From Armatimonadota bacterium (GTDB lineage: Bacteria > Armatimonadota > Hebobacteria > CAIYQO01): a stretch of DNA of 64,000 nt. Where the stretch lies: positions 1 through 64,000 of the forward strand of contig JAKPKV010000058.1 of NCBI GenBank assembly GCA_029553475.1, written 5' to 3'. Position 1 is the first letter of the stretch, and each line of letters starts with the position of its first letter. Positions 1-64,000 of this stretch are shown here, one piece after another. The position numbers and the translations under genes were made by a program. The notes below the pieces were generated by a model that did not search any database, was not told where the DNA came from, and saw nothing but the letters and a program-made list of their open reading frames with translations.

Positions 1-26
1 ACGTCCGCCGTGATCCAGGCCGGCAT
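1..26 (-). CDS. possible start of a downstream gene, cut by the window edge
   Basis: On the minus strand an ATG whose first base is position 26 follows a GAGGGG stretch and opens a frame (Met-Pro-Ala-Trp-Ile-Thr-Ala-Asp) to the window edge. It lies 40 bases after the stop of the PASTA gene, in the same direction, so it could be the next gene of that operon. Only eight codons are visible and no family can be named. Confidence 0.25.
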
Positions 27-66
27 CCCCTCAGCAGCCCCACACCGAGACGGCTCGGACAATTTC

Positions 67-888
67 TTACAGTTCGCGCGTCAGCAGCAGCTTCTCCCCG
101 AAAAAGACTTCCACCGTTACCGTGTTGCCGATGCCCTGTACGGTATGCACCACGGTGTCGCCGGGATTATGTTCGCGTTCATACGCCGTCGTGCGCCCCG
201 TCTCGTCAATCACGTCAATGCGCACCTGTTCCGCTTTCTCGGCATCCATCGGCAGCTCAACCTGCAGGGTGGTCGAGCGCAGATTTCCCTCCAGGCTCGC
301 ATCCTGTTCCTTCGGTTTTTGCCCCTTGCTGATTTTCAGCGTGACCGTGCTGTTGCGCTGGAGTTTCGTCCCCGGTGACGGTGAGAGGGTGATGATGCGG
401 TCATACGGAATCTTCGCATCGTAGACATAGGTTTCGGAGGCGATGGTGAGCTGGGCCTTCCGCAGGCGCGCCTGCGCGTCCACCAGGGCCAGCTCGCGGA
501 CATCCGGCACCACGGTGAAGGCCGACCCGGCGCTGACGATGAGCTGCACCGTCCGCCCTTCCTTCACCCGGCGGCCGCCGGCCGGTTCCGAGGAAATGAC
601 CGCTCCCGCTGGAATCGTCTCGCTCGATTGGGTGTAGGGATAGACGTCCACCCGCAGGCCCGCGCGCCGCAGCAGCACGGCGGCGTCGTCCTGTTTCAAC
701 CCCGCCACCACCGGCACCTGCGTATCCTCCGGCAGCGACCATTGCCAGAGCTGTACGCCGAAGATGCCCACCGCCGTAATCGCCAGCATGGCAATCAGCG
801 GCAGCAGGCAACTGACGAAGGGGTGCGGGTATGACTCACCCCAGGCGGCCTCATGAATGTGCTCACGTCCCATTCCACGTCCTGGCAT
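67..888 (-). CDS. membrane-anchored PASTA-domain protein
   Basis: A 273-residue protein with one hydrophobic segment near residues 27-48 and an otherwise extracellular body. Two PASTA modules can be read, at about residues 55-120 and 122-190, each with the usual pattern of a VP(D) start, an ARxxL-type helix and a closing 'VTLxIS' strand. The last 75 residues are a charged beta-rich tail. PASTA modules bind peptidoglycan or muropeptides, but there is no kinase or transpeptidase domain here, so this is a stand-alone sensor or adaptor. It begins 6 bases after mltG stops, on the same strand, which suggests co-transcription and a cell-wall role. The family of the tail was not recognised. Confidence 0.8.
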   Translation of the reverse strand: MPGRGMGREHIHEAAWGESYPHPFVSCLLPLIAMLAITAVGIFGVQLWQWSLPEDTQVPVVAGLKQDDAAVLLRRAGLRVDVYPYTQSSETIPAGAVISSEPAGGRRVKEGRTVQLIVSAGSAFTVVPDVRELALVDAQARLRKAQLTIASETYVYDAKIPYDRIITLSPSPGTKLQRNSTVTLKISKGQKPKEQDASLEGNLRSTTLQVELPMDAEKAEQVRIDVIDETGRTTAYEREHNPGDTVVHTVQGIGNTVTVEVFFGEKLLLTREL

Positions 889-894
889 AACTGA

Positions 895-1959
895 TTACTT
901 CCCGCGAATCGCCTGGATGGCGGCTCGATGTTCGGCAAAGGTCTGCGTAAACACGTGCGAGCCGTCGCCCTTCGCCACGTAATAGAGATACCCATGCGTC
1001 TCCGGGTGCAAAGCCGCCGCGAAGGCGGCATACCCCGGATTACAGATTGGTCCGGGCGGCAGTCCCGGGTATCGGTAGGTATTATACGGCGAGTTGACTT
1101 CCAGGTCACGATAGAGCACGCGCGTCACCCGCTCGCCTTTCGCGTAAAGGACCGTCGCGTCGCATTCCAGCTTCATGCCGCGCCGCAGGCGATTCAGGTA
1201 CACCCCGGCGATGCGCGGGCGTTCCGCCGCCACCTTCGCCTCCGCTTCCACCAGCGAGGCCAGCACCAGCACGTCGTGAAACGCGCGGCCGTCCGCCGGC
1301 GGCTGCGCCCGGTACGCGGCCACGCAGCGCGCGCGAAAAGTACTCAGCAGGCGGGTGAGGATCTGCTCGCCCGTGGCGCCCTTGCTGAATTTATACGTGT
1401 CCGGGAAGAGATACCCCTCCAGCGTCGGCCCCGCGATGAAGCTGAACTCGGCCTTCCAGCGCGCGACGTCACGCGTCAGCGCCGGAAAGGCGGCGGCCGC
1501 CTCCGGCCAGTGCTCGCGCAGGAACGGTCCGGTTTCGCTCACCCACTTCCCTTCGGGTATCGTCACCCAGTACGCTTTCGTGCGGCCGGAGATCAAGAGG
1601 TCGAGGATATCCACCGGCCGCATGCCATTGGTCACCTCGTATTCGCCCACTTTCACGCGCGCGGCTTTGCCGGTGGCGCGCCCATACAGGCGGAACATGA
1701 ACGCGTTGGGCACCAAACCGCGCTGGCGCAGGCGTGTCGCCACCTGGCGGAAGGTGGTCCGCGGCAGGATATCCACCGTCTGCGGCTCCGCCAGCCGCAC
1801 GGGGAGGGTCAGCATGCGGTACGCATACCCGGCCGCGCCGCACAGCGCCATCAGCAGCGCCAGCGCGGTGATCAGCAGCGCGCGCCGGCGCCCACGGCGG
1901 CGTTGCCGCGTTTTGCGCTCTCCCTCCGCCCGGGCGGAGTCCTGTCTATCATCAGTCAT
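895..1959 (-). CDS. mltG: endolytic peptidoglycan transglycosylase MltG (YceG family)
   Basis: A 354-residue, single-pass inner-membrane enzyme that cleaves nascent glycan strands and sets their length. After a basic N-terminus the membrane anchor lies near residues 27-47, followed by a LysM-like segment and the YceG catalytic domain. The family signature 'EGYLFPDTY' is present. The expected catalytic glutamate lies in the 'ASLVEAEA' motif, and the 'SPYNTYRYPGLPPGPI' block is intact. The ATG overlaps the stop of ruvX by four bases (ATGA), so the two are translationally coupled. The ruvX-mltG order is common in Firmicutes and related phyla. The length is normal for the family. Confidence 0.95.
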   Translation of the reverse strand: MTDDRQDSARAEGERKTRQRRRGRRRALLITALALLMALCGAAGYAYRMLTLPVRLAEPQTVDILPRTTFRQVATRLRQRGLVPNAFMFRLYGRATGKAARVKVGEYEVTNGMRPVDILDLLISGRTKAYWVTIPEGKWVSETGPFLREHWPEAAAAFPALTRDVARWKAEFSFIAGPTLEGYLFPDTYKFSKGATGEQILTRLLSTFRARCVAAYRAQPPADGRAFHDVLVLASLVEAEAKVAAERPRIAGVYLNRLRRGMKLECDATVLYAKGERVTRVLYRDLEVNSPYNTYRYPGLPPGPICNPGYAAFAAALHPETHGYLYYVAKGDGSHVFTQTFAEHRAAIQAIRGK

Positions 1960-2399
1960 GCGTGTTCCCGTAGAAATCGGTCCAGAATCAGCGCGGCGGC
2001 CAGCGCGTCCACGTGCGCCTCGCGCTCCTCGCGGCGCAGCCCGCGTTCGCGCAGCACCTCCTCCGCCTCCACCGTCGTCAGCCGCTCATCCTGGAGCCAG
2101 ACCGAGACGGTCACGAGGCGCTCCAGATGCCGCGTGAAGCGCCGCATCCACGTCGCCCGCGGGCCGGGCGTGCCGTCCATGTGCAATGGCAGGCCGACGA
2201 CAATCCCGTTGCAGGCGTAGCGCGCCGCCCACTCCGCGCATTGTGCCAGATCGCGCGCGCGCGTGGTGCGCGTATAGGTAAACAACGGGCGGGGCGCCGC
2301 GAGGGGAGTGTCGGCCAGCGCCACCCCGATGCGCCGCTCGCTGATATCCAATCCGAGCAGCGGATAGGCCACGGCGGCGGCGACAGGCGTGTCACTCAC
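1956..2399 (-). CDS. ruvX: RuvX/YqgF pre-16S rRNA nuclease, Holliday-junction-resolvase-like
   Basis: A 147-residue RNase H-like protein of the YqgF family, which trims the 5' end of 16S rRNA and resembles RuvC-type resolvases. Visible motifs are the first strand 'LGLDISERRIGVA' with its aspartate, 'GIVVGLPLHMDGTPG', and the C-terminal 'DERLTT' and 'HVDALAAALIL' segments. The frame is open further upstream, but a GTG at 2399 sits about nine bases after a GGAGG and gives the family's usual length, so I take that start; an ATG at 2426 is the alternative. It heads the minus-strand ruvX-mltG-PASTA unit and is divergent from the rmlA homologue. Confidence 0.9.
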   Translation of the reverse strand: MSDTPVAAAVAYPLLGLDISERRIGVALADTPLAAPRPLFTYTRTTRARDLAQCAEWAARYACNGIVVGLPLHMDGTPGPRATWMRRFTRHLERLVTVSVWLQDERLTTVEAEEVLRERGLRREEREAHVDALAAALILDRFLREHA

Positions 2400-2554
2400 G
2401 GTCAGCGGACCTCCAGACCTCCTCATTGTAGCGGCCCGGCGTGAACTCGGCAAGGCGGCGCGCGTGTAACATGCCGGCCCGACGGGGAAGAGTAGCCACA
2501 GAGAGATGCCGCGCCCGGCAGGAAAATCCCCCCCGGCGGCAAAGGATAGACACC

Positions 2555-3310
2555 ATGAAAGGCATCGTGCTCGCGGGCGGATTGGGCACCCGGCTCTCCC
2601 CGCTCACGCTGGCCACCAATAAGCACCTGCTGCCGGTGTATGACCGCTGCATGGTGGAATACCCCATCAGCACGCTGCTGCGCGCCGGGATTGACCGCAT
2701 CATGGTCGTCACCGGCGGCCCGCACGCGGGCGATTTCCTGCGCGTGCTGGGCAACGGCCGCAAGCTGGGCATCGCCCACCTGGAGTATGCGTATCAGGAG
2801 CATGAAGGCGGCATCGCCGACGCCCTCAGCCTGGGCGAGGACTTTTCAGACGGCGAGCCGGTCGCGGTGGTGCTCGGCGACAACGTGACGAACGCCGACC
2901 TTTCCGCCCCCGTGGCCGCCTTCACCGGCGGCGCGCACCTTTTCTTCAAAAAGGTCCCCGACCCGCAGCGCTTCGGCGTGCCCGCCTTCGACGCCGGCGG
3001 CGCGGTGCTGCGCATTGACGAGAAGCCGGCGGCGCCCGCCAGCGACTACGCGGTGACCGGCCTGTATCTCTACGACGCCCGCGTCTTCGACATCATCCGC
3101 ACGCTCACCCCGTCCGCGCGCGCGGAGTTGGAGATCACCGACGTGAATAACCGCTACCTCGTCCGGGGCGCGCTGCGCTGGTCAGAGCTCGACGGCTACT
3201 GGACGGATGCCGGCACCTTTGCCTCCCTGTATTATGCGAATGCGCTCATCGCCCGCGAGCGCGGCTGGGTCGCCCCCGACGCCCTCGCCGGCCACCCGGT
3301 GACGCCATGA
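2555..3310 (+). CDS. rmlA: glucose-1-phosphate thymidylyltransferase-like nucleotidyltransferase
   Basis: A 251-residue sugar-phosphate nucleotidyltransferase predicted to make dTDP-glucose from glucose-1-phosphate and dTTP. It opens with 'MKGIVLAGGLGTRLSPLT', the pyrophosphorylase signature, followed by the 'NKHLLPVYDRCMVEYPI' block and the metal site in 'VVLGDNV'. The C-terminal 'YWTDAGTFASL' matches the RmlA sugar-binding end. ATG 2555 is preceded by AAAGGA. The earlier in-frame start at 2441 would add an arginine-rich tail with no match to the family. It is somewhat shorter than classic RmlA (about 290 residues), so nucleotide specificity is inferred mainly from its neighbours rmlC and rmlB. 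Its stop overlaps the next start by four bases. Confidence 0.88.
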   Translation: MKGIVLAGGLGTRLSPLTLATNKHLLPVYDRCMVEYPISTLLRAGIDRIMVVTGGPHAGDFLRVLGNGRKLGIAHLEYAYQEHEGGIADALSLGEDFSDGEPVAVVLGDNVTNADLSAPVAAFTGGAHLFFKKVPDPQRFGVPAFDAGGAVLRIDEKPAAPASDYAVTGLYLYDARVFDIIRTLTPSARAELEITDVNNRYLVRGALRWSELDGYWTDAGTFASLYYANALIARERGWVAPDALAGHPVTP

Positions 3311-3783
3311 GTGCCCACGGTGACGCCATGATTGATGGAGTGATCCTGAAACCCTTGCGGGTCATCCCGGACGAACGCGGTCGCCTGATGGAGATCCTCC
3401 GCCGCGATGATCCCTTCTTCACCGCCTTCGGACAGGTCTATCTCACCACGACGTATCCCGGCGTGGTGAAGGCCTGGCACTGCCATGCGCGGCAGGATGA
3501 CCACGTCTGCTGCATCCGTGGCGCCATCAAGCTCGCGCTCTATGATGACCGTCCGGACGCCCCCACCCTCGGCGCGCTGCAGGAACTCTTCCTCGGCGAG
3601 GCGCGGCCGCTGCTCGTGCGCATCCCGCGCGGCGTCTGGCACGGCTGGAAAGGCGTCGGCACGGACGAAGCGTTTATGCTCAACTGTCCCAGCGAACCCT
3701 ACGATTACGCGCATCCGGACGAGCTGCGCCGCCCGTGGGATGACCCCGGCATCCCGTATGACTGGTCGTTGAAGATGGGCTAG
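3307..3783 (+). CDS. rmlC: dTDP-4-dehydrorhamnose 3,5-epimerase family protein (RmlC-like cupin)
   Basis: A 158-residue cupin-fold sugar epimerase. The core 'KAWHCHARQDDHVCCIRG' carries the histidine of the RmlC active site, and 'PRGVWHGWKGVG' and 'NCPSEPYDYAHPDE' follow the family pattern. RmlC enzymes epimerise dTDP-4-keto-6-deoxyglucose at C3 and C5. This short form also occurs in pathways for other deoxysugars, so the exact product is uncertain. The start overlaps the rmlA stop (ATGA); an internal ATG at 3328 is an alternative. rmlB follows 8 bases later. Confidence 0.85.
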   Translation: MSAHGDAMIDGVILKPLRVIPDERGRLMEILRRDDPFFTAFGQVYLTTTYPGVVKAWHCHARQDDHVCCIRGAIKLALYDDRPDAPTLGALQELFLGEARPLLVRIPRGVWHGWKGVGTDEAFMLNCPSEPYDYAHPDELRRPWDDPGIPYDWSLKMG

Positions 3784-3791
3784 GTGCCGCG

Positions 3792-4820
3792 ATGTCTCTC
3801 CCCTATCGCCATATCCTCGTCACCGGCGGCGCCGGCTTCATCGGCAGCCAACTGGTGCGCATGCTGCTGGCGCTGCCGGTGGCGCGCGTGACCAACGTAG
3901 ATAAGCTCACCTATGCCGGCAATCCCGCCAACCTCGCCGATATCGCCGATGATCCCCGCTATCACTTCGCCCACCTGGATATTGCCGACCCACGCCTGCG
4001 CGCGCTGCTGCGCGACAACCGGCCCGACGCCATCATCAACGTCGCGGCGGAGACCCACGTGGACCGCGCCATCGCCGATCCGCTGGTGTTCGCGCGCACG
4101 GACGTGCTGGGCACGCACAACCTGTTGGAATGCGCGCGGGAGATCGGCGTGCGCCGCTTCGTGCAGGTGAGCACCGATGAGGTGTACGGCAGCATCGCCG
4201 CGGGCGCGGCGACCGAAGACAGCCCGCTGCGGCCCGGTAACCCCTATTCCGCCAGCAAAGCCGGCGGCGACTTGCTTTGCCTGAGCTATGCCCATACCTA
4301 CGGCCTTCCGGTCAGCATCTGCCGTGGGGCGAATACCTACGGCCCGCGCCAGTACCCGGAAAAATTCATCCCGCTGGCCATCACCAATCTCCTCACCGGG
4401 CAGCCGGTGCCGCTCTACGGCGACGGCCGCCAGCGCCGCGACTGGCTCTATGTGACGGATCACTGCACCGGCATCCTGACCGTGCTGGAGAAAGGCGCGG
4501 CGGGTGACGTCTACAACATCGCCGCCGGGCAGGAGCGGGAAAACCGCGACGTGCTGGGACGGTTGCTGGCGCTGCTGGAGGCGCCGGAGGACGCGGTGCG
4601 CCGGGTGACGGATCGCCCCGGTCATGATCGCCGCTATGCCATGGACGCGAGCAAGCTGCGCGCGTTGGGCTGGTCGCCGGCGATGGGCATCGAGGCGGGA
4701 TTGGCGGAGACGGTGGCCTGGTATCGCCGTCATCCCGCGTGGTGGCACTCCATCCGCCGGGGAGACGCCTTCACCGCGTACTACGCGCACCAGTATCCGA
4801 TGCTCCCGCCGCTCCGCTAA
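3792..4820 (+). CDS. rmlB: dTDP-glucose 4,6-dehydratase
   Basis: A 342-residue short-chain dehydrogenase/reductase of the extended type that converts dTDP-glucose to dTDP-4-keto-6-deoxyglucose. Visible motifs are the NAD-binding 'TGGAGFIGSQL', 'NVAAETHVDRAI', the 'STDEVYG' loop with the Thr-Asp-Glu dehydratase residues, the catalytic Tyr/Lys in 'NPYSASKAGGD', and 'GANTYGPRQYPEKFIPL'. It is the third gene of the dTDP-sugar operon. The TAA stop (4818-4820) is also one of the two TAA triplets flanking a short inverted-repeat element. Confidence 0.95.
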   Translation: MSLPYRHILVTGGAGFIGSQLVRMLLALPVARVTNVDKLTYAGNPANLADIADDPRYHFAHLDIADPRLRALLRDNRPDAIINVAAETHVDRAIADPLVFARTDVLGTHNLLECAREIGVRRFVQVSTDEVYGSIAAGAATEDSPLRPGNPYSASKAGGDLLCLSYAHTYGLPVSICRGANTYGPRQYPEKFIPLAITNLLTGQPVPLYGDGRQRRDWLYVTDHCTGILTVLEKGAAGDVYNIAAGQERENRDVLGRLLALLEAPEDAVRRVTDRPGHDRRYAMDASKLRALGWSPAMGIEAGLAETVAWYRRHPAWWHSIRRGDAFTAYYAHQYPMLPPLR

Positions 4821-4868
4821 GAAACTGTTTCGAAAGTAGGCGACGCCTACTTCTGAAACAGTTTCTAA
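4818..4868. mobile_element. 45-bp inverted-repeat element flanked by TAA, at a convergent gene end
   Basis: Positions 4821-4865 are bounded by GAAACTGTTTC (4821-4831) and its exact complement GAAACAGTTTC (4855-4865). Inside lies a second perfect stem, AAGTAGGC / GCCTACTT. The whole is flanked by TAA at 4818-4820 and 4866-4868. The left TAA is the stop codon of rmlB. The stop codon of the convergent LysM gene (4865-4867) overlaps the element's right border. Related ends occur at 29336, 39025 and 52653. A three-base TNA duplication with GAxxCTGTTT-type ends resembles the IS1031 subgroup of IS5. The same hairpin could also act as a bidirectional terminator. Confidence 0.65.
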
Positions 4869-5698
4869 CGATCACCGGGCCGCATGACGATGGTGATCGG
4901 CGCCGGAATATCGGGCAAGCGCACGGCGTCGCCGATATCCAGCCGCGATGACGACAGCGTGGGATTCAGCTTCTCAATGGCCTCCACCGTCGTGCCGTAC
5001 CGGCGCGCGATGACGTAAAAACTCTCGCCGCGCTTGACGGTGTGATAGCGTTCGCGCGGCGGGTGTCCGAGCTCGTCGGCCGCCTCCTCGGCGGTCATCA
5101 CGGGCAGCGGCGATTTTGCATCCTCCGCTTGCGTATACGGGCGAATGGCCAGCCGTTCCTTCACCGTCGGCACGCCCGTCTTCCCGACCGCCGCGCGCTC
5201 CTGCATCAGCGAAATCGCCCGCCAGGCTTCCGCGTGCGAGGCAAGCAGCACCAGCGGCTTGCCGTTCACGATAATCGCGGCGCCCTGAATGACCGCGGTG
5301 AGTTTCGCGTCGAGCGCCTCCACGGCGTCTTCCACGGTGACGAGGGCGTGCAGGCCCCAGGCGCGCGCGACCCGCACCTCCCCTTCCCGGAACTGGACCG
5401 CCTCCGCGGCGTTCGGCGCGTGGCGGATTTTCAGCGCTTCGACTGCGGCGGATGCCGCCTCTTCCGACGCCAATACGCACAGCGGGGTATGTTCCAGCAG
5501 CACGGCGTAGTGCGCGCGCGTGAGCTGGAGATGCAGCAGCCAGCCGCCTCCGCCCAGCAGCGCCAGCGTCATCAACGTCGCCCAGAGCTTGCGGTACGAT
5601 GGCCGATAGACGGCCTTGCGCCGCCGCGGACGACGGCGCAACGGCGGCAGCACGGTCTCGCCGCCGGCTCCCGTTGCGGACAGATGATCGTCGCTCAT
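4865..5698 (-). CDS. membrane-anchored LysM-domain protein
   Basis: A 277-residue protein with a basic cytoplasmic N-terminus, one membrane segment near residues 38-57, and an external part ending in a single LysM domain (about residues 218-262, 'YHTVKRGESFYVIARRYG...IGDAVRLP'). Between anchor and LysM are two imperfect modules of the kind 'vxVxGkxlxxLaSxxeAxxAi', at about residues 68-100 and 140-170. Similar modules precede LysM or M23 peptidase domains in Firmicute-type cell-wall proteins. No hydrolase domain is present, so it probably tethers or senses peptidoglycan. Its ATG overlaps the galT stop by four bases, an odd partner for a wall protein. Confidence 0.75.
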   Translation of the reverse strand: MSDDHLSATGAGGETVLPPLRRRPRRRKAVYRPSYRKLWATLMTLALLGGGGWLLHLQLTRAHYAVLLEHTPLCVLASEEAASAAVEALKIRHAPNAAEAVQFREGEVRVARAWGLHALVTVEDAVEALDAKLTAVIQGAAIIVNGKPLVLLASHAEAWRAISLMQERAAVGKTGVPTVKERLAIRPYTQAEDAKSPLPVMTAEEAADELGHPPRERYHTVKRGESFYVIARRYGTTVEAIEKLNPTLSSSRLDIGDAVRLPDIPAPITIVMRPGDR

Positions 5699-6741
5699 AC
5701 TGAGACTTCCAGAGTAAGCGGTGCTGTCGTGATGTCTCTTGCCTCGACCAGATAGCGCGCGGCGTCTTCCGGCGTGGTGACGTTGATATAGATGCCCGTG
5801 CCCATCTCAAAACCCGCGGCGATGGTGAGCCGCGGCATGATGACCATGTGCCAGTGGAAGATCTCGGAATCTTCCCGATCGAACGGCGCGGTGTGGATGG
5901 CAAAATTATACGGCGGCGCGTTGAGACAGCGCGAGATGCGCCCGAAGATGTCGCGCATCAGCCCGGCGAATTCCACCACGCGCTCGCGCGGCATCGCCGC
6001 AAAACTGGCCTGGTGCGACTTCGGCATCAGCCAGGTCTCGAACGGATATTTGGACGCGAAGGGCTCGAAGACGAGGTAATGCTCCGTCTCGCTCACCACG
6101 CGTACCGCCTGCTCCAGCTCGTGCCGGACCATATCACACCAGATGCAGCGCTCGTGATACTGGTAGTAGCGCTCGGCGCCGTGGATCTCGTTGACCACGT
6201 CAATCGGGATCATCGGCGTGGCGATGAGTTGAGAATGTGGATGCTCCAGTGACGCCCCCGCCACTTTCCCGTGGTTGCGAAAGATGAGGATATACTTGAA
6301 GCGCGCATCCTTGCGCAAGTCCAAATAGCGCTCGCGATACGCCCACACGACTTCCGCCATCTGGAAGGCGCTCATGGTGGCGGGGTCCTCATTATGCCGC
6401 GGCGATTCGATAATCACCTCGTGCGCGCCGACGCCGTGCATCACGTCGTACATGCCCAGGCCGCGCTTGTTCAGCTCGCCCTCGATGGCCAGCGCGGGAA
6501 ACTTATTCGGCACGCAGCGCACCCACCAGTCGCCGACATTCGCCACCGCGCCGTTGCGAAACGCCAGCACCTCCGGCGGCGTGGTGCCTTCCTTGCCTGG
6601 ACAGAACGGGCAGGCGGGGGAAAACTCCGGCCGCTCCCCCTCCGCGGCGGATGATTGGGTGAAATCAGACGGGCGGCGCCCCCGCTCCGTCGCGATAATC
6701 ACCCATTCCTGGGTGATCGGATCTTTTCTCAATTCCGGCAT
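5695..6741 (-). CDS. galT: galactose-1-phosphate uridylyltransferase
   Basis: A 348-residue HIT-superfamily enzyme of the Leloir pathway, exchanging UMP between UDP-glucose and galactose-1-phosphate. It opens with the typical 'MPELRKDPITQEWVIIA'. It has the zinc-binding 'CPFCPG' pair near residue 45 and the catalytic His-Pro-His in 'SLEHPHSQLIATP', with the nucleophile being the second histidine. A C-terminal 'HWHMVIMPRL' matches the second HIT-like half. The start is supported by AGGAG six bases upstream. galK and galE are not in this window. It heads a two-gene unit with the LysM gene. Confidence 0.95.
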   Translation of the reverse strand: MPELRKDPITQEWVIIATERGRRPSDFTQSSAAEGERPEFSPACPFCPGKEGTTPPEVLAFRNGAVANVGDWWVRCVPNKFPALAIEGELNKRGLGMYDVMHGVGAHEVIIESPRHNEDPATMSAFQMAEVVWAYRERYLDLRKDARFKYILIFRNHGKVAGASLEHPHSQLIATPMIPIDVVNEIHGAERYYQYHERCIWCDMVRHELEQAVRVVSETEHYLVFEPFASKYPFETWLMPKSHQASFAAMPRERVVEFAGLMRDIFGRISRCLNAPPYNFAIHTAPFDREDSEIFHWHMVIMPRLTIAAGFEMGTGIYINVTTPEDAARYLVEARDITTAPLTLEVSV

Positions 6742-6890
6742 ACGTGACTCCTGCTTCTCGCCCGTGGCCGAGCTGGACCGAGAAACCGCCGGCAGCTACG
6801 CCTGCAACGCGGCGCTTCTCTGTCCGGTTCCAGCCTCCAGACCCATACCTACGTCAATCCTGCATGATTGACCAATCAGACTATACCCGT

Positions 6891-6916
6891 TTTCCGCGCA
6901 CACCGGCGCGCGGAAA
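6891..6916 (-). terminator. hairpin downstream of the GH57 gene
   Basis: TTTCCGCGC (6891-6899) and GCGCGGAAA (6908-6916) form a nine-base-pair stem with an eight-base loop, 21 bases past the stop of the GH57 gene. There is no long T tract on the minus strand, so the terminator call is moderate. The rest of the 6742-6936 gap holds the galT ribosome binding site and no other gene. Confidence 0.5.
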
Positions 6917-6936
6917 CGTCCCAAGACCGCCGCGCG

Positions 6937-8931
6937 CTACCGGACGTCGTCTCCGCGGCCCGGCATCGGCGCGTCCGTCGGTACCAGATACGCGACGGAG
7001 GCCCGTATCTGCGTCGTCCAACTGGCGCCGGGCGCGAGTCGCAGGTTCCACACCGGCAGCACGGTCGTACTCTGATATACCCATTCCATGCCCGCTAACG
7101 AACGCAGCGGCGTGTGAATCGGGAACACCCAGCTCTCCGTGGCATCCTCCCACTCAAACGTGAGCCGCCCATTCAACCAGGCATCGTCACCGCGCGCGCC
7201 GTCAGCGTCCGCGCATGCCACCGCCTCCAGCGCAACCTCGGTCGCCGCGCCGCCGCGCAATAGATCCAGCCGGCGGCCTGGCGCATCGCCCGCGGTGAGC
7301 TGGAGCGGCAATTCGACCGCGAAACGCAGAGCACGCTCACCTTCCGACTGATTCGTCACGCGGTAATCAACGCACAGGCCAGCGCCGGTGAGCGCATACG
7401 CTTTCTCAATCCGCAGCGGGACGAAATCGGGGCCGTCCCAGCAGTGACCATCGCGCCAGAGCCGCAGCATGCCGCCGTTCAGCGCGAAGTCGTAGGCGCC
7501 GAGCACGAAATCGCCCTGTTCGCCGTACGACCCGCGCGGCATGTCCTCCACCGTCGTCTCCGCGGAGAGGAGATGGTCGAGAAACGCGAACCGCGGATGC
7601 CAATCCACCGGGGGCGCCGGCGCCGCATCCTCGGAATCTTCCGGGGCGCGCAGGGGATACCGGCTCATGGTATTGAGAAAGTTATGCGCCAGCCCCAGAT
7701 GCTCGAGCGCGAACGCCGCGCCACCCTGCGCAGGGGCAATGCCCACTGACAGGGCGCCGTCGCGCAGGTAGACCTCGTCGCGGCCGTCGAAATCGTGGTC
7801 AGCGGCCCGCGCGCCGGGCCGGGCGTCCGCCGGAAGGAGCGGCGCCACCGCGCGCTCGGCGCGCAGCAAATGCTGGTAGACCGCGCGGCGGAGATGCGGC
7901 AGATAGAGACCGCCAAACGCGCCATACCAGTAGGCGCAGTTGCACTGCGCGGCGTAAAGGTCGCGCTGTGCCGCCGCCACGTCGTGACCGGCATCCTCCG
8001 CCATCGCCACCCAGTGGCTCACCTGATACATTTTTTTATGCATCAGGTTGCTTTCACGATAGCGGGTGAGAAAATTGCGCCAGTTACCGTCCGACCAGCC
8101 GAGCATCTCCTGGTAACTCGTCGGCGGCAGGTACACGCGCCCGCGGGCGCCATACTGCCGCAGATAATCGCCCGGCAGTATACAGGTCAGCTCGTCCGCT
8201 GCCTCGATGGCGGAAAAAAGCCGGTCGAGGTACGCCTCGTCGCCATACAGGTACTCATACGTGCCGGGCCAGTTGCCGAAACGCTCGCCGTCCTCGGCGT
8301 AAATGAGCACGTCCGGCTGCGCTGCCGCCAGCTCGCGCAACGTGGCGATCACCGCGGGCACCGGTAAGGTCGGAATCGTGTAGCGCAGCCGCCGGCTGAT
8401 GGGCAGCACGCGCACGGGATCGCCTTGCTCCTCGGTGATGAAGGCCGCGCAGGTGTCCTGCTCGGTGAAGCCCTGGCGGTGAAATGCCTCGTCATCAATG
8501 AGCACGTAGTCGAGCATGGCGGCGTGCAGCGCCGTCGGCAGCGACGGCTCCCACACGCGCTCGGCCAGCCAGGCGCCCGTCGGCGCGCGCCCGAAAAGCT
8601 CCGCCACCCACTGGCTCAACAGCGCCAGTTGTCCGCGCCGGTCGCGTTCCGGAATCACCGCCAGAATCGGCTCGTACAGTCCGCCGCCCAGCACTTCCAC
8701 CTGTCCGCCCTCCACCAGGCGGCGCACGCGCGCCAGATACGCCGGCCGCGCGTCGCGCAGCCACTCCAGCAGCGGGCCGGTGAAATGCAGGCCGACGCGG
8801 ATGCCAGGATGCGCCGCCAATACGGCGAGGAACGGCTCGTACGCGGTGGCGAAACACTCCGCAGTCACCCAGGGGAAATTGCCCACCGGTTGATGATTGT
8901 GCAGCACGCAGATGAATGGCGTCGGGGCCAT
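6937..8931 (-). CDS. GH57 alpha-amylase / 4-alpha-glucanotransferase with DUF1926 C-terminus
   Basis: A 664-residue cytoplasmic enzyme (no signal peptide) acting on alpha-1,4-glucans such as glycogen or maltodextrin. All five GH57 regions can be read: 'HNHQPVGNF' (11-19), 'GGGLYEPIL' (82-90), 'WLAERVWEP' with nucleophile Glu124, 'YAEDGERFGNWP' with the acid/base Asp near 214, and 'YWYGAFGGLYLPHLR'. After about residue 370 follows the beta-rich DUF1926 module, starting with 'DHDFDGRDEVYLRDG'. This layout matches 4-alpha-glucanotransferases and related amylases; which activity applies cannot be read from the motifs. The start has GAGGAG six bases upstream. Its promoter region is shared, divergently, with a tRNA gene. 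Confidence 0.92.
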   Translation of the reverse strand: MAPTPFICVLHNHQPVGNFPWVTAECFATAYEPFLAVLAAHPGIRVGLHFTGPLLEWLRDARPAYLARVRRLVEGGQVEVLGGGLYEPILAVIPERDRRGQLALLSQWVAELFGRAPTGAWLAERVWEPSLPTALHAAMLDYVLIDDEAFHRQGFTEQDTCAAFITEEQGDPVRVLPISRRLRYTIPTLPVPAVIATLRELAAAQPDVLIYAEDGERFGNWPGTYEYLYGDEAYLDRLFSAIEAADELTCILPGDYLRQYGARGRVYLPPTSYQEMLGWSDGNWRNFLTRYRESNLMHKKMYQVSHWVAMAEDAGHDVAAAQRDLYAAQCNCAYWYGAFGGLYLPHLRRAVYQHLLRAERAVAPLLPADARPGARAADHDFDGRDEVYLRDGALSVGIAPAQGGAAFALEHLGLAHNFLNTMSRYPLRAPEDSEDAAPAPPVDWHPRFAFLDHLLSAETTVEDMPRGSYGEQGDFVLGAYDFALNGGMLRLWRDGHCWDGPDFVPLRIEKAYALTGAGLCVDYRVTNQSEGERALRFAVELPLQLTAGDAPGRRLDLLRGGAATEVALEAVACADADGARGDDAWLNGRLTFEWEDATESWVFPIHTPLRSLAGMEWVYQSTTVLPVWNLRLAPGASWTTQIRASVAYLVPTDAPMPGRGDDVR

Positions 8932-8990
8932 GCCAGCTCCTCGAGGCAGGGATGTCTCGCGGCTCCCCCCGCCTCCCTCACGTTCGGACC

Positions 8991-9020
8991 TTGACAGATG
9001 CGGCCAACATTACGTAACAT
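8991..9020 (+). promoter_or_regulatory. sigma70-type promoter of tRNA-Arg
   Basis: A perfect -35 hexamer TTGACA (8991-8996), an 18-base spacer and TAACAT (9015-9020) lie so that transcription would start just before the tRNA at 9031. Confidence 0.7.
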
Positions 9021-9030
9021 ATTCGCGAAT

Positions 9031-9105
9031 GCCCCCGTGGCCAAGTGGATAAGGCACAGGCCTCCGGAGCCTGCATCACAGGTTCGAATCCTGTCGGGGG
9101 TACCA
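9031..9105 (+). tRNA. tRNA-Arg (anticodon CCG), CCA encoded
   Basis: A 75-base gene that folds as a normal cloverleaf. The acceptor stem is GCCCCCG with CGGGGGT, its first pair being a G-U wobble. The anticodon stem CAGGC/GCCTG carries the loop CTCCGGA, giving anticodon CCG for codon CGG. The T arm is ACAGG TTCGAAT CCTGT, and the 3' CCA is encoded. CGG is a frequent arginine codon in this GC-rich genome. Confidence 0.97.
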
Positions 9106-9114
9106 TCTTCGCGC

Positions 9115-9144
9115 CGCGGCCATCGGTCCTCACCGGTGGCCGCG
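9115..9144 (+). terminator. hairpin after tRNA-Arg
   Basis: A 12-base-pair stem (9115-9126 with 9133-9144, one G-U pair, six-base loop) begins ten bases after the tRNA CCA. No T tract follows. The remaining bases up to 9288 show no gene. Confidence 0.5.
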
Positions 9145-9227
9145 CCCGTGTCTCCTATACTCCTTACGCGGCATCGGCCCTATTTCCTCCCGCGCCCCGG
9201 CACGCGGACGCGGGATGCGCAACGACA

Positions 9228-9262
9228 GGGACGGGCGCGAGGAATCTCCCCATGCCCGTCCC
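9228..9262 (-). terminator. hairpin after the first Gfo/Idh/MocA gene
   Basis: GGGACGGGC (9228-9236) and GCCCGTCCC (9254-9262) form a perfect nine-base stem with a 17-base loop, just beyond the minus-strand stop at 9289. There is no T tract. Confidence 0.4.
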
Positions 9263-9288
9263 GCGCCGTGGATACCGTCGTCGCCCGC

Positions 9289-10371
9289 TCATGTCGCCGC
9301 CGCGGTCTCCCAGATCGCCTCTTCGTCCAGCACGGGCAGGGCCACCGTGCCCCCCGCTTTCGCGGACTGGTACATCGCCAGCGCCCATTCCAGCGTCGGG
9401 CGCACGCTGGTGAGGGGGATCACCGGATCGCGGTCGTCGCGGATGGCGTCCACCATGTCTTCGATGACCGTCTGGTGATCGAAGAAGGCAAAATCAGCGG
9501 GGCCGGTGGCGCCGGTGGAGACGGACGCGCTGCCATAGGTGCGAATCTCGTCATCCTCCGGGCGCTCGTCCGTGAACGTCCAGGTCGCCATGCGCTCGCC
9601 GACCATGATGGCGGTGCCGTCGGTGCCGTTCACCTCGATGCGGATGTCGGTGCCGGGCCAGAGCGCGGTGGAGGCTTCCACGATGCCCTGCGCACCGTTC
9701 TGAAAATCCACCATCGCCAGCAGCGTGTCTTCCAGCTCCACCGAGGGATGCGCCAGATTGCTCATGCGCGCCAGCACCTGCGTCACCGGCCCCATCAGGT
9801 ACTGCAGCAGGTCAATGTAGTGGAAGGCGTGCTGGATGGTGACGCCCGCGCCAGAGCGCCGGCTGCTGCGCCAGGCGTCCATGTGGTAGTATGATTCGGC
9901 GCGGAACCACTTCATGTAGGCGTCGGCATGGAGGATTCTGCCAAAACGCCCCGCGGCGAGCGCGCGCTTCATCGCCTGAATCGGCTTGCGCACGCGGCAC
10001 TGCAACACCACGCCGATCTTCACGCCGGCCCGCGCGCACAGCGCCGTCATGGCATCCACTTCGCGCAGCGACATGGCCGGCGGTTTTTCCACCAGCATGT
10101 GCTTGCCCGCGGCGGCGCACTGCACCACCGCGTCATAGTGCAGGTGGTTCGGCGTCAGGATGTTCACCACCTGAATCGCCGGGTCTTCCAGCATCGCCTC
10201 CAGGCTGGCATAGCCCGCGCAGCCGAACTCGCCGGTGAATTTTCCGAGGCGCTCCGGGCTCACCTCGGCGGCGGCGATTAGCGCGCCCTTCTCCGAATTT
10301 AGCAGGCTTTTCGCGTGGAATGGGGCCACCAGGCCGGTGCCCAGCAAGCCAAAACCGATGCGGTCTGTCAT
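9289..10371 (-). CDS. Gfo/Idh/MocA family oxidoreductase
   Basis: A 360-residue NAD(P)-dependent sugar or inositol-type dehydrogenase. The Rossmann motif is 'GFGLLGTGLVAPFHA', followed by 'VNILTPNHLHYDAVV' and the family's 'MLVEKPPAMSL' with the conserved lysine. The C-terminal half is the usual beta-sheet domain ('GAGVTIQHAFHYIDLLQYLMG'). ATG 10371 has GAGGTGA upstream; the longer start at 10398 adds nine residues before the Rossmann strand. It is the last gene of the minus-strand catabolic cluster that runs up to the AraC regulator. The substrate cannot be told from sequence. Confidence 0.9.
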   Translation of the reverse strand: MTDRIGFGLLGTGLVAPFHAKSLLNSEKGALIAAAEVSPERLGKFTGEFGCAGYASLEAMLEDPAIQVVNILTPNHLHYDAVVQCAAAGKHMLVEKPPAMSLREVDAMTALCARAGVKIGVVLQCRVRKPIQAMKRALAAGRFGRILHADAYMKWFRAESYYHMDAWRSSRRSGAGVTIQHAFHYIDLLQYLMGPVTQVLARMSNLAHPSVELEDTLLAMVDFQNGAQGIVEASTALWPGTDIRIEVNGTDGTAIMVGERMATWTFTDERPEDDEIRTYGSASVSTGATGPADFAFFDHQTVIEDMVDAIRDDRDPVIPLTSVRPTLEWALAMYQSAKAGGTVALPVLDEEAIWETAAAT

Positions 10372-10452
10372 GGCAATCACCTCATAGTTCTCCATCAACC
10401 GCGCGCGGAATGCGCGGCGCGGGGGCGTGCGCGAATCGGAACACGCGCCGGA

Positions 10453-11508
10453 TCACGGGATGAGCAACACCTTCAACGTCCGCTGGGCTTCCAGCTCGGC
10501 GAAGGCGGTTTGCCAGTCGCTGAGCGGGAACGTGTGCGACACGACCTCGCCCGCCGGGATTTTTCCGGAGTGGATGAGATGGATGGTACGGTCCCAACTG
10601 GTGTAGCTCGTGGACATGTTGAAGATCAGGTCAATGACTTTCGTCACCGCCTTGTCCCACGGGAAGCTGATGCTGGCCTTGCCGGTGAGGCCGATGGCGC
10701 ACACGCGGCCCTTCTTGCGCACGTACTCCACCGTGCTGGCGATGGCCGGCGGGGCGCCGCTGCACTCGACCACCAAGTCGGCACCGATGCCGCCGGTGAG
10801 TTCCTGCACCACCTCGACAGGGTTCTGCTCGGCGAGGTTGATCACCGTCTCGAAACCGAGTGCCCGCGCTTTCTTCAGGCGCACCGCCTCATCGGCGGGG
10901 GTGCCGACCATCACGATATGGCGGGCGCCGCCGGCGCGAGCGGTGAGGCCGGCGAGCAGGCCGATGGGGCCGGGGCCGAGCACCACCACGAAATCGCCCG
11001 CTTCGATCTTCGCACGCTCGATGACGTCGTGCACGGTGTTCGCCGTCGGCTCCACCACCGCCGCTTCCGCGTACGTCATGCTGTCCGGGATGCGGTGCAG
11101 CAGCTTCTCCGGCATCTTCAGATACTGCGTGAAGGCGCCGTCAATCCCCCACCCCGGCGAGCGTTTCGTCGGGCAGATCTGCACGTTGCCGGTGCGGCAG
11201 AGGTAACAGTGGCCGCAGTGCCGCGTGTGCGGCTCCCCCACCACACGATCGCCGACGGCGTAGTGGTGCACGTCCGGTCCCAGCGCGACGATCTCCCCGG
11301 CGAACTCGTGTCCGAGCACCACCGGCGGCCAGTATGGGAACTCATCATGCAGCACGTGCACGTCCGTGCCGCAGATGCCGCACGCCTTCACGGCGATGAG
11401 GGCTTCCCCCGGTCCCGGCTCCGGCACCGGCACCTCGCGAAGTTCGAGGAAGCCGTCACCCTTCTGCGTCTTCACCAGCGCCGTCATCACTGCCGTCGTT
11501 ACCGTCAT
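10453..11508 (-). CDS. zinc-dependent medium-chain dehydrogenase (threonine/sorbitol dehydrogenase-like)
   Basis: A 351-residue enzyme oxidising a secondary alcohol with NAD(P). The catalytic zinc site is 'CGICGTDVH' and 'GHEFAG'. The structural zinc site is 'CGHCYLCRTGNVQIC', with four cysteines. The cofactor loop is 'VLGPGPIGLLAG'. The start at 11508 follows GGGAG. The alcohol could be a polyol, an aldonate or an amino-alcohol. Its place between a Gfo/Idh dehydrogenase and a KDG kinase-like enzyme favours a sugar or sugar acid. Confidence 0.92.
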   Translation of the reverse strand: MTVTTAVMTALVKTQKGDGFLELREVPVPEPGPGEALIAVKACGICGTDVHVLHDEFPYWPPVVLGHEFAGEIVALGPDVHHYAVGDRVVGEPHTRHCGHCYLCRTGNVQICPTKRSPGWGIDGAFTQYLKMPEKLLHRIPDSMTYAEAAVVEPTANTVHDVIERAKIEAGDFVVVLGPGPIGLLAGLTARAGGARHIVMVGTPADEAVRLKKARALGFETVINLAEQNPVEVVQELTGGIGADLVVECSGAPPAIASTVEYVRKKGRVCAIGLTGKASISFPWDKAVTKVIDLIFNMSTSYTSWDRTIHLIHSGKIPAGEVVSHTFPLSDWQTAFAELEAQRTLKVLLIP

Positions 11509-11531
11509 CGTTTTCTCCCGTGGATTCACGT

Positions 11532-11571
11532 GCCGGTGAGGACCCCGATTGCATCGGGGCAGGCTACCGGC
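11532..11571 (-). terminator. nested hairpin between the KDG kinase-like and zinc dehydrogenase genes
   Basis: An outer stem GCCGGT/ACCGGC (11532-11537, 11566-11571) encloses an inner perfect stem CCCCGAT/ATCGGGG (11543-11549, 11553-11559). It lies 9 bases past the kinase stop and before the dehydrogenase ribosome binding site, so it could reduce read-through or protect the mRNA end within the operon. Confidence 0.5.
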
Positions 11572-11580
11572 GCTCCCAGG

Positions 11581-12675
11581 TTATCGCTGCACGCGCCCCG
11601 AGGCCGCGCCGCCCATCAGCGCCTCCACCTCGCCGCGGGTGGCGTGGTTGAAGTCGCCGAGGATGGAGTGCTTCAGGCAGGAGGCCGCCACCGCGTAACG
11701 GATGGCCGTCGCCGTCTCACGCAAGCCCTCGGTGATGAGCGCGAAGATCAGCCCGGCCGCGAAGGAATCGCCGCCGCCCACGCGGTCCACGATATGGGTG
11801 ATCTGGTAGGGGCTGTACGCGCCGTCTGCCGCCAGCGGGGCGAAATGCGCCTGGCCGGTCGCCGCATCGTAGAGCATGCCGCCCCAGTTGTTATGGCTGG
11901 CGGAGATGCTCTCGCGCAGGGTGATCGCCACCTTCGACACGTTGCCGAACTGGCCGACGAGCTGTTTCGCCACGTCCTGGTACGCGGCGACGTTGAGCGC
12001 GCCCGCTTCCACGTCGGTGCCGGCGGCCTTGATGCTCAGCACTTGCTCCGCGTCCTCTTCGTTGGCGATCACCACATCCACGTAGGGCAGCACCTGGCGC
12101 ATCGTCTCCTCGGCGAGGTCGCGCGGCTTGGTGCCGGGACGCCAGTTCCACAGCTTCTTGCGAAAATTCAGGTCGCAGGAGACGGTGGCGCCGGCGGCTT
12201 TCGCGGCCTTCGCGGCGAGGAGCGTCGCCTCGGCGGTGTTCGCGCTCAACGCGGGGGTGATGCCCGTCACGTGGAACCAGCCGGCGCCGGAGAAGATCGC
12301 GTTCCAGTCGTAGGCGCCGGCGGGCGTGGTCATCACCGAGGAGCCTTCGCGATCATAGACGACCACGCTGGCGCGCTGGTTGGCGCCCGCTTCCAGGTAG
12401 TAGAGACCGAGCCGGTCGCCGCCGCGCACGATCTTCCCCGTCTCCACCCCCAACCCGCGCAGGGCATTGAGACAGGCATCGCCGATGGGATTTTTCGGCA
12501 GCGCGGTGACGAAGGACGCCTTCGCGCCGAAGATGGCGAGCGACACCGCCACGTTCGCTTCGCCGCCGCCGAAGGTGAACTCCATCGAGCCGGGCAGCGC
12601 CTGGGTGAAGCGCAGAAAACCCGGCGGGGCGACGCGCCCCATAATTTCACCGAACGTCACAACGGATTGACTCAT
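11581..12675 (-). CDS. kdgK: PfkB-family sugar kinase, 2-dehydro-3-deoxygluconokinase-like
   Basis: A 364-residue ribokinase-fold enzyme. The N-terminus 'VVTFGEIMGRVAPPG' and the early 'FGGGEANVAVSLAIFGA' match KDG kinases, which phosphorylate 2-keto-3-deoxygluconate. 'DLNFRKKLW' and the PfkB signature with the catalytic aspartate in 'DRVGGGDSFAAGLIFAL' are intact. ATG 12675 overlaps the stop of the upstream M20 gene (ATGA), so they are coupled; this fixes the start against 12690. No KDPG aldolase is visible nearby. Confidence 0.88.
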   Translation of the reverse strand: MSQSVVTFGEIMGRVAPPGFLRFTQALPGSMEFTFGGGEANVAVSLAIFGAKASFVTALPKNPIGDACLNALRGLGVETGKIVRGGDRLGLYYLEAGANQRASVVVYDREGSSVMTTPAGAYDWNAIFSGAGWFHVTGITPALSANTAEATLLAAKAAKAAGATVSCDLNFRKKLWNWRPGTKPRDLAEETMRQVLPYVDVVIANEEDAEQVLSIKAAGTDVEAGALNVAAYQDVAKQLVGQFGNVSKVAITLRESISASHNNWGGMLYDAATGQAHFAPLAADGAYSPYQITHIVDRVGGGDSFAAGLIFALITEGLRETATAIRYAVAASCLKHSILGDFNHATRGEVEALMGGAASGRVQR

Positions 12676-13922
12676 GGTTCGCTGCTCCATTTCTGCATGA
12701 AGTGTACCAGGATGGCGGCGGCGTTGGCGATATCGTCCAGCGCGATCTGCTCGTCATTGGCATGCGCATAGCGCAGGCTGCCCGGCCCGAAGACCACCGT
12801 CGGGATGCCCAACTGGTTGTTGTAGAACCAGGAATCGCACGACGCGGTCATCGCCGTCACCTCGCCGGCCGCGCCGGCCTCCCGGCAACACGCCTGCAGC
12901 CCGGTGACCAGCGGATGATCCGTCGCCAGCACATGCGCGTCATGGCGATACATGAATTCGAGCGCGCAATGCTCGCGGAGCCACGCGTCGCCATCGTCGA
13001 GGATCGCCCGGCGCATCTCCTCCATCACCTGATAGCGTGTCTTATTCGGCAGCAGGCCCAGCACTCCCTCCACCGTCGCGCGACTGGGCGCGGTGGCCGG
13101 CCAGTCACCGGCGGCCAGCTTGCCGAAGGTGATGGGCATGGGGTTCGGGAACTGATCGAAGAGCGCGATGCCGCGCGACGCCGCCAGCAGGCGGGCGTGG
13201 TAGCCTTCCAAGATCTCGATGACCCGCATGGCCATCTTCAGCGCGCTCACCGTGTCGCCGGCGCGCCCGCTGTGTCCCGGCTTGCCGGTGCATAGCACGC
13301 GGAACCAGACGGCGCCGCGCACCGAGGAGAAGATGCGCAGATCGGTGGGCTCCAGCACGATGCACGCGTCGGCTCGCTCGCCTCGGCGCGCCATCGCCAG
13401 CGTGCCGTTGCCGCCGACTTCCTCTTCCACCACCAGGTGGGCGATGAGATCGCCCTTCGGCGCGCTGTCCAGCTTTTTCAACGCGGACAGCGCCATGAAG
13501 ATCGCCGCCGCCTGTCCCTTCGCATCGCAGGCGCCGCGGCCGAACACCACGCCATCCTCCACGCGCGGCTCCCACGGGCTGTCCTGCCCCTGCGAGGGCG
13601 GCACCACGTCCAGATGGGTGTTCAGCAGCAGCGACTTGCCCGCGCCCCGCCCCGGCACCCGCACGCGCACATTGCAGCGGCCGTCATAGGTCAGCCCGGG
13701 AAGCGGGTCGGCGTAATCCTCGTCGTCGCGCAGGGCATCCGACAGCGCGATGCATTCCACGTCCCCCAGCGTGGCAAACCGCTCCGCCGCGTAATCCATC
13801 GCCCCCGCTTCCAAGCCCGGCGTCGAAGGATAGCGGAGCAGATCGCACAGCAACTGCTCCGTCTCCCCCCGCACGGCGTCAACGGCGGCGCGAATATCGC
13901 CAATGGTCAACTGATTCAGCAT
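12672..13922 (-). CDS. M20-family metallopeptidase/deacylase (ArgE/DapE-like)
   Basis: A 416-residue di-zinc amidohydrolase. The metal ligands fall in 'LLNTHLDVVPP' (His, Asp), 'FGRGACDAKGQAA' (bridging Asp), 'VVEEEVGGNG' (catalytic Glu pair) and 'IVLEPTDL'. The dimerisation domain follows from about residue 200. Relatives remove acetyl or succinyl groups from amino acids. With an aminotransferase upstream and a sugar-acid kinase downstream, the substrate might be an N-acylated amino sugar acid, but that is a guess. Confidence 0.88.
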   Translation of the reverse strand: MLNQLTIGDIRAAVDAVRGETEQLLCDLLRYPSTPGLEAGAMDYAAERFATLGDVECIALSDALRDDEDYADPLPGLTYDGRCNVRVRVPGRGAGKSLLLNTHLDVVPPSQGQDSPWEPRVEDGVVFGRGACDAKGQAAAIFMALSALKKLDSAPKGDLIAHLVVEEEVGGNGTLAMARRGERADACIVLEPTDLRIFSSVRGAVWFRVLCTGKPGHSGRAGDTVSALKMAMRVIEILEGYHARLLAASRGIALFDQFPNPMPITFGKLAAGDWPATAPSRATVEGVLGLLPNKTRYQVMEEMRRAILDDGDAWLREHCALEFMYRHDAHVLATDHPLVTGLQACCREAGAAGEVTAMTASCDSWFYNNQLGIPTVVFGPGSLRYAHANDEQIALDDIANAAAILVHFMQKWSSEP

Positions 13923-13968
13923 AACTCACCCATCCACCCCGCCCATCGCCCGGCGCGCGACGGGGTCG

Positions 13969-14036
13969 CATTTTCCCGCGCGCCTACGGACGTTACATCG
14001 TCATCGTAGTCGTCATCCATTTTCCCGCGCGCCTAC
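13969..14036. repeat. 19-bp direct repeat in the gap between M20 and aminotransferase genes
   Basis: An identical 19-base sequence (starting CATTTTCCCGCG) occurs at 13969-13987 and 14018-14036, offset by 49 bases, so the short intergenic gap looks like a tandem duplication of about 49 bp. Confidence 0.8.
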
Positions 14037-14041
14037 AGATA

Positions 14042-15370
14042 CTACAGCTCGCCCAGCGCCCGCGCGAACAATTCCAGGCTCTCCATCGCTTCCGCTTCGC
14101 TGATGACCAGCGGCGGGGCGACGCGGACGACGTTGCCGAAGATGCCGACGGAGCCGATGAGCAGGCCATGCTGGGCGGCGACGTCAATGAGCTTGCGGGT
14201 GAGGTCGGGGGCAGGTTCTTTCGTCGCCTTGTCTTTCACCAGCTCCACGCCTATCACCAGGCCCTTGCCGCGCACGTCGCCGACGTAGGGGCAGCGCTCC
14301 TGTATCTCCTTCAGCCGCGCCAGCATCATCTCGCCCATGCGCAGGGCGTTATCGGCGAGTTTTTCCTTCAGCATGATCTCGATCACCGCGCTCACCGCGG
14401 CACTGGCCAGCGGATTGCCGCCCAGGGTACTGCTCATCTCGCCGCGCGCCAGGGCGCCGATGACTTCGGACCGGGCGACGATGGCCGAGGCCGGGGCGCC
14501 GCTGCCGATGCCTTTGCCGATGCAGACGAGGTCGGGAGTGAGGCCTTCCCACTCCATGGCGAAGAATTTGCCGGTGCGGCCGAAGGAGGACTGCACTTCA
14601 TCCAGCGTGAAGAGCATCCCCCCTGCGCGCGCCCAGGCTTCCAGGCGGGTGAGCCAGCCCTCCGGCGGGAAGATGAAGCCGGCGGCGCCCTGGTAGGGTT
14701 CCACAATCACGCCGGCCAGGCTGCCGGTGGTGTTGGCGCGCACGGTATCATCCAGGAGGTCGAAGCAGAGCATGCCGCAGCTGTCCGGCTTCGCGTTGAA
14801 CGGGCAGCGGTAGCAATACGGAAACGGCGCGCGGATGGCGCCGGGGATGGTCGGGCCGTATTGCTTCTTCGGGCCGACCAGGCCGCCGGCGGCGGCCGCC
14901 GCCGCCGTGCGCCCGTGAAAGGCGCCGTGGAAGGAGACGATCTCGTAGTTGCCCGTCTTCCGCTTCATGATGCGGAGGGCGCCTTCCGTGGTTTCCGCGC
15001 CGGTGCTCAGGAAGAAGCAGCGATCCAGATGCGGCGGGGTGACGGATACCAGCTTCTCCGCGGCGATGACGCGCGGCTCGTTCAGGCACTCGTAGTTATT
15101 CAGCAGCCGGGCGGCGGCCTCCTGAATCGCCCGCACCAGCTCCGGGTGACAATGGCCGACGTTCGTCACCAGTACGCCGGAGGTCCAGTCAAGGAAGACG
15201 TTGCCGTCCACGTCGGTGACGACCACGCCCTTCGCGTGGTCCCACGCCACTTGTGCCTGATAGCCGGCGCATTGCGCCTCCGCCTTCTCCCAGCGGTCGA
15301 AGAGCGCTTTCGACTTCGGGCCGGGCAGCGGCGTCGTCACCTTCGCGATTGTCGTTCCTGAAGCAGACAT
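14042..15370 (-). CDS. class III PLP-dependent aminotransferase (4-aminobutyrate aminotransferase-like)
   Basis: A 442-residue fold-type I aminotransferase. Key signs are 'LDWTSGVLVTNVGHCHPE', the cofactor loop 'STGAETTEGALRIMK', 'SFHGAFHGRT', the aspartate in 'LFTLDEVQSSFGRTG', and the PLP lysine in 'CIGKGIGSGAP'. A cysteine-rich insertion (about residues 185-205, with 'CYRCPF' and 'CGMLCF') is typical of GabT relatives. Start 15370 is chosen because the family begins near there and the upstream extension is unconserved and overlaps a large hairpin. The amino donor cannot be told. Confidence 0.88.
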   Translation of the reverse strand: MSASGTTIAKVTTPLPGPKSKALFDRWEKAEAQCAGYQAQVAWDHAKGVVVTDVDGNVFLDWTSGVLVTNVGHCHPELVRAIQEAAARLLNNYECLNEPRVIAAEKLVSVTPPHLDRCFFLSTGAETTEGALRIMKRKTGNYEIVSFHGAFHGRTAAAAAAGGLVGPKKQYGPTIPGAIRAPFPYCYRCPFNAKPDSCGMLCFDLLDDTVRANTTGSLAGVIVEPYQGAAGFIFPPEGWLTRLEAWARAGGMLFTLDEVQSSFGRTGKFFAMEWEGLTPDLVCIGKGIGSGAPASAIVARSEVIGALARGEMSSTLGGNPLASAAVSAVIEIMLKEKLADNALRMGEMMLARLKEIQERCPYVGDVRGKGLVIGVELVKDKATKEPAPDLTRKLIDVAAQHGLLIGSVGIFGNVVRVAPPLVISEAEAMESLELFARALGEL

Positions 15371-15389
15371 ACCCTTTTCCTCACATATC

Positions 15390-15454
15390 GCGTTCACCTC
15401 TCCCCCCGGCCCCCTCCCCATGTAGGGGAGGGGGCCGGGGGGAGAGGTGAACGC
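15390..15454. repeat. perfect 30-bp hairpin in an intergenic gap
   Basis: Positions 15390-15419 are exactly complementary to 15425-15454, with a five-base loop ATGTA. The stem is almost pure C on one arm and G on the other. It lies between the D-2-hydroxyacid dehydrogenase stop (15460) and the aminotransferase start (15370). There is no T tract, so it looks more like a REP-type palindromic repeat or mRNA-stabilising hairpin than a classical terminator. Confidence 0.9.
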
Positions 15455-15459
15455 CGGAT

Positions 15460-16452
15460 TTACGCCTTCGCTGTCAACACATCTTTATTCACCGCGTAGC
15501 GCGGGGGCTGCCCGGCGGCATACCGGTCAATCTCCTCGACGATGATCTCGCGGATGCGCATGCCGGCGTCCTCGGAGTACCACGCCAGGTGCGGGGTGAG
15601 GATGGCGTTCGGGAGATCAACGAGCGGGTAGTCGGTCTCCGGCGGCTCTGTATCGTAGACGTCAATGCCCGCCCCGGCGATGACGCCGTTGCGCAAGGCA
15701 TCCGCGAGCGCGCAGACATCCACCATCGGCCCGCGCGCGGTGTTCACCAGGTAGGCGGTGGGCTTCATCAGCGCCAGCGTCTCGGCGTTGACGATGTGGC
15801 GGGTCTCGTCCGTGAGCAGCGTGTGAATGGTGATGAAGTCGGACTCGCGGAAGAGCGTCTCGATATCCACGAAGGTGACGCCTTCCAGCTCCTGCCGGCG
15901 TTTCTCGGAGAGATACGGATCGCAGACGAGGAATCTGAAGCCGAAGGATTTGAGCTTGCGGTAGACGGCGCCGCCGATGCGCCCGCAGCCGAGGATGCCC
16001 AACGTTTTCCCGGCCATGCGGAACATGGGGATGACATCGCGAAAATCCCACTGACCGCGCGCGGAGGACTCGTCCAGCGTTGCGCGGCTGCTGACGATGC
16101 GGCGCGCGCAGGCGAAGATGAGGGCGATGGCCTGTTCGGCGACTTCGTCGGTGCAGTAATCGGGGATATAGACGAGCGGAATGCCGGCTTCGGTAAGCGC
16201 CGACACCTGCACGTTGTCATACCCCGTGCCATGGCGAATCACCAGCTTCACCCTCTCCCACCCGGCCACCACCTCGGGCGTGATGGGCACCATGTTCACC
16301 ACCACGATGTCAGCGTCCTTGGTCGCCGCGATGACCTCGGCGGCGGGGGCGAACTTGAGCTGGTGGCAGGCGAAGTCCATGCCCCGCTTCGCCATCTCCG
16401 CGGCTTCCCACTCCAGGTCCGGCTCGATGAAATCGGTGACGACAACTTTCAT
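15460..16452 (-). CDS. D-isomer-specific 2-hydroxyacid dehydrogenase
   Basis: A 330-residue NAD-dependent dehydrogenase of the phosphoglycerate dehydrogenase/CtBP group. Visible are 'GTGYDNVQ', the Rossmann loop 'GILGCGRIGGAVYRK', an arginine-containing 'VNTARGPMVD' and the catalytic histidine in 'LTPHLAWYS'. It interconverts a 2-keto acid and a D-2-hydroxy acid. No ACT domain is present, so it is not the serine-pathway long form. GAGGT precedes the ATG. It belongs to the AraC-linked cluster. Confidence 0.9.
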   Translation of the reverse strand: MKVVVTDFIEPDLEWEAAEMAKRGMDFACHQLKFAPAAEVIAATKDADIVVVNMVPITPEVVAGWERVKLVIRHGTGYDNVQVSALTEAGIPLVYIPDYCTDEVAEQAIALIFACARRIVSSRATLDESSARGQWDFRDVIPMFRMAGKTLGILGCGRIGGAVYRKLKSFGFRFLVCDPYLSEKRRQELEGVTFVDIETLFRESDFITIHTLLTDETRHIVNAETLALMKPTAYLVNTARGPMVDVCALADALRNGVIAGAGIDVYDTEPPETDYPLVDLPNAILTPHLAWYSEDAGMRIREIIVEEIDRYAAGQPPRYAVNKDVLTAKA

Positions 16453-16489
16453 GTGAGTACCTCGTATTCGCGTTCGCGCAGTCCCCAGT

Positions 16490-17575
16490 TTATCCTGCTA
16501 GACTTTCGCATGTTGCCGCGTCCAGCGTCACCGCCCGCCCGATTTCGGCCGAGCGGTAGATCGCCTCTACCACCTCCAGCGCGCGCAAACCGTCTTCGCC
16601 GGTGATGGTGACGGGCGCGTGGTCGGTGATGGACTTTGCCACGTCCCGCAGGAATTGCACGCCCATGATGCCGCAGTAGCCGGGCGTGGGCGTCAGCTCG
16701 AAATCGAGATGGCGGCGCGGCGCGGCGGCGTATTCGTCGCCGTCGCTGCAGACGAACAGCGTCTCGCGGATGCCCTCAAACGACGGACTCCAGGCGAGCA
16801 CGCCGCCGGTGCCGCGCAGGGACAGGTACAGGTCGCGGCCATAGGGATAGCTGTCCGGCACGGTGTAGGAAATGTCCAGCGCCACCACCGCGCCCGTGCG
16901 GAAGGTGAGGAGGGCGAAGGAGTTGTCCTCGATGTCGTACGCGGTGTTGATCTTCACGTTCTTGCCGATCACCTCGGCCACTTCATCTTGCAGCAGCCAG
17001 CGATAGAGGTCAATCCAGTGCACGCCCAGGTTATACATCGGGCCGCCGCCGCTCAGCGCTTTCGTCAGCATCCACTTCGCGTTGCCCTCAAGGTAGCGGT
17101 TCAGCCGGCCGGCGGCGCAGCGGCCCTCGCAGCCCACCACGCGGCCGAGGATGCCCTCGTCCAGCAGTTTTTTCATGTGGCGCGCCACCGGGTGATAGCG
17201 CCAGAGGTAGGGGGTGGCCAGCACCACGCCGGCCTTCGCCGCCACGGACCGCATCCGCGCCACGCCGGCGGCGTCCGCCGCCATCGGCTTCTCGACGATC
17301 AGGTGGATGCCGCGCTCCGCGCAGGCCACCGCGGCATCCGGGCACTCCACGTGCGGCAGGAAGAGCAGCGCCAGATCGAGCCGCTCCGTAGCGAGCATCG
17401 CCCGCCAGTCGGCGTACCCGCGTACCGGATAGTCCGTCGTGAACGGCCCCAGCACCGCCGGGTTGGCATCCGCCACCGCCGTCACCGTCATCTCCGGCAC
17501 CGAGTCGAACAGCGGCATATACAGCCGCGGGTGTAAATGCGATAAACCGACAAATCCGACGTTGAGCTGCGTCAT
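16490..17575 (-). CDS. Gfo/Idh/MocA family oxidoreductase
   Basis: A 361-residue dehydrogenase, first gene of the minus-strand catabolic cluster. The N-terminal motif is 'NVGFVGLSHLHPRLY', in which the last glycine of the usual GxGxxG is replaced. It also has 'LLFLPHVECPDAAV' and the conserved lysine in 'HLIVEKPMAADA'. It is not a close copy of the second family member at 9289-10371, so the two probably act on different substrates or steps. It is divergently arranged with the AraC regulator, with 137 bases between the start codons. Confidence 0.88.
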   Translation of the reverse strand: MTQLNVGFVGLSHLHPRLYMPLFDSVPEMTVTAVADANPAVLGPFTTDYPVRGYADWRAMLATERLDLALLFLPHVECPDAAVACAERGIHLIVEKPMAADAAGVARMRSVAAKAGVVLATPYLWRYHPVARHMKKLLDEGILGRVVGCEGRCAAGRLNRYLEGNAKWMLTKALSGGGPMYNLGVHWIDLYRWLLQDEVAEVIGKNVKINTAYDIEDNSFALLTFRTGAVVALDISYTVPDSYPYGRDLYLSLRGTGGVLAWSPSFEGIRETLFVCSDGDEYAAAPRRHLDFELTPTPGYCGIMGVQFLRDVAKSITDHAPVTITGEDGLRALEVVEAIYRSAEIGRAVTLDAATCESLAG

Positions 17576-17712
17576 CTCACGACTCTCCTCCGCGTCCTCC
17601 CCGCGCTCCGCGGCGCATGGTGCGCTTACGATGCGACCCGTTAACAGCTTACTCCTCCCGCGGCCATTCTGTCACTGGACATGTCTGCCTTTTTCTTGTA
17701 ATATCCTGCCAA

Positions 17713-18675
17713 ATGCCCACCGCCGTTTCAGACTCTCCCTCTTTTGAGTTCAGCCCAACTCGCCTGCGGCGGCTGTGTCGGCGGGTGATGTTGACCGTGC
17801 CTGCCATCAGTATTGCCGGCGATGCGCTGGCGCTGCTGGACGTGCACACGAACTGGATCGCCCCCGGCCGCGCCATCGCCGAGCACGCGCACTCCTTCTC
17901 CGAGGCGCACATCGTGCTGGACGGCCGCGCCACCCTCGCCACCCCGGAGGTGCGGCAGGTGGGCACCGGCGCGATCCTGCTGTTGGGCCCGAACACGCCC
18001 CACGCCTGGGAGACCGCGGACGATGCGCTGCTCAGCTTCGTGCTCTGGTTCAACCTGGAGGGGGCGGCGCCGGCGGTGCCCCTGCGCTGGGCGATGTCCA
18101 ATCACCTGCTGTGGGTGGTGCGCTGGCTGCTGGCCGAGGTGCAGGAGGGCGCGCCCGGCTGGCATGAGCGCGTGCAGGCCTTCCTCACCGTGCTCCTCTC
18201 CCGGGTGCTCACCCTCACCCGCGGCGCCGACGGCCCCACGCCCGACGCCGAAGCGGACCGCCACCTGGAGGCCCTGGTGCACCACTTCCTCTGGGATAAC
18301 CTGCACCGGCCGCTCACCGTGGCCGAAGTGGCCGCCCACGTGGGGATGAGCGAGCGCAACCTCTACCGGAAATTCCGCGCGCTCACCGGCGAAACGCTCA
18401 TGCGGCGCCTGCTGCGCCTCCGCATCCAGCGCGCGCAAACGCTGCTGGAAGAAAGCGACGCCCCCCTCCCCGACATCGGCCAGCAGGTCGGCATCCCCGA
18501 CCCCGCCTACTTCTGCCGCTGCTTCAAACGCCACACCGGCAGCACCCCGCACCGCTATCGCGTCTATATGCGCGGTGAATCGTCAGCGTCAGCGTCAGCG
18601 AAAGATCGCTCTCCCTACTCCTCGTCCGCCTTCCCCCCGGCGATCCGTCCCAACTCGCCCATCACCTCGGAGTAG
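17713..18675 (+). CDS. AraC-family transcriptional regulator
   Basis: A 320-residue activator-type regulator. The N-terminal cupin (about residues 30-110) has the sugar-pocket pattern 'EHAHSFSEAHIVLDGRA'. The C-terminal double helix-turn-helix runs from about residue 190 ('PLTVAEVAAHVGMSERNLYRKF') to 'IPDPAYFCRCFKRHTGSTPHRYR'. ATG 17713 is preceded by an AT-rich TGTAATAT, a likely -10. Its position, divergent from the dehydrogenase cluster, suggests it senses the sugar that cluster degrades. The last 30 residues come from a GTCAGC microsatellite and a 61-base convergent overlap with the next gene. Confidence 0.9.
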   Translation: MPTAVSDSPSFEFSPTRLRRLCRRVMLTVPAISIAGDALALLDVHTNWIAPGRAIAEHAHSFSEAHIVLDGRATLATPEVRQVGTGAILLLGPNTPHAWETADDALLSFVLWFNLEGAAPAVPLRWAMSNHLLWVVRWLLAEVQEGAPGWHERVQAFLTVLLSRVLTLTRGADGPTPDAEADRHLEALVHHFLWDNLHRPLTVAEVAAHVGMSERNLYRKFRALTGETLMRRLLRLRIQRAQTLLEESDAPLPDIGQQVGIPDPAYFCRCFKRHTGSTPHRYRVYMRGESSASASAKDRSPYSSSAFPPAIRPNSPITSE

Positions 18676-21527
18676 ACAATCGCCGGGACCGCGCCGAAGG
18701 GGATGAGGCGCTCATCAGCTTCCGAGCCGGGTTCGTCGTCTGCATAGCTGCCGATTTTCACCCTGCCCCCACGCACGAAATACGCCTGCCGCAGGGTGAT
18801 CTCGGTATACAGATCCATGCCCACAGACATCCCCTCCAGCATGAGGAAGGCATCCACCCCGGCCGCCGGGAAGGACTTCCAGTAGCTGGTGATGCTCCCG
18901 GCAGCGCCGACGGAACCCCGCCGCCAGCCCAGCCGCTCAGCGCGGCCTTTGAAGGTCATGCCGTTGATGACCGTGCCGGCCAGCTCGGTGTAGCTTCGCG
19001 TCTCGCGCTGCGCGGGGTCGGGGAAGACGACCGGCCGGTCGAGCTGCGAGAAGGGCGGCACGATTTCGTAGTCGGCGCAGTGCGTCACCCAGGCGTCCGT
19101 GCCGTCGTCACCGAGTTCCAGCGGATGCACGATGCCGATGGCGCAGTCCTCCGACAGCGTCACCTCGTCATCCTGGGCATCGGTCAGCGAACCGTCCTCC
19201 AGCGCCTGGAAGGTGAAGAGCAGTGCGCCGTCCGCCCCGTATGCGCCCCACACCAGCCGCGCGCCGAAGGGACGCAGCAGCGGATGGCCCAGGAAGAGCG
19301 CCTGCCAGCGCGCGACGGGCCAGCGGTGCTGGCCCACCATCAGGTTTTCCATCCGCCGCGTCTGCGCCTTCACGACCTCGCGTAGCAAGACGCCCAGTTC
19401 CTTGAACTCCTGCTTCACCTCGGCGGGCACGGCGGCGGGCAGCGAGGCGATTTTCCTGTTCTTCTTCACGTCGAAGAAGCTGAGCTTGCAGTCGAGCCCG
19501 AGGCGGACGATGATGGTCGTTTCCCCGGTGATGATTTCCCGCGGCGTGCCGGGCGCAAAGCCCAGCCAGGGCACCACGCGCTCGCCGAGCTCGTCCGGGG
19601 TGATGCCGCGCGCCCGGGCGGCGTCAGCGAAGGCGTCCACCGCCGCCGCGCCGATGTTTTTCATCTTCACGCGGTAGCGCATCGCCAGCGCATCCACCAG
19701 CATCAGCGCCCCGTCAGTGCCCATCAGCGCCAGCGCCTGCACCGCCCACTCCGCCAGCTTGCCGCGGCTGCTCTCCGCCCACCGGTGAATCTGCGCGGTG
19801 ATCTCCGCCGCCAGCCGGTCATCGCCGAGCATGCCGGCCACGGTCAGCGCCCAGCGGTCCTTCGCGTCCGCGCCCGCGGCGATGAAGGCGCGGTAGATCG
19901 CCGCCGCGAAGGACGCGGAACGCTCCCGGTCGAGCAGCGCGTAGAGCGGCTGCACCTCCAGCGACGGCGTTATCGCCTTCGTGCTCGCCTGCCGGCTCAG
20001 CAGGAAGCGCACCCCCTCCGCCGGCACCTCGTCGCCGTCGGCATAATAGAGCGGCGGCAGTTGCGGGGTCGCCAGCCACGATGCCGGCGGCCAGCGCAGC
20101 TTGCCGGCGCCGCGCAGGATGCGTTCCTCCACCTGGACGCGCGCGAGCGTGTTGCCCTCGGCCGCCCACGCGGGCTGCAGCCCGGCGAAGATGGCGTCGC
20201 GAATCTCCTCCTGCTCCTCCTCGTCCAGCCGCGCCTCCAGCGCCGCCCGCGCGCCGGGCGTGCCCAGGCGCGCGAGCAGCGTCACCGCCACGCGCCGCGT
20301 CTCCGCCTTTTTCTGGCCCAGCAGCGCCACCGCCTGCGGTTCGATGCGCGCGCCGAGCGCGCCCAGCGCGCGGGTGGCGGCATCGCGGACGGGCCGCGAC
20401 GAGTTGCCGGTCAATTTCCACAACGCATCCTCGAACGCCGCGGGATTCCACCGTATGACATACTCGATTATCGTTGCGAGCGTTTGTCCGCTACAGCGCT
20501 GCAACGCGAGGCCCAGCTCCCGTGTGAGCAACGCCGCCTGCGAACCGTCATCATGCGCCGCGAGGCAGCCCAGCGCGGTCAATCGCGTCGCCTCCTCGTT
20601 ATTGCGCATCGCCTGCAGATACACCGGAATGCCTGCCCTGCCAAAGGCGGATGCGCATGCGTGCAGCACCGAGGTCTCCACCCAGGCACTGCGGTTCCGC
20701 GTGCGGAAATACGCCACCAGCTCGTCCACCACCGCGACGCCGTAGTGTTGCAGGACCCAGGGGATTGTCGTGTGATCGAGCTGTTTCCGCGCGGCCTCCA
20801 GCACCATGCGGCCATAGGTCGCCGCGTCATATTCCACCAGGTGCTGCCCGATGAGAAACGCCCGCGCACTATTCGTGAGATCGAACGCGGCGGCGACCTG
20901 CGCCTCATACCGCGCCGGCGCTTTCCGCAGCAGCAGGTCGGCGATCGCCCCCGCCTTATAGGCGTCGCGGCTCCGCAGCAGGCCGTCAACATGCGGCCGC
21001 AAGCGTTCGGGGGCGTGATCGAGGAAGAAAGCGACGATCACGGCGCCGCCAAACGTCGGCAGCTTCAGCAGCGCGCGCAATTCCCGGTCGGACAGTGCCA
21101 ACAGGTAGCGGCCGACGGAGGTGGGCGCCCCGCGCCGGGCCAGCCTGCTGACTTCAGCCGCCATCCCGGGGACGACCTCACCAGGGATACCATGAGTCGT
21201 CAGCGCGGTGCGGATCGCGCCGAAGCAGTCCTGCGAGGGCGCTTCTTTGCCGAGATGCCGATCGAGCCAGCGTCCGAGTTCGGGGGCATCACCCCCGAGG
21301 ATGACGAGATGGATAATGCGGCAATCAATGTCGGTGAATTCGCCGGGAGTGGAGAGCGCCTCGCATATGCGATACCACGGCCAGTGCAGAAGATCACCCT
21401 TCTTCACGGTGACTTGCTGCAGCGCCGCCGAATCACCCGTCAAGACATACTGGGAGGCGAGGGGCAGCAACGCGCGGGTCACCGCCCAGTTTTTCACCGC
21501 ATCAAACGCGGCGGCGTAACGATCCAT
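18615..21527 (-). CDS. DUF4132 domain protein with HEAT-like repeats
   Basis: A 970-residue protein without signal peptide. The first 350 residues are helical and unrecognised. A HEAT-like Ala/Leu/Arg-rich solenoid follows from about 360 to 460, and the C-terminal part is the DUF4132 module, with 'WQALFLGHPLLRPFGARLVWG', 'DYEIVPPFSQLDRPV' and 'LGWRRGSV'. DUF4132 is named after MolR-like proteins; its biochemical role is unknown. ATG 21527 has a strong AGGAGGT, and the longer frame to 21668 would run into the divergent paralogue's leader. GC content is clearly lower in the N-terminal part (20450-21527) than after it. Confidence 0.82.
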   Translation of the reverse strand: MDRYAAAFDAVKNWAVTRALLPLASQYVLTGDSAALQQVTVKKGDLLHWPWYRICEALSTPGEFTDIDCRIIHLVILGGDAPELGRWLDRHLGKEAPSQDCFGAIRTALTTHGIPGEVVPGMAAEVSRLARRGAPTSVGRYLLALSDRELRALLKLPTFGGAVIVAFFLDHAPERLRPHVDGLLRSRDAYKAGAIADLLLRKAPARYEAQVAAAFDLTNSARAFLIGQHLVEYDAATYGRMVLEAARKQLDHTTIPWVLQHYGVAVVDELVAYFRTRNRSAWVETSVLHACASAFGRAGIPVYLQAMRNNEEATRLTALGCLAAHDDGSQAALLTRELGLALQRCSGQTLATIIEYVIRWNPAAFEDALWKLTGNSSRPVRDAATRALGALGARIEPQAVALLGQKKAETRRVAVTLLARLGTPGARAALEARLDEEEQEEIRDAIFAGLQPAWAAEGNTLARVQVEERILRGAGKLRWPPASWLATPQLPPLYYADGDEVPAEGVRFLLSRQASTKAITPSLEVQPLYALLDRERSASFAAAIYRAFIAAGADAKDRWALTVAGMLGDDRLAAEITAQIHRWAESSRGKLAEWAVQALALMGTDGALMLVDALAMRYRVKMKNIGAAAVDAFADAARARGITPDELGERVVPWLGFAPGTPREIITGETTIIVRLGLDCKLSFFDVKKNRKIASLPAAVPAEVKQEFKELGVLLREVVKAQTRRMENLMVGQHRWPVARWQALFLGHPLLRPFGARLVWGAYGADGALLFTFQALEDGSLTDAQDDEVTLSEDCAIGIVHPLELGDDGTDAWVTHCADYEIVPPFSQLDRPVVFPDPAQRETRSYTELAGTVINGMTFKGRAERLGWRRGSVGAAGSITSYWKSFPAAGVDAFLMLEGMSVGMDLYTEITLRQAYFVRGGRVKIGSYADDEPGSEADERLIPFGAVPAIVYSEVMGELGRIAGGKADEE

Positions 21528-21694
21528 GACCAACCTCCTGGTGATCCCTCCCCTGTCGAGGAAGGTACTGCCCATACATTTTGCCGCCAACGGCCCTCTT
21601 CCTACCAGCGGATGAAACGGTTTGTTTGCCACGGAGAGGAACACCGGGCATCGCGGAGAAACTACCATCAGCGACCGAGCACGGAGTGTGCATC

Positions 21695-24600
21695 ATGTTC
21701 GACTGGTTGAAACAGTTCTTCGGCGGCGCTTCTACCGCCACCATCGCCCTGTCCCCGGAGTCTGTATCGCTGCTGCGGCAGGATTTGTCCTCGCTCAAGG
21801 CGGTTGATGCCTCGCTGCCTGATCGCGTGCTGCGGTATGTGCTTGCCGGCGAAGGCGCGGGCGTGCTGGACGTGCTGCGGCGCAAGCCGGAGACGGGATA
21901 CGCACTGCGGCTTCGCTGTTGCAATATTCCGGTACGGTGGATTCCGACAGTTACGCCCGGGCAACCCTACATCGAGCCTCCCCGCCCGCAGTTCTTCGCG
22001 ACGGCCACGGAGCTAACGCCGGATATCGCCCTGCGTCTGGCATATGTGTATGATGCCGCCTCACTTTCCGCCAACCGTGAGCGGCATCTCACGACTATTC
22101 CGGCCTGGCTGGAGATCTTCATTGGGGAAGCCACCCGGATGACAACCTATTGCCACCCCGCGGAATACTGCCTTCCAACGTTTTCGGTGACGCTTCTCGG
22201 AGAAATGCTCACATTGGCCGGTGATGACCCCTGCATGGTACTGGACGCCGTCTTTGAGCTATCAGCGGAGTATACGCGAGCCAATATCGATATCCTCAAT
22301 GTGTACGCCGTGCTACACGGCTTCGGCGCATATGTCGCTCGCCATCCTGACCGCTTCCGCGTACTGTTGTCGGAGGCGAGTCTGAAAACGAAGGTGCTGC
22401 TGCTGCAAACGTTCGCGGAGAAGCAGGTGCATCTTCAACCCTTTGCGCCGGAAATCGTCGCGCTGGCGGTGGGCGCGTCAAAGCAGCTTCGCGAGGTCGC
22501 GCGGCGCATCCTGCGGCAATTTGGCGAGGAGGCGCTGCCATTGATCGAAGGACAGGCGGTCTCCGGCGACACCGACACGCGCATCCACGCCCTGCAGCTT
22601 CTCACGCTGCAGGACGGGTATCACCCGCTGCCATTTCTGCAACGGCGGCTTGCAGAGGAGAAATCGGAGAAGGTGCGGGGGGAGATCGGCACGCTGTTGC
22701 GGCACCTGCCGCATGAGGAACACCCATCCGCGGCGGCGCATGATTTACCGCCGATGCTCGATATCGGTGTGGCTGCGCCCCTCTCACCCGAGTCAGCGCA
22801 GCTCTTCCGCACCTTTATCGCGACGTATAATGCTGCCGTTTGCACCATACGGCAACATCTCTCCGCCGAGGTACGCAAATGGCGCGCGCCGCAGGAGATC
22901 TCGCGGGAGAATGCCCGCACGATATGCAGCGCCATGCACGGCGAGTTGTCCGACGGCAAAGCTCACACGCTCGCCGAGCTCGGACAGCAGTATGACACGG
23001 ACGCCCTCACGAAATCGCTGGGCACCCTGAAAGCCTTCCTCGAGCAGCCGGACGTGCGGATCGTCCACTTCGTGCGCGCGATGCTGCTCACCGGACAACT
23101 CGACGCGTCCGCGATTGAAGACGGGGGCCTCCGCGAAGGGTATCACTACGTCACGCTGCTGCGCCATTATGAGGCGTCACATCACTGTCGAATCGGCATG
23201 CGAGAACTATCCGTCGCGCTCGTCTCTCTCGGCATGGATTCCTCGGTTCCCGGGTGGAGCCGCATCATCCCTCGCCCCTCATTTATCGTGGATGATGATC
23301 TGACGTGGCCGTATTTCGCCGAACATGTCAGTCTGCTGGAACAAGCGCTTGATGTGCGCCCATTCGAACGGGACATCCAGACATGGTACCGCGCGGAAAT
23401 GCGCCGACACGCCTTTGAGGTTCTTGCCGCCTTCCCCACCCCACCCCCCTCCCTCGTCCCCACCCTCTGGCAAATCGCCCTCGGCTCCGCGAAAATCGAG
23501 CGGCCGCTGGCGATGCGCTGCCTGGAGCGGCTGCCGAACGTGCGCGCGGAGCTGATCGCGGCGCTGGGCAGCGGCAAGGGCGAGGTGCGCGCGGTGGCGG
23601 CTGAGTGGCTGGCGAATTTCGGGGCGGCGGAGGCGGTGCCGGCGCTGCGGGCGGCGGTGAAGAAAGAGAAGGCGGATGTGGCGCGGGCGGCGCTGCTCGG
23701 CGCGCTGGACCGCCTGGGGGTGCCGGTGCGCGAGTTCCTCACCCGCGACAGCCTGGCCGGGGAGGCCGCGGCGGGGGTGAAGAAGGGGATTCCGGACTTG
23801 CTGAGCTGGTTCCCCTTCGACCGCCTGCCGGCGGTGCGCTGGGCGGATGCGGAAGAAGCGGTGCCGGCGGCGGTCCTCACCTGGTGGATCGTGCAGCAGG
23901 TGAAGCTCGGGTCGCCCGATCCCTCGCCGCTGTTGCACTGGTACGGGTCGCTGCTCAATGACGCGGATCGCCATGCCCTTGCCCACTTCGTGCTGCAGGC
24001 ATGGCTGGTGCGAGACCAATCGCCGAAATATACCGAAGCCGAAGCGCTCGCCGAGGCACGGCGCCAACACGCGCAGCTTCAGCTTCCCTGGATGACCGTG
24101 GAGGAGATGGCTAAAGAGCTGCTGGCGCAGCGGCTGGGGGCGATGAAAGAAAAGGGCATGCTGGCGCTGGTTGCCGCTTTCGGCGACGCGCGCATCGTGC
24201 CGCCCATCCAGCGTTACCTGAGGGAGTGGTACGGGTATCGCATGGCGCAGTGCAAGGCATTGGTCCATGTGCTCGCCTGGGTGGAGCACGGCGCGGCCAC
24301 CCAAGCGCTGCTCGCCATCGCCACGCGCTTCCGCACGAAGGGGATTCGCGAGGAAGCGGAGGCGTGCGTACAGGCGCTGGCGGAACGCAAAGATTGGACC
24401 GTTGAGGAACTCGCCGACCGTACTATCCCCACCGCCGGCTTTGAGGACGGTCCCGAGCGCGCGCTGGATTACGGCAGCCGCGTCATCACCGCCCGCCTCA
24501 CCCCCGCGCTGGAAATTGGCCTGTGCGATGACGGCGGCAAACTGCTCAACGGCCTGCCCGACCCGCGCAAAGATGATGACCCCGAACTGGTCAAAGCAGC

Positions 24601-25396
24601 GAAAACCTGGCTGTCCGCCGCGCGCAAGGAGCTGAAATCGGTGCTGAGCACGCAGAAGACGCGCCTGTACGAGGCCATGTGCACCGAGCGGTCCTGGCGC
24701 TTCGCGGATTGGCAGGCATACCTGTACGCACACCCCATCATGCACGCCTACTGCCAGCGGCTGGTGTGGATGACGCGCGAGGAGGCGCCGCGCCTCTTCC
24801 GCCCGCTGGATGACGGCACGCTGACCGACTGCGCCGATACCGAAGTGCTGCTGGAACCCGACACCCGCATCGGGCTCGCCCATCGCTGCTTGGCCAACGA
24901 GGAGGTCAGCGCCGCCTGGGCCGCCCACCTCGCCGATTACGAGATCACGCCGCTCTTCGAGCAATTGTCCAAACCATGCTATACGCTGGCGGATGACCGG
25001 CGGCAGGAGACGGAGCTGACCGACTTCACCGGACACCTGCTCTCAGCTTTCCGCCTGCGCGGGCGCGCCACCGCCCTCGGCTACATCCGCGGTCAGGCTG
25101 AAGATGGGGCCTGCTACTACACCTATGGCAAACCCTTCCCCGGCCTCAACCTGGAGGCCGTCATCGCGTTCACCGGCATCAGCCTCCTGGAAGAAGACCG
25201 CACCGTCGCCTTGTTGAAACTCACCTTCATCCGCCCGACGAAAGCGGGTGACGCGCGGTACGCTTACACCTCCCCGCCCGTCCCCCTCGGCGACGTCTCC
25301 CCGGTGCTGCTGAGCGAGTGCTGGAACGACTTGCGCCTGCTCGCGGCGGAGGGGACGGGGTTTGACGCGGAGTGGGAGAAGAAAACGGCATCCTGA
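21695..25396 (+). CDS. DUF4132 domain protein with HEAT-like repeats, divergent paralogue
   Basis: A 1233-residue cytoplasmic protein arranged head to head with the 18615-21527 gene. The region from about residue 585 has a HEAT-like block ('VRAVAAEWLANFGAAEAVPALRAAV'). The DUF4132 module has the same landmarks as the paralogue: 'WQAYLYAHPIMHAYCQRLVW', 'DDGTLTD', 'DYEITPLFEQLSKP' and 'ALGYIRGQ'. ATG 21695 is chosen because conserved sequence begins there. The N-terminal 580 residues are encoded at visibly lower GC (about 52-60% in sampled lines) than the rest (about 75%). The SbcD-like gene starts 73 bases after its stop on the same strand, so they may form one transcript. Confidence 0.82.
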   Translation: MFDWLKQFFGGASTATIALSPESVSLLRQDLSSLKAVDASLPDRVLRYVLAGEGAGVLDVLRRKPETGYALRLRCCNIPVRWIPTVTPGQPYIEPPRPQFFATATELTPDIALRLAYVYDAASLSANRERHLTTIPAWLEIFIGEATRMTTYCHPAEYCLPTFSVTLLGEMLTLAGDDPCMVLDAVFELSAEYTRANIDILNVYAVLHGFGAYVARHPDRFRVLLSEASLKTKVLLLQTFAEKQVHLQPFAPEIVALAVGASKQLREVARRILRQFGEEALPLIEGQAVSGDTDTRIHALQLLTLQDGYHPLPFLQRRLAEEKSEKVRGEIGTLLRHLPHEEHPSAAAHDLPPMLDIGVAAPLSPESAQLFRTFIATYNAAVCTIRQHLSAEVRKWRAPQEISRENARTICSAMHGELSDGKAHTLAELGQQYDTDALTKSLGTLKAFLEQPDVRIVHFVRAMLLTGQLDASAIEDGGLREGYHYVTLLRHYEASHHCRIGMRELSVALVSLGMDSSVPGWSRIIPRPSFIVDDDLTWPYFAEHVSLLEQALDVRPFERDIQTWYRAEMRRHAFEVLAAFPTPPPSLVPTLWQIALGSAKIERPLAMRCLERLPNVRAELIAALGSGKGEVRAVAAEWLANFGAAEAVPALRAAVKKEKADVARAALLGALDRLGVPVREFLTRDSLAGEAAAGVKKGIPDLLSWFPFDRLPAVRWADAEEAVPAAVLTWWIVQQVKLGSPDPSPLLHWYGSLLNDADRHALAHFVLQAWLVRDQSPKYTEAEALAEARRQHAQLQLPWMTVEEMAKELLAQRLGAMKEKGMLALVAAFGDARIVPPIQRYLREWYGYRMAQCKALVHVLAWVEHGAATQALLAIATRFRTKGIREEAEACVQALAERKDWTVEELADRTIPTAGFEDGPERALDYGSRVITARLTPALEIGLCDDGGKLLNGLPDPRKDDDPELVKAAKTWLSAARKELKSVLSTQKTRLYEAMCTERSWRFADWQAYLYAHPIMHAYCQRLVWMTREEAPRLFRPLDDGTLTDCADTEVLLEPDTRIGLAHRCLANEEVSAAWAAHLADYEITPLFEQLSKPCYTLADDRRQETELTDFTGHLLSAFRLRGRATALGYIRGQAEDGACYYTYGKPFPGLNLEAVIAFTGISLLEEDRTVALLKLTFIRPTKAGDARYAYTSPPVPLGDVSPVLLSECWNDLRLLAAEGTGFDAEWEKKTAS

Positions 25397-25469
25397 TCCA
25401 TCAGTCCGGCAGGAGGCGGACGGCGACGCTTGAATCCTTCTTTACGGTACGGGCGAGAGGACGGCGGGC

Positions 25470-26603
25470 ATGGTGACGTTTCTTCATACGGCGGACCTGC
25501 AGCTTGGCATGCGCGCGCGGGATGCCTCGGCGCGGGGGCAGGCGCTGCGCGAGGCGCGGTTGACCACGCTGCAGACCATCGTGGACGTCGCGCGGGCGCG
25601 TGCGGTAGATTTTCTCGTCATCGCCGGCGACCTGTTCGAAGACAACCAGGTGCATGCGCGCACGGTAGCGCGCGCGGTGCAAATCCTGCACGGCGCGGCG
25701 CCGATTCCCGTCTTCATCCTGCCCGGCAATCATGACCCGTTGGATAGCGGCTCCGTGTATCATCGCGCGGAGTTTCGACCGCCGCACTCCGCCAATATCA
25801 CCGTGCTGCGCGCGGCCGAACCGCTGCCCGTCAGAGACGATTGTCTCCTCTATCCCTGCCCGCTCACCGATCGCTGGTCGTACGCCGACCCCACCGCGTG
25901 GATTCCCCCGCGGGAGGCGGAGACGCGCATCCGCATCGGCATCGCCCACGGCGGCCTGCCCATCCGCCCGGAGGTCGAGCACCCCATCGGGATTGACGCC
26001 GCCGCCATGGGCCTCGATTACCTCGCCCTCGGCGATTGGCATGGTCAATCTCTCCATCACGGCGCCGTGGCCTACGCCGGCACGCCGGAGCAGACCAGCT
26101 TTGGCGAGGACGGCGCCGGCGCCGTCCTCCTCGTCACCATCGCCGCCGCCGGCAGCCCGCCGGTGATCGAATCCCACCCCGTCAACACCCTCACCTGGGC
26201 GGAGTGGACGCGGGAGCTTGCCGGCGCGCCGGATGCCGCGCTGCAGGGGGTGCGGGACGCGATCAGCGCGCTGCCGGAGGGCAAGACGACGGTGCTGCGG
26301 CTCACCCTCACCGGGGTGGTGCCCGCCGACGCGCTGCCGCAGGTGGATGCGCTCGCCGTCTGGCTGGCGGCGCGCGCCGACAACGGCGACCTGCTCCATG
26401 CCGAATGCCGCCGCGCGGTGCAGACGACGGAAGCGCGCGAGCACGCGCTGCGCGCGCTCGCTGAAGGTGATCCCCTCATTCAGCAGGTCCTGGACGATCT
26501 GCGCGAGCGCGCGGGCGCGGAGGACGCGCCCGCGGACGAGCGCCAGGCGGCGGAGGATGCCATTGCGCTCCTTGCCGGGCTGGCGATGGAGGTGGCAGCA
26601 TGA
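25470..26603 (+). CDS. SbcD/YhaO-like DNA repair metallophosphoesterase
   Basis: A 377-residue calcineurin-like nuclease subunit. All phosphoesterase motifs are visible: 'HTADLQLG', 'IAGDLFEDN', 'LPGNHDP', 'IAHGG' and 'LGDWHG'. Such proteins pair with an SMC/Rad50-like ATPase to cut DNA ends or hairpins. Length and gene order match the YhaO-YhaN pair of Bacillus as well as SbcD-SbcC. Its stop overlaps the ATPase start by four bases (ATGA), implying coupled synthesis in equal amounts. Confidence 0.9.
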   Translation: MVTFLHTADLQLGMRARDASARGQALREARLTTLQTIVDVARARAVDFLVIAGDLFEDNQVHARTVARAVQILHGAAPIPVFILPGNHDPLDSGSVYHRAEFRPPHSANITVLRAAEPLPVRDDCLLYPCPLTDRWSYADPTAWIPPREAETRIRIGIAHGGLPIRPEVEHPIGIDAAAMGLDYLALGDWHGQSLHHGAVAYAGTPEQTSFGEDGAGAVLLVTIAAAGSPPVIESHPVNTLTWAEWTRELAGAPDAALQGVRDAISALPEGKTTVLRLTLTGVVPADALPQVDALAVWLAARADNGDLLHAECRRAVQTTEAREHALRALAEGDPLIQQVLDDLRERAGAEDAPADERQAAEDAIALLAGLAMEVAA

Positions 26604-29338
26604 TCGTGCGACGCCTGAGCGTGCAGGGTCTGCGCTGCTTCCGCAACCCGCTGGAGATCGGCCCGTTCGGTGAGGGCATCAACATCATCTTCGCGCCCAA
26701 TGAGAGCGGCAAATCTACTCTCATTGACGCCATCGCCCGCGCGCTGTTTGACCGCCATACCGTGACCGGCGAGAAGATCGAGGCGCTGCGCCCGTGGGGC
26801 ACGCAGCTCGCCCCGGAAATCGAACTCGATTTCGTGGCCGCTGGGAAGAGCTACCGGCTGCTGAAGCGCTTCCTCGGCGATCCTGTCGCGCGGCTTTCCG
26901 TGATTGACGGCGCGACGGCGGTGCTGGAGATGGAGCGCGACCACGCGGACGACTTCGTGCGCGCGCTGATGGTCGCCGAGGCGCCCGGCCGCGGGGTGAG
27001 CAAGCCGGAGCACTGGGGCATCGCCCGCACGCTCTGGTGCCTGCAGGGCGGCGCCGGCGCCGGCGCGCTGGAGGTCTCCGAAAGCGTCGCCCAGCAGCTG
27101 CGCCGGGCGCTGCCCGGCGGCGCCATCACCTCCCCGGTGGTGAAGCTCCTGGAGCGGCTCGACCGCCGGTACGCGACGTATTATACCGACACCGGCCGGG
27201 TGAAGAAGGATTCGCCCCTGCAGCGGCTGGAGCAGGAGATCGCGCGCGGGCGGGAGCGCGTGAACGCGATGCGGGCCGACTACGACGCCGCCCGGCAGGC
27301 CGCGGAGCGCCTGCAGGGCATCGCGCGCGAGCTGGAGCGGGTGCAGGAAGAACACGGCGAGTGCCGGCGCCGGATCGCCCGGTATGAGGAGGAAGCCGGC
27401 GCCGTGCGCGCGCTGCGGGCGCGCCTGGAGGCGCTGCTGGAGTTGATAGCCCCGCATGATCGCGAATATCGCGCCATCGCCGCCGACCTGGGCGCCGGTG
27501 ACGCCGCCGCGCGGCGCGTGAAGGAGCTGGAGGACCGGCAAAAGGAGACGGCGGCGCAACTTGAGGAGGCCATCACCGACCGCAAGGCCGCGGAACAGGT
27601 GCGACTGCGCGCCCAGCGCGCCTGGGACGCCGCGCGGCAGTCACGCGCGCGGACGGACGCGGCGCGGACGCGCGGGCGGAACATCGCCGAAGCCCTCACC
27701 CTGCGTGATCAGCTCGGCGGGCTGGAGCGACAGCAGGAAGCCGTGGCGGCGCTGCTCGCGCAACGGCAGGCGAAGGAGCAGGAGCTGCGCAGCCTCCCCT
27801 GCCCCACGGACGCGGAGTTGCGTGCCGCGCGAGAGCTGCAGCACCGCATCACCTCGCTGCAGGGGCAGCTCAAGACAGCCGGTCTGGTGGCGACGATCGC
27901 CTTCGAGCGGGATCTCCGCCTGGAAATCCGCCGCGGCGAGGATGAAGCGGCGTCACTGGAGGGCACGGCGGGGCAGGTCGAACTCCTCCATCCCGGAGCC
28001 ACGCTGCATCTGACACTCCCCGGCGTCATGCACGTGCACGTCACCTCCGGGGATCAGGAAGCACAAACCCTGGAAGATGAGCTCCGGCAAGCCGACCGTG
28101 CGCTGCAGGCGCTGCTGGCCCGTTACGGCGCGCGTGACGATGCCGACCTGGTGAAGAAGCAGGTGGCCTGGCAGGCGCTGGAGCAGGAAGTGGCGCGACT
28201 GGGTGGGGAGATCGCCACCGCATTAGGCACGCATGCGTCGGCTGACGCGCTCCGCGACGCCCTGGCGGACAGGAGGAAAGCGCTCACCATCTGTTGCCAC
28301 GCACTCGGCATCACCCCCGAAGAGGTGCCTGCACTGGAACCGCCGGACGCACAGGCCCAGCAACTGGCCTACGATGCCGCGCTCAAGGAGGAAGAGACGC
28401 AACGCGCGCTGCTGGATGACCAGCAGGAGCATTGCGAGCGCTGCCGGAAAGCGGAAGCCGCGCTGCGTGACGGCAGGGCGGAGGCGCTGCGCGCGCTGGA
28501 GCGCGAGCAATCCGTGATACAGACCATCCTCACCAGCCGCGGCTGCGCCGACCTCGCCGCCTTGCGCGCGCTGGTAGAAACCAGCGCCGCGCGCCTGCAT
28601 GAAGCGCGAGAGGCCCACGCCAGCGCGCAGGCCGACCTGCCGGATCCCGCGGTGGATCCCGAGCGCCTGCTGGCCACCGCCCGCGCTGCCCTCGCCGAGG
28701 TCGAGGGACGCATCGGCGACCTGCGTGACCAGCGCACACGCGCCACCGCCAGCATCGAGCAGGCGCAGGCGGAGGGCCGCTACGAAAAACTGGCGGCGGC
28801 TGAAGAGGAGTTAGCCGGGCTGCAGGCGGAATACCTCCGGGTGAATCGCGAAGCCGGCGCGGTGACGCGGTTGCGCGCGCTGCTCACCGCGCGTCGCCGC
28901 GATGCCGTCTCCGGGCAGCTTCCCGGCCTGGCGGAAGCCGTCACGCGCATGATGCACGCCATCATGCAGCGCCCGCGCGCCGTGACGCTCACTGACGCCT
29001 TCGCGGTGGCGCACATCCAGGAGGACGGGGTTGCGACACCGTATCGCGCCGACGCGTTGAGCGCCGGCGCCCGCGAACAGCTCGACCTGGTGCTGCGCAT
29101 CGCCCTCGGCGAAGCCTACGCCGGCGAATACGGCCGCGCGATGCTCGTGCTGGACGACGCCCTCCTCTACACCGACTCCGCGCGCCACGACCGCATCAAG
29201 GAGATACTCAAGATCGCCGCCGGAAAACTGCAGATTTTCATCCTCACCTCGCATGCGGACCGCTATCGCGGCATCACCGCGCCGGCATACCAGTTCGATC
29301 TGCTGAAACTGCGCGCGCACGCCGTCGCGCTGGTATAA
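26600..29338 (+). CDS. SbcC/YhaN-like AAA ATPase with coiled coils
   Basis: A 912-residue SMC/Rad50-type ATPase. The N-terminus holds the Walker A 'APNESGKSTLIDAI' (about residues 34-47). Long Glu/Arg/Ala-rich coiled coils cover about residues 210-400 and 490-760. The ABC signature is 'LSAGAREQLDLVLRIAL', and Walker B 'MLVLDDALLYTD' lies near the end. A small beta-rich insert sits at about 450-480. One CxxC pair (Cys612, Cys615) could be a zinc hook, though it is off-centre. It forms an operon with the nuclease upstream. The TAA stop is the left flank of a foldback repeat element. Confidence 0.9.
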   Translation: MIVRRLSVQGLRCFRNPLEIGPFGEGINIIFAPNESGKSTLIDAIARALFDRHTVTGEKIEALRPWGTQLAPEIELDFVAAGKSYRLLKRFLGDPVARLSVIDGATAVLEMERDHADDFVRALMVAEAPGRGVSKPEHWGIARTLWCLQGGAGAGALEVSESVAQQLRRALPGGAITSPVVKLLERLDRRYATYYTDTGRVKKDSPLQRLEQEIARGRERVNAMRADYDAARQAAERLQGIARELERVQEEHGECRRRIARYEEEAGAVRALRARLEALLELIAPHDREYRAIAADLGAGDAAARRVKELEDRQKETAAQLEEAITDRKAAEQVRLRAQRAWDAARQSRARTDAARTRGRNIAEALTLRDQLGGLERQQEAVAALLAQRQAKEQELRSLPCPTDAELRAARELQHRITSLQGQLKTAGLVATIAFERDLRLEIRRGEDEAASLEGTAGQVELLHPGATLHLTLPGVMHVHVTSGDQEAQTLEDELRQADRALQALLARYGARDDADLVKKQVAWQALEQEVARLGGEIATALGTHASADALRDALADRRKALTICCHALGITPEEVPALEPPDAQAQQLAYDAALKEEETQRALLDDQQEHCERCRKAEAALRDGRAEALRALEREQSVIQTILTSRGCADLAALRALVETSAARLHEAREAHASAQADLPDPAVDPERLLATARAALAEVEGRIGDLRDQRTRATASIEQAQAEGRYEKLAAAEEELAGLQAEYLRVNREAGAVTRLRALLTARRRDAVSGQLPGLAEAVTRMMHAIMQRPRAVTLTDAFAVAHIQEDGVATPYRADALSAGAREQLDLVLRIALGEAYAGEYGRAMLVLDDALLYTDSARHDRIKEILKIAAGKLQIFILTSHADRYRGITAPAYQFDLLKLRAHAVALV

Positions 29339-29503
29339 GAAACTGTTTTGAACGTGCTCGTCACCATCTCGCGGGTCTGGATCGCGTCTGGCGTCGTGGG
29401 ATGTCCTGGCATGTATTTCCCAACACACTCGCGGCAATCCGCCTCGCCAGCCACGACCCATCCTCAGCGAGCTGGCACCGATCACTGTCAAGACAGTTTC
29501 TAA
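29336..29503. mobile_element. 162-bp foldback (MITE-like) element flanked by TAA
   Basis: The element 29339-29500 starts with GAAACTGTTTTGA and ends with the complement of GAAACTGTCTTGA. The two halves remain alignable as an imperfect inverted repeat for roughly 65 bases inward. It is flanked by TAA at 29336-29338 (the stop codon of the SbcC-like gene) and TAA at 29501-29503. It has no coding capacity. It shares its ends with the elements at 4818 and 39025, and it lies between convergent genes. Confidence 0.7.
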
Positions 29504-29509
29504 GCCGGG

Positions 29510-29938
29510 TTAATCTATCACCGCCAGCGCGACGCCGATCAGCACCAGCAGCAGCGCGTCGCGTTCCTCGGACGACATCCTCATATCCGGCTCTGCCCAC
29601 GGCAGGCGCCCCGGCGGCGGAATCACCACCGGATTCGACTGCACCAGCACAATGTCGCCCGACTGCAGCAGCACGCGCGGGCTGTCCGGCGTCAGTTCGG
29701 CGATGGAGTCGAGAAGGCTGACCTTGATCACCCGCGCCGCACCGATGATGACGCCCCCGCGCACCACCTGCAACACCGCCCCCGGCGCGAGTTGTTCCCT
29801 GGCCCCCAGGTTCGTATAAAACTGCCAGGATGGCTGCACGATCGTCACGATCCCCTGCCGCGCGTACGCCGCCGGCGCCTGCGCGACGGCCGCCAGCGCC
29901 AGCCCCCATAACGCCGTCATCAGCACGATGCGACTCAT
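29510..29938 (-). CDS. small secreted or membrane protein of unknown function
   Basis: A 142-residue protein with a clear N-terminal signal sequence (about residues 1-27, ending 'AAYARQG') and a second hydrophobic stretch at the extreme C-terminus. Between them is a beta-rich segment of the type 'LAPGAVLQVVRGGVIIGAARVIKVS', like the small barrels of flagellar-assembly or SAF-like accessory proteins. ATG 29938 is preceded by AAGGAGG at ideal spacing; a GTG two codons upstream overlaps that site. No family was recognised. Confidence 0.75.
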   Translation of the reverse strand: MSRIVLMTALWGLALAAVAQAPAAYARQGIVTIVQPSWQFYTNLGAREQLAPGAVLQVVRGGVIIGAARVIKVSLLDSIAELTPDSPRVLLQSGDIVLVQSNPVVIPPPGRLPWAEPDMRMSSEERDALLLVLIGVALAVID

Positions 29939-30052
29939 GCGCACCTCCTTCCGACCTCATGCACGTCTCTCGCTACCTTGTGCCCGCCAGCTTCCTCGTC
30001 CAGACACGCCGTTTGGGCGAAGATCCGACGCGTCGCCGCGACGCGAATTTCC

Positions 30053-30082
30053 TTGCCCGCGACCTCCCCGGTGTGTTATAAA
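30053..30082 (+). promoter_or_regulatory. sigma70-type promoter of valS
   Basis: TTGCCC (30053-30058), an 18-base spacer and TATAAA (30077-30082). The resulting leader of about 75 bases contains the inverted repeat CAGCGAC (30089-30095) / GTCGCTG (30133-30139). No T-box sequence was found. Confidence 0.6.
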
Positions 30083-30163
30083 TACAGGCAGCGACGTTCA
30101 GCGATCAATGGTCCGCCCCGCGCGGGCTGTTGGTCGCTGTCCCTTTGCGCGAAGGAGGACGAG

Positions 30164-32878
30164 GTGACGCAGCGGATATTGCCGACGACCTATGATCCGG
30201 CGGCGGTGGAGGAGAAGTGGATGGCGCACTGGCAGGCGCGCGGCTACGATCATGCCGAGGTGCGGCCCGGCGCGCCGCGCTTCTGCATCACCATCCCGCC
30301 CCCGAACGTCACCGGCGAGCTGCACATGGGCCACGCCCTGCAGCACGCCATTCACGACGCCGTCATCCGCTGGCAGCGCATGCTCGGCCACGAGACGCTC
30401 TGCGTGCCCGGCACCGATCACGCCGGCATCGCCACGCAGATGAAGGTGGAACGCCAGCTCGCCGCCGAAGGGCTGACGAAATATGCGCTGGGCCGCGAAG
30501 CCTTCCTCGAGCGCATGTGGCAGTGGAAGGAACACTACGGCGGCGCCATCCTGCGGCAGCTCAAGCGCTTCGGCGCCTCCTATGACTGGCGGCGCGAGCG
30601 CTTCACCCTCGATCCCGGCTACACGAAAGCGGTACGTACCGCCTTCGTGCACCTCTACGAGAAAGGGCTGATTTATCGCGGCGTGCGCATCATCAACTGG
30701 TGCCCGAGCTGCGAAACCGCCATCTCTGATCTCGAAGTCGAGCATGAGGAGCGCCAGGGCAAGCTCTGGCATTTCACCTACCCGTTCGCGGATGAGGACG
30801 GCGGCGTCATCGTCGCCACCACCCGCCCGGAGACGATGCTCGGCGACACCGCCGTGGCGGTGAACCCGGAAGACCCGCGCTACAGCCATCTGGTGGGCAA
30901 GACCGTGGTGCTGCCGTTGATGAATCGCCCCATCCCCATCATCGCCGACACCTACGTGGACCCCGCCTTCGGCACCGGCGCGGTGAAGGTGACCCCCGCG
31001 CATGACCCGAACGACGCGGAGATGGGCCGCCGGCATGACCTGCCCGCGCCCATCGTCATCGGCAAAGACGGCAGGATGACCGCGGAAGCCGGACCATACG
31101 CCGGGTTAGACCGCTACGAAGCCCGCGCCGCCGTGCTCGCCGACCTGGAGAAGCTGGGCCTGCTGGTGGCGACGCAGGAGCACACCCACGCGGTGGGCGC
31201 CTGCGCGCGCTGCGCCGCGACCATCGAGCCGCTGCTCTCCGAGCAGTGGTTCGTGGCGATGCAGCCGCTGGCCGAGCACGTGCTGGACGCCATTCGCGAG
31301 GACCGCATCGCCTACCAGCCGGAGCGTTTTGCGCAATACAGCATCGAATGGCTGGAAAACGTGCGCGACTGGTGCATCTCGCGCCAGCTCTGGTGGGGGC
31401 ACCGCATCCCGGTCTACACCTGCGGCGCCTGCGGCCGGGAATTCGCCGCCATCGAGACGCCGGAGCGCTGCCCCACCTGCGGCGACGCCGCGCCGGAGCA
31501 GGATCCCGACGTGCTGGACACCTGGTTCAGCTCGGCGCTCTGGCCCTTCGCCGTGCTCGGCTGGCCGGAGCGCACGCCGGAGCTGGCGTATTTTTACCCC
31601 ACCGACCTGATGATCACCGGGCGCGATATCCTCTATCTCTGGATCGCGCGGATGATTTACAGCGGCATGGAATACCTGGACGGGCCGATTGAGCGGCGCA
31701 TCCCCTACTACCGCGTGCTCATCCATCCGACGGTGCAGAATTTCGAGGGCAAGCGCATGTCGAAATCCCTCGGCACCGGCGTGGACCCCCTGGAGCTGAT
31801 GGAGAAATACGGCACCGACGCCACCCGCTTCGGCCTCTGCGGCATGGCCACCGCCACCCAGGACGTGCGTCTGCAGGAAGCGCGCGAGCCGGATTGGGAC
31901 CCGGCGAAGCCGGCGGAGAAGCGCTCCTTCCCCTTCTTCGTGCAGGGGCGCAACTTCGCCACCAAGATCTGGAACGCCAGTCGCTTCGCGCTGATGAATC
32001 TGGAAGCGGAAACCCGCGCGACGCCCGCCGGGCGCACGCTGGCCGATCGCTGGATTCTCGCCCGCTTCAACGCCGCCGTGGCGAGCGTGACGACCGCGCT
32101 GGAGCAGTACCGCCTCGATCAGGCCACGCAGGCGCTGTATGATTTCTTCTGGAGCGAGTTCTGCGACTGGTACCTGGAGATGATCAAACCGACGCTGCGC
32201 GGCGAGGATCAGTCGCTGGCCGACGACACCCGCGCCACGCTGGCCTACGTGCTGGAGAACGCGCTGCGCCTGCTGCATCCGTTCATGCCCTTCATCACCG
32301 AGGAAATCTGGCAGCAGTTGCCCCACGCGGCGGACGCGCGCGAGAGCATCATGATCTCTCCCTGGCCGGCGGTTGACCCCGCCCGCGCCGACGCCGACGC
32401 GGAGCGCGAGATGGCGCTGCTGATGGAGCTCATCGGCGCCGTGCGCAAGCTGCGCGCCGACCAGGGCGTGCCCCCGGCACGGCAGGTCGCCATCCGCGTG
32501 GCGTGCGAGCATGACGAGGTGCGCCGGCTCATCGCCGGGAGTGAAGCGGTGGTGCTGGCGTTGACCCGCGGCGAAGCGGTGGCCGTCGGCGCCGCGCCGC
32601 TGGAAGAAGCGGGCGAGCAGTTCTTCTGGCAGGAACAGCCCATCGCCGTCAGCATCTCGCGCGAGATGAGCGCGGACGAGCGCCGGAAAGAAACGGAAAA
32701 ACTGCGCCGCGAGCGTGAGAAGCTGCGCGCGGACATCGAGAAGATGGAAGCCCGGCTGGCCAATCCCCAGTTCGCCGAGCGCGCGCCGGACGCCGTCGTG
32801 GCGAAGGCCCGCGCCGACCTCGCGGAGCTGCGGCATCGCCAGACGGCGCTGGAAGAACGGCTGCGCGCGCTGGAGTGA
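30164..32878 (+). CDS. valS: valyl-tRNA synthetase
   Basis: A 904-residue class I aminoacyl-tRNA synthetase. The ATP-binding HIGH motif is 'NVTGELHMGHAL' and the KMSKS loop is 'GKRMSKSLGTG' near residue 530. The editing domain (about 190-390, with 'TTRPETMLGDTAVAVNP') lies between them. The C-terminus ends in the valine-specific coiled-coil tRNA arm (from about 835). The frame is open to 29978, but GTG 30164 has GAAGGAGGA six bases upstream and gives the normal length, so the 62 extra residues are rejected. The Sir2 gene follows after three bases. Confidence 0.97.
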   Translation: MTQRILPTTYDPAAVEEKWMAHWQARGYDHAEVRPGAPRFCITIPPPNVTGELHMGHALQHAIHDAVIRWQRMLGHETLCVPGTDHAGIATQMKVERQLAAEGLTKYALGREAFLERMWQWKEHYGGAILRQLKRFGASYDWRRERFTLDPGYTKAVRTAFVHLYEKGLIYRGVRIINWCPSCETAISDLEVEHEERQGKLWHFTYPFADEDGGVIVATTRPETMLGDTAVAVNPEDPRYSHLVGKTVVLPLMNRPIPIIADTYVDPAFGTGAVKVTPAHDPNDAEMGRRHDLPAPIVIGKDGRMTAEAGPYAGLDRYEARAAVLADLEKLGLLVATQEHTHAVGACARCAATIEPLLSEQWFVAMQPLAEHVLDAIREDRIAYQPERFAQYSIEWLENVRDWCISRQLWWGHRIPVYTCGACGREFAAIETPERCPTCGDAAPEQDPDVLDTWFSSALWPFAVLGWPERTPELAYFYPTDLMITGRDILYLWIARMIYSGMEYLDGPIERRIPYYRVLIHPTVQNFEGKRMSKSLGTGVDPLELMEKYGTDATRFGLCGMATATQDVRLQEAREPDWDPAKPAEKRSFPFFVQGRNFATKIWNASRFALMNLEAETRATPAGRTLADRWILARFNAAVASVTTALEQYRLDQATQALYDFFWSEFCDWYLEMIKPTLRGEDQSLADDTRATLAYVLENALRLLHPFMPFITEEIWQQLPHAADARESIMISPWPAVDPARADADAEREMALLMELIGAVRKLRADQGVPPARQVAIRVACEHDEVRRLIAGSEAVVLALTRGEAVAVGAAPLEEAGEQFFWQEQPIAVSISREMSADERRKETEKLRREREKLRADIEKMEARLANPQFAERAPDAVVAKARADLAELRHRQTALEERLRALE

Positions 32879-32881
32879 GCG

Positions 32882-33622
32882 ATGGACGTTCCCGCCGCAT
32901 CATGGCTTGCCGACCGGCGCCGGTCCCTACGACGCATCGCCGTCGTGACCGGCGCCGGCATCTCCGCCGAAAGCGGGCTGCCGACCTTTCGCGGGGAAGA
33001 CGCGCTGTGGCAGGGGCGCAACCCGATGGAACTCTTCACCCCGGAGGCGCTGGCGACGCGGACGCGGGAGAGCTGGGAGCTGTTTGATCGCCTGCGCGTG
33101 CTGTCAGCCCGGGCGGAGCCGAACGCCGGGCATCGTGCGCTGGCGGCGCTGGCGCGGTCGCACGGCGTCACCCTCGCCACGCAGAATATTGACGGCCTGC
33201 ATCAGCGCGCGGGCAGCCGCGACGTGCTGGAACTCCACGGCACGCTGTGGCGGCTATCCTGCGCCGGCTGCGGACATGCGGGGGTAAACGAGACGGCGCC
33301 GCTGCCGCTCCTCCCCCCACCCTGCCCGGCCTGCGGCGGCCCCCTCCGACCCGACGTGGTGATGTTCGGCGAACCGCTGCCCGCGGACGCGCTCCGGGCA
33401 GCGACGCGGGCGGCGGAAACGTGCGACCTGATGCTGGTGGTGGGCACCTCCGGCGCCGTCTACCCCGCGGCGGGTCTGCCGGCCATCGCCCGCGCGTACG
33501 GCGCCCTCCTCGTGGAGATCAACCCCGCCCCCACCGAGCTCAGCGCGCAGATGGATTACGCCGCCCGCGGCACGGCAGCCATGCTGCTGCCCGTGATCGT
33601 TCGCGCGCTGCGGGGGGACTGA
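32882..33622 (+). CDS. cobB: NAD-dependent protein deacylase, Sir2 family
   Basis: A 246-residue sirtuin that removes acyl groups from protein lysines using NAD. Motifs are 'GAGISAESGLPTFRG', 'TQNIDGLHQRAGS', the catalytic histidine in 'ELHGTLWR', two cysteine pairs for the structural zinc ('CAGCG' and 'CPACGG'), 'PDVVMFGEPLP' and 'VGTSGAVYPAAGLP'. It is immediately downstream of valS on the same strand and probably in its transcript. Confidence 0.93.
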   Translation: MDVPAASWLADRRRSLRRIAVVTGAGISAESGLPTFRGEDALWQGRNPMELFTPEALATRTRESWELFDRLRVLSARAEPNAGHRALAALARSHGVTLATQNIDGLHQRAGSRDVLELHGTLWRLSCAGCGHAGVNETAPLPLLPPPCPACGGPLRPDVVMFGEPLPADALRAATRAAETCDLMLVVGTSGAVYPAAGLPAIARAYGALLVEINPAPTELSAQMDYAARGTAAMLLPVIVRALRGD

Positions 33623-33643
33623 CGGCCGCTCCGGCCCGCCCGG

Positions 33644-34444
33644 TCATTGCTGGCCGGACGCCTCCTCCCCCTCATCCACCGTCCAGGCCTGCTGAATCCG
33701 CCCCAGGTGGAAATGGCGCACCTCATCGCGCAGGTAACAGTGGGCTTCCAGCACCAAATCGTCCTCCGTCCAGCTCAATGGCAGCACATCGCGGGTCGTG
33801 AGGCGGCCGCGACCGTCGCGATACGCCAGGCGAATGCGCCGGCGCGCCTGCATGGCGGCGAGCAGATCACGGAGAAGTACCTGTTCGCCGTGGGAAAGCG
33901 GGCGCCGGGGCTTCACCGGGGTATACCCCATTGCGATGAAGCGGAGAAAGACCGCCAGACAATCGCGGGCATCGTCGAGCGCGCGATGTGACTGTCCGCG
34001 CCCGATGCCCAGCACGCCTTTCACGGCTTCCAGGCTGTACCCCCGCGCGGTGGGCAGCAGTTGCCGCGCCAGCGCGCAGGTATCGAAGATGGGGATGTCG
34101 AGCATCGGCAGGCCGTCGCGGATGCAGGCTTCGCGGAGAAAGGAAAGGTCGAACCGCGCGTTGTGCGCCACCAGCATGTCCGCCCGGCAGAACTGGAGAA
34201 ACGCGGGCAGCACGGCGCTCACCGGCGGGCTGCCGGCCACCATCGCGTCGGTGATGCCGTGGATGCGGATCGCGTCGTGGGGAATGGGCCGACCGGGATG
34301 CACCAGTGCCTGAAAGGCGCCCGCCTCGCGCCCATCCTGCCAGCGCACCGCCGCCAGCTCGACGATCCGGTCGCGCATCGGCGACAATCCCGTCGTTTCC
34401 ACGTCAAGCGCGACGATACACCGGTCTGGAGCGAGTTCGGGCAT
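33644..34444 (-). CDS. DEDDh 3'-5' exonuclease fused to a WYL-like domain
   Basis: A 266-residue protein. Residues 1-175 form a DnaQ/PolC-type exonuclease with Exo I 'ALDVETTGL', Exo II 'AHNARFDLSFL' and Exo III 'SHRALDDARD', so all metal ligands and the histidine are present. After a linker, residues about 195-258 resemble a WYL domain: 'RRRIRLAYRDGRGRLTTRDVLPL', then 'LVLEAHCYLRDEVRHFHLGRI'. WYL domains usually sense nucleic acid or small ligands in regulators. ATG 34444 is the first start near conserved sequence; an upstream extension to 34573 would overlap aroK. Confidence 0.85.
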   Translation of the reverse strand: MPELAPDRCIVALDVETTGLSPMRDRIVELAAVRWQDGREAGAFQALVHPGRPIPHDAIRIHGITDAMVAGSPPVSAVLPAFLQFCRADMLVAHNARFDLSFLREACIRDGLPMLDIPIFDTCALARQLLPTARGYSLEAVKGVLGIGRGQSHRALDDARDCLAVFLRFIAMGYTPVKPRRPLSHGEQVLLRDLLAAMQARRRIRLAYRDGRGRLTTRDVLPLSWTEDDLVLEAHCYLRDEVRHFHLGRIQQAWTVDEGEEASGQQ

Positions 34445-34485
34445 GGCGCCTGTACTATACCCGATTCCTGGGCGCGCGACCAGTC

Positions 34486-34983
34486 TCATCCGCGAAAATG
34501 CCTCGCCAACTGCGTCACCACCTCTTCGATGGCGCGCGCATCCGTGGCAATCGTCAGGTCGGCGTACTGGCAATAGCGCGGGTGCCGTTCCGCATACAGG
34601 CTGCAGATGTCCTGGCCGGGCCGGCGCGCGATGCCGCGGGTCGCAACGTCACTGATGCGCTGGGCAATCGTCGCGCAGGACGCCGCGAGGTAGACCACCG
34701 TGCCCGTCGCCGCCAGCTGCCGCATCGCCGCCTCGCGATACACGACGCTGCCGCCGGTGGCAATCACCGCCCCCACGACCTGTAAATCACAAATCACCCG
34801 GGCTTCCCGATCGAGAAACGCCTCCATCCCCTCATCGTCAATGATCTCTTGCAGATAGCGGTCCGCCGCCGTCTGGATGAGCAGGTCGGTGTCGCAAAAC
34901 GGCCGCTTCAGCGACTTCGCCAGCAGCACCCCCACCGTGCTCTTCCCCGCCCCCGGCATCCCGATCAGCACGATATTCTTCAC
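34486..34983 (-). CDS. aroK: shikimate kinase
   Basis: A 165-residue P-loop kinase phosphorylating shikimate in aromatic amino-acid synthesis. Walker A is 'GMPGAGKST', the Mg/shikimate Asp pair is 'DTDLLI', the substrate loop is 'ATGGSVV', and the lid region carries 'ARRPGQDICSLYAERHPRYCQYADL'. The start is GTG 34983, six bases after GGAGG. A TATAAT lies just upstream. Other aro genes are absent from this window. Confidence 0.93.
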   Translation of the reverse strand: MKNIVLIGMPGAGKSTVGVLLAKSLKRPFCDTDLLIQTAADRYLQEIIDDEGMEAFLDREARVICDLQVVGAVIATGGSVVYREAAMRQLAATGTVVYLAASCATIAQRISDVATRGIARRPGQDICSLYAERHPRYCQYADLTIATDARAIEEVVTQLARHFRG

Positions 34984-35000
34984 CCGCGGCCTCCCCGGTG

Positions 35001-35006
35001 ATTATA
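35001..35006 (-). promoter_or_regulatory. -10 element for aroK
   Basis: A consensus TATAAT on the minus strand sits 18 bases from the aroK start codon, allowing only a very short leader. No good -35 hexamer is visible. Confidence 0.5.
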
Positions 35007-35073
35007 CCACGTCCCGGTGCACCTTTTCCCGGCGCGGATGCTTTACTGATGCGCGCATTGCGCTCTTCACGAT

Positions 35074-35463
35074 TGTACTCATACTCGTACTCGTGCTCGA
35101 AACGGTTGTGTGTAGCGGGTTGTCACGTTGCACCGTGCTCTGTAGTCCGCGCCCTCCGCGGCGCGTGTGACCGATATGCGCCCCCGTGTCCGACACCACC
35201 GTCATCGGGCACGGAGTAAAAATGCGTCACTACGCGCCGCGGAGGGCGCGGACTACAGAGCACGGTACATCGTGATAACCCGCTACAGTTATGCTGAAGC
35301 CGAGCGCTGTAATACCGCGCGTCGGGCAATCCGGGACGTGGCGATCCGACACGCTGTGAAGAAGCGAAGCCCGTATTCGAGTACGACTACGACTACGAGT
35401 ACGAGTCGTGCCCATCAGAGCGCGGACATCCTGTCCGCCCGTAGCTGAGCACGAGCACGAAAT
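35074..35463. repeat. nested inverted repeat with TACGAG/CTCGTA hexamer runs
   Basis: This fills most of the 550-base gap between aroK and the glutamate dehydrogenase gene. The inner arms, 35111-35171 and 35226-35287, are inverted copies differing by three substitutions and one indel over about 62 bases, with a 54-base loop. Outside them are inverted runs of a degenerate hexamer: CTCGTA-like at 35074-35100, TACGAG/TACGAC at 35376-35410, and again near 35447-35460. A small perfect hairpin GCGGACA/TGTCCGC lies at 35422-35438. No open reading frame in it resembles a protein. It looks like a dispersed foldback repeat. Confidence 0.85.
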
Positions 35464-35533
35464 GCGCGCACCAGGAGCAGGATTTCACCGCCGCGGGTTG
35501 AAAGGCATCGAAAAGAGGCGATGGAGGTTGATG

Positions 35534-36829
35534 ATGACGACCCTTCCGCAGATCGCGCCGCTGGCGGATGGCACGGTTCCGCCCCACGGCAGTACCTATT
35601 ACTCCGCGTTGCGGCAGTTCGATCAGGCTGCCGCCTTCCTCGGGCTCGATCCCGGCACCCGCGCCTTCCTGCGGCATCCGCGGCGCGAGCTCACGGTGAA
35701 TTTTCCGGTGCTGATGGATGACGGCTCGCTGCGCATGTTCACCGGCATTCGCGTCCATCACAGTACCATCCGCGGCCCCAGCAAAGGCGGCATCCGCTTC
35801 CACCCCCAGGTTGATCTCAACGACGTGCGCGCGCTGGCCATGTGGATGACCTGGAAATGCGCGGTCGTCAATATCCCCTACGGGGGCGCGAAAGGCGGCG
35901 TGGTGGTGGATCCCGCGTTGTTGAGCGAACGCGAGCTCTGTGCCCTCACCCGACGATACACGACGGAGATGATGCTGATGTTCGGCCCGGAAAGCGACAT
36001 TCCCGCGCCCGACGTCAACACTAACCCGCAGGTGATGGCCTGGATCATGGATACCTACTCCATGCAAAAGGGCTACAGCGTCCCCGCCGTGGTGACCGGC
36101 AAACCGCTGGAAGTCGGCGGCAGCCTGGGCCGGCTGGAAGCCACCGGCCGCGGGGTCACCTGCTGCATACTGGAAGCCTTGCGCGCGCGAAAACAGCGCG
36201 TGCAGGACACCACGGTCGCCGTGCAGGGGTTCGGGAATGTGGGCAGCGTGGCGGCGGCGCTGCTGGCGGAGCGCGGCGCGAAAATCGTCGCCGTCGCGGA
36301 TATCAGCGGCGGCGTCACGCGGGCGACCGGCCTCGATATCCCGGCGCTGAAGGCGTATGCGCGCGCCCACGGCCAGCGCGTCGCCGGTTTTCCCGGCGGT
36401 GATGCCCTCACCAATGCGGAATTGCTCGCGTTCGACGCCGATGTGCTGGTGCTGGCGGCTATGGAGAACCAGGTGCACGACGCGAATGCGCAGGCCGTGC
36501 GCGCCCGCATCATCGCCGAAGGCGCGAATGGCCCGACGACCCCGGATGCCGATGTCATCCTGGAAGAAAACGACTGCCTGGTGATCCCGGATATTCTCTG
36601 CAACGCCGGCGGCGTCACCGTGTCGTATTTCGAGTGGGTGCAGGGCTTGCAGGCGCATTTCTGGAGCGAGGAAGAGATCAATCACCGGCTTGAGCGCATC
36701 ATGACGGACGCCTATGCCGAGGTGATGGATGAGGCGCGCCGCCGGCGCATCGCCCCGCGGATGGCGGCCCAGACACTGGCGATCAACCGCGTCGCCGCCG
36801 CCGCGAAGCTTCGCGGCATTTACCCGTAA
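35534..36829 (+). CDS. gdhA: glutamate dehydrogenase (Glu/Leu/Phe/Val dehydrogenase family)
   Basis: A 431-residue enzyme interconverting glutamate and 2-oxoglutarate plus ammonia. The substrate site is 'GPSKGGIRFHP', the catalytic lysine segment is 'MTWKCAVVNIPYGGAKGG', the 'PESDIPAPDVNT' block carries the catalytic Asp, and the Rossmann loop is 'AVQGFGNVGSVAA'. GGAGG six bases before ATG 35534 (ATG 35531 is adjacent) defines the start; the frame upstream runs into the foldback repeat and is rejected. Cofactor preference cannot be told. Confidence 0.93.
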   Translation: MTTLPQIAPLADGTVPPHGSTYYSALRQFDQAAAFLGLDPGTRAFLRHPRRELTVNFPVLMDDGSLRMFTGIRVHHSTIRGPSKGGIRFHPQVDLNDVRALAMWMTWKCAVVNIPYGGAKGGVVVDPALLSERELCALTRRYTTEMMLMFGPESDIPAPDVNTNPQVMAWIMDTYSMQKGYSVPAVVTGKPLEVGGSLGRLEATGRGVTCCILEALRARKQRVQDTTVAVQGFGNVGSVAAALLAERGAKIVAVADISGGVTRATGLDIPALKAYARAHGQRVAGFPGGDALTNAELLAFDADVLVLAAMENQVHDANAQAVRARIIAEGANGPTTPDADVILEENDCLVIPDILCNAGGVTVSYFEWVQGLQAHFWSEEEINHRLERIMTDAYAEVMDEARRRRIAPRMAAQTLAINRVAAAAKLRGIYP

Positions 36830-36866
36830 CCGGGCGCGGGCTGCAATTGGCCCGCCGGCGCGTGGG

Positions 36867-37844
36867 CTAATCCGACGGCGCCGCGCGCGCCATCCATGCC
36901 TCGACGTCGGCGCGCGTCGGCAGGTCGCGCGGGTCGGCGGACGTGGAGACGCGAATCGCCGCCGTCGCCGCGCCGAAACGCACCGCCGCCGCCCACGCAT
37001 CGCGGGTCATCCGTCCGGGATCATCGCGCAGTGCCGCCGCCACCAGGCCGGCGTGGAAGGTGTCGCCCGCGCCCACGTCATAGATCACTGGCACGCGATA
37101 CGGGGGGATGTCGGCGCGCGCGTTCCCGACTTGAACGACCACGGGGCCGTCGCCGCCGCGGGTCATCACCACCACGCGCGGTCCGCGCGCCTGAATCGCC
37201 GCCAGGCCGTCATCCCCCGGACATTGGGTCAGGAAGCGCACCTCCTCGGCGTTCAGCACGACGATGTCGGCGCGGGCGATGGCGTCCTGCTCGATGGCGC
37301 GGATGGCGTCGTCCGGGCGCCCCCAGGCGCCTGTGCGTAAATTCATCGCGTAAAGCACGGGCACGCCGGCGGCACGCGCCCGCGCCGCGGTGTCCAGGAC
37401 CAGCGGCCTGAGCGCATCGTCGCGGATGCTGCCTTCGCTGAAATCAAACAGGCGACAGCGCTCTACCCCCGCGAAATCCGCCTCCCGCAGCCCGTCCATC
37501 GGCGAAGCGTATCCTGGAACACGATAAAAGCGGAATTGCTTGCCCCCCCGCCCATCCACCGAGCAGAAGGAAACGGGGGTCAATTGCCCCGGCACGCGGC
37601 GCACGCGCGAGGCGTCCACGCCGAAATGCACCAACTCGCGCGTCGCCAGCGTGCCAAATTCGTCATCGCCCACGGCGGTGATGAACCGCACCCCCACCCC
37701 CAGGCGCGCCATGGCGAACACGGTATTCGCCGCCGCGCCGCCGGGCACCAAGGTATACTGCCGGGCGGTATCCAGCGTCTCCCCCGGTTGCGTGGGCGTG
37801 ATTTCGATGATGAGACTGCCAACGGTGATGAGCTCCACGGGCAC
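36867..37844 (-). CDS. PfkB-family carbohydrate kinase
   Basis: A 325-residue ribokinase-fold kinase. The N-terminus reads 'VELITVGSLIIEITP', the substrate site is 'LVPGGAAANTVFAMARLG', and the catalytic motif is 'YDVGAGDTFHAGLVAA'. Start GTG 37844 lies eight bases after GAGGAGG; the open frame further up to 38045 would overlap the divergent dehydrogenase promoter and start. It is closer to the fructokinase/2-keto-3-deoxygluconate group than to adenosine kinase, but the sugar is unknown. Confidence 0.87.
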   Translation of the reverse strand: MPVELITVGSLIIEITPTQPGETLDTARQYTLVPGGAAANTVFAMARLGVGVRFITAVGDDEFGTLATRELVHFGVDASRVRRVPGQLTPVSFCSVDGRGGKQFRFYRVPGYASPMDGLREADFAGVERCRLFDFSEGSIRDDALRPLVLDTAARARAAGVPVLYAMNLRTGAWGRPDDAIRAIEQDAIARADIVVLNAEEVRFLTQCPGDDGLAAIQARGPRVVVMTRGGDGPVVVQVGNARADIPPYRVPVIYDVGAGDTFHAGLVAAALRDDPGRMTRDAWAAAVRFGAATAAIRVSTSADPRDLPTRADVEAWMARAAPSD

Positions 37845-37937
37845 GTTCAGGGCCTCCTCGGGCGTGATAGTTCTTGATTCGCGGGAAGAAACGTCAACCC
37901 CTGTTGCAATGCCGGGCGTATCCGGTCCGAATCGCGG

Positions 37938-37943
37938 TATAAT
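37938..37943 (+). promoter_or_regulatory. -10 element of the D-2-hydroxyacid dehydrogenase gene
   Basis: A perfect TATAAT 38 bases before the start codon at 37981. No clear -35 is present at the standard spacing, so an activator may be needed. Confidence 0.5.
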
Positions 37944-37980
37944 GGGAAGAGCCTGTAGCGTGAAGCGGAGGAATGGCACG

Positions 37981-39027
37981 ATGAGCACGGAAACCCCTCG
38001 CACCGTGATGGTGGAGCTGAACCCCGATGAGGTGGCCTTTATCACCGAACAGTTGCCGGGGGTGGAGGCGGTCTGCGAATCGCCGATTCACGAATGCATG
38101 AGCCCGGCCTTCGCCACGGCGGAGATCCTCTCCGTCTTCGTGCATTCGCGCGTCACACCAGATATCCTCGATGCCATGCCGGCGCTGAAATTCATCGCCA
38201 CGCGCTCCACGGGCTACGACCATATTGATCTGGAAACCTGCAATGCTCGCGGCATCCTCGTCGCGAACGTGCCGCGCTACGGCGATAACACGGTGGCCGA
38301 GCACACCTTCGCGCTGATCCTCTCCCTCTCCCGGAAGATTCACAAAGCATATCAGCGCACGGTGGCCGGCGATTTTTCCCTGGCCAATTTGGAAGGCTTC
38401 GATCTGAAAGGCAAGACCCTCGGCGTGGTCGGCGCCGGCAGTATCGGGCTGCACGTCATTCGCATCGCCATCGGGTTCGGCATGCGCGTCATCGCCTATG
38501 ACGTGAAACCCAATCCGCTGATCGCCGAGGTGCTCAATTTTCACTACGTTTCCTTCGGGGAATTGCTGGCCAATGCCGATATCATCTCGCTGCACGCGCC
38601 GCTGCTGCCCGCTACCCGGCACATGATTAACGCGGAGACCATCACGCTCATCAAGCGCGGGGCGCTGCTCATCAATACCGCCCGCGGCGGGCTGGTCGAT
38701 ACCGACGCGCTGCTCACCGCGCTGGACGAAGGGATCATCAGCGGCGCCGGGCTGGACGTGCTGGAAGGCGAAGAGCTCATCGAGGAGGAAGAACGGCTGA
38801 TGCGCGCCCCCGAAGCGGCGGAATCGCTGCGCATGCTCATTCGCCAGCATATCCTGCTGCGTCGTCCCGACGTGGTCATCACCCCGCACATGGCCTTCTA
38901 CAGTCGCGAAGCGCGCCAGCGCATCCTGGAGACGACAGTCGGCAATATCCGCGCGTATCTGGCCGGAACCCCGGAGAACGTGGTCAATGCGCCCGCCGGG
39001 CAGGATCGCGAAGCGCCGGGATCCTGA
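37981..39027 (+). CDS. D-2-hydroxyacid dehydrogenase (D-lactate dehydrogenase-like)
   Basis: A 348-residue NAD-dependent enzyme. Motifs include 'TRSTGYDHIDLETC', 'NTVAEHTFALILSLSRKI', the Rossmann loop 'GVVGAGSIGLHVIRIA', 'LINTARGGLVD' and the catalytic histidine in 'VITPHMAFYSREA'. The insert with 'LEGEELIEEEERL' is typical of the D-lactate dehydrogenase branch. ATG 37981 follows GGAGGAA. The open frame back to 37540 is antisense to the kinase gene and rejected. Its TGA stop is the left flank of a small repeat element. Confidence 0.92.
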   Translation: MSTETPRTVMVELNPDEVAFITEQLPGVEAVCESPIHECMSPAFATAEILSVFVHSRVTPDILDAMPALKFIATRSTGYDHIDLETCNARGILVANVPRYGDNTVAEHTFALILSLSRKIHKAYQRTVAGDFSLANLEGFDLKGKTLGVVGAGSIGLHVIRIAIGFGMRVIAYDVKPNPLIAEVLNFHYVSFGELLANADIISLHAPLLPATRHMINAETITLIKRGALLINTARGGLVDTDALLTALDEGIISGAGLDVLEGEELIEEEERLMRAPEAAESLRMLIRQHILLRRPDVVITPHMAFYSREARQRILETTVGNIRAYLAGTPENVVNAPAGQDREAPGS

Positions 39028-39049
39028 GAAACTGAGAAACTGTTTCTGA
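39025..39049. mobile_element. short GAAACTGTTTC remnant flanked by TGA
   Basis: Positions 39028-39046 begin with GAAAC and end with the complete end sequence GAAACTGTTTC (39036-39046). They are flanked by TGA at 39025-39027 (the stop codon of the dehydrogenase) and TGA at 39047-39049; an internal TGA separates the two parts. It shares its end sequence with the elements at 4818 and 29336 and looks like a reduced or partly excised copy. Confidence 0.5.
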
Positions 39050-39088
39050 GGCGCGCCGGGGAGGCGGCTGCGGCTGCCGGCGTACGCG

Positions 39089-39922
39089 CTAGCGCTGGCA
39101 GTGCGGGCAGAAATGGACGCGGCGTCCCTGGAAGGGACGGTACTCGATGAGCGTGCCGCAGACGCGGCAGGGTTGCCCGGCGCGCTGGTAGACCGTGAGG
39201 TGGCACTGGAAATCGCCCAGTTCGCCGTGGGCGTCGCGATAGGCGCTGTCCTGCCCGGAAGTGCCGCGGCAGGCGATGGCGCGCGCGAGCACGTCGCGCA
39301 CGGCGGCATGCAGGCGGGTCACCTCGTCGCGGGTGAGCGACCGCGCCGCACGGCGCGGGTCAACGCCCGCCAGAAAGCAGGACTCGTCCGCGTAGATCTT
39401 CCCGATGCCGACGACCTGCGTCTGGTCCATCAGCACCGCCTCCACCGACGTCCCCTTCCCCGCCATCACGCCGGCCAGGTGTTCAACGGTGAAGGCCTCG
39501 TCCAGCGGTTCGGGGCCATAGTGCGCGAGCTCCCGCATGGCGGCGGGATCATGCCCGGCCACCACCGCCATCTGCCCGAAGGTGCGTGGGTCAATGTAGC
39601 GCAGCTCGCGCCCGTCGGACAGCTCCAGCACGACGTGCGTGTGCGGGACGACGGGGGTGTCGGCATGCGCGAGCGCCAGTTGCCCGCTCATCCCCAGGCG
39701 CACCAGCAGGCTGCGGTCGCCATCCAGCAGCAGGAGCAGGGCTTTGCCGCGGCGATGGAGGGCGAGGATGGTGCGGCCGAGCAGCAGGGCGCGGAACCCG
39801 TCGGCGGTGGCATGGGCGCGAATGGCGCGCGAACGCGTCACTCGCACGGCGCGGATGCGCTGTCCGGTCAGCGACGGCGCCAGTTGCCGGCGGATGGTCT
39901 CGACTTCAGGGAGTTCAGGCAT
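39089..39922 (-). CDS. mutM: formamidopyrimidine-DNA glycosylase (MutM/Fpg)
   Basis: A 277-residue base-excision repair enzyme removing 8-oxoguanine. The N-terminus 'MPELPEVETIRRQLAP' supplies the catalytic Pro2 and Glu3. The helix-two-turn-helix lies near 'GVDPRRAARSLTRDE'. The C-terminal zinc finger has four cysteines, 'CRVCGTLI' and 'CPHCQR'. ATG 39922 is fixed by the need for Pro as residue 2, so the longer frame to 39961 is rejected. It is convergent with the dehydrogenase gene. Confidence 0.97.
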   Translation of the reverse strand: MPELPEVETIRRQLAPSLTGQRIRAVRVTRSRAIRAHATADGFRALLLGRTILALHRRGKALLLLLDGDRSLLVRLGMSGQLALAHADTPVVPHTHVVLELSDGRELRYIDPRTFGQMAVVAGHDPAAMRELAHYGPEPLDEAFTVEHLAGVMAGKGTSVEAVLMDQTQVVGIGKIYADESCFLAGVDPRRAARSLTRDEVTRLHAAVRDVLARAIACRGTSGQDSAYRDAHGELGDFQCHLTVYQRAGQPCRVCGTLIEYRPFQGRRVHFCPHCQR

Positions 39923-39991
39923 AATAGAGAGCAGTACCCGCGGCGAGCCGCGGGTACGCATGATCGTGTGGTCCGATGACCAGGAGACGCG

Positions 39992-40138
39992 TTATACTTT
40001 TCCACCGATTTTGAAGACTTTGCGGCCACATTCCGGGCAGATGCCGGTCAGCGCGGGCTTGCCGTTTTTCAGCGTCACCTGCTGCGGGTCCTTCACTTGC
40101 CGCTTGGCCTTGCACTTCACGCAATACGCTTCAGCCAT
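39992..40138 (-). CDS. 48-residue zinc-ribbon protein (DUF5679-like)
   Basis: A tiny protein with two cysteine pairs, 'YCVKCKAKR' and 'CPECGRK', which should bind one zinc. The pattern, including 'PQQVTLKNGKPALTGICPECG', matches the DUF5679 group. AAGGAGG lies eight bases before ATG 40138, strong support for a real gene. The function is unknown; small zinc ribbons of this kind often bind nucleic acid. It lies directly upstream of mutM on the same strand. Confidence 0.85.
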   Translation of the reverse strand: MAEAYCVKCKAKRQVKDPQQVTLKNGKPALTGICPECGRKVFKIGGKV

Positions 40139-40340
40139 GTTCGTAGCCTCCTTAAGAGTAGTGTTACGTGCGGCACTTCCCCGCACCAGCGCTTGGACGC
40201 CTCACCGAAATGAGGGAAGCCTTCGTTTGATATTCGCTCGCCGTCGAAGAACTCCTTCCTGTCGAAAAAAAACTTCATGGGAAAATATTGTGGCGCCGTT
40301 GTGCGCGGGTCACGCCATCCGCGGCATGCCTTTCCGAGCA

Positions 40341-40370
40341 TTGACACCCCTGCGACCGCGACCGTATACT
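40341..40370 (+). promoter_or_regulatory. strong sigma70-type promoter of the acetyltransferase leader
   Basis: A perfect -35 TTGACA (40341-40346), an 18-base spacer and TATACT (40365-40370), among the closest to consensus in the window. Transcription would start near 40377, about 130 bases before the acetyltransferase. The 200 bases before it, back to the zinc-ribbon gene, show no other gene. Confidence 0.8.
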
Positions 40371-40376
40371 GGGCAC

Positions 40377-40433
40377 ATGATGGCTCGCATGACACCGTGT
40401 GCGTGGACCATCCGTCATCCCTGGACGCCATAA
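40377..40433 (+). CDS. candidate 18-residue leader peptide with two Trp codons
   Basis: The frame starts with two ATG codons at 40377 and 40380 and stops with TAA at 40431-40433. It encodes Met-Met-Ala-Arg-Met-Thr-Pro-Cys-Ala-Trp-Thr-Ile-Arg-His-Pro-Trp-Thr-Pro. Trp codons are at 40404-40406 and 40422-40424. The predicted transcript begins at or just before the first ATG, so translation would be leaderless. The candidate antiterminator strand starts at the very next base after the stop codon. The peptide is too short for homology; its reality rests on the arrangement. Confidence 0.5.
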   Translation: MMARMTPCAWTIRHPWTP

Positions 40434-40490
40434 CCGGCATTCGGGCTGTTCGCGCGTCTCTCTCCCCTCCCGGATGCCGGGAGGGGTTTT
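40434..40490 (+). terminator. candidate attenuator: terminator plus competing antiterminator hairpin
   Basis: The terminator is a perfect ten-base-pair stem CCCCTCCCGG (40464-40473) / CCGGGAGGGG (40477-40486) with loop ATG and a TTTT tail (40487-40490). It ends just before the acetyltransferase ribosome binding site. CCGGCAT at 40434-40440 is exactly complementary to ATGCCGG at 40474-40480. That pairing uses part of the terminator's right arm, so the two folds exclude each other. No plus-strand gene lies upstream, so the terminator can act only on this leader. Confidence 0.7.
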
Positions 40491-40505
40491 GCGTTGGAGG
40501 CGGCC

Positions 40506-40937
40506 ATGATGATTACCTATGCGCCGATGACCATCGAAGCGTATGATGCCGTGATCGGCTTGTGGCACGGCATGCCGGGGATCGGCTTGCACGTGGATGA
40601 GGCCGATTCGCGCCACGGCATCGCCGCCTACCTGCGGCGCAACCCCGGCATGAGCGTGGTGGCCCACGATGGCGCGCGCCTGGTCGGCGCGGTGCTCTGC
40701 GGGCATGACGGCCGCCGGGGGTATCTCAGCCATCTGGCGGTGTACCCGGCCTATCGCGGCCGCGGCATCGGCCGTGAGATGATGCGGCGCTGCCTTGCCG
40801 CGCTGCGGTCGGAGGGTATCGCCAAATGCACGATTCTGGTCTATACCGATAATACCGACGGTCAAGCGTTCTGGGAACGGCACGGTTGGCGGCAGCGGGA
40901 GGACCTGCGGTGCATGCAAACGGCGACGGGAGCGTGA
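40506..40937 (+). CDS. GNAT-family N-acetyltransferase
   Basis: A 143-residue acetyl-CoA-dependent acetyltransferase (RimI-like). The acetyl-CoA binding motif is 'LAVYPAYRGRGIGREMMRRC'. The C-terminal 'YTDNTDGQAFWERHGWRQRED' fits the family end, with an active-site-type tyrosine. GGAGG sits five bases before ATG 40506 (a second ATG is at 40509). The acceptor is unknown. Its only evident promoter is behind a leader with a Trp-containing peptide and a terminator, which suggests attenuation control. Confidence 0.9.
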   Translation: MMITYAPMTIEAYDAVIGLWHGMPGIGLHVDEADSRHGIAAYLRRNPGMSVVAHDGARLVGAVLCGHDGRRGYLSHLAVYPAYRGRGIGREMMRRCLAALRSEGIAKCTILVYTDNTDGQAFWERHGWRQREDLRCMQTATGA

Positions 40938-41062
40938 AACACTCCCGGATTTATGCTGCGTGACAATGTCCCCTCCGTGATGGATGTGCTCATCCGACAA
41001 TCGCCACCACCGGGGCCGCGAGCATCTTGTCACATCAGCAACAGGCGCTATTGTCCCAGTTC

Positions 41063-41071
41063 TGTTATACT
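41063..41071 (+). promoter_or_regulatory. extended -10 promoter of the nucleotidase gene
   Basis: TGTTATACT (41063-41071) matches the extended -10 form TGnTATAAT closely. AAAGGAG follows at 41081-41087 and the ATG at 41095. Confidence 0.55.
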
Positions 41072-41094
41072 GGTTATCCGAAAGGAGCGCTGTC

Positions 41095-42522
41095 ATGGTC
41101 AGCCACCGCCCGCGAATCATCGGCATACTCGTGTTTCTCCTGGCCGTCCCGCTCTGGAGTGCGACCATACGCATCCTCGCCACCGGTGATATGCATGGCT
41201 GGCTGGAGCCTCAGCGCATTGACGGCCAGGTGTATGGCGGCCCAGGACAGATGCTGGCCTACTGGAAAACGGCGGAACAGTATGTGCCGAAAAAATTCCT
41301 GGTCATCAGTTGCGGCGACATCGCCACCGGCCCGATGCTCTCCGTCACTTTCAAAGGGCAACCGGCGGTCGAGATGATGAACCTGATGGGCTATGATCTC
41401 TCGGTGGTGGGCAACCACGAGTTCGACTACGGCATCGAGGGTCTGGCGAACATGGCGCGGTGGGCGAACTTTCCCTTTCTCGCCGGCAACCTGCGCAATG
41501 CCGACGAGACGTTGAATACGCTCGTCGCCAGTACCCTGCTCTACGAAGAGCAGGGGGTGAAGGTGGGCGTGATTGGCCTCACCGTGAAGGAGTTGGCGCG
41601 CTACGCGCAGATCGGCGCGCTGAAAACCGACGATTATGCCCACGCGGTGCGCGCGCTGGCGCCGAGATTGCGCGGGCGCGGCGCGAAAGTCATCATCGTC
41701 GCCGCGCACGCGGAGATGGCCGCCCTGGAGCAACTGGCGCAGGAGATCGCTGACCTGAACATCCCGCTCATCCTTGGTGGGCACAGCCACGAATTCGGGC
41801 AGAAAATGGTGGGCAACACCTGGGTTATGCATAATGGAGAGTGGTGGAAAGGCTACGGCCGCGTGGACCTGGAGGTGAACCCGGAGCAGGGCACGGCGCA
41901 GGTACGCACGATCAAGCAGGTGTGGCTGCGGCAGGAGGCGGCCGGCGCGAAGACCGATCCCCGGGCGGCGGCGCTCATCGCGGCGTGGACGAAGCGCCTG
42001 TCGGCCGAGGACCGGGAGGTGATCGGCTACACCGCCACCGGCCTGACGCGCCGCTGGGGCATCGCCAACCTGGTGGTGGATAGCTGGCTGGCCAGCCATG
42101 CCGCGGATGTCGCCGTGGTCAACCTGGGCGGATTGCGCCAGGATTTCGCCCCGGGTCCGATCCGCCGGCTGGACCTGACGGGCGTCATGCCGTTCAACAA
42201 TGCCCTGGTGCGGCTGCAGCTCACCGGCAAGCAGCTGGCCGACTACCAGCCGCCGGGGGAAACCCTCCACTACGGCGGCGTGCGGCAACAAGGTGGCCAG
42301 CTCCTCTTCGCCGGTCAGCCGCTCGACCCCGCGCGCACCTACCGCGTGCTGACCATTGATTTCCTGTACAACACCAGCCCCCATCTCAAAGCCGCCGATC
42401 CGCATCCGGAGCGCGTGGACGACCAGTGGCGCACCCCGGTGCTGCAGTGGCTGGCCGCCCACCGGACCGATGAGAAAAAGACGCTGGAAAGCCTGGCGGA
42501 CCTGCGCCCGCGGAGCGAGTGA
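41095..42522 (+). CDS. secreted 5'-nucleotidase / 2',3'-cyclic phosphodiesterase family protein
   Basis: A 475-residue periplasmic di-metal phosphatase. A signal peptide covers about residues 1-23. The phosphoesterase motifs are 'LATGDMHGWLE', 'ISCGDIATGP', 'VVGNHEFDYG', 'VAAHAE' and 'LGGHSHE'. From about residue 330 the C-terminal 5'-nucleotidase domain follows ('NLVVDSWLASHAADVAVVNLGGLR', 'VMPFNNALVRLQLTGKQL'). It probably salvages phosphate and nucleosides from extracellular nucleotides. The first residues are set by AAAGGAG. Confidence 0.9.
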   Translation: MVSHRPRIIGILVFLLAVPLWSATIRILATGDMHGWLEPQRIDGQVYGGPGQMLAYWKTAEQYVPKKFLVISCGDIATGPMLSVTFKGQPAVEMMNLMGYDLSVVGNHEFDYGIEGLANMARWANFPFLAGNLRNADETLNTLVASTLLYEEQGVKVGVIGLTVKELARYAQIGALKTDDYAHAVRALAPRLRGRGAKVIIVAAHAEMAALEQLAQEIADLNIPLILGGHSHEFGQKMVGNTWVMHNGEWWKGYGRVDLEVNPEQGTAQVRTIKQVWLRQEAAGAKTDPRAAALIAAWTKRLSAEDREVIGYTATGLTRRWGIANLVVDSWLASHAADVAVVNLGGLRQDFAPGPIRRLDLTGVMPFNNALVRLQLTGKQLADYQPPGETLHYGGVRQQGGQLLFAGQPLDPARTYRVLTIDFLYNTSPHLKAADPHPERVDDQWRTPVLQWLAAHRTDEKKTLESLADLRPRSE

Positions 42523-42656
42523 GCGATCCCTCGGCGGGCACAACGCCGTCGCGCCGCGCGCGGAGGGGCCGGCATCGCCTATTCACATACTGGTGACCGG
42601 GTGCCCCGGTGGGGATGTGCGGTGGCGAAGCGGTGCGGGCACGCCAATGCCGCACC

Positions 42657-45600
42657 CTACCCGGTCGCCGCCGGCTCGTCAGCCCGCTCTCCCTGCTCGT
42701 TCGCGATGTAGCGCGCCCGCAGCACCGCCCAGTCGCCGCGACAGGCGGGCCAGGCCTGACAGCGGTTGGGGCAGCGGTGGGTATGCGGATCGAGGGGGAT
42801 GGCGCCGTCCGCCATGCGGGCGATGAGTCCGGCGATGCGCGCGGCCTGGCCGTGCAGGTAGGCGTGCCAGTCATCAGGGTCGAGGAGCTTCACGCCGGTT
42901 GTGCCGTCGCAGATGTGCTCCAGCTCCTTGCTGCCGATGCCCGTCACGTCCCCCGTGCGCAACCCGAGAAATTCCACCCCCAACGGCACGGCGTGCAGCA
43001 GCGCCCGTACCGCCAGCGCGTACAGCGGCGCCTGCAGCACCTTCCCCCGCTCCAGCGTCGCGCCGCCGTACTGGTTCGTCGAAAACTTGTAATCAATGAT
43101 CACCGCTCTGCGCGGCGGGCTGGGGGTCAGGTCCACCCGATCAATCGCCCCGCGCAGCGTCACGGCCGCCCCGGCGAGCTCGAGCTGCAGATTGAACGGG
43201 AGCTCAAAATGACTTGGCCGCAGGTTCCGCGTCTGCGCGCGGGTGATCTCGTGGGCCAAAAAGCGCGCCAGCATCCGCGACAGCGTTTCGGTTTCAATGG
43301 CGCGCAGGTGCGCCGGCAGGCTCAGGAAGCCCGGCAACGCCTGCAGGTGTTCCCGCAACAGCGCTGCGCCCTCCTCCATCAGCGCCGCCGGCGTACAGCT
43401 CGCCAATGGCGCGGACAGCGAGGCATACAGGGTTTTCAGGACGCCGTGCAGCACCGCGCCCCGGTCCAGTGCGCCAAACTCCGCCAACGGCGGCTGCGCG
43501 CGCAGGCAGGAGAAGATGAACCAGAGGAAGGGGCAGTCCATGTAGCGCTGCAGCTCGGTGGCGGAAAACGGTGTCTCGCGCGCGGCCAACGCGGCGGCGA
43601 CCTGGTCCGTCAGCGCCCCATCGCGGACCATCGCCCGTTCCGCGAGCTCCCGCAGCGCGGGATCGCCGGTGCCCAGCCAGGCGGCATACGCGGCCGCCAG
43701 CGCGCGGGCATCGTCGCTCTCGGCGGGGGTCGCCCGCAGCGCGGCCACCAGCGCCGCCAGGAATTCCTCGCGCGTCTCCGCTTCCGCCAGCGGCGGCGTC
43801 AGGTCGCGAAACCGCGTGGCGCGCACCCACGGCGACTCCTGCTGCAATTCCGGCGCGATACGCGTCACCGCATCGAGAAAGCAGGAACGCTCGAACGCCG
43901 CGCCATCGGAGGCGTGGGCGGGGTAACTGAGCACCAGCCGGTGGGTGGCGGAATTCACCGCGTGCAAGAACCAGTACCGCTCGTCCTCTTCCAGGTGCCG
44001 CCGCGGGCTCAGCGGCATGTTCAGCGCCGGCAAGTCGCGCGCGCGTTCGTCGTCCAGCAGAAAGGCCGATTCGCGCAGATGCCGGGGAAAGGCGCCTTCA
44101 CGCAGGTCACACAGGAAGACCACCTTGAATTTCTGTCCGCCGGTGGCATGCACCGGGCGCACCGTCACCCCGCCGCCGCCGGCGCTCGCCTCCGCCGGTT
44201 CCTGCAGCAGCGCGGTGGTGATGACGTCCAGCAGCTCCTCGCCGTTGAAGCCGCCCAGCAAGGTGCCCAATCCGCGCAGCTCGTCCAGCACGCCATCGGC
44301 CGCGGTGAAGGCCGCCTGCATCACCGCGCGCCGCGCCGCGCCGTTCGCGTCTTCGTCGGGAAAGCTGATCGCCGCGGACAGCGCCGCCGCGTGGAACGCG
44401 TCGAGCAACGCGCGTACCCCGTCCAGCAGCGCCGCTCCCTCCCCCCGCCGGTAGACGTCGTCAAACGCGCGCAGCGGCTCGAGCGCCGTCGCCAACGCGT
44501 CGCGGGTGTCCGCATCGGGCCAGTGGGTCGTCCAGGCCGCCCGTTCCGGGCGCAGGCAGGCGGCGCGCGCCGCCATCTCGACGCGGAAGGCGGTCGCGCG
44601 CGGGATGACCAGCAGCCCGCTTTTCACCAGGGCGATGACCCGCTCGCGCGTCCATCCCTCGCGCACCATTGCGAACGCGCCCAGCAGCGCGCGCCCCACC
44701 CCTGTATGCGCCAGCACGACCGGCGGCGGCTGGCACGGCACGCCGGCGCGCAGCAGCGCGGGGAGCATGCGCGCGTGCACCGCGTCCGCCCCTCGCGCCA
44801 GGATCGCGATATCCTCGGCGGTGAGCGGCGCGCCGCCCATCACCGGCGCCCGCCGCAGCAGCGCGCGGATCTCCCGCGCGATCATCTCGGCTTCGTGCGC
44901 GGGCGTGGCGCCGACGAAGAGCTGCAGCGAGTCATCCTCCGCGTGCCGCGCCCACGGCTCCGCCGCCAGGTGAAACAGCGCCCGCTGCGCGTGCTGCAGT
45001 GCGGTCGCCGGGGGAAATGCCGCCTTCGGACAGTACGCCGGGGACCCCACGCGCACGGCGATGCCGTCGCGTTTCAGCGCGCGCAGGGCTTGCAGCGAAT
45101 CGAGCACCGGATGATAAGTGCCGCTCTCCCGCCCGCGGTCGCAGTCGAAGAGCACGATGATGCGCGGCACGTGTGCGGCCAGCGCGCGGATGAACTCCAC
45201 CTGCACCGGCGTCAATCGCGCGAATCCGTCAAGGATGAGGCAGCGCAGTTCGGCGAAGAGCGACGGGTCGCGCTGCAGCGCATCCGCCGCGATCCACATG
45301 ATCCCTTCGTTGTCATAGACTTGCGCGCGGGACACCCGCTGTTGATACTCGCCGTACAGCTGGCAGAGATCGTCCAGCTTGCGCGCCAGCCCCGGCAGTC
45401 CGCGCTGTTCCGCCAGCGCGGCCGCCGCCAGCACCGCTTCCGGACGGATCATGTGCACTTTCATCTCATCAATGGCATCGCGCAGCGCCTGCAGAAAACC
45501 GGGATACCGTTTCACCGCCTGGTAGGCGTCGGTGGCGGTCTCGCGCAGCAGCCGCTTCAACAAGAGGAACTTCTGGACCTCGGTGAGTGCCCGGCCTTGC

Positions 45601-45836
45601 ACGCGCGCCCGAGACGCCACCTCTTCAGCGAAGTTGAAAAACGTCGTCACCGGATCGCCGGGCAAGCCGCCGCCGTCACGCAGCAGCAGGTGCTCCAGGC
45701 TGCGCTTGTGTCCCACCGTCGGCGCCAGGTACCGCGCGCCCCGCGCATCGCGCGCGAGTTCGTCCCGCAAGACACGCAGCGCCTGTCCGGTCTTGCCACA
45801 ACCGGCCCTTCCGAGCCATAATTCAACCGTGCCCAT
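42657..45836 (-). CDS. AddB-like helicase/nuclease subunit with PD-(D/E)XK domain
   Basis: A 1059-residue protein related to AddB (RexB), the second subunit of the RecBCD-like double-strand break enzyme. Walker A 'GRAGCGKTGQAL' is near the N-terminus. UvrD-like helicase segments are degenerate. The C-terminal nuclease has 'AIDRVDL' and 'RAVIIDYKFS' (the Asp and DxK parts of PD-(D/E)XK). Cysteines in 'YMDCPFLW' and the terminal 'CPNRCQAWPACRG' match the iron-sulfur staple of AddB. ATG 45836 begins exactly at the conserved 'GTVELWLGRAG'. No addA-like partner is in this window. Confidence 0.85.
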   Translation of the reverse strand: MGTVELWLGRAGCGKTGQALRVLRDELARDARGARYLAPTVGHKRSLEHLLLRDGGGLPGDPVTTFFNFAEEVASRARVQGRALTEVQKFLLLKRLLRETATDAYQAVKRYPGFLQALRDAIDEMKVHMIRPEAVLAAAALAEQRGLPGLARKLDDLCQLYGEYQQRVSRAQVYDNEGIMWIAADALQRDPSLFAELRCLILDGFARLTPVQVEFIRALAAHVPRIIVLFDCDRGRESGTYHPVLDSLQALRALKRDGIAVRVGSPAYCPKAAFPPATALQHAQRALFHLAAEPWARHAEDDSLQLFVGATPAHEAEMIAREIRALLRRAPVMGGAPLTAEDIAILARGADAVHARMLPALLRAGVPCQPPPVVLAHTGVGRALLGAFAMVREGWTRERVIALVKSGLLVIPRATAFRVEMAARAACLRPERAAWTTHWPDADTRDALATALEPLRAFDDVYRRGEGAALLDGVRALLDAFHAAALSAAISFPDEDANGAARRAVMQAAFTAADGVLDELRGLGTLLGGFNGEELLDVITTALLQEPAEASAGGGGVTVRPVHATGGQKFKVVFLCDLREGAFPRHLRESAFLLDDERARDLPALNMPLSPRRHLEEDERYWFLHAVNSATHRLVLSYPAHASDGAAFERSCFLDAVTRIAPELQQESPWVRATRFRDLTPPLAEAETREEFLAALVAALRATPAESDDARALAAAYAAWLGTGDPALRELAERAMVRDGALTDQVAAALAARETPFSATELQRYMDCPFLWFIFSCLRAQPPLAEFGALDRGAVLHGVLKTLYASLSAPLASCTPAALMEEGAALLREHLQALPGFLSLPAHLRAIETETLSRMLARFLAHEITRAQTRNLRPSHFELPFNLQLELAGAAVTLRGAIDRVDLTPSPPRRAVIIDYKFSTNQYGGATLERGKVLQAPLYALAVRALLHAVPLGVEFLGLRTGDVTGIGSKELEHICDGTTGVKLLDPDDWHAYLHGQAARIAGLIARMADGAIPLDPHTHRCPNRCQAWPACRGDWAVLRARYIANEQGERADEPAATG

Positions 45837-46151
45837 ATTGTGGCGTATTCGACGCTGCGGTCCCGCTTCCTGTTCAAACGGTAGGAGAGTCTCTCGCCGG
45901 TTGCGCCGCGGCCGCGGTCGGTTTTGCGGGCGAAAAACGGCGATGCACCGGAGAAATGCCAATTTTCACGCAAGAAAAGAGGACTCTCCGGGTGAAATCG
46001 CGAATAAATGCTTGTGCGGTGTGGAACTGTTTGTACAGGGGATCGCATGAGCGCCCTGTCGCGCACGCGTGCGGCCGGTGGCATACACTCCGCCGCCCGT
46101 CCCGCGCCCGGTGTAGGGGCGCAAACCCGGCCTGACCTTAAGGAGGCTTCG
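45837..46151. other. divergent intergenic region between the AddB-like and S55 genes
   Basis: These 315 bases separate two divergent genes. They contain the ribosome binding site AAGGAGG before 46152 and a small inverted pair GGAGAGTC/GACTCTCC near 45890 and 45990. No convincing -35/-10 pair was found in either direction. The frames that run through it show no conserved sequence. Confidence 0.5.
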
Positions 46152-49100
46152 GTGAAACGACTGAGTTGGCTGCTGTGTCTCTGTTTCTGCCTGCTTGGCG
46201 CGTGCTCCACGCTCGCGTCGGCCCAACTCGCCTGGGATCCCAAGGAGATGATGGGACTCGATGAGATTTTCCCCGGCATGACCGGCTACGGGAAGACGGT
46301 CTTCGAAGGCACCGCCGTGGAGCAATTCGATATCGAAGTCATCGGCGTGCTGAAAAAGATTGACTTCGGCTTCGATATGATCCTCATCAAAGTCACCAGC
46401 GGCCCGGTGGTGCAGCGCAAACTGCAGACCGTCTCCGGGATGAGCGGCAGCCCGATCTACCTTGATGATCGCCTCATCGGCGCCTATGCCTACGGCTGGA
46501 ATTTTCAGCAGGAAGCCATCGCCGGCGTCACCCCCATCGCCGCCATGCTGGAATCCACCCAGCCGGGCGCGGTCAATCCGCCGCTCGTCGGCTCGCTGGC
46601 CCCGCGCGGGAGAGTCCTCGCCCTCGGCGATAGGCTCATCACCCGCGTGAAGGTGGCCGGCACCGCCGGCGACGCCGCCGCGCTGCAGGCGAACGCTGAC
46701 CCCACCACCCTGGTGCTCGCGCCCGTCAGCGCCCCGGTGCTGGCGAGCGGTTTTTCTGATGCCGCGCTGAAGCCGCTGCGCCAGTTGCTCGCGCACTATA
46801 ACCTGCGCGCCGAAATGGGGCCGGGCGCGGTGGACGGCCCGGCGCCGCCGCTGGAGCCCGGCTCCGCGGTCGCGGTCTCGCTGATGGAAGGCGACGCCAA
46901 CATGAGCGCCGTCGGCACCGTCACCTACGTGAAGGGCGATACCGTCCTCGCCTTCGGCCACCCCTTCTTCGGGATCGGCAAGAGCGATATGCCGATGTCC
47001 GCCGCCTACGTGCACGGCATCGTGAACAGCGGCCAATCCTCCTTCAAGCTGGCCTCGCCGATGGGGCGCGTCGGCACCATGGTCTCCGACCGGCGCTTCG
47101 CCGTCGGCGGCAAGCTCGGCCAGCAGCCGACTATGTTCCCGGTGAACCTTTTCCTGAGCCATCCGGAGCGGAAGCTGGACCGCCGCTATGCGGTGGAGAT
47201 GATCCACAATCCGAATTTCACGCCGTTCATGCTCTACGCCTGGGTGCTGTACAGCGGCTCGACAGAGATGGGTGACCTGTTCTCGGACGAGGGCACCTTC
47301 ACCGCGCGCACCGTCATCGGCACGGATTCACTCGGTGATATCGAACAGCACATGATCGTCTCGCCGCTGGTCAATACCAGCTTCCTCCCCATGGGCGACT
47401 TCTACCTGCTCGCCGACCTGCTCATGCAAAATCCGTACGAGCCGGTGAAGCTGACGAAAGTCACCATTGACATGCGCTATTCGCCGGAGCGCAGCTTCGC
47501 CATCATCGAAAAGATCACGCCGGATCGCCTGGTCGCGCATCCCGGCGACAAAGTGAACCTGGCGGTGAGGATTCGCCCGTATGGGAAGCCGGTGGAGCTG
47601 CAGCAGGTCACCGTCACCGTGCCCGACTATGTCTCCGACCCGGCCATGGCGGTGCTGGTCGCCGGCGGCGCGCACGGCATGCAATTGAAATCGCTGCTCG
47701 AGCCGATGCCCACCCCGGAAGAAGGCGTCAAAGGCCTCGTGCGCTGGTTCACCCGCATCCCCAGCGCGAAAAACCTGATCACCACGCAGCTCTTCCCCTC
47801 GCCGAGCTACGGCTATCGGGGGCGCATGCTGCGCGACCTGCCGCTTCCGCTCCTCGACCTCATGCAGTTGAATGACATGACCGGCGCCGTGCCCACGGGT
47901 GGGCAGAAATCGGAGAGTGACGGCGACGGCGAGACCATCGCGGGCGGCGCGCATACGCGCCCGACGTCGTACCTCTTCACCCGCGAAGAACCGTTTGTGC
48001 TCCTCGGCGGCCAGGTGGCGCTCATTAAAATTGAAACGGAAGACGCCGCGATGTCCTCCCAGGGCGACCGCTTCCGCTTCGGGTTTGACGTGCCGGTGTT
48101 GAGCGCCTCGCAAACGAGCGGCGCTCGCGCCGGCAGTGAGAGCGCGGAAGAGAACGCCGTGTACTCCCCCTGGCTCACCACGCGACAGCAGCTGCACCGC
48201 CAGATCCTGCGCGCGCACCTGCCTGTGGTGCCCAGCACCCTCGCGAAACCCGTCTGGCCGCTGCTGCGCTATCCCGCCTTCGGCCAGTCACTTCCGCTCT
48301 CCTTCCACCTCGGCGCCACTCCCCGTGCCCGCCAGGACGTGGATGCGACGGCCGCGCCGGCTGACGGCGCTGACGACGAGATGGAGGACGAGGACATGGG
48401 GGAGGATGCCGCGCTGGAGGACGAGGATGACGATGAGGACGGCTCGTCAACCGATCCGGACGATGTGCTGCTCACCGCGAAACGCCATAGTTGGGGGCTG
48501 ACCGGTCGCGCCGATTTCCTGCGTGGCAAGCACCTCGGTACCGGCGTCACGTCGAAGGGCACGCTGGCGCTGGTTCCCGCCGTGCGCAGCGCGCTGCAGA
48601 CGACCGACATCATCCCCTGGAAGATGGTGACCACCGCTCGCGGCACCTATGTGGTCGGCTGGAATAGCCATAAAGTGCTGCGGTTGAATGGCGGCAACGC
48701 CGCGGAGACGGTCTTCCCGCAGTCAGCGCGGGATGCCCGCTTCATTGATGCCATCACCGCCGTCGCTGCCCGCAAGGACGGCAACCTGCTCATCGGCGTC
48801 TGGCCGTCGCAGCGCGTGCTGGAGATCACCCCGGACGGCGCCGTGACGCATGAATGGAGTCTGCCCGGCACGATGATCTGGGCGCTGGCCGAGACGACGA
48901 ACGGCGTGGCCTACGCCGGCTGCGATGCGGGCGGCCTCTATATCCTGCATCACCGCGCCGAGACGCCGGTGCAGGTGGCGGGCACCGTGCCCGACAAGCA
49001 TGTCTACACCCTCGCCGCCGGCACGAAAGGCGAGCTCTACGTCGGCACCTATCCGCGCGGAAAACTCTATCGCATGAAGGCGGACGGCTACCTGGAGTCC

Positions 49101-50621
49101 ATCTTCGAAACGCGCGGCGCCGTGACGGCCGTCACCGTGGATAAAGCCGGTAACGTGTACGCCGGTACCTCTCCCACCTGTCGCGTCATCCGCATCAGCC
49201 CCGACGGCACGCAGGCGGAAGTGATGCGCGGCCTGGGTCGCGGCAACCGCCACGTGCTGGCGCTGCAGATGCTGGGGGATGACCTGTACGCCGCCACCGG
49301 TCCCGCCGGCGGCATCTACCGCATCACGAAGCCGCAGACACAGGATGCCGAGGTGACGGCGGTCTTCGCCCGCGAAGACCTGCGCAATGGCGCCGAGGAA
49401 GGCAACGGCAACACCGGCCCCGAATCGCTGATGGTGAACGCGCTGGCGCCCGCCGCCGACGGCGGCCTGCTCGCCGCCACCTCCTCGCCCGGACAGGTGC
49501 TCAAGCTGGAGCCACGCACCCAGGGGGCCTTCCTCTCCTCCGTGCTGCAGACGCCGGCCGTGGCCCGTTGGGGCCAGCTTGATATCCATATCACGACGCG
49601 CAACGAGCAGACCGTGGTGGTGGAAAGCCGCAGCGGCAATACCGCCATCCCCGACGGCACCTGGGGGCCGTGGAAACCCCTTAGCGCCGATGGCGCCGAG
49701 CTGACCAATGCCCCGGCCACCTTCGCCCAGTTCCGCGTGCGCATGACCGGCACGGCGGCCAGTTCGCCGGTGCTCGAATATGCCCGCCTCTTCTATCAGC
49801 CGGTGAATCAGGCGCCGCGGATCCGGCTGGAATCGCCGAAACCCGGCGACTTCTGGAAAGGCATGAAGGATATCCGCTGGGACGCCCGCGACCCGGATGA
49901 CGATAAGCTGGTCTACATGGTCTTCATCTCCAAAGACGACGGGCAGACCTGGAATCAGTTAAGCCGTACGCTGGACGCGTCGGAGCCCGCCGCCGCGGTG
50001 AGACCCAAACCCGGCGAGAGAGCGAAACCGAACGGGAACGCCAAGGGTGGCGAGGCCCCGAAGCCGAAGGTCCAGACGGAAGTCGAGGAAAAGCGCATCT
50101 CCTGGGACAGCAGGTCCGTGCCCGATGGCCCCTATCGCGTGAAGATCGTCGCCAGCGACAAGTACGCGCGCCCCACCGACGCGAAGTCCGCGGAAATCAT
50201 CTCCGGCCGCTTCGTGGTGGACAATACGCTGCCGAGCATCGCCCTCGATGATAAGGTCTACGGCTGGGAAAAGATGAAGCGCATCGCGGTGACGGATAAC
50301 CTCACCCCGCTCATCGGCGGCCGCTTCAAAATTGATGACGGCCCGTGGATCGCCCTCGTCGCGGAAGACGGCATGTTCAACTCGAAGGCCGAGTTCGCCC
50401 TGCTCGTCTCCCCTGACGGCGAGATTGATCTGCTCGCGGGAACGCACAAGGTGACGATCCAGGTGAAGGACTCCGCGGATAACCTGCTGGATAAGACCTA
50501 CACCGTGGTCATCGGCGAGAAACCGCCGCAGCCGGTCGCCCGCATCACCGTCCCCGCCAGCGACGGCAACGATAAAAACCTGGCCGATCTCATGCTCTGG
50601 AGCCTGGAAGAGAAGCAGTAA
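46152..50621 (+). CDS. exported SpoIVB-type (S55) peptidase-like protein with beta-propeller
   Basis: A 1489-residue exported protein. The N-terminus has a hydrophobic signal with a possible lipobox ('LLGAC') and an alternative 'ASA' cleavage site. Residues about 35-330 form an S55-type domain: 'GMSGSPIYLDDRLIGAYAYGW' with candidate nucleophile Ser100, and 'FGHPFFGIG' with His270. After residue about 720 comes a highly acidic linker, then a propeller of repeated 'GxLYVGTxPxGxLYRI'-like blades (about 810-1085). Fibronectin/Ig-like modules follow ('SPKPGDFWKGMKDIRWDARDPDDD'). GTG 46152 after AAGGAGG is preferred to the frame start at 46008. It may be a cell-surface protease or scaffold. Confidence 0.85.
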   Translation: MKRLSWLLCLCFCLLGACSTLASAQLAWDPKEMMGLDEIFPGMTGYGKTVFEGTAVEQFDIEVIGVLKKIDFGFDMILIKVTSGPVVQRKLQTVSGMSGSPIYLDDRLIGAYAYGWNFQQEAIAGVTPIAAMLESTQPGAVNPPLVGSLAPRGRVLALGDRLITRVKVAGTAGDAAALQANADPTTLVLAPVSAPVLASGFSDAALKPLRQLLAHYNLRAEMGPGAVDGPAPPLEPGSAVAVSLMEGDANMSAVGTVTYVKGDTVLAFGHPFFGIGKSDMPMSAAYVHGIVNSGQSSFKLASPMGRVGTMVSDRRFAVGGKLGQQPTMFPVNLFLSHPERKLDRRYAVEMIHNPNFTPFMLYAWVLYSGSTEMGDLFSDEGTFTARTVIGTDSLGDIEQHMIVSPLVNTSFLPMGDFYLLADLLMQNPYEPVKLTKVTIDMRYSPERSFAIIEKITPDRLVAHPGDKVNLAVRIRPYGKPVELQQVTVTVPDYVSDPAMAVLVAGGAHGMQLKSLLEPMPTPEEGVKGLVRWFTRIPSAKNLITTQLFPSPSYGYRGRMLRDLPLPLLDLMQLNDMTGAVPTGGQKSESDGDGETIAGGAHTRPTSYLFTREEPFVLLGGQVALIKIETEDAAMSSQGDRFRFGFDVPVLSASQTSGARAGSESAEENAVYSPWLTTRQQLHRQILRAHLPVVPSTLAKPVWPLLRYPAFGQSLPLSFHLGATPRARQDVDATAAPADGADDEMEDEDMGEDAALEDEDDDEDGSSTDPDDVLLTAKRHSWGLTGRADFLRGKHLGTGVTSKGTLALVPAVRSALQTTDIIPWKMVTTARGTYVVGWNSHKVLRLNGGNAAETVFPQSARDARFIDAITAVAARKDGNLLIGVWPSQRVLEITPDGAVTHEWSLPGTMIWALAETTNGVAYAGCDAGGLYILHHRAETPVQVAGTVPDKHVYTLAAGTKGELYVGTYPRGKLYRMKADGYLESIFETRGAVTAVTVDKAGNVYAGTSPTCRVIRISPDGTQAEVMRGLGRGNRHVLALQMLGDDLYAATGPAGGIYRITKPQTQDAEVTAVFAREDLRNGAEEGNGNTGPESLMVNALAPAADGGLLAATSSPGQVLKLEPRTQGAFLSSVLQTPAVARWGQLDIHITTRNEQTVVVESRSGNTAIPDGTWGPWKPLSADGAELTNAPATFAQFRVRMTGTAASSPVLEYARLFYQPVNQAPRIRLESPKPGDFWKGMKDIRWDARDPDDDKLVYMVFISKDDGQTWNQLSRTLDASEPAAAVRPKPGERAKPNGNAKGGEAPKPKVQTEVEEKRISWDSRSVPDGPYRVKIVASDKYARPTDAKSAEIISGRFVVDNTLPSIALDDKVYGWEKMKRIAVTDNLTPLIGGRFKIDDGPWIALVAEDGMFNSKAEFALLVSPDGEIDLLAGTHKVTIQVKDSADNLLDKTYTVVIGEKPPQPVARITVPASDGNDKNLADLMLWSLEEKQ

Positions 50622-50641
50622 GGATGCTGCCGCGCACGCTG

Positions 50642-50673
50642 AACGGGGGACGGCCGCGCGCCGTCCCCCGTTT
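50642..50673 (+). terminator. intrinsic terminator after the S55/propeller gene
   Basis: AACGGGGGACGGC (50642-50654) pairs perfectly with GCCGTCCCCCGTT (50660-50672), five-base loop, 20 bases after the stop; only a short T run follows. Confidence 0.8.
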
Positions 50674-50822
50674 GCATTCCCCACGCCGTGCCGCGCGCCG
50701 GCTCCGCGCCGCCCTCACCCGCATACTGCTACCGCGGGCGTACGAGAGTAGCACTCCGTGAGGTGTCCGCTCGGAGGGACGCAGGACATTGGCGGTGAGC
50801 GGTAAAATATCAGCACGGCTTC

Positions 50823-52655
50823 ATGACGGCAACACGCGCACATCGGGAAAATGCCGGAAAGGATTCACCCGTGCTTGAACGCCTGGGACGTCTATCCACC
50901 CCCTCCCAGCGCTGGCTGCTGGCGCTGGGCTGCATCGTGTTGTTCGGGCTCTGGTTGACGCACGTGCCGCTGACCGAGCGGGATGAAACGCGCTACGCCG
51001 AAGCGACGCGTGAGATGCTCGAGTCCGGCGATGTTCTCATCCCCGCCTTCAATTATACGCCGCGGTATCAAAAACCGATCGGCTATTACTGGCTGCAGGC
51101 GCCCTTCGTGAAGCTCTTCGGGGTGAATGAAGTCGCGGCGCGCCTGCCCTCGGCGGCCGTCACCTTGGTGATGGTGCTGCTGCTGCATGGGATGCTGCTC
51201 CGCTGGCTGCCGGCGGGAGCAACGGGGGATTTCGCCCGTGGACGCGCGCGCGGCGCCGCCTTCCTCGGTGCGGCGGCGCTGGCGGTAGTGCCGCTGGTCG
51301 CCATCTGGGCGCGCGCGGCGGTCACCGACCCCACCCTCACCCTCTTCATGACGATGACGATGCTGGCCCTCATGCAGGCGGACCTGCGCGGGGCGGCCAA
51401 TGACCCGCGCGCGGCCCGACGCTGGTACTACGTCGCCGCGGTTGCCGCCGGATTGGCCTTTCTCACCAAAGGACCGCTCGGTATCCTCATCCCCGTCCTC
51501 GCCTGGCTGCTCTATCACGGCGTGCAAAAATCACTGGCCGCGGAAGCGCGCCGCGTGCCGTGGCTCGGCGCCATCGTCCTCTTCCTGCTGGTGGCGGCGC
51601 CGTGGTATCTCACGACATACGTTGTTGACGGCCCCGGATTCCTCACCCGTTTCTTCGGGGTGGAGAACGCCCAGCGCTTCGCCGGCGCGATGGAAGGACA
51701 CGGCTTCGACAACCGCCTGCTCGGCTTCTTCTTCTACCTACCGGTCGCCTGGCTCTTCCTGTTCCCCATCAGTCCGTTTCTCATCCGCGAGCTGGTACAG
51801 CCCTTCGGCGGGAATCCGGCCATCGCCCGGCAGGCGTCATATCAGCGGCTGCGGCGCTTTGCCTGGTGCTGGGTGGCGGCCACGCTGCTCATCCTGTCAC
51901 CCGCCGCGACGAAACTGCCCTCCTACATCATGCCGCTGGCCGGCGCAACCGCCATCCTTTTTGCCATCCACCTCATCGGCCGGCTGGCGCCGGGCAGCAC
52001 CACCGCCGAACCCTCGCGCCTCACCACCGCCGGCACCGTGCTGGAGAACGCGCTGCTCACGCTTGCCGCGCTCGCCTGGGTCGCCGGGCCTGTTGTTTTC
52101 CTCGTACTCGAGAAGATCACCGGCCCTTTCGGACCGCAACCCCTCCCCCACCCGCTCACCGAAATCATCGTCGGCCTGCTCGCCATACCCGGATTGCTCA
52201 TGCTCGTGATGATCGCCGTCTGGGCGCTCCGCCGCCGCCCCGCCCGCCTCATCAGCTGGACGGTGGGCTGTTGGGCCGTGCTGCTCCTCGTGCTGCTGCT
52301 CGGCGTGGCGCCGCTGGTCATCCGCGCCGCCTATGGCCCGTCCGTCGCGATTGGCCGCTTCCTGCGCACGCAGGCGCCGGAAGCGGCCGTCTACACCTAC
52401 CTGGATGGAAAAACGTGCGAAGGTTTGGTGTATTACGCCCGCCGACGGGTGAACTTCCTGCCATACGCGGCGCCAGAAGCGCTGACAACGCTCATACATG
52501 AGCTGAACGCCCGCCGCACCGTGCTGGTCATCACGGACACGACCGGCTACCGTATGGTGAAAGACCTCGGCAACAGCAGCGTACTGAAGGAGATCGGCGC
52601 GTTCCGGGTCGTGAAGCTGGCGTCCGCTGTGGCCTCGGAGCAGCGCGATGACTAA
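50823..52655 (+). CDS. membrane glycosyltransferase, GT39/ArnT-like
   Basis: A 610-residue integral membrane protein with about eleven hydrophobic segments. The first periplasmic loop has 'LTERDETRYAEATREML', containing the Asp-Glu characteristic of ArnT/PMT-type enzymes. 'RYQKPIGYYWLQAPFVKLFGVNEVAARLPSA' follows the family closely. Such enzymes use polyprenyl-phosphate sugars to glycosylate lipids or proteins outside the inner membrane. A soluble C-terminal domain lies after about residue 500. The PAP2 phosphatase that follows overlaps it by eight bases, fitting a polyprenyl-phosphate-dependent process. Confidence 0.88.
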   Translation: MTATRAHRENAGKDSPVLERLGRLSTPSQRWLLALGCIVLFGLWLTHVPLTERDETRYAEATREMLESGDVLIPAFNYTPRYQKPIGYYWLQAPFVKLFGVNEVAARLPSAAVTLVMVLLLHGMLLRWLPAGATGDFARGRARGAAFLGAAALAVVPLVAIWARAAVTDPTLTLFMTMTMLALMQADLRGAANDPRAARRWYYVAAVAAGLAFLTKGPLGILIPVLAWLLYHGVQKSLAAEARRVPWLGAIVLFLLVAAPWYLTTYVVDGPGFLTRFFGVENAQRFAGAMEGHGFDNRLLGFFFYLPVAWLFLFPISPFLIRELVQPFGGNPAIARQASYQRLRRFAWCWVAATLLILSPAATKLPSYIMPLAGATAILFAIHLIGRLAPGSTTAEPSRLTTAGTVLENALLTLAALAWVAGPVVFLVLEKITGPFGPQPLPHPLTEIIVGLLAIPGLLMLVMIAVWALRRRPARLISWTVGCWAVLLLVLLLGVAPLVIRAAYGPSVAIGRFLRTQAPEAAVYTYLDGKTCEGLVYYARRRVNFLPYAAPEALTTLIHELNARRTVLVITDTTGYRMVKDLGNSSVLKEIGAFRVVKLASAVASEQRDD

Positions 52656-53376
52656 GAAACTGTTTTCAAAGTCTGCGTTGTCGGATCGCGCCGGGCTCTG
52701 GATAGTGGGTCTCATCGCCGTCACCGCCGCGCTAGTCGGTCTGCTCGCGCTGGCCGCGTACCAGCGCTCCCCCTCGCCGTTCACCACCGAGGTGCTGCAC
52801 GGTCCGGTGAATCTCGCGCGCAGCATCGAGCATCACCCGCTGAATATCGCGATCTTCCGGTTGGTCAACCATGCCCGTCATCCGCTGCTCGACTGGATCA
52901 CCGTCGGCATGACCACCATCCAGCTCGGCTGGATGCTGCCCGTCGTCTTCGCCCTCACCTGGCGCTTCCGGCAGGCGAAGCTGGCGCCGCTGGCCGTCGC
53001 GCTGCTGCTGGAGACCGCGCTGGTCATCATCGTGAAGAAAGCCTTCCCGCAGCCGCGGCCGGCGTTCCTCCTGGATGACGTGTACCTCGTTCGCCCGTAT
53101 TTCACCAATGCCTTCCCCTCGGGCGATGTCGCGCTGATGGCGGTGCTGGCCGCTATCCTCGCGCCGGGCGAGCGCCTGCCGCTGCGCGTGCTGCTCTGGG
53201 GCGGCGTGGCGCTCATCGCCTGGCAGCGCATGTATATCGGCGTCCACTTCCCGCTGGATTGCCTGGGGGGCATCGGCATCGGCATCATGGCCGCTGTAGT
53301 GGCTCGGCGCTGGCGGCAGCGCCGCCGGTCGCATACGCGGGAGCCGGCCGCGCCGACCCCCGCGCTGGATGCCTGA
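52648..53376 (+). CDS. PAP2-family membrane phosphatase with PSGD variant motif
   Basis: A 242-residue membrane phosphatase with about six hydrophobic segments, of the group that dephosphorylates undecaprenyl diphosphate or lipid A. Motif 1 is 'KKAFPQPRP' and motif 3 'RMYIGVHFPLDCLGG' keeps Arg, His and Asp. Motif 2 reads 'FPSGDVA', where the usual histidine of PSGH is aspartate. The start overlaps the glycosyltransferase stop; GGAG lies seven bases upstream. Residues 2-8 (TKKLFSK) are encoded by a GAAACTGTTTT repeat end, so the N-terminus appears to come from an inserted element. Confidence 0.85.
   Translation: MTKKLFSKSALSDRAGLWIVGLIAVTAALVGLLALAAYQRSPSPFTTEVLHGPVNLARSIEHHPLNIAIFRLVNHARHPLLDWITVGMTTIQLGWMLPVVFALTWRFRQAKLAPLAVALLLETALVIIVKKAFPQPRPAFLLDDVYLVRPYFTNAFPSGDVALMAVLAAILAPGERLPLRVLLWGGVALIAWQRMYIGVHFPLDCLGGIGIGIMAAVVARRWRQRRRSHTREPAAPTPALDA
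52653..52672. mobile_element. single GAAACTGTTTT repeat end at a stop codon
   Basis: TAA (52653-52655, stop of the glycosyltransferase) is followed at once by GAAACTGTTTTCAAAG, matching the left end of the element at 29336. No matching right end was found downstream, so this is a solo end or a decayed copy. Confidence 0.4.
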
Positions 53377-53390
53377 CCCCTGGCCGTGGT

Positions 53391-56300
53391 TTATTCCCAG
53401 GCCTGCCAGTTGCGCCACACGGGCGGCTGCGGCAGCGCCGTCAGCTCGAAGCGGTGCTCGCCGGGCATCAGCGGCAGGATGGCCGTGCGCCCTGCCGTGC
53501 CGGGCGCATACGTCTGCCCGTCCAGCACATACATCGGCAGGCGGTCCAGCCCCGGCGGCTGCGTGAGGTTCAGGAAACGCCCCAGGCCGGCGTAGCGTCC
53601 GGTGACGCGGTCGGGATGGAACGTCACTTCATACGGGCCATCGCAGCCCCACGCCCGCAGCCGTTGATAGCTGATGGCATCGCCCTCCAGCATCTCGAAC
53701 CGCACGGTGTTCGCCGTCTCGTTGATGGTCACCCGCCCGCGCTTCCCCGTGAAGCGCACGCCATCCTGATCGAAGCTGATGGGCTCGGCGCTGTGGAAAG
53801 TGTAGACCACCTCGTCGCCGCGCGTCAGTTTCGTCACCCCCGGCTGCACCGCGTCCGCCCGGTCGGCAGGTTGCAGCTCGAGAAACGGCTTCTCCGCCAT
53901 GACGACGATGGTCCGCTTCGTCCACCCCTTCAGCGGCAGGATCCGCGTCGCGGGCACCGCGCTTTTGAGCGTCACGCCGCGATACGTCACTTCCCCCGGC
54001 CCTTCGGCGATGACCAGATGCACCGCGTCCGTATAGAAGCGCACGGCGCCGGCTTTCCCGGCGAAGCTGATGTCGCCGCCGGTGTAGGTGAACGGCCGGC
54101 GATTCAGGAAGATCACGTCCGTGCCTTCGCTCGTGACCACCTTCACCACGCCCTCGGCCAGCAGCGTATATTGCGGCAGCGCCTCGCCCGCCGCCTGGGG
54201 GTAGAGCACGGCCAGCACGTCCTGTCCGGCGGGAATGGGGCCGACGGCGCTGACGGCGAGCACTTCCTCGACAGAGATATTCGTGCCTTTGCCGCTGACC
54301 ACCGGCGATCCGGCATGCTGCCAGTTCATCGCGCCGCCGAAATAGAGCGGGCCGATCCGGGTTTCGTCACGGGTTTCCACCGTCACCGCCGCGGGCTGCA
54401 GGACGCGCACGTCGAGCGTCGGCCCATATGGGCTGGCATAGCGCAGGCCAGTGCCGGTGGCGGTCACCGCCTCCTTCTTCGCCGGATTGCGGAGGTACCA
54501 CCAGGTGGGCGGCAGCGCGCTGTTGCCCACGGCGTCAAAACTGTCGCGGAAGAGGAAATAATTCGGCCCGGCCGCCGACCGCCCCTTGAGAAAGGCGATC
54601 TGCCGGGACCAGCGGGTCTGCCCGTACACCACGCCCCCGCGCAGATAATCGAGCGAATCGCCGAACCCGTACGCGTGAATGGCCGAGGTATCGTTCCACC
54701 CCCCGCCGCGGTTCGTGCGGGCGCCCAGGCGGACGTGGCTGTACCAGCCGAACTCTTTATCGAGCGCGATATACGGGTCATGCTGGTGCAGGGGATAGGC
54801 GAACAGGTTCAGCGCGACCAGCGGCGCGCCTTTGCTGTAGAGCACGAAATCCCCCTGGTTGTTGTCGCAGTGGCTGATCATGTACCCCTGGCGATAGGAC
54901 AGATACGTCTCGTTCGGGTCGCCGGCATGGGCGCGCAGGGCGGCGCCGATGCCCGGAATCCACGCGCTGCGGAACATCGGCGGCACGTAATCCGCTTTCG
55001 CCCCGCTCATCAGGTCGGCATGCAGCACGCAGCGCTCGCTGAAACCGGCGTCGTGATGTTCCTGCATCGGGCGGCCGCCCTGGTCCCACGACCAGGCCAT
55101 CGCCGTCGCCAGCGCCGCGTCCTGGTCGCGGATCACCCCGGCGGCCGGCAGCCATTGCGTGGTGATGGCGGTGCCTTCGTGCCCCCACTCCGGCAGCATG
55201 CGCGCCGCGAAGCGCGGGTCGCGCGGCGACAGGAGATACATCGGAAACGCCCCCACGTCGGCGGCTAAACGGGCGACCGAATCCGGCAGGCGATTCGCGC
55301 CTTTCAGCACGTTGGACGCCTGGATGAGATGCGGGGCGCTGGCCGCGTAATAGGAGAGCAGCTCGCTCCATCCGCCGCCCGGCGCGGTGTTCATCGCCAG
55401 CTTGTAGCGCGCGTAATCCGCGGAGACGTCCAGCCACGCCTTCGCCCGCGGGTGATCGGGGATCAGCGCCGCCGTGAAGGTGAGCCCCATGAAGCGGTTG
55501 ATGGGCATATTCGGGTTGCCGAGATGCACCATCGCGCCGCGGGGGTTGAAATCCGGCTCGCTCATCACTTCGCAAGCCGCCGCCAGGTGCGCGCGAAAGG
55601 CCGTGCGCTGCTCCCCGGTCAGCCGGGCGCTGGCGAGCAGCTCATCGGCCGCGCCCGCCCACCCGCACATCTGCGCGTAGCGGAAGCTGCTGATCCACCC
55701 CTCGTTGCGCAGCGCGTGCACCGCCACGCCGTACGGGCCGCTCCAGCAACTGTTGTAGGTCAAGCCTTTCCAGAGCTGCGTATAGCGCGCTTCGTCATCG
55801 GTGAAGTAGAGGAATTTGTTCAATACCTCGCCGCCCGGATGCTCCGCCAGCTTCGGCTTCAACCGTTCCACATCCGCCTTGCTGAAGACCAGCCGGGGAT
55901 AAGTGACCGTCGGATCCTCCGGCCAGTCCAGCACCCAGTCCTTGTAATCATCCAGATTCACGTACCCCTCATAGCTGCGGAAGGCCAGCAGCGCATCATG
56001 GTATTGCAGCGGCCCGGCGATCAGCGCCCACTGCCGCCGGATGAAGGTGAGCGGCTGGGCGGGGTCATATTCGCCGGTGTGCAGCAGGCTGTTCGGGTGC
56101 CGTGCGGCGATGAGCGGCCATTGCAGGGTGATATCGCCTTTCTCGTGCGTGAAGAACATGCCGTTGAAGGCGCTCACCGCCCCGCGCCAGTTGCCGGCAT
56201 GCATCGGCACGACGCCCACGAAGGGCACCGTGCCTTTCTCGGCGCCGGCGACAAGCTGGCGGCCGTCCACCAGCCCCAGGTAATAGGCGTTCGGATGCCA

Positions 56301-57233
56301 GGGGTACCAGACGGCGGTATCGCAGATCTTCGTGAATGGCGCGGTATAGGTGAGTCTGCGGCTGCCATAGTTGCGGTCGGCAAACGGTTTGGTGCTGAAG
56401 CCCACCGCCTGCATGCCGGCGTCGAATCCCTCGGCGCTGCCGCTCAACCGGCCTTCGTTCGTGCGCCAGTAGGCGGTATCCGGCTGCCAGCCGCCGCCGC
56501 TCAATGAGAAGATGGCGCGCAGCGCGTATTCATCGCCGTGTATCGTCAAATCGGACTGCTCGTCTACCCGCACCGCCGGGTCGCCGGCCTGCAGCCGCAG
56601 CGTGCACTGGTAATAGCCGCCGTTGTCGAAACGGTACTGCACACGCGCTTCGGCGAAGAGCGGGCCCTGTTCGCGCACGGCACAGGTGTAGCCGGTCACC
56701 CTCGGCGCCGCCTCCGGATTCGCGGCGAAGAAGATGCTGCCGCCCGTCCAGGCGCCGGTGACCAACTTCACTCCCTGCAGCGGGCCGGGCACAGCGGTGA
56801 TGACGGTGGGGCCGATCTCCGCCGCGCCCTCGCGGGGCAGGCGCACGGCGGTGATGCCGTTGTCCAGGGTGAGGTGCGCATCGGCGCGGGTCACGGCCAC
56901 TGGCGCCGCCGGGGCTGCCGGCTTCTCCGCCAGCAGGCGATAGCGGTAGCCGCCGTTTTTCGCCAGCGAGGCGTAAAATGACACCCGCGCGGAGTTGAGC
57001 GAGCCGTCGGGATGCGTCACGACCCGCCAGAGCTGGCACGGCTGCTCGACGCCGTCGGCATCCACCAGCCGCACGGCATCCGGCCGCGCAATCCCGGCCT
57101 GCAACTCCAGCGGATAGGTCACCAGCGTCTTCGCCCACTCCAGCCCCAGGCGCTCTTCCGCCGCGAACGTCGCCACCGGCTCGGCGGCGAGCGCGAATCC
57201 CGCGCAGATCACCAGCAAGATCAGATAGCGCAT
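53391..57233 (-). CDS. very large secreted heparinase/alginate-lyase-like protein
   Basis: A 1280-residue protein with a signal peptide (about residues 1-17, 'LILLVICAGFALAAE'). The N-terminal 400 residues are beta-rich. The middle (about 420-740) is an alpha-toroid-like region with many Trp and Tyr residues. It is followed by 'YMISHCDNNQGDFVLYSKGAPL' and 'NRGGGWND', resembling the beta-sandwich part of heparinase II/III-type lyases. The C-terminal third is beta-rich. I infer a polysaccharide lyase or related enzyme acting on acidic sugars, but no catalytic residues can be assigned. It lies 21 bases downstream of the SGNH esterase gene on the same strand. Confidence 0.7.
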   Translation of the reverse strand: MRYLILLVICAGFALAAEPVATFAAEERLGLEWAKTLVTYPLELQAGIARPDAVRLVDADGVEQPCQLWRVVTHPDGSLNSARVSFYASLAKNGGYRYRLLAEKPAAPAAPVAVTRADAHLTLDNGITAVRLPREGAAEIGPTVITAVPGPLQGVKLVTGAWTGGSIFFAANPEAAPRVTGYTCAVREQGPLFAEARVQYRFDNGGYYQCTLRLQAGDPAVRVDEQSDLTIHGDEYALRAIFSLSGGGWQPDTAYWRTNEGRLSGSAEGFDAGMQAVGFSTKPFADRNYGSRRLTYTAPFTKICDTAVWYPWHPNAYYLGLVDGRQLVAGAEKGTVPFVGVVPMHAGNWRGAVSAFNGMFFTHEKGDITLQWPLIAARHPNSLLHTGEYDPAQPLTFIRRQWALIAGPLQYHDALLAFRSYEGYVNLDDYKDWVLDWPEDPTVTYPRLVFSKADVERLKPKLAEHPGGEVLNKFLYFTDDEARYTQLWKGLTYNSCWSGPYGVAVHALRNEGWISSFRYAQMCGWAGAADELLASARLTGEQRTAFRAHLAAACEVMSEPDFNPRGAMVHLGNPNMPINRFMGLTFTAALIPDHPRAKAWLDVSADYARYKLAMNTAPGGGWSELLSYYAASAPHLIQASNVLKGANRLPDSVARLAADVGAFPMYLLSPRDPRFAARMLPEWGHEGTAITTQWLPAAGVIRDQDAALATAMAWSWDQGGRPMQEHHDAGFSERCVLHADLMSGAKADYVPPMFRSAWIPGIGAALRAHAGDPNETYLSYRQGYMISHCDNNQGDFVLYSKGAPLVALNLFAYPLHQHDPYIALDKEFGWYSHVRLGARTNRGGGWNDTSAIHAYGFGDSLDYLRGGVVYGQTRWSRQIAFLKGRSAAGPNYFLFRDSFDAVGNSALPPTWWYLRNPAKKEAVTATGTGLRYASPYGPTLDVRVLQPAAVTVETRDETRIGPLYFGGAMNWQHAGSPVVSGKGTNISVEEVLAVSAVGPIPAGQDVLAVLYPQAAGEALPQYTLLAEGVVKVVTSEGTDVIFLNRRPFTYTGGDISFAGKAGAVRFYTDAVHLVIAEGPGEVTYRGVTLKSAVPATRILPLKGWTKRTIVVMAEKPFLELQPADRADAVQPGVTKLTRGDEVVYTFHSAEPISFDQDGVRFTGKRGRVTINETANTVRFEMLEGDAISYQRLRAWGCDGPYEVTFHPDRVTGRYAGLGRFLNLTQPPGLDRLPMYVLDGQTYAPGTAGRTAILPLMPGEHRFELTALPQPPVWRNWQAWE

Positions 57234-57254
57234 GCTGCTCTCCTTCGTGGTTCG

Positions 57255-58292
57255 TTACCCTAACAACCGCCGCAGCACGGGCGCCATGCCCTGTGCGATG
57301 CGCCAGAAACCGAGATCGGTGGGGTGTACGCCGTCCACGGTGCATTCCTCCCAATCCTCGCCAAGGAACGTGGAACCGTCGAGGAAATGCAGGTGCGTAT
57401 CGCCTTGCGCGCGGAGCGCCGCCACGGTGTCCTGTTGAAATGCTTTGCACGCCTCGCGCCCCTCCAGCGCGTCGGCATGCGCCAGCTCGTAGGAGAAGCG
57501 AATCTTCGTCACCACCAGGATGGGCACGGCGGGATGCGCCGCGCGCAGCGCGCCGATGAACGGTATCAGCGTCTCTTTCAGGCGCTCCAGGTGGGCATTC
57601 GCCTCGTAATCGAGCACGAAACACGCGGGATCCGCGATCTCCGCCATGCAGCGCGCCAGCGCCTCGTCGCCCCAGCCATTGCCGGAGAAGCCGAGGTTGA
57701 CCACTTCGCGGTTGAGCCAGCGGCTGAGCAGATTCGTATAGGCCATCCCCGGCCGGTTGGCGCACCCGCCCTGGGTGATGGAGGTGCCGTAGACCACGAT
57801 GGGCCGCGGGTCGGCAAACGGCGCGGGCGGCAGCACCCGCGCGCCCTCGTTCACCCCCACCTCCACCGCCGCCACCCCCTGGTAGAGCGGGAAGTTGAAG
57901 AGCACCGGGCGCACCCCCGCCTCCGGCAGCGTGAAGCGCCAGGTATACGCGCGGTCGGCGGGCGCGAACGCCGCGGTGCGGTAATAGCGCGGCGGGTCGC
58001 CCAGGTAACAATCAAACCCGCTCTGCCCGGTCGCCGGCATGTGGTACATCGCCGACGGCCCCGCCAGCTCTACCCGCAGCGCCAACGTGGTGGCATCGGT
58101 GCGGAAGCGAATCTGCCCGCCGGCGGTGTGGTTCGCCAGCTCATCCACGTCTTGTCGCAACGGCAGCGCCGGCGCCGTCGGCAGCCGGCGATACACCCTC
58201 TCTCGCCCAAACCAGGGAAACCCATGCAGCGCGAGCGCCCCATCGCCGGGCGCGCGCCAGCACAGTGCCGGTTCAGCCACCGTTGCAGTCAT
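57255..58292 (-). CDS. SGNH/GDSL hydrolase (carbohydrate esterase-like)
   Basis: A 345-residue protein: an N-terminal beta-jelly-roll-like region (about 1-160) followed by an SGNH hydrolase domain. Block I with the catalytic serine is 'VVYGTSITQGGCANRPG', block II 'NLGFSGNGWG', block III 'LDYEAN', block V with Asp/His 'DGVHPTDLG'. This layout resembles SsfX3-type and acetylxylan-type deacetylases. No signal peptide is evident. ATG 58292 follows GAGGAG; a start at 58316 is possible. It is followed by the secreted lyase-like gene, suggesting joint polysaccharide breakdown. Confidence 0.88.
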   Translation of the reverse strand: MTATVAEPALCWRAPGDGALALHGFPWFGRERVYRRLPTAPALPLRQDVDELANHTAGGQIRFRTDATTLALRVELAGPSAMYHMPATGQSGFDCYLGDPPRYYRTAAFAPADRAYTWRFTLPEAGVRPVLFNFPLYQGVAAVEVGVNEGARVLPPAPFADPRPIVVYGTSITQGGCANRPGMAYTNLLSRWLNREVVNLGFSGNGWGDEALARCMAEIADPACFVLDYEANAHLERLKETLIPFIGALRAAHPAVPILVVTKIRFSYELAHADALEGREACKAFQQDTVAALRAQGDTHLHFLDGSTFLGEDWEECTVDGVHPTDLGFWRIAQGMAPVLRRLLG

Positions 58293-58396
58293 CGCGGGCT
58301 CCTCGTCAACGGCCAACAGCCGGATAAGCGTATAGCTTTGCCGGTACTATTCGCCGGAGATGTTGCATGCTCCTGCGCCCCCGGTGTCAAAGTGCG

Positions 58397-58422
58397 TTGC
58401 GTATAGGGAGAGGCTTACGCAA
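58397..58422. promoter_or_regulatory. inverted repeat upstream of dinB, candidate operator
   Basis: TTGCGTA (58397-58403) and TACGCAA (58416-58422) form a perfect seven-base inverted repeat with a 12-base spacer, 35 bases before dinB and between divergent genes. It does not match the E. coli or Bacillus LexA box. Confidence 0.4.
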
Positions 58423-58457
58423 TCGTATCGTCGAATGAGATGTAAACCTACCGTACC

Positions 58458-59648
58458 ATGCGCACCATCTTCCACATAGATATGGACGCCTTCTACGCCG
58501 CCGTCGAGACGCTGGATAATCCGGCGCTGGCGGGAAAGCCGGTGATCGTCGGCGGGCGCTCGCCGCGGTCGGTGGTGTCGGCAGCCTCGTACGAGGCGCG
58601 CAGATATGGCGTGCATTCCGCCATGCCGATGGCGCAGGCGCTGCGCCTCTGCCCGGAAGCGGTGGTCATCAGCGGGCGCATGAGCCGGTATCAGGACATT
58701 TCCAACCGGGTGATGGCCATCTTCGTCACCTTCTCCCCCACCATCGAGCCGCTGTCGCTGGACGAAGCCTACCTGGAGATGACCCGCTGGCTGCCGCCGG
58801 GCGAGACGGCGGAGGAGACGGCGCGCCGCCTGCAGGCGACGGTGCGGTGCGAGACCGGCCTCACCTGCTCGGTGGGGGTGGCAAGCGGCAAGAGCGTGGC
58901 GAAGATCGCCTCTGAGCTGAAAAAGCCCTGCGGCCTGGTGGTGGTGCCGCCCGGCGGCGAGGCGGCCTTCCTCGCGCCGCTGCCCATCGGCGCGCTGCGC
59001 GGGGTGGGCGCCGTCACCGAAAAACGCCTGACGGGCTGGGGCATCCGCACCATCGGCGACCTGGCGGGCATGGAAGAAGCGGTGCTGCGCGCCGCCTTCG
59101 GCCGCGCCGGTCCCGACCTGCTGTGCATGGCCCGCGGCATTGACACCAGCCCGGTGATGCCGGAACACGACGCCCAGTCCCTCGGCCGGGAGACGACCTT
59201 CGCCACCGACGTGACCGACCGCGACGTGCTGGAGGCCACGCTGCTGGCGCTGGCGGATGATGTCGCCCGAAGCCTGCGCCGACACGGCATGGTCGCCGGC
59301 GGCGTCACGCTGAAGCTGCGCGACGGCGCCTTCGTCACCCGCACCCGCGCCCGCCAGCTCCCCGATCCCACCGACCTCGCCACCCCGCTCTACGCGACTG
59401 GGAAAGCTCTCCTCGACGGCTGCGCCCCCCTCAAGCCCACCCGCCTCATCGGCATCAGCGCCACCCACCTGACCCGCGACGCCGAACGCCAGCTCTCCCT
59501 GTTCGACGCGGGCGCAACCGCCAAACAGCGCAAACTCGCCGCCACCCTCGACGACATCCGCGCCCGCTTCGGCACAGACGCCGTCCAGCGCGCCCGCCTC
59601 ATAAGACCGAAAGCGCAGGACCGCTCCGCGGACGACCCATTTGCATAA
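58458..59648 (+). CDS. dinB: DNA polymerase IV (Y-family)
   Basis: A 396-residue translesion polymerase. The metal-binding motifs are 'IFHIDMDAFYAAVE' and 'PLSLDEAYLEMT'. The fingers carry 'SAASYEARRYGVHSAMP', and helix-hairpin-helix 'LRGVGAVTEKRLTGWGIRTIGDLA' follows. The little-finger domain ends with a beta-clamp-binding type motif 'QLSLFD'. No Shine-Dalgarno sequence is visible before the ATG, unusual for this window, so expression may be low or regulated. Confidence 0.96.
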   Translation: MRTIFHIDMDAFYAAVETLDNPALAGKPVIVGGRSPRSVVSAASYEARRYGVHSAMPMAQALRLCPEAVVISGRMSRYQDISNRVMAIFVTFSPTIEPLSLDEAYLEMTRWLPPGETAEETARRLQATVRCETGLTCSVGVASGKSVAKIASELKKPCGLVVVPPGGEAAFLAPLPIGALRGVGAVTEKRLTGWGIRTIGDLAGMEEAVLRAAFGRAGPDLLCMARGIDTSPVMPEHDAQSLGRETTFATDVTDRDVLEATLLALADDVARSLRRHGMVAGGVTLKLRDGAFVTRTRARQLPDPTDLATPLYATGKALLDGCAPLKPTRLIGISATHLTRDAERQLSLFDAGATAKQRKLAATLDDIRARFGTDAVQRARLIRPKAQDRSADDPFA

Positions 59649-59650
59649 AA

Positions 59651-59676
59651 GCGCCCACCCCATGCGGAGTGGGCGC
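59651..59676 (+). terminator. hairpin just after dinB
   Basis: GCGCCCAC (59651-59658) pairs with GTGGGCGC (59669-59676), three bases after the dinB stop; no T tract follows. Confidence 0.5.
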
Positions 59677-59697
59677 ATACGTTCACGAGCGCCGGTT

Positions 59698-59745
59698 AAA
59701 AATGGTGACAATCACCCCCAATAATGCGTGACGGTTACCATTTTT
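59698..59745. terminator. bidirectional terminator between dinB and the ribulokinase gene
   Basis: AAAAATGGTGAC (59698-59709) pairs with GTTACCATTTTT (59734-59745) with one mismatch. The A run on one side and T run on the other serve both converging transcripts. Confidence 0.7.
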
Positions 59746-59750
59746 CCGGC

Positions 59751-61424
59751 TTACGCCACCCCCGCCCCGCGCGCCGCGTCGCGAATCGCCAGCAGCGCCT
59801 TCATCACGTCGCGCAGGTCGTCGGCGCCCGCCACGCCGAAGCTATCATGCACGCGCTTGTAGAGGGCGAAGAGCCGGGTATACACGGCCTGATTCGCCGG
59901 GATCGGCGTGAAGATGCGCGCCTGCACGCCGGTCATCGCCGCGGCCGCGGCGCCGAAGTCGGCGTAGGCGCCCGCCGCGACCGCGCCGGCGATGGCCGCG
60001 CCCAGCGCGCAGGTCTGCGCGCTGCGCGAGATGGCCAGCGGGCGGCCCATCACGTCGGCGTAAATCTGCATCACCAGCGGGTTCTTCGCGGAGATGCCGC
60101 CGCAGTTGATGATCTGCTCGACCGCCATGCCGTATTCCTCAAAGCGCTCCATGATGATGCGCGCGCCGAAGGCGGTGGCCTCCACCCAGGCGCGGTAGAG
60201 CTCCGCCGGGGTGGTCTGCAAGGTGAGGCCGAGTACCAGCCCGGTGAGGCGCTGGTCCACCAGAATGGTGCGGTTGCCGTTGTGCCAGTCCAGCGCCAGC
60301 AGGCCGCTCTCGCCAGGGGCGAGTTTCGCCGCGCCGTCGGTCAGTTCCACGTGCCCCTGCCCGCCCGGCTGCAGGTAATTGACGAACCAGTTGAAGATGT
60401 CGCCCACCGCCGACTGCCCGGCCTCCAGCCCGTAGCAGCCCGGCAGGATGGACTCCGGCACGATGCCGCACAGGCCGGGGATATCCGGCAGGTCGGCCGC
60501 CAGCGGCGCCACCATCATGTCGCAGGTGGAGGTGCCGATGATCTTCACCAGCACGCCGGGCGCGATGCCGCTGCCCACGCCGCCCAGGTGCGCGTCGAAG
60601 GCGCCCACCGACACGGGAATGCCCGCCGGCAGGCCGGTCTTCGCCGCCCACTCGGCGCTCAACGCGCCCGCGGCCTGGCCGACCGCGTAGGCGACGTTCG
60701 GCAGCGACGCGCGCACGCGCACCAGCGCCGGGTCCAGCGCAGCGAGGAACTCGGCATCGGGATAGCCGCCCCACGCCGGGTGGAACATCGCCTTGTGCCC
60801 GGCGGCGCAGATGCCGCGCTTGATCGCGCCCGGCGCATCGCTGCCGCAGAGCACCGCCGGCAGCCAGTCGGCGTGCTCCACCCAGGTATAGGCCGCGGCA
60901 AAGACCTCCGGGTTAGCGCGCAGGCAGCGCAGGATTTTCGCCCAGAACCACTCGGCGCTGTAGGTGCCGCCGCATTTCGCCAGGTACTGTGGGCGCATCT
61001 CGGCGGCTTTCGCGGTGATCTCCACTGCTTCCGCGTGGCCGGTGTGGTCCTTCCACAGGTACGCCATCGCCCCCAGCTCATCGGCGAACTCCGCCTTCAG
61101 CGCCAGCGGCGTACCCTCCGCGTCCACCGGAATGGGGGTGGAGCCGGTGGTATCCACGCCCAGGCCGATCACCTGCGCCGGCGAGAAACCCGGCACCGCC
61201 CGCGCCTGCGCCAGCACGTCGGTGATCACCGCCACCGCGCCATCCAGGTAATCGCGCGGATGCTGGCGCGCCAGGTCCGGATCGCGCGGGTCCAGCAGAA
61301 TCCCCATCTCCCCGTGCGGGTAGTTATAGACGCTGGTCGCGATCTCCGCGCCTGTGCCCACTTCCACTAGCAGCGCCCGCACCGAATTGGTGCCGTAATC
61401 CAGCCCGATGGTATACTGCGGCAT
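59751..61424 (-). CDS. araB: FGGY-family kinase, ribulokinase-like
   Basis: A 557-residue ASKHA-fold sugar kinase. The start 'YTIGLDYGTNSVRALLVEVGTG' and the long family length fit ribulokinase rather than xylulokinase. Other signs are 'GLGVDTTGSTPIPVD', the catalytic Asp region 'VGAFDAHLGGVG', the phosphate loop 'KIIGTSTCDMM' and the C-terminal 'ECxGISAKNPLVMQIYADV'-type adenosine site (here 'NCGGISAKN'). It phosphorylates ribulose or a related ketose. The isomerase gene lies 91 bases upstream on the same strand. Confidence 0.92.
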   Translation of the reverse strand: MPQYTIGLDYGTNSVRALLVEVGTGAEIATSVYNYPHGEMGILLDPRDPDLARQHPRDYLDGAVAVITDVLAQARAVPGFSPAQVIGLGVDTTGSTPIPVDAEGTPLALKAEFADELGAMAYLWKDHTGHAEAVEITAKAAEMRPQYLAKCGGTYSAEWFWAKILRCLRANPEVFAAAYTWVEHADWLPAVLCGSDAPGAIKRGICAAGHKAMFHPAWGGYPDAEFLAALDPALVRVRASLPNVAYAVGQAAGALSAEWAAKTGLPAGIPVSVGAFDAHLGGVGSGIAPGVLVKIIGTSTCDMMVAPLAADLPDIPGLCGIVPESILPGCYGLEAGQSAVGDIFNWFVNYLQPGGQGHVELTDGAAKLAPGESGLLALDWHNGNRTILVDQRLTGLVLGLTLQTTPAELYRAWVEATAFGARIIMERFEEYGMAVEQIINCGGISAKNPLVMQIYADVMGRPLAISRSAQTCALGAAIAGAVAAGAYADFGAAAAAMTGVQARIFTPIPANQAVYTRLFALYKRVHDSFGVAGADDLRDVMKALLAIRDAARGAGVA

Positions 61425-61515
61425 GGTCAGTACCTTTCACTCCAAATCGTACGCGTACTCAAAAGCCTCTTCGCGCCTTCCCGACTTCCTGTCTTCGTGC
61501 TTCCCCGCACAGCGC

Positions 61516-63036
61516 TTACACCCCCGCCGCCACCGTCCGGCAGCTTATCGCGAACGGGTTCTCGCCCGGATACCACATGCTGCATGGCAGCGGGACGTTG
61601 ATATCGCTCACGCCGAGCATCTGCACGGCGTCGAAGAGCGCCTGACCGACGTGGTCGAAGGCCACCGCGCCGTGGTGCGGGAAGCGCTTGCCGATGAGGA
61701 CGTGGCGATAGAAGCGGGCGAAATTCGGGATGGCGAACACGCCGATGCCGCCAAAACTCATCGGGTCCACGTCGAGGATGCTGCCCTCGGCCACGTAGCT
61801 CACCAGCCGGCCCTCGGCGTTGCCCTGCAGGCGGAAGAAAGTGGTGGCGCCCGGCTTGAGCTGGCCTTCCAGCGTGCCGCGGGTGATGTCCGGCGCCGCC
61901 GTCGGGCCTTCCATCAGCCGGTGCATGATGAGCTGGTATTTCATGCTGCAGTTCTTCATGCAACAGCTTGGGGTGTTCCCGCAGTGGAAGCCCATGAAGA
62001 GGTCGGCGCGGGCGGCGCCCATCAGGTCCACCTCATCGCTGACGAGATCGTTCGGCACCGTGTTGTTGATGTCGAGCAGGGTGGCCGGGACGCCGCTCGC
62101 CAGGTAGCAAAGGTATTCGCTCAACGCGCCGTAAAGATCCACCTCGCACGCCACCGGCATGCCGCGGGTGGACAGGCGGGAATTGACGTAGCAGGGCACG
62201 AAGCCGAACGCTTTCTCGAACGCCGGCCAGCATTTGTCGGCGAAGACCGCGTACTGGCGGGAGCCGAGATTCGCCTCCGCGAAACGCGTCAGCGCCAGCT
62301 CGAAGCGCGCCAACTTGGGCAGCAGGTCGGGATAGGCGTTGCCCGCGCCCAGCTCTTTCGCCATGTCGGCGGCGATGGCGGCGATGGCCGCGTCGTTCGG
62401 GTCCACCGCGTTGAAGAGCACCCAGAGATCGAGCTCGCTGTTCTCCATCACCTCCACGCCCAGGTCATAGAGCGGCTTGATGGGGGCGTTGCAGGCGAAA
62501 AAATCCTGCGGGCGCGGCCCGAAGCCGAAGATCTTCAGCCCCTGCACGCCCAGCACCAGGCGGGCGACGGTGACGAAATGCGCGACTTTCGGCGCCAGCT
62601 CCTCCGGCAGGCCCACCGGCATCTGCGGGATATAGGCGCGCAGGTTGCGCAACGCGATGTTGTAGGACGCGTTGAGCATGCCGCAGTAGGCGTCGCCGCG
62701 GTCGTCCACCAGGCCGGTCTTCGTCTCCTCGGCCGCCGCGCAGAACATCACCGGGCCGCCGAAACGCTGGGCGAAAATGGTCGTCGGACCTTCCGGGCCA
62801 AAATTGCCGAGGTAGATGACGGCGGCGTTGGCGCCGGCGGCCTTCACCGCGTCCAGCGCCTTCAGCGCGTCGGCTTCGCTCTCGATCACCACCGGGCAGG
62901 CGCTCGCCGCCACGCCCTGCGCCTGCAGCGCGTCCATCAACTTCGCCAGTCGCTTGCGCGTCAGCTCAATCGGAAAACAGTCCCGGCTGACGCCCACCAC
63001 CGCCAGCTTGACTGCTGGAGCATTGGTCAGAGACAT
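61516..63036 (-). CDS. L-fucose/L-arabinose isomerase family protein
   Basis: A 506-residue aldose-ketose isomerase of the fucose isomerase-related group (COG2407-type), which needs Mn. Residues 1-170 form the Rossmann-like N-terminal part. Candidate metal ligands fall in 'ACEVDLYGALSEYLCYLAS' (Glu), 'TLLDINNT' (Asp) and the histidine-rich 'FMGFHCGNT' or 'RFPHHGAVAFDH'. ATG 63036 has AGGAGG nine bases upstream; the frame beyond is rejected. Paired with a ribulokinase, the pathway could be L-arabinose use, but the fold group also includes fucose and other isomerases. Confidence 0.85.
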   Translation of the reverse strand: MSLTNAPAVKLAVVGVSRDCFPIELTRKRLAKLMDALQAQGVAASACPVVIESEADALKALDAVKAAGANAAVIYLGNFGPEGPTTIFAQRFGGPVMFCAAAEETKTGLVDDRGDAYCGMLNASYNIALRNLRAYIPQMPVGLPEELAPKVAHFVTVARLVLGVQGLKIFGFGPRPQDFFACNAPIKPLYDLGVEVMENSELDLWVLFNAVDPNDAAIAAIAADMAKELGAGNAYPDLLPKLARFELALTRFAEANLGSRQYAVFADKCWPAFEKAFGFVPCYVNSRLSTRGMPVACEVDLYGALSEYLCYLASGVPATLLDINNTVPNDLVSDEVDLMGAARADLFMGFHCGNTPSCCMKNCSMKYQLIMHRLMEGPTAAPDITRGTLEGQLKPGATTFFRLQGNAEGRLVSYVAEGSILDVDPMSFGGIGVFAIPNFARFYRHVLIGKRFPHHGAVAFDHVGQALFDAVQMLGVSDINVPLPCSMWYPGENPFAISCRTVAAGV

Positions 63037-63304
63037 GAAAAACCTCCTCCACACGGCTTTCGCCACGATTGGCCTACGGAGAGATACACCGCAGCGGCCC
63101 CAACAGGCCGCCGTACGGGGTAGTCTTTCGCCACGGCGACGCGATTTCCTGTTAACCCGGTGAATTTGCCTGCAATGCCGCATCCCGGCTGCCCTCTCAC
63201 CACTTCATCCTCCTGGCGGGCGAGACTCCGCCCAGCCGCGCGCGGAACCTCACCGGCACGGTTGCGCGGAAAGGCATCGGTGGGCTCATCACTGTCGCAT
63301 GGCT

Positions 63305-64000
63305 TCAATCCTTTGCCGAGGAGCTGCTCGGTTGCGCGGGCGGCAACACCGCGCGGTACGGCCGACCTGGAATCAGCCGCTCACCATCGGTGAAACCTTC
63401 GGGACGCGCGCGCAGCTCGTCAATCAATCGCGCGCGCCACCAGGAAATGCGCTCCTGCCGGGCGGGATCGGCGATCAAATTCCGGCACTCCCGTGGGTCT
63501 TCCGTCAGGTCGAAGAACTGCTCGCGGCCGTCGCCGGTATACCAGATGAATTTCTCCCGCCCGTCCGTCAGGCTCTGGTGATACGGCGCGTGTTCCAGGT
63601 GCAGGTATGCGCGCCACGCCGGATCTTCCCCCCGCAGCAGCGGCATAAGGCTGCGGCCTTCCACCGTGTCGGGAATGGGCACGCCCGCCAACTCAAGCAG
63701 CGTGGGCATCACGTCCTCCAGGCAGACCGGCGCGTCAATCGTCCGGCCGCGCTGGAAACCGCAGCGCGACGGCGCGCGCAACAGGAAGGGCACCCGTGCC
63801 GACGGCTCATACGGGAGTTGCTTCCGCCAGAGATAGTGGTCGCCCAGCATTTCTCCATGATCGGAGATGAAGCAGACCACCAGATTATCGCCGACGATGC
63901 TCGGCACGCCGGTCACGCCGTTCAGCAGCCGGCGCAGTTGATCGTCCACATGGTTGATTAACCCGTAGTAGCCCGCGCGTGTCGAGCGCAGAGCCTCCCC
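63305..64000 (-). CDS. sulfatase, C-terminal part (gene continues beyond the window)
   Basis: About 230 residues of an arylsulfatase-type enzyme; the frame stays open to position 64000, so the N-terminus with the formylglycine site lies outside. Visible are 'GYYGLINHVDDQLRRLL', 'FISDHGEMLGDHYLWRK' (metal-binding Asp/His) and 'YEPSARVPFLLRAP'. Also present are 'LEDVMPTLLELAGVPIPD' and the closing 'FDLTEDPRECRNL'. It would remove sulfate from a sulfated polysaccharide, in keeping with the lyase-like and esterase genes nearby. The 268 bases between it and the isomerase start hold no recognisable gene. Confidence 0.9.
   Translation of the reverse strand, partial: GEALRSTRAGYYGLINHVDDQLRRLLNGVTGVPSIVGDNLVVCFISDHGEMLGDHYLWRKQLPYEPSARVPFLLRAPSRCGFQRGRTIDAPVCLEDVMPTLLELAGVPIPDTVEGRSLMPLLRGEDPAWRAYLHLEHAPYHQSLTDGREKFIWYTGDGREQFFDLTEDPRECRNLIADPARQERISWWRARLIDELRARPEGFTDGERLIPGRPYRAVLPPAQPSSSSAKD

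Follow-up and report, generated by a model that had tools for sequence, protein, structure and literature searches.

Leader element upstream of a GNAT-family acetyltransferase gene

The window, a 64-kb stretch of DNA from an Armatimonadota genome, contains a gene at 40506..40937 (+) encoding a GNAT-family N-acetyltransferase of 143 amino acid residues, which is PA4534-like and distantly YpeA-like. The protein matched Pfam PF00583 (8.5e-17) and the structures PDB 4ubr and 5ib0 (about 1e-28). Its match to NCBIfam PRK03624 (83 bits) was under the cut-off of 124, and that to an N-acetylglutamate synthase family was weak (19 bits, cut-off 280). The orthologues in a second species of the same genus and in a third genome, from a sister genus, are 77% and 52% identical to it, respectively. 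In the second species, the gene 3′ of the GNAT gene has distant similarity to those of Nim nitroimidazole reductases (69 bits, cut-off 260).

The element at 40341-40505, on the same strand, begins with a sigma-70-type promoter (40341..40370), in which TTGACA (40341-40346) and TATACT (40365-40370) are separated by 18 bp and 11 of 12 positions match. Transcription is predicted to start at or adjoining 40377, which is also the first base of a leader ORF, MMARMTPCAWTIRHPWTP (40377..40433). It consists of 18 codons, with TGG as codons 10 and 16, and a TAA stop codon (40431-40433). Because its ATG is only six bases 3′ of the −10 sequence, the ORF is probably translated leaderless, as the original prediction had proposed, and this close spacing is common to 5 of the 17 homologous leaders described below. 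Promoters scoring 10/12 or 11/12 were found in 16 of these leaders.

Segment 1 (CCTGG, 40420..40424), inside which the last Trp codon lies (40422-40424), is the 5′ strand of a predicted protector (anti-antiterminator) hairpin; it pairs with TCGGG (40441-40445), and an inner stem is formed by GCC (40427-40429) and GGC (40436-40438). Segment 2 (CCGGCATTCGGG, 40434..40445) lies directly 3′ of the TAA and can pair either with segment 1 or, as an antiterminator, with segment 3 and the terminator loop (CCCGGATGCCGG, 40469-40480), the latter with 12 possible pairs including one G-U. Segments 3 and 4 constitute an intrinsic terminator at 40464..40490 (CCCCTCCCGG - ATG - CCGGGAGGGG - TTTT), whose hairpin (40464-40486) is a perfect 10-bp stem followed by TTTT. 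A ribosome-binding site, GGAGG (40496..40500), precedes the GNAT start codon. The whole leader folded at −47.9 kcal/mol (z −1.87) into a structure that includes both the protector hairpin and the terminator. All the parts that had been predicted here, namely the promoter, the 18-residue ORF with two Trp codons, CCGGCAT after the stop codon, the perfect terminator, the ribosome-binding site and a GNAT gene with no Trp biosynthesis gene downstream, are present. CCGGCAT can pair with the terminator as proposed, but it is only the beginning of a longer pairing segment, the 12-nt segment 2.

When both strands of the window were scanned for a short ORF, a complementary post-stop segment and a terminator, this was the single place found, and the same scan, in which the promoter was not yet required, gave no match in 40 first-order Markov sequences of 64 kb. 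None of the Rfam 15 families, including Trp_leader, exceeded its gathering threshold at the element, and the only match in the window was a tRNA. In a scan of GNAT relatives outside the family (46 loci, upstream terminator and ORF), the element was present in the same-genus contig only, and two other loci had unrelated hairpins.

A family of paralogous leaders and its cargo

A nucleotide search of the window's genome revealed four further copies of the element, upstream of ileS, the citramalate synthase gene cimA and two methyltransferase genes, and a covariance model of those five copies detected a sixth in the same genome, before thrS. Across 14 genomes of the class, the five-copy model gave convincing copies in the three genomes of the window's family only. 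A second covariance model, trained on 16 leaders, had 17 convincing matches in these three genomes, one of them the sister-genus GNAT leader (E 3.3e-8), which had not been used for training. Across 201 genomes of the phylum, the only further convincing copies were thrS leaders, MIQSLAGTTTT(ETT) and MIAVGFNTITTGTT, in two genomes that belong to a third family of this class. They were identified from their leader ORFs and genes and, like the thrS leader of the window's genome, adjoin a tRNA gene. Weak matches (E > about 0.0005) were inspected one by one. Apart from thrS leaders in two other families of the class, they were rejected as the same terminator copied on the other strand, as a dispersed GC-rich repeat or as chance. 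The window element is one copy of a paralogous leader family that the searches place in this Armatimonadota family only.

At four loci, the thrS leader is located directly 3′ of a tRNA gene, one of which is tRNA-Val by its GAC anticodon. This arrangement, which recurs in another family of the class, suggests co-transcription. The GC-rich repeat (CACCTCTCCCCCCGGCCCCCTCCCC...) is palindromic and occurs at 15395-15449 of the window and in many copies in the genome; it also lies between the leader terminator and thrS at two thrS loci, and it gives weak false matches with terminator models.

The order of parts was the same in all 17 leaders, and the genes behind them were thrS, ileS, cimA, GNAT, methyltransferase, nucleotidyltransferase and 2′-5′ RNA ligase-like genes. 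Thr codons are contained in the thrS leaders, MLYVRHEAESVTTTRRP (two genomes) and MACCPRVSAREAEHVTTTRRP, and they precede thrS in the two genomes of the other family as well as in the three family genomes. Ile codons are contained in the leaders of ileS (MTRAQRQPIIIGITWGP and MPCALSQTIIIGITWGP) and cimA (MRDAQRLAMIIDITWEP and MGSAQSLAIIDITWEP). The others are class D leaders (MYTCQRSNTHIVIGTWET, MYTCQQSEIHIVVVTWET, MHTSTMSEMHIAVCITWET and MNCCLMSEMHIVVISTEP), class E leaders (MRCHHSVAVNTPWFYAWAT, MLFINPVIEHTFRLYAWAP and MLFTNPVIANILLLCAWVP) and the GNAT leaders of the window, the same genus (MTTRLMRNAWIARHHWTP) and the sister genus (MTYRHCDKMATYTPRIIRDTGDIPV). No amino-acid-specific codon run was found in the GNAT leaders. 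The class D motif HI(V/A)V, which we take to resemble the macrolide arrest motifs of erm leaders, was not counted as evidence. On one contig of the sister genus, a class D and a class E leader are 13.6 kb apart, and upstream of the former a tyrosine-recombinase-like gene is encoded on the other strand.

The same-genus GNAT leader is identical to that of the window in ORF length, spacing to the −10 sequence and stop position, and it retains Arg13 and His14 as well as both Trp codons. Three of the 12 codon changes between the two are synonymous, near the neutral expectation of about 0.22, and their amino acids show no purifying selection. Conservation of the Trp codons was found within the genus but not beyond it: the sister-genus GNAT leader has kept the terminator, and Trp codons are absent from its best leader ORF, an outcome that the original prediction had named as refuting it. 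At codon −3, a Trp codon is present in 12 of the 17 leaders, whatever gene follows, including ileS and cimA. The trpE genes of the window's genome and the sister genus have Trp-rich leaders of their own with WCW, MIISSVRWSQDRQETGIWCWRPGTSPPS and MHSLRVQCGKAISSSTLWCWRWYTTSPPVRLDV, the peptide ends being WCWRPGTSPPS and WCWRWYTTSPPVRLDV. These candidate Trp attenuators are located about 330 bases upstream of trpE, have a strong terminator and are unrelated in sequence to the GNAT leader. As a further candidate, trpS was rejected: it has no leader and sits behind a gene resembling that of an ATP synthase subunit.

The cargo of the class D and class E leaders comprises methyltransferases, a nucleotidyltransferase plus GNAT, and a 2′-5′ RNA ligase-like protein. 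At a syntenic locus behind the same permease gene, two species share a class D leader but not its cargo: a single methyltransferase follows in the window's species, and a different, unrelated methyltransferase plus GNAT in the sister species. This amounts to a cassette-like exchange behind the same class D leader. A 75% identical copy of the permease-locus GNAT is found in the third genome, behind a nucleotidyltransferase gene after a class D leader. The solved structures and plasmid records searched did not reveal the functions of the cargo, no cargo enzyme scored above the curated cut-off of known resistance families, and a resistance function was not accepted on domain names alone.

Alternative helices and the codons computed to switch them

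Among 16 aligned leaders, 97.2% of the terminator cells were paired, with five compensatory cells, and 92.5% of the antiterminator cells were paired, with two pairs in which both bases differ (in two class E leaders U-A has become A-U, and in one leader A-U has become G-C). The mutually exclusive formation of terminator and antiterminator is backed by this comparison, in which compensatory changes occur in both helices. For the protector stem, 91% of the cells were paired. Of the covariation that the original prediction proposed to look for in relatives, that of the terminator and antiterminator was observed; the protector varied on one side only in the main alignment. In the thrS leaders, CGG replaces the Trp codon with the protector pairing preserved; one class D leader has ACG in its place and a CACGG:CCGTG stem, and the class E protector stems are CGCG and GGCC-type. 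The differing stems in class E and the one class D leader suggest covariation of the protector as well. In MFE folds, all three class E leaders have an apparent long-range protector helix that reaches codons −10 to −7 and in which differences between species compensate each other.

To locate the switching codons, the leaders were folded with the bases under the ribosome removed for every A-site codon, and upstream capture of the rising arm of the terminator was read out; this mask folding is a thermodynamic, not a kinetic, model. For the window leader, the antiterminator was computed to form with the A site at codons 13-17 (Arg, His, Pro, Trp16 and Thr), and capture was absent at codon 10 (Trp) and at the stop codon. 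Varying the footprint moved the switching zone by one to two codons, with codon 10 off at all footprints tested and the stop codon low. The Thr codons of the thrS leaders and the Ile codons of the ileS and cimA leaders fall inside their own computed zones, which calibrates the model. Of the two ribosome positions originally proposed, the one at the stop codon, where CCGGCAT would be covered, agrees with the model, in which the antiterminator is lost there. A stall at the first Trp codon, which had been expected to free CCGGCAT, would by contrast leave the protector hairpin intact and the antiterminator unformed. In two of the three class E leaders, a stop-bound ribosome with the standard footprint did not restore the terminator, so class E may work differently.

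Proposed cue, alternatives and known systems

Ribosome-mediated transcription attenuation is the likely mechanism of the leader family, because paralogous leaders carry cognate Thr (thrS) and Ile (ileS and cimA) codons. These codons and the compensatory changes in both helices lend good support to the classical-type attenuation that had been suggested from the window's sequence. For the GNAT leader, we favor, with a probability of roughly 0.55, a three-state attenuator in which a ribosome stalled in the late part of the leader turns GNAT on, the more probable trigger being general translation stress. If the leader were not translated, segment 1 would pair with segment 2, and the terminator would form and presumably act in vivo, leaving GNAT off; rapid translation to the stop codon would place a ribosome on segment 2 and have the same outcome. 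A ribosome stalled with its A site at about codons 13-17 would cover segment 1 and leave segment 2 free to capture the terminator's loop and rising arm, so that the GNAT gene would be transcribed. The last Trp codon would be present mainly because UGG belongs to the protector stem. Together with the late position of the codons computed to switch, this points to a ribosome slowed late in the leader as the signal, and the likelier natural cue would be general translation stress, e.g., a ribosome-targeting compound. Such stress might be what GNAT and the enzymes encoded after the sister leaders counteract. The exchange of cargo behind a constant leader is easier to understand with stress sensing than with amino-acid sensing. 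This cue is also favored by the variety of enzymes behind class D and E leaders, by the Nim-like gene after the GNAT of the second species and, in the GNAT leaders, by the lack of a codon run and the near-neutral codon changes. Because no cargo enzyme passes a resistance-family cut-off, a drug or stress cue is something we infer; nitroimidazoles do not target ribosomes, which is a point against reading the Nim-like neighbor in terms of stress.

The cue originally proposed was tryptophan, with low charged tRNA-Trp stalling the ribosome at the Trp codons and turning GNAT on. Two TGG codons among 18, both present in the same-genus orthologue, are consistent with this, candidate Trp leaders precede trpE in this family, and Trp starvation could also act because codon 16 is inside the computed zone, where a stall exposes the antiterminator. 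We nevertheless consider this unlikely, since a stall at codon 10 gives no switch in the model, the best leader ORF of the sister-genus orthologue lacks Trp, and no Trp gene lies downstream. The Trp codon at −3 cannot be a specific cue before ileS or cimA, and its presence in 12 of 17 leaders is best explained by its place in the stem, because the substitutions in thrS, class D and class E leaders keep the pairing. Retention of Trp10 is unremarkable, as the leaders of the two species agree at half of their residues. Other Trp leaders also look different: the candidates before trpE have WCW, and published ones have double or triple UGG (PMC1262725). The signal is probably something other than the tryptophan codons.

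Sensing of another amino acid, most plausibly Arg or His, would fit CGT CAT/CAC at codons 13-14, which is conserved in the same-genus orthologue and inside the switching zone, and Arg CGT codons are also inside the broad zone of the third GNAT orthologue. His is missing from the latter zone, however, and both residues occur as single codons rather than in runs such as those of thrS (TTT) and ileS (IIIGI); no Arg or His gene lies downstream, the match to N-acetylglutamate synthases being weak, and we regard this possibility as quite improbable. It is still less probable that the leader is a plain terminator, e.g., a decayed copy of an amino-acid attenuator, that no longer regulates GNAT. Origin by paralogy from thrS/ileS-type leaders is likely, and the leader amino acids bear no sign of purifying selection, as such decay would have it, but ORF length, stop position, promoter spacing, segment 2 and the terminator are kept between species whose GNATs are 77% identical, and a recognizable copy persists in the third genome. 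Late-leader stalling under translation stress remains our preferred reading of the GNAT leader.

Ribosome-mediated attenuators are usually described one gene at a time. Here, near-same stem sequences are placed before thrS, ileS, cimA and non-amino-acid enzymes, which suggests, from the sequence comparison, that the RNA switch is a reusable part with exchangeable codons and cargo. More tentatively, and in our view less likely than not, the scaffold may have been duplicated in one bacterial family and re-aimed from Thr and Ile to the sensing of blocked ribosomes, driving exchangeable modifying enzymes. If true, this would give a direct view of the evolution of amino-acid attenuators into sensors of stress or drugs, in which the sensor stays constant and the cargo behind it changes. 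The leader set is a clean test case for swapping sensor codons or cargo. No paper describing leader-peptide attenuation in this phylum turned up in a limited literature search.

The GNAT leader shares with the classical attenuators (trp, thr, his, ilv and phe) a short ORF whose stop codon adjoins segment 2, the protector, antiterminator and terminator hairpins, and an intrinsic terminator before the ribosome-binding site; their cognate codon runs are matched by the sister leaders. It differs from them in preceding a non-amino-acid gene, in having no run of one codon and no Rfam match, and in that its Trp codon 16 is common to Ile leaders; one stem sequence is here common to leaders of different amino acids. 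The toiL uORF of Escherichia coli senses several ribosome-targeting antibiotics (PMC12121999), and the toiL-topAI-yjhQ-yjhP system resembles the GNAT leader in that a regulatory uORF, in that case responsive to translation stress, precedes non-biosynthetic genes; toiL acts by translational repression and Rho-dependent termination, whereas an intrinsic terminator is present here. The drug-responsive vmlR attenuator of Bacillus subtilis consists of a terminator, an antiterminator and an anti-antiterminator (PMC9226507). By analogy, it may be likened to the GNAT leader in its uORF with three hairpins, in stalling that turns the gene on and in its tolerance of uORF peptide variants, although its leader has 3 codons against 18 here and its target is an ABCF protein instead of a GNAT.
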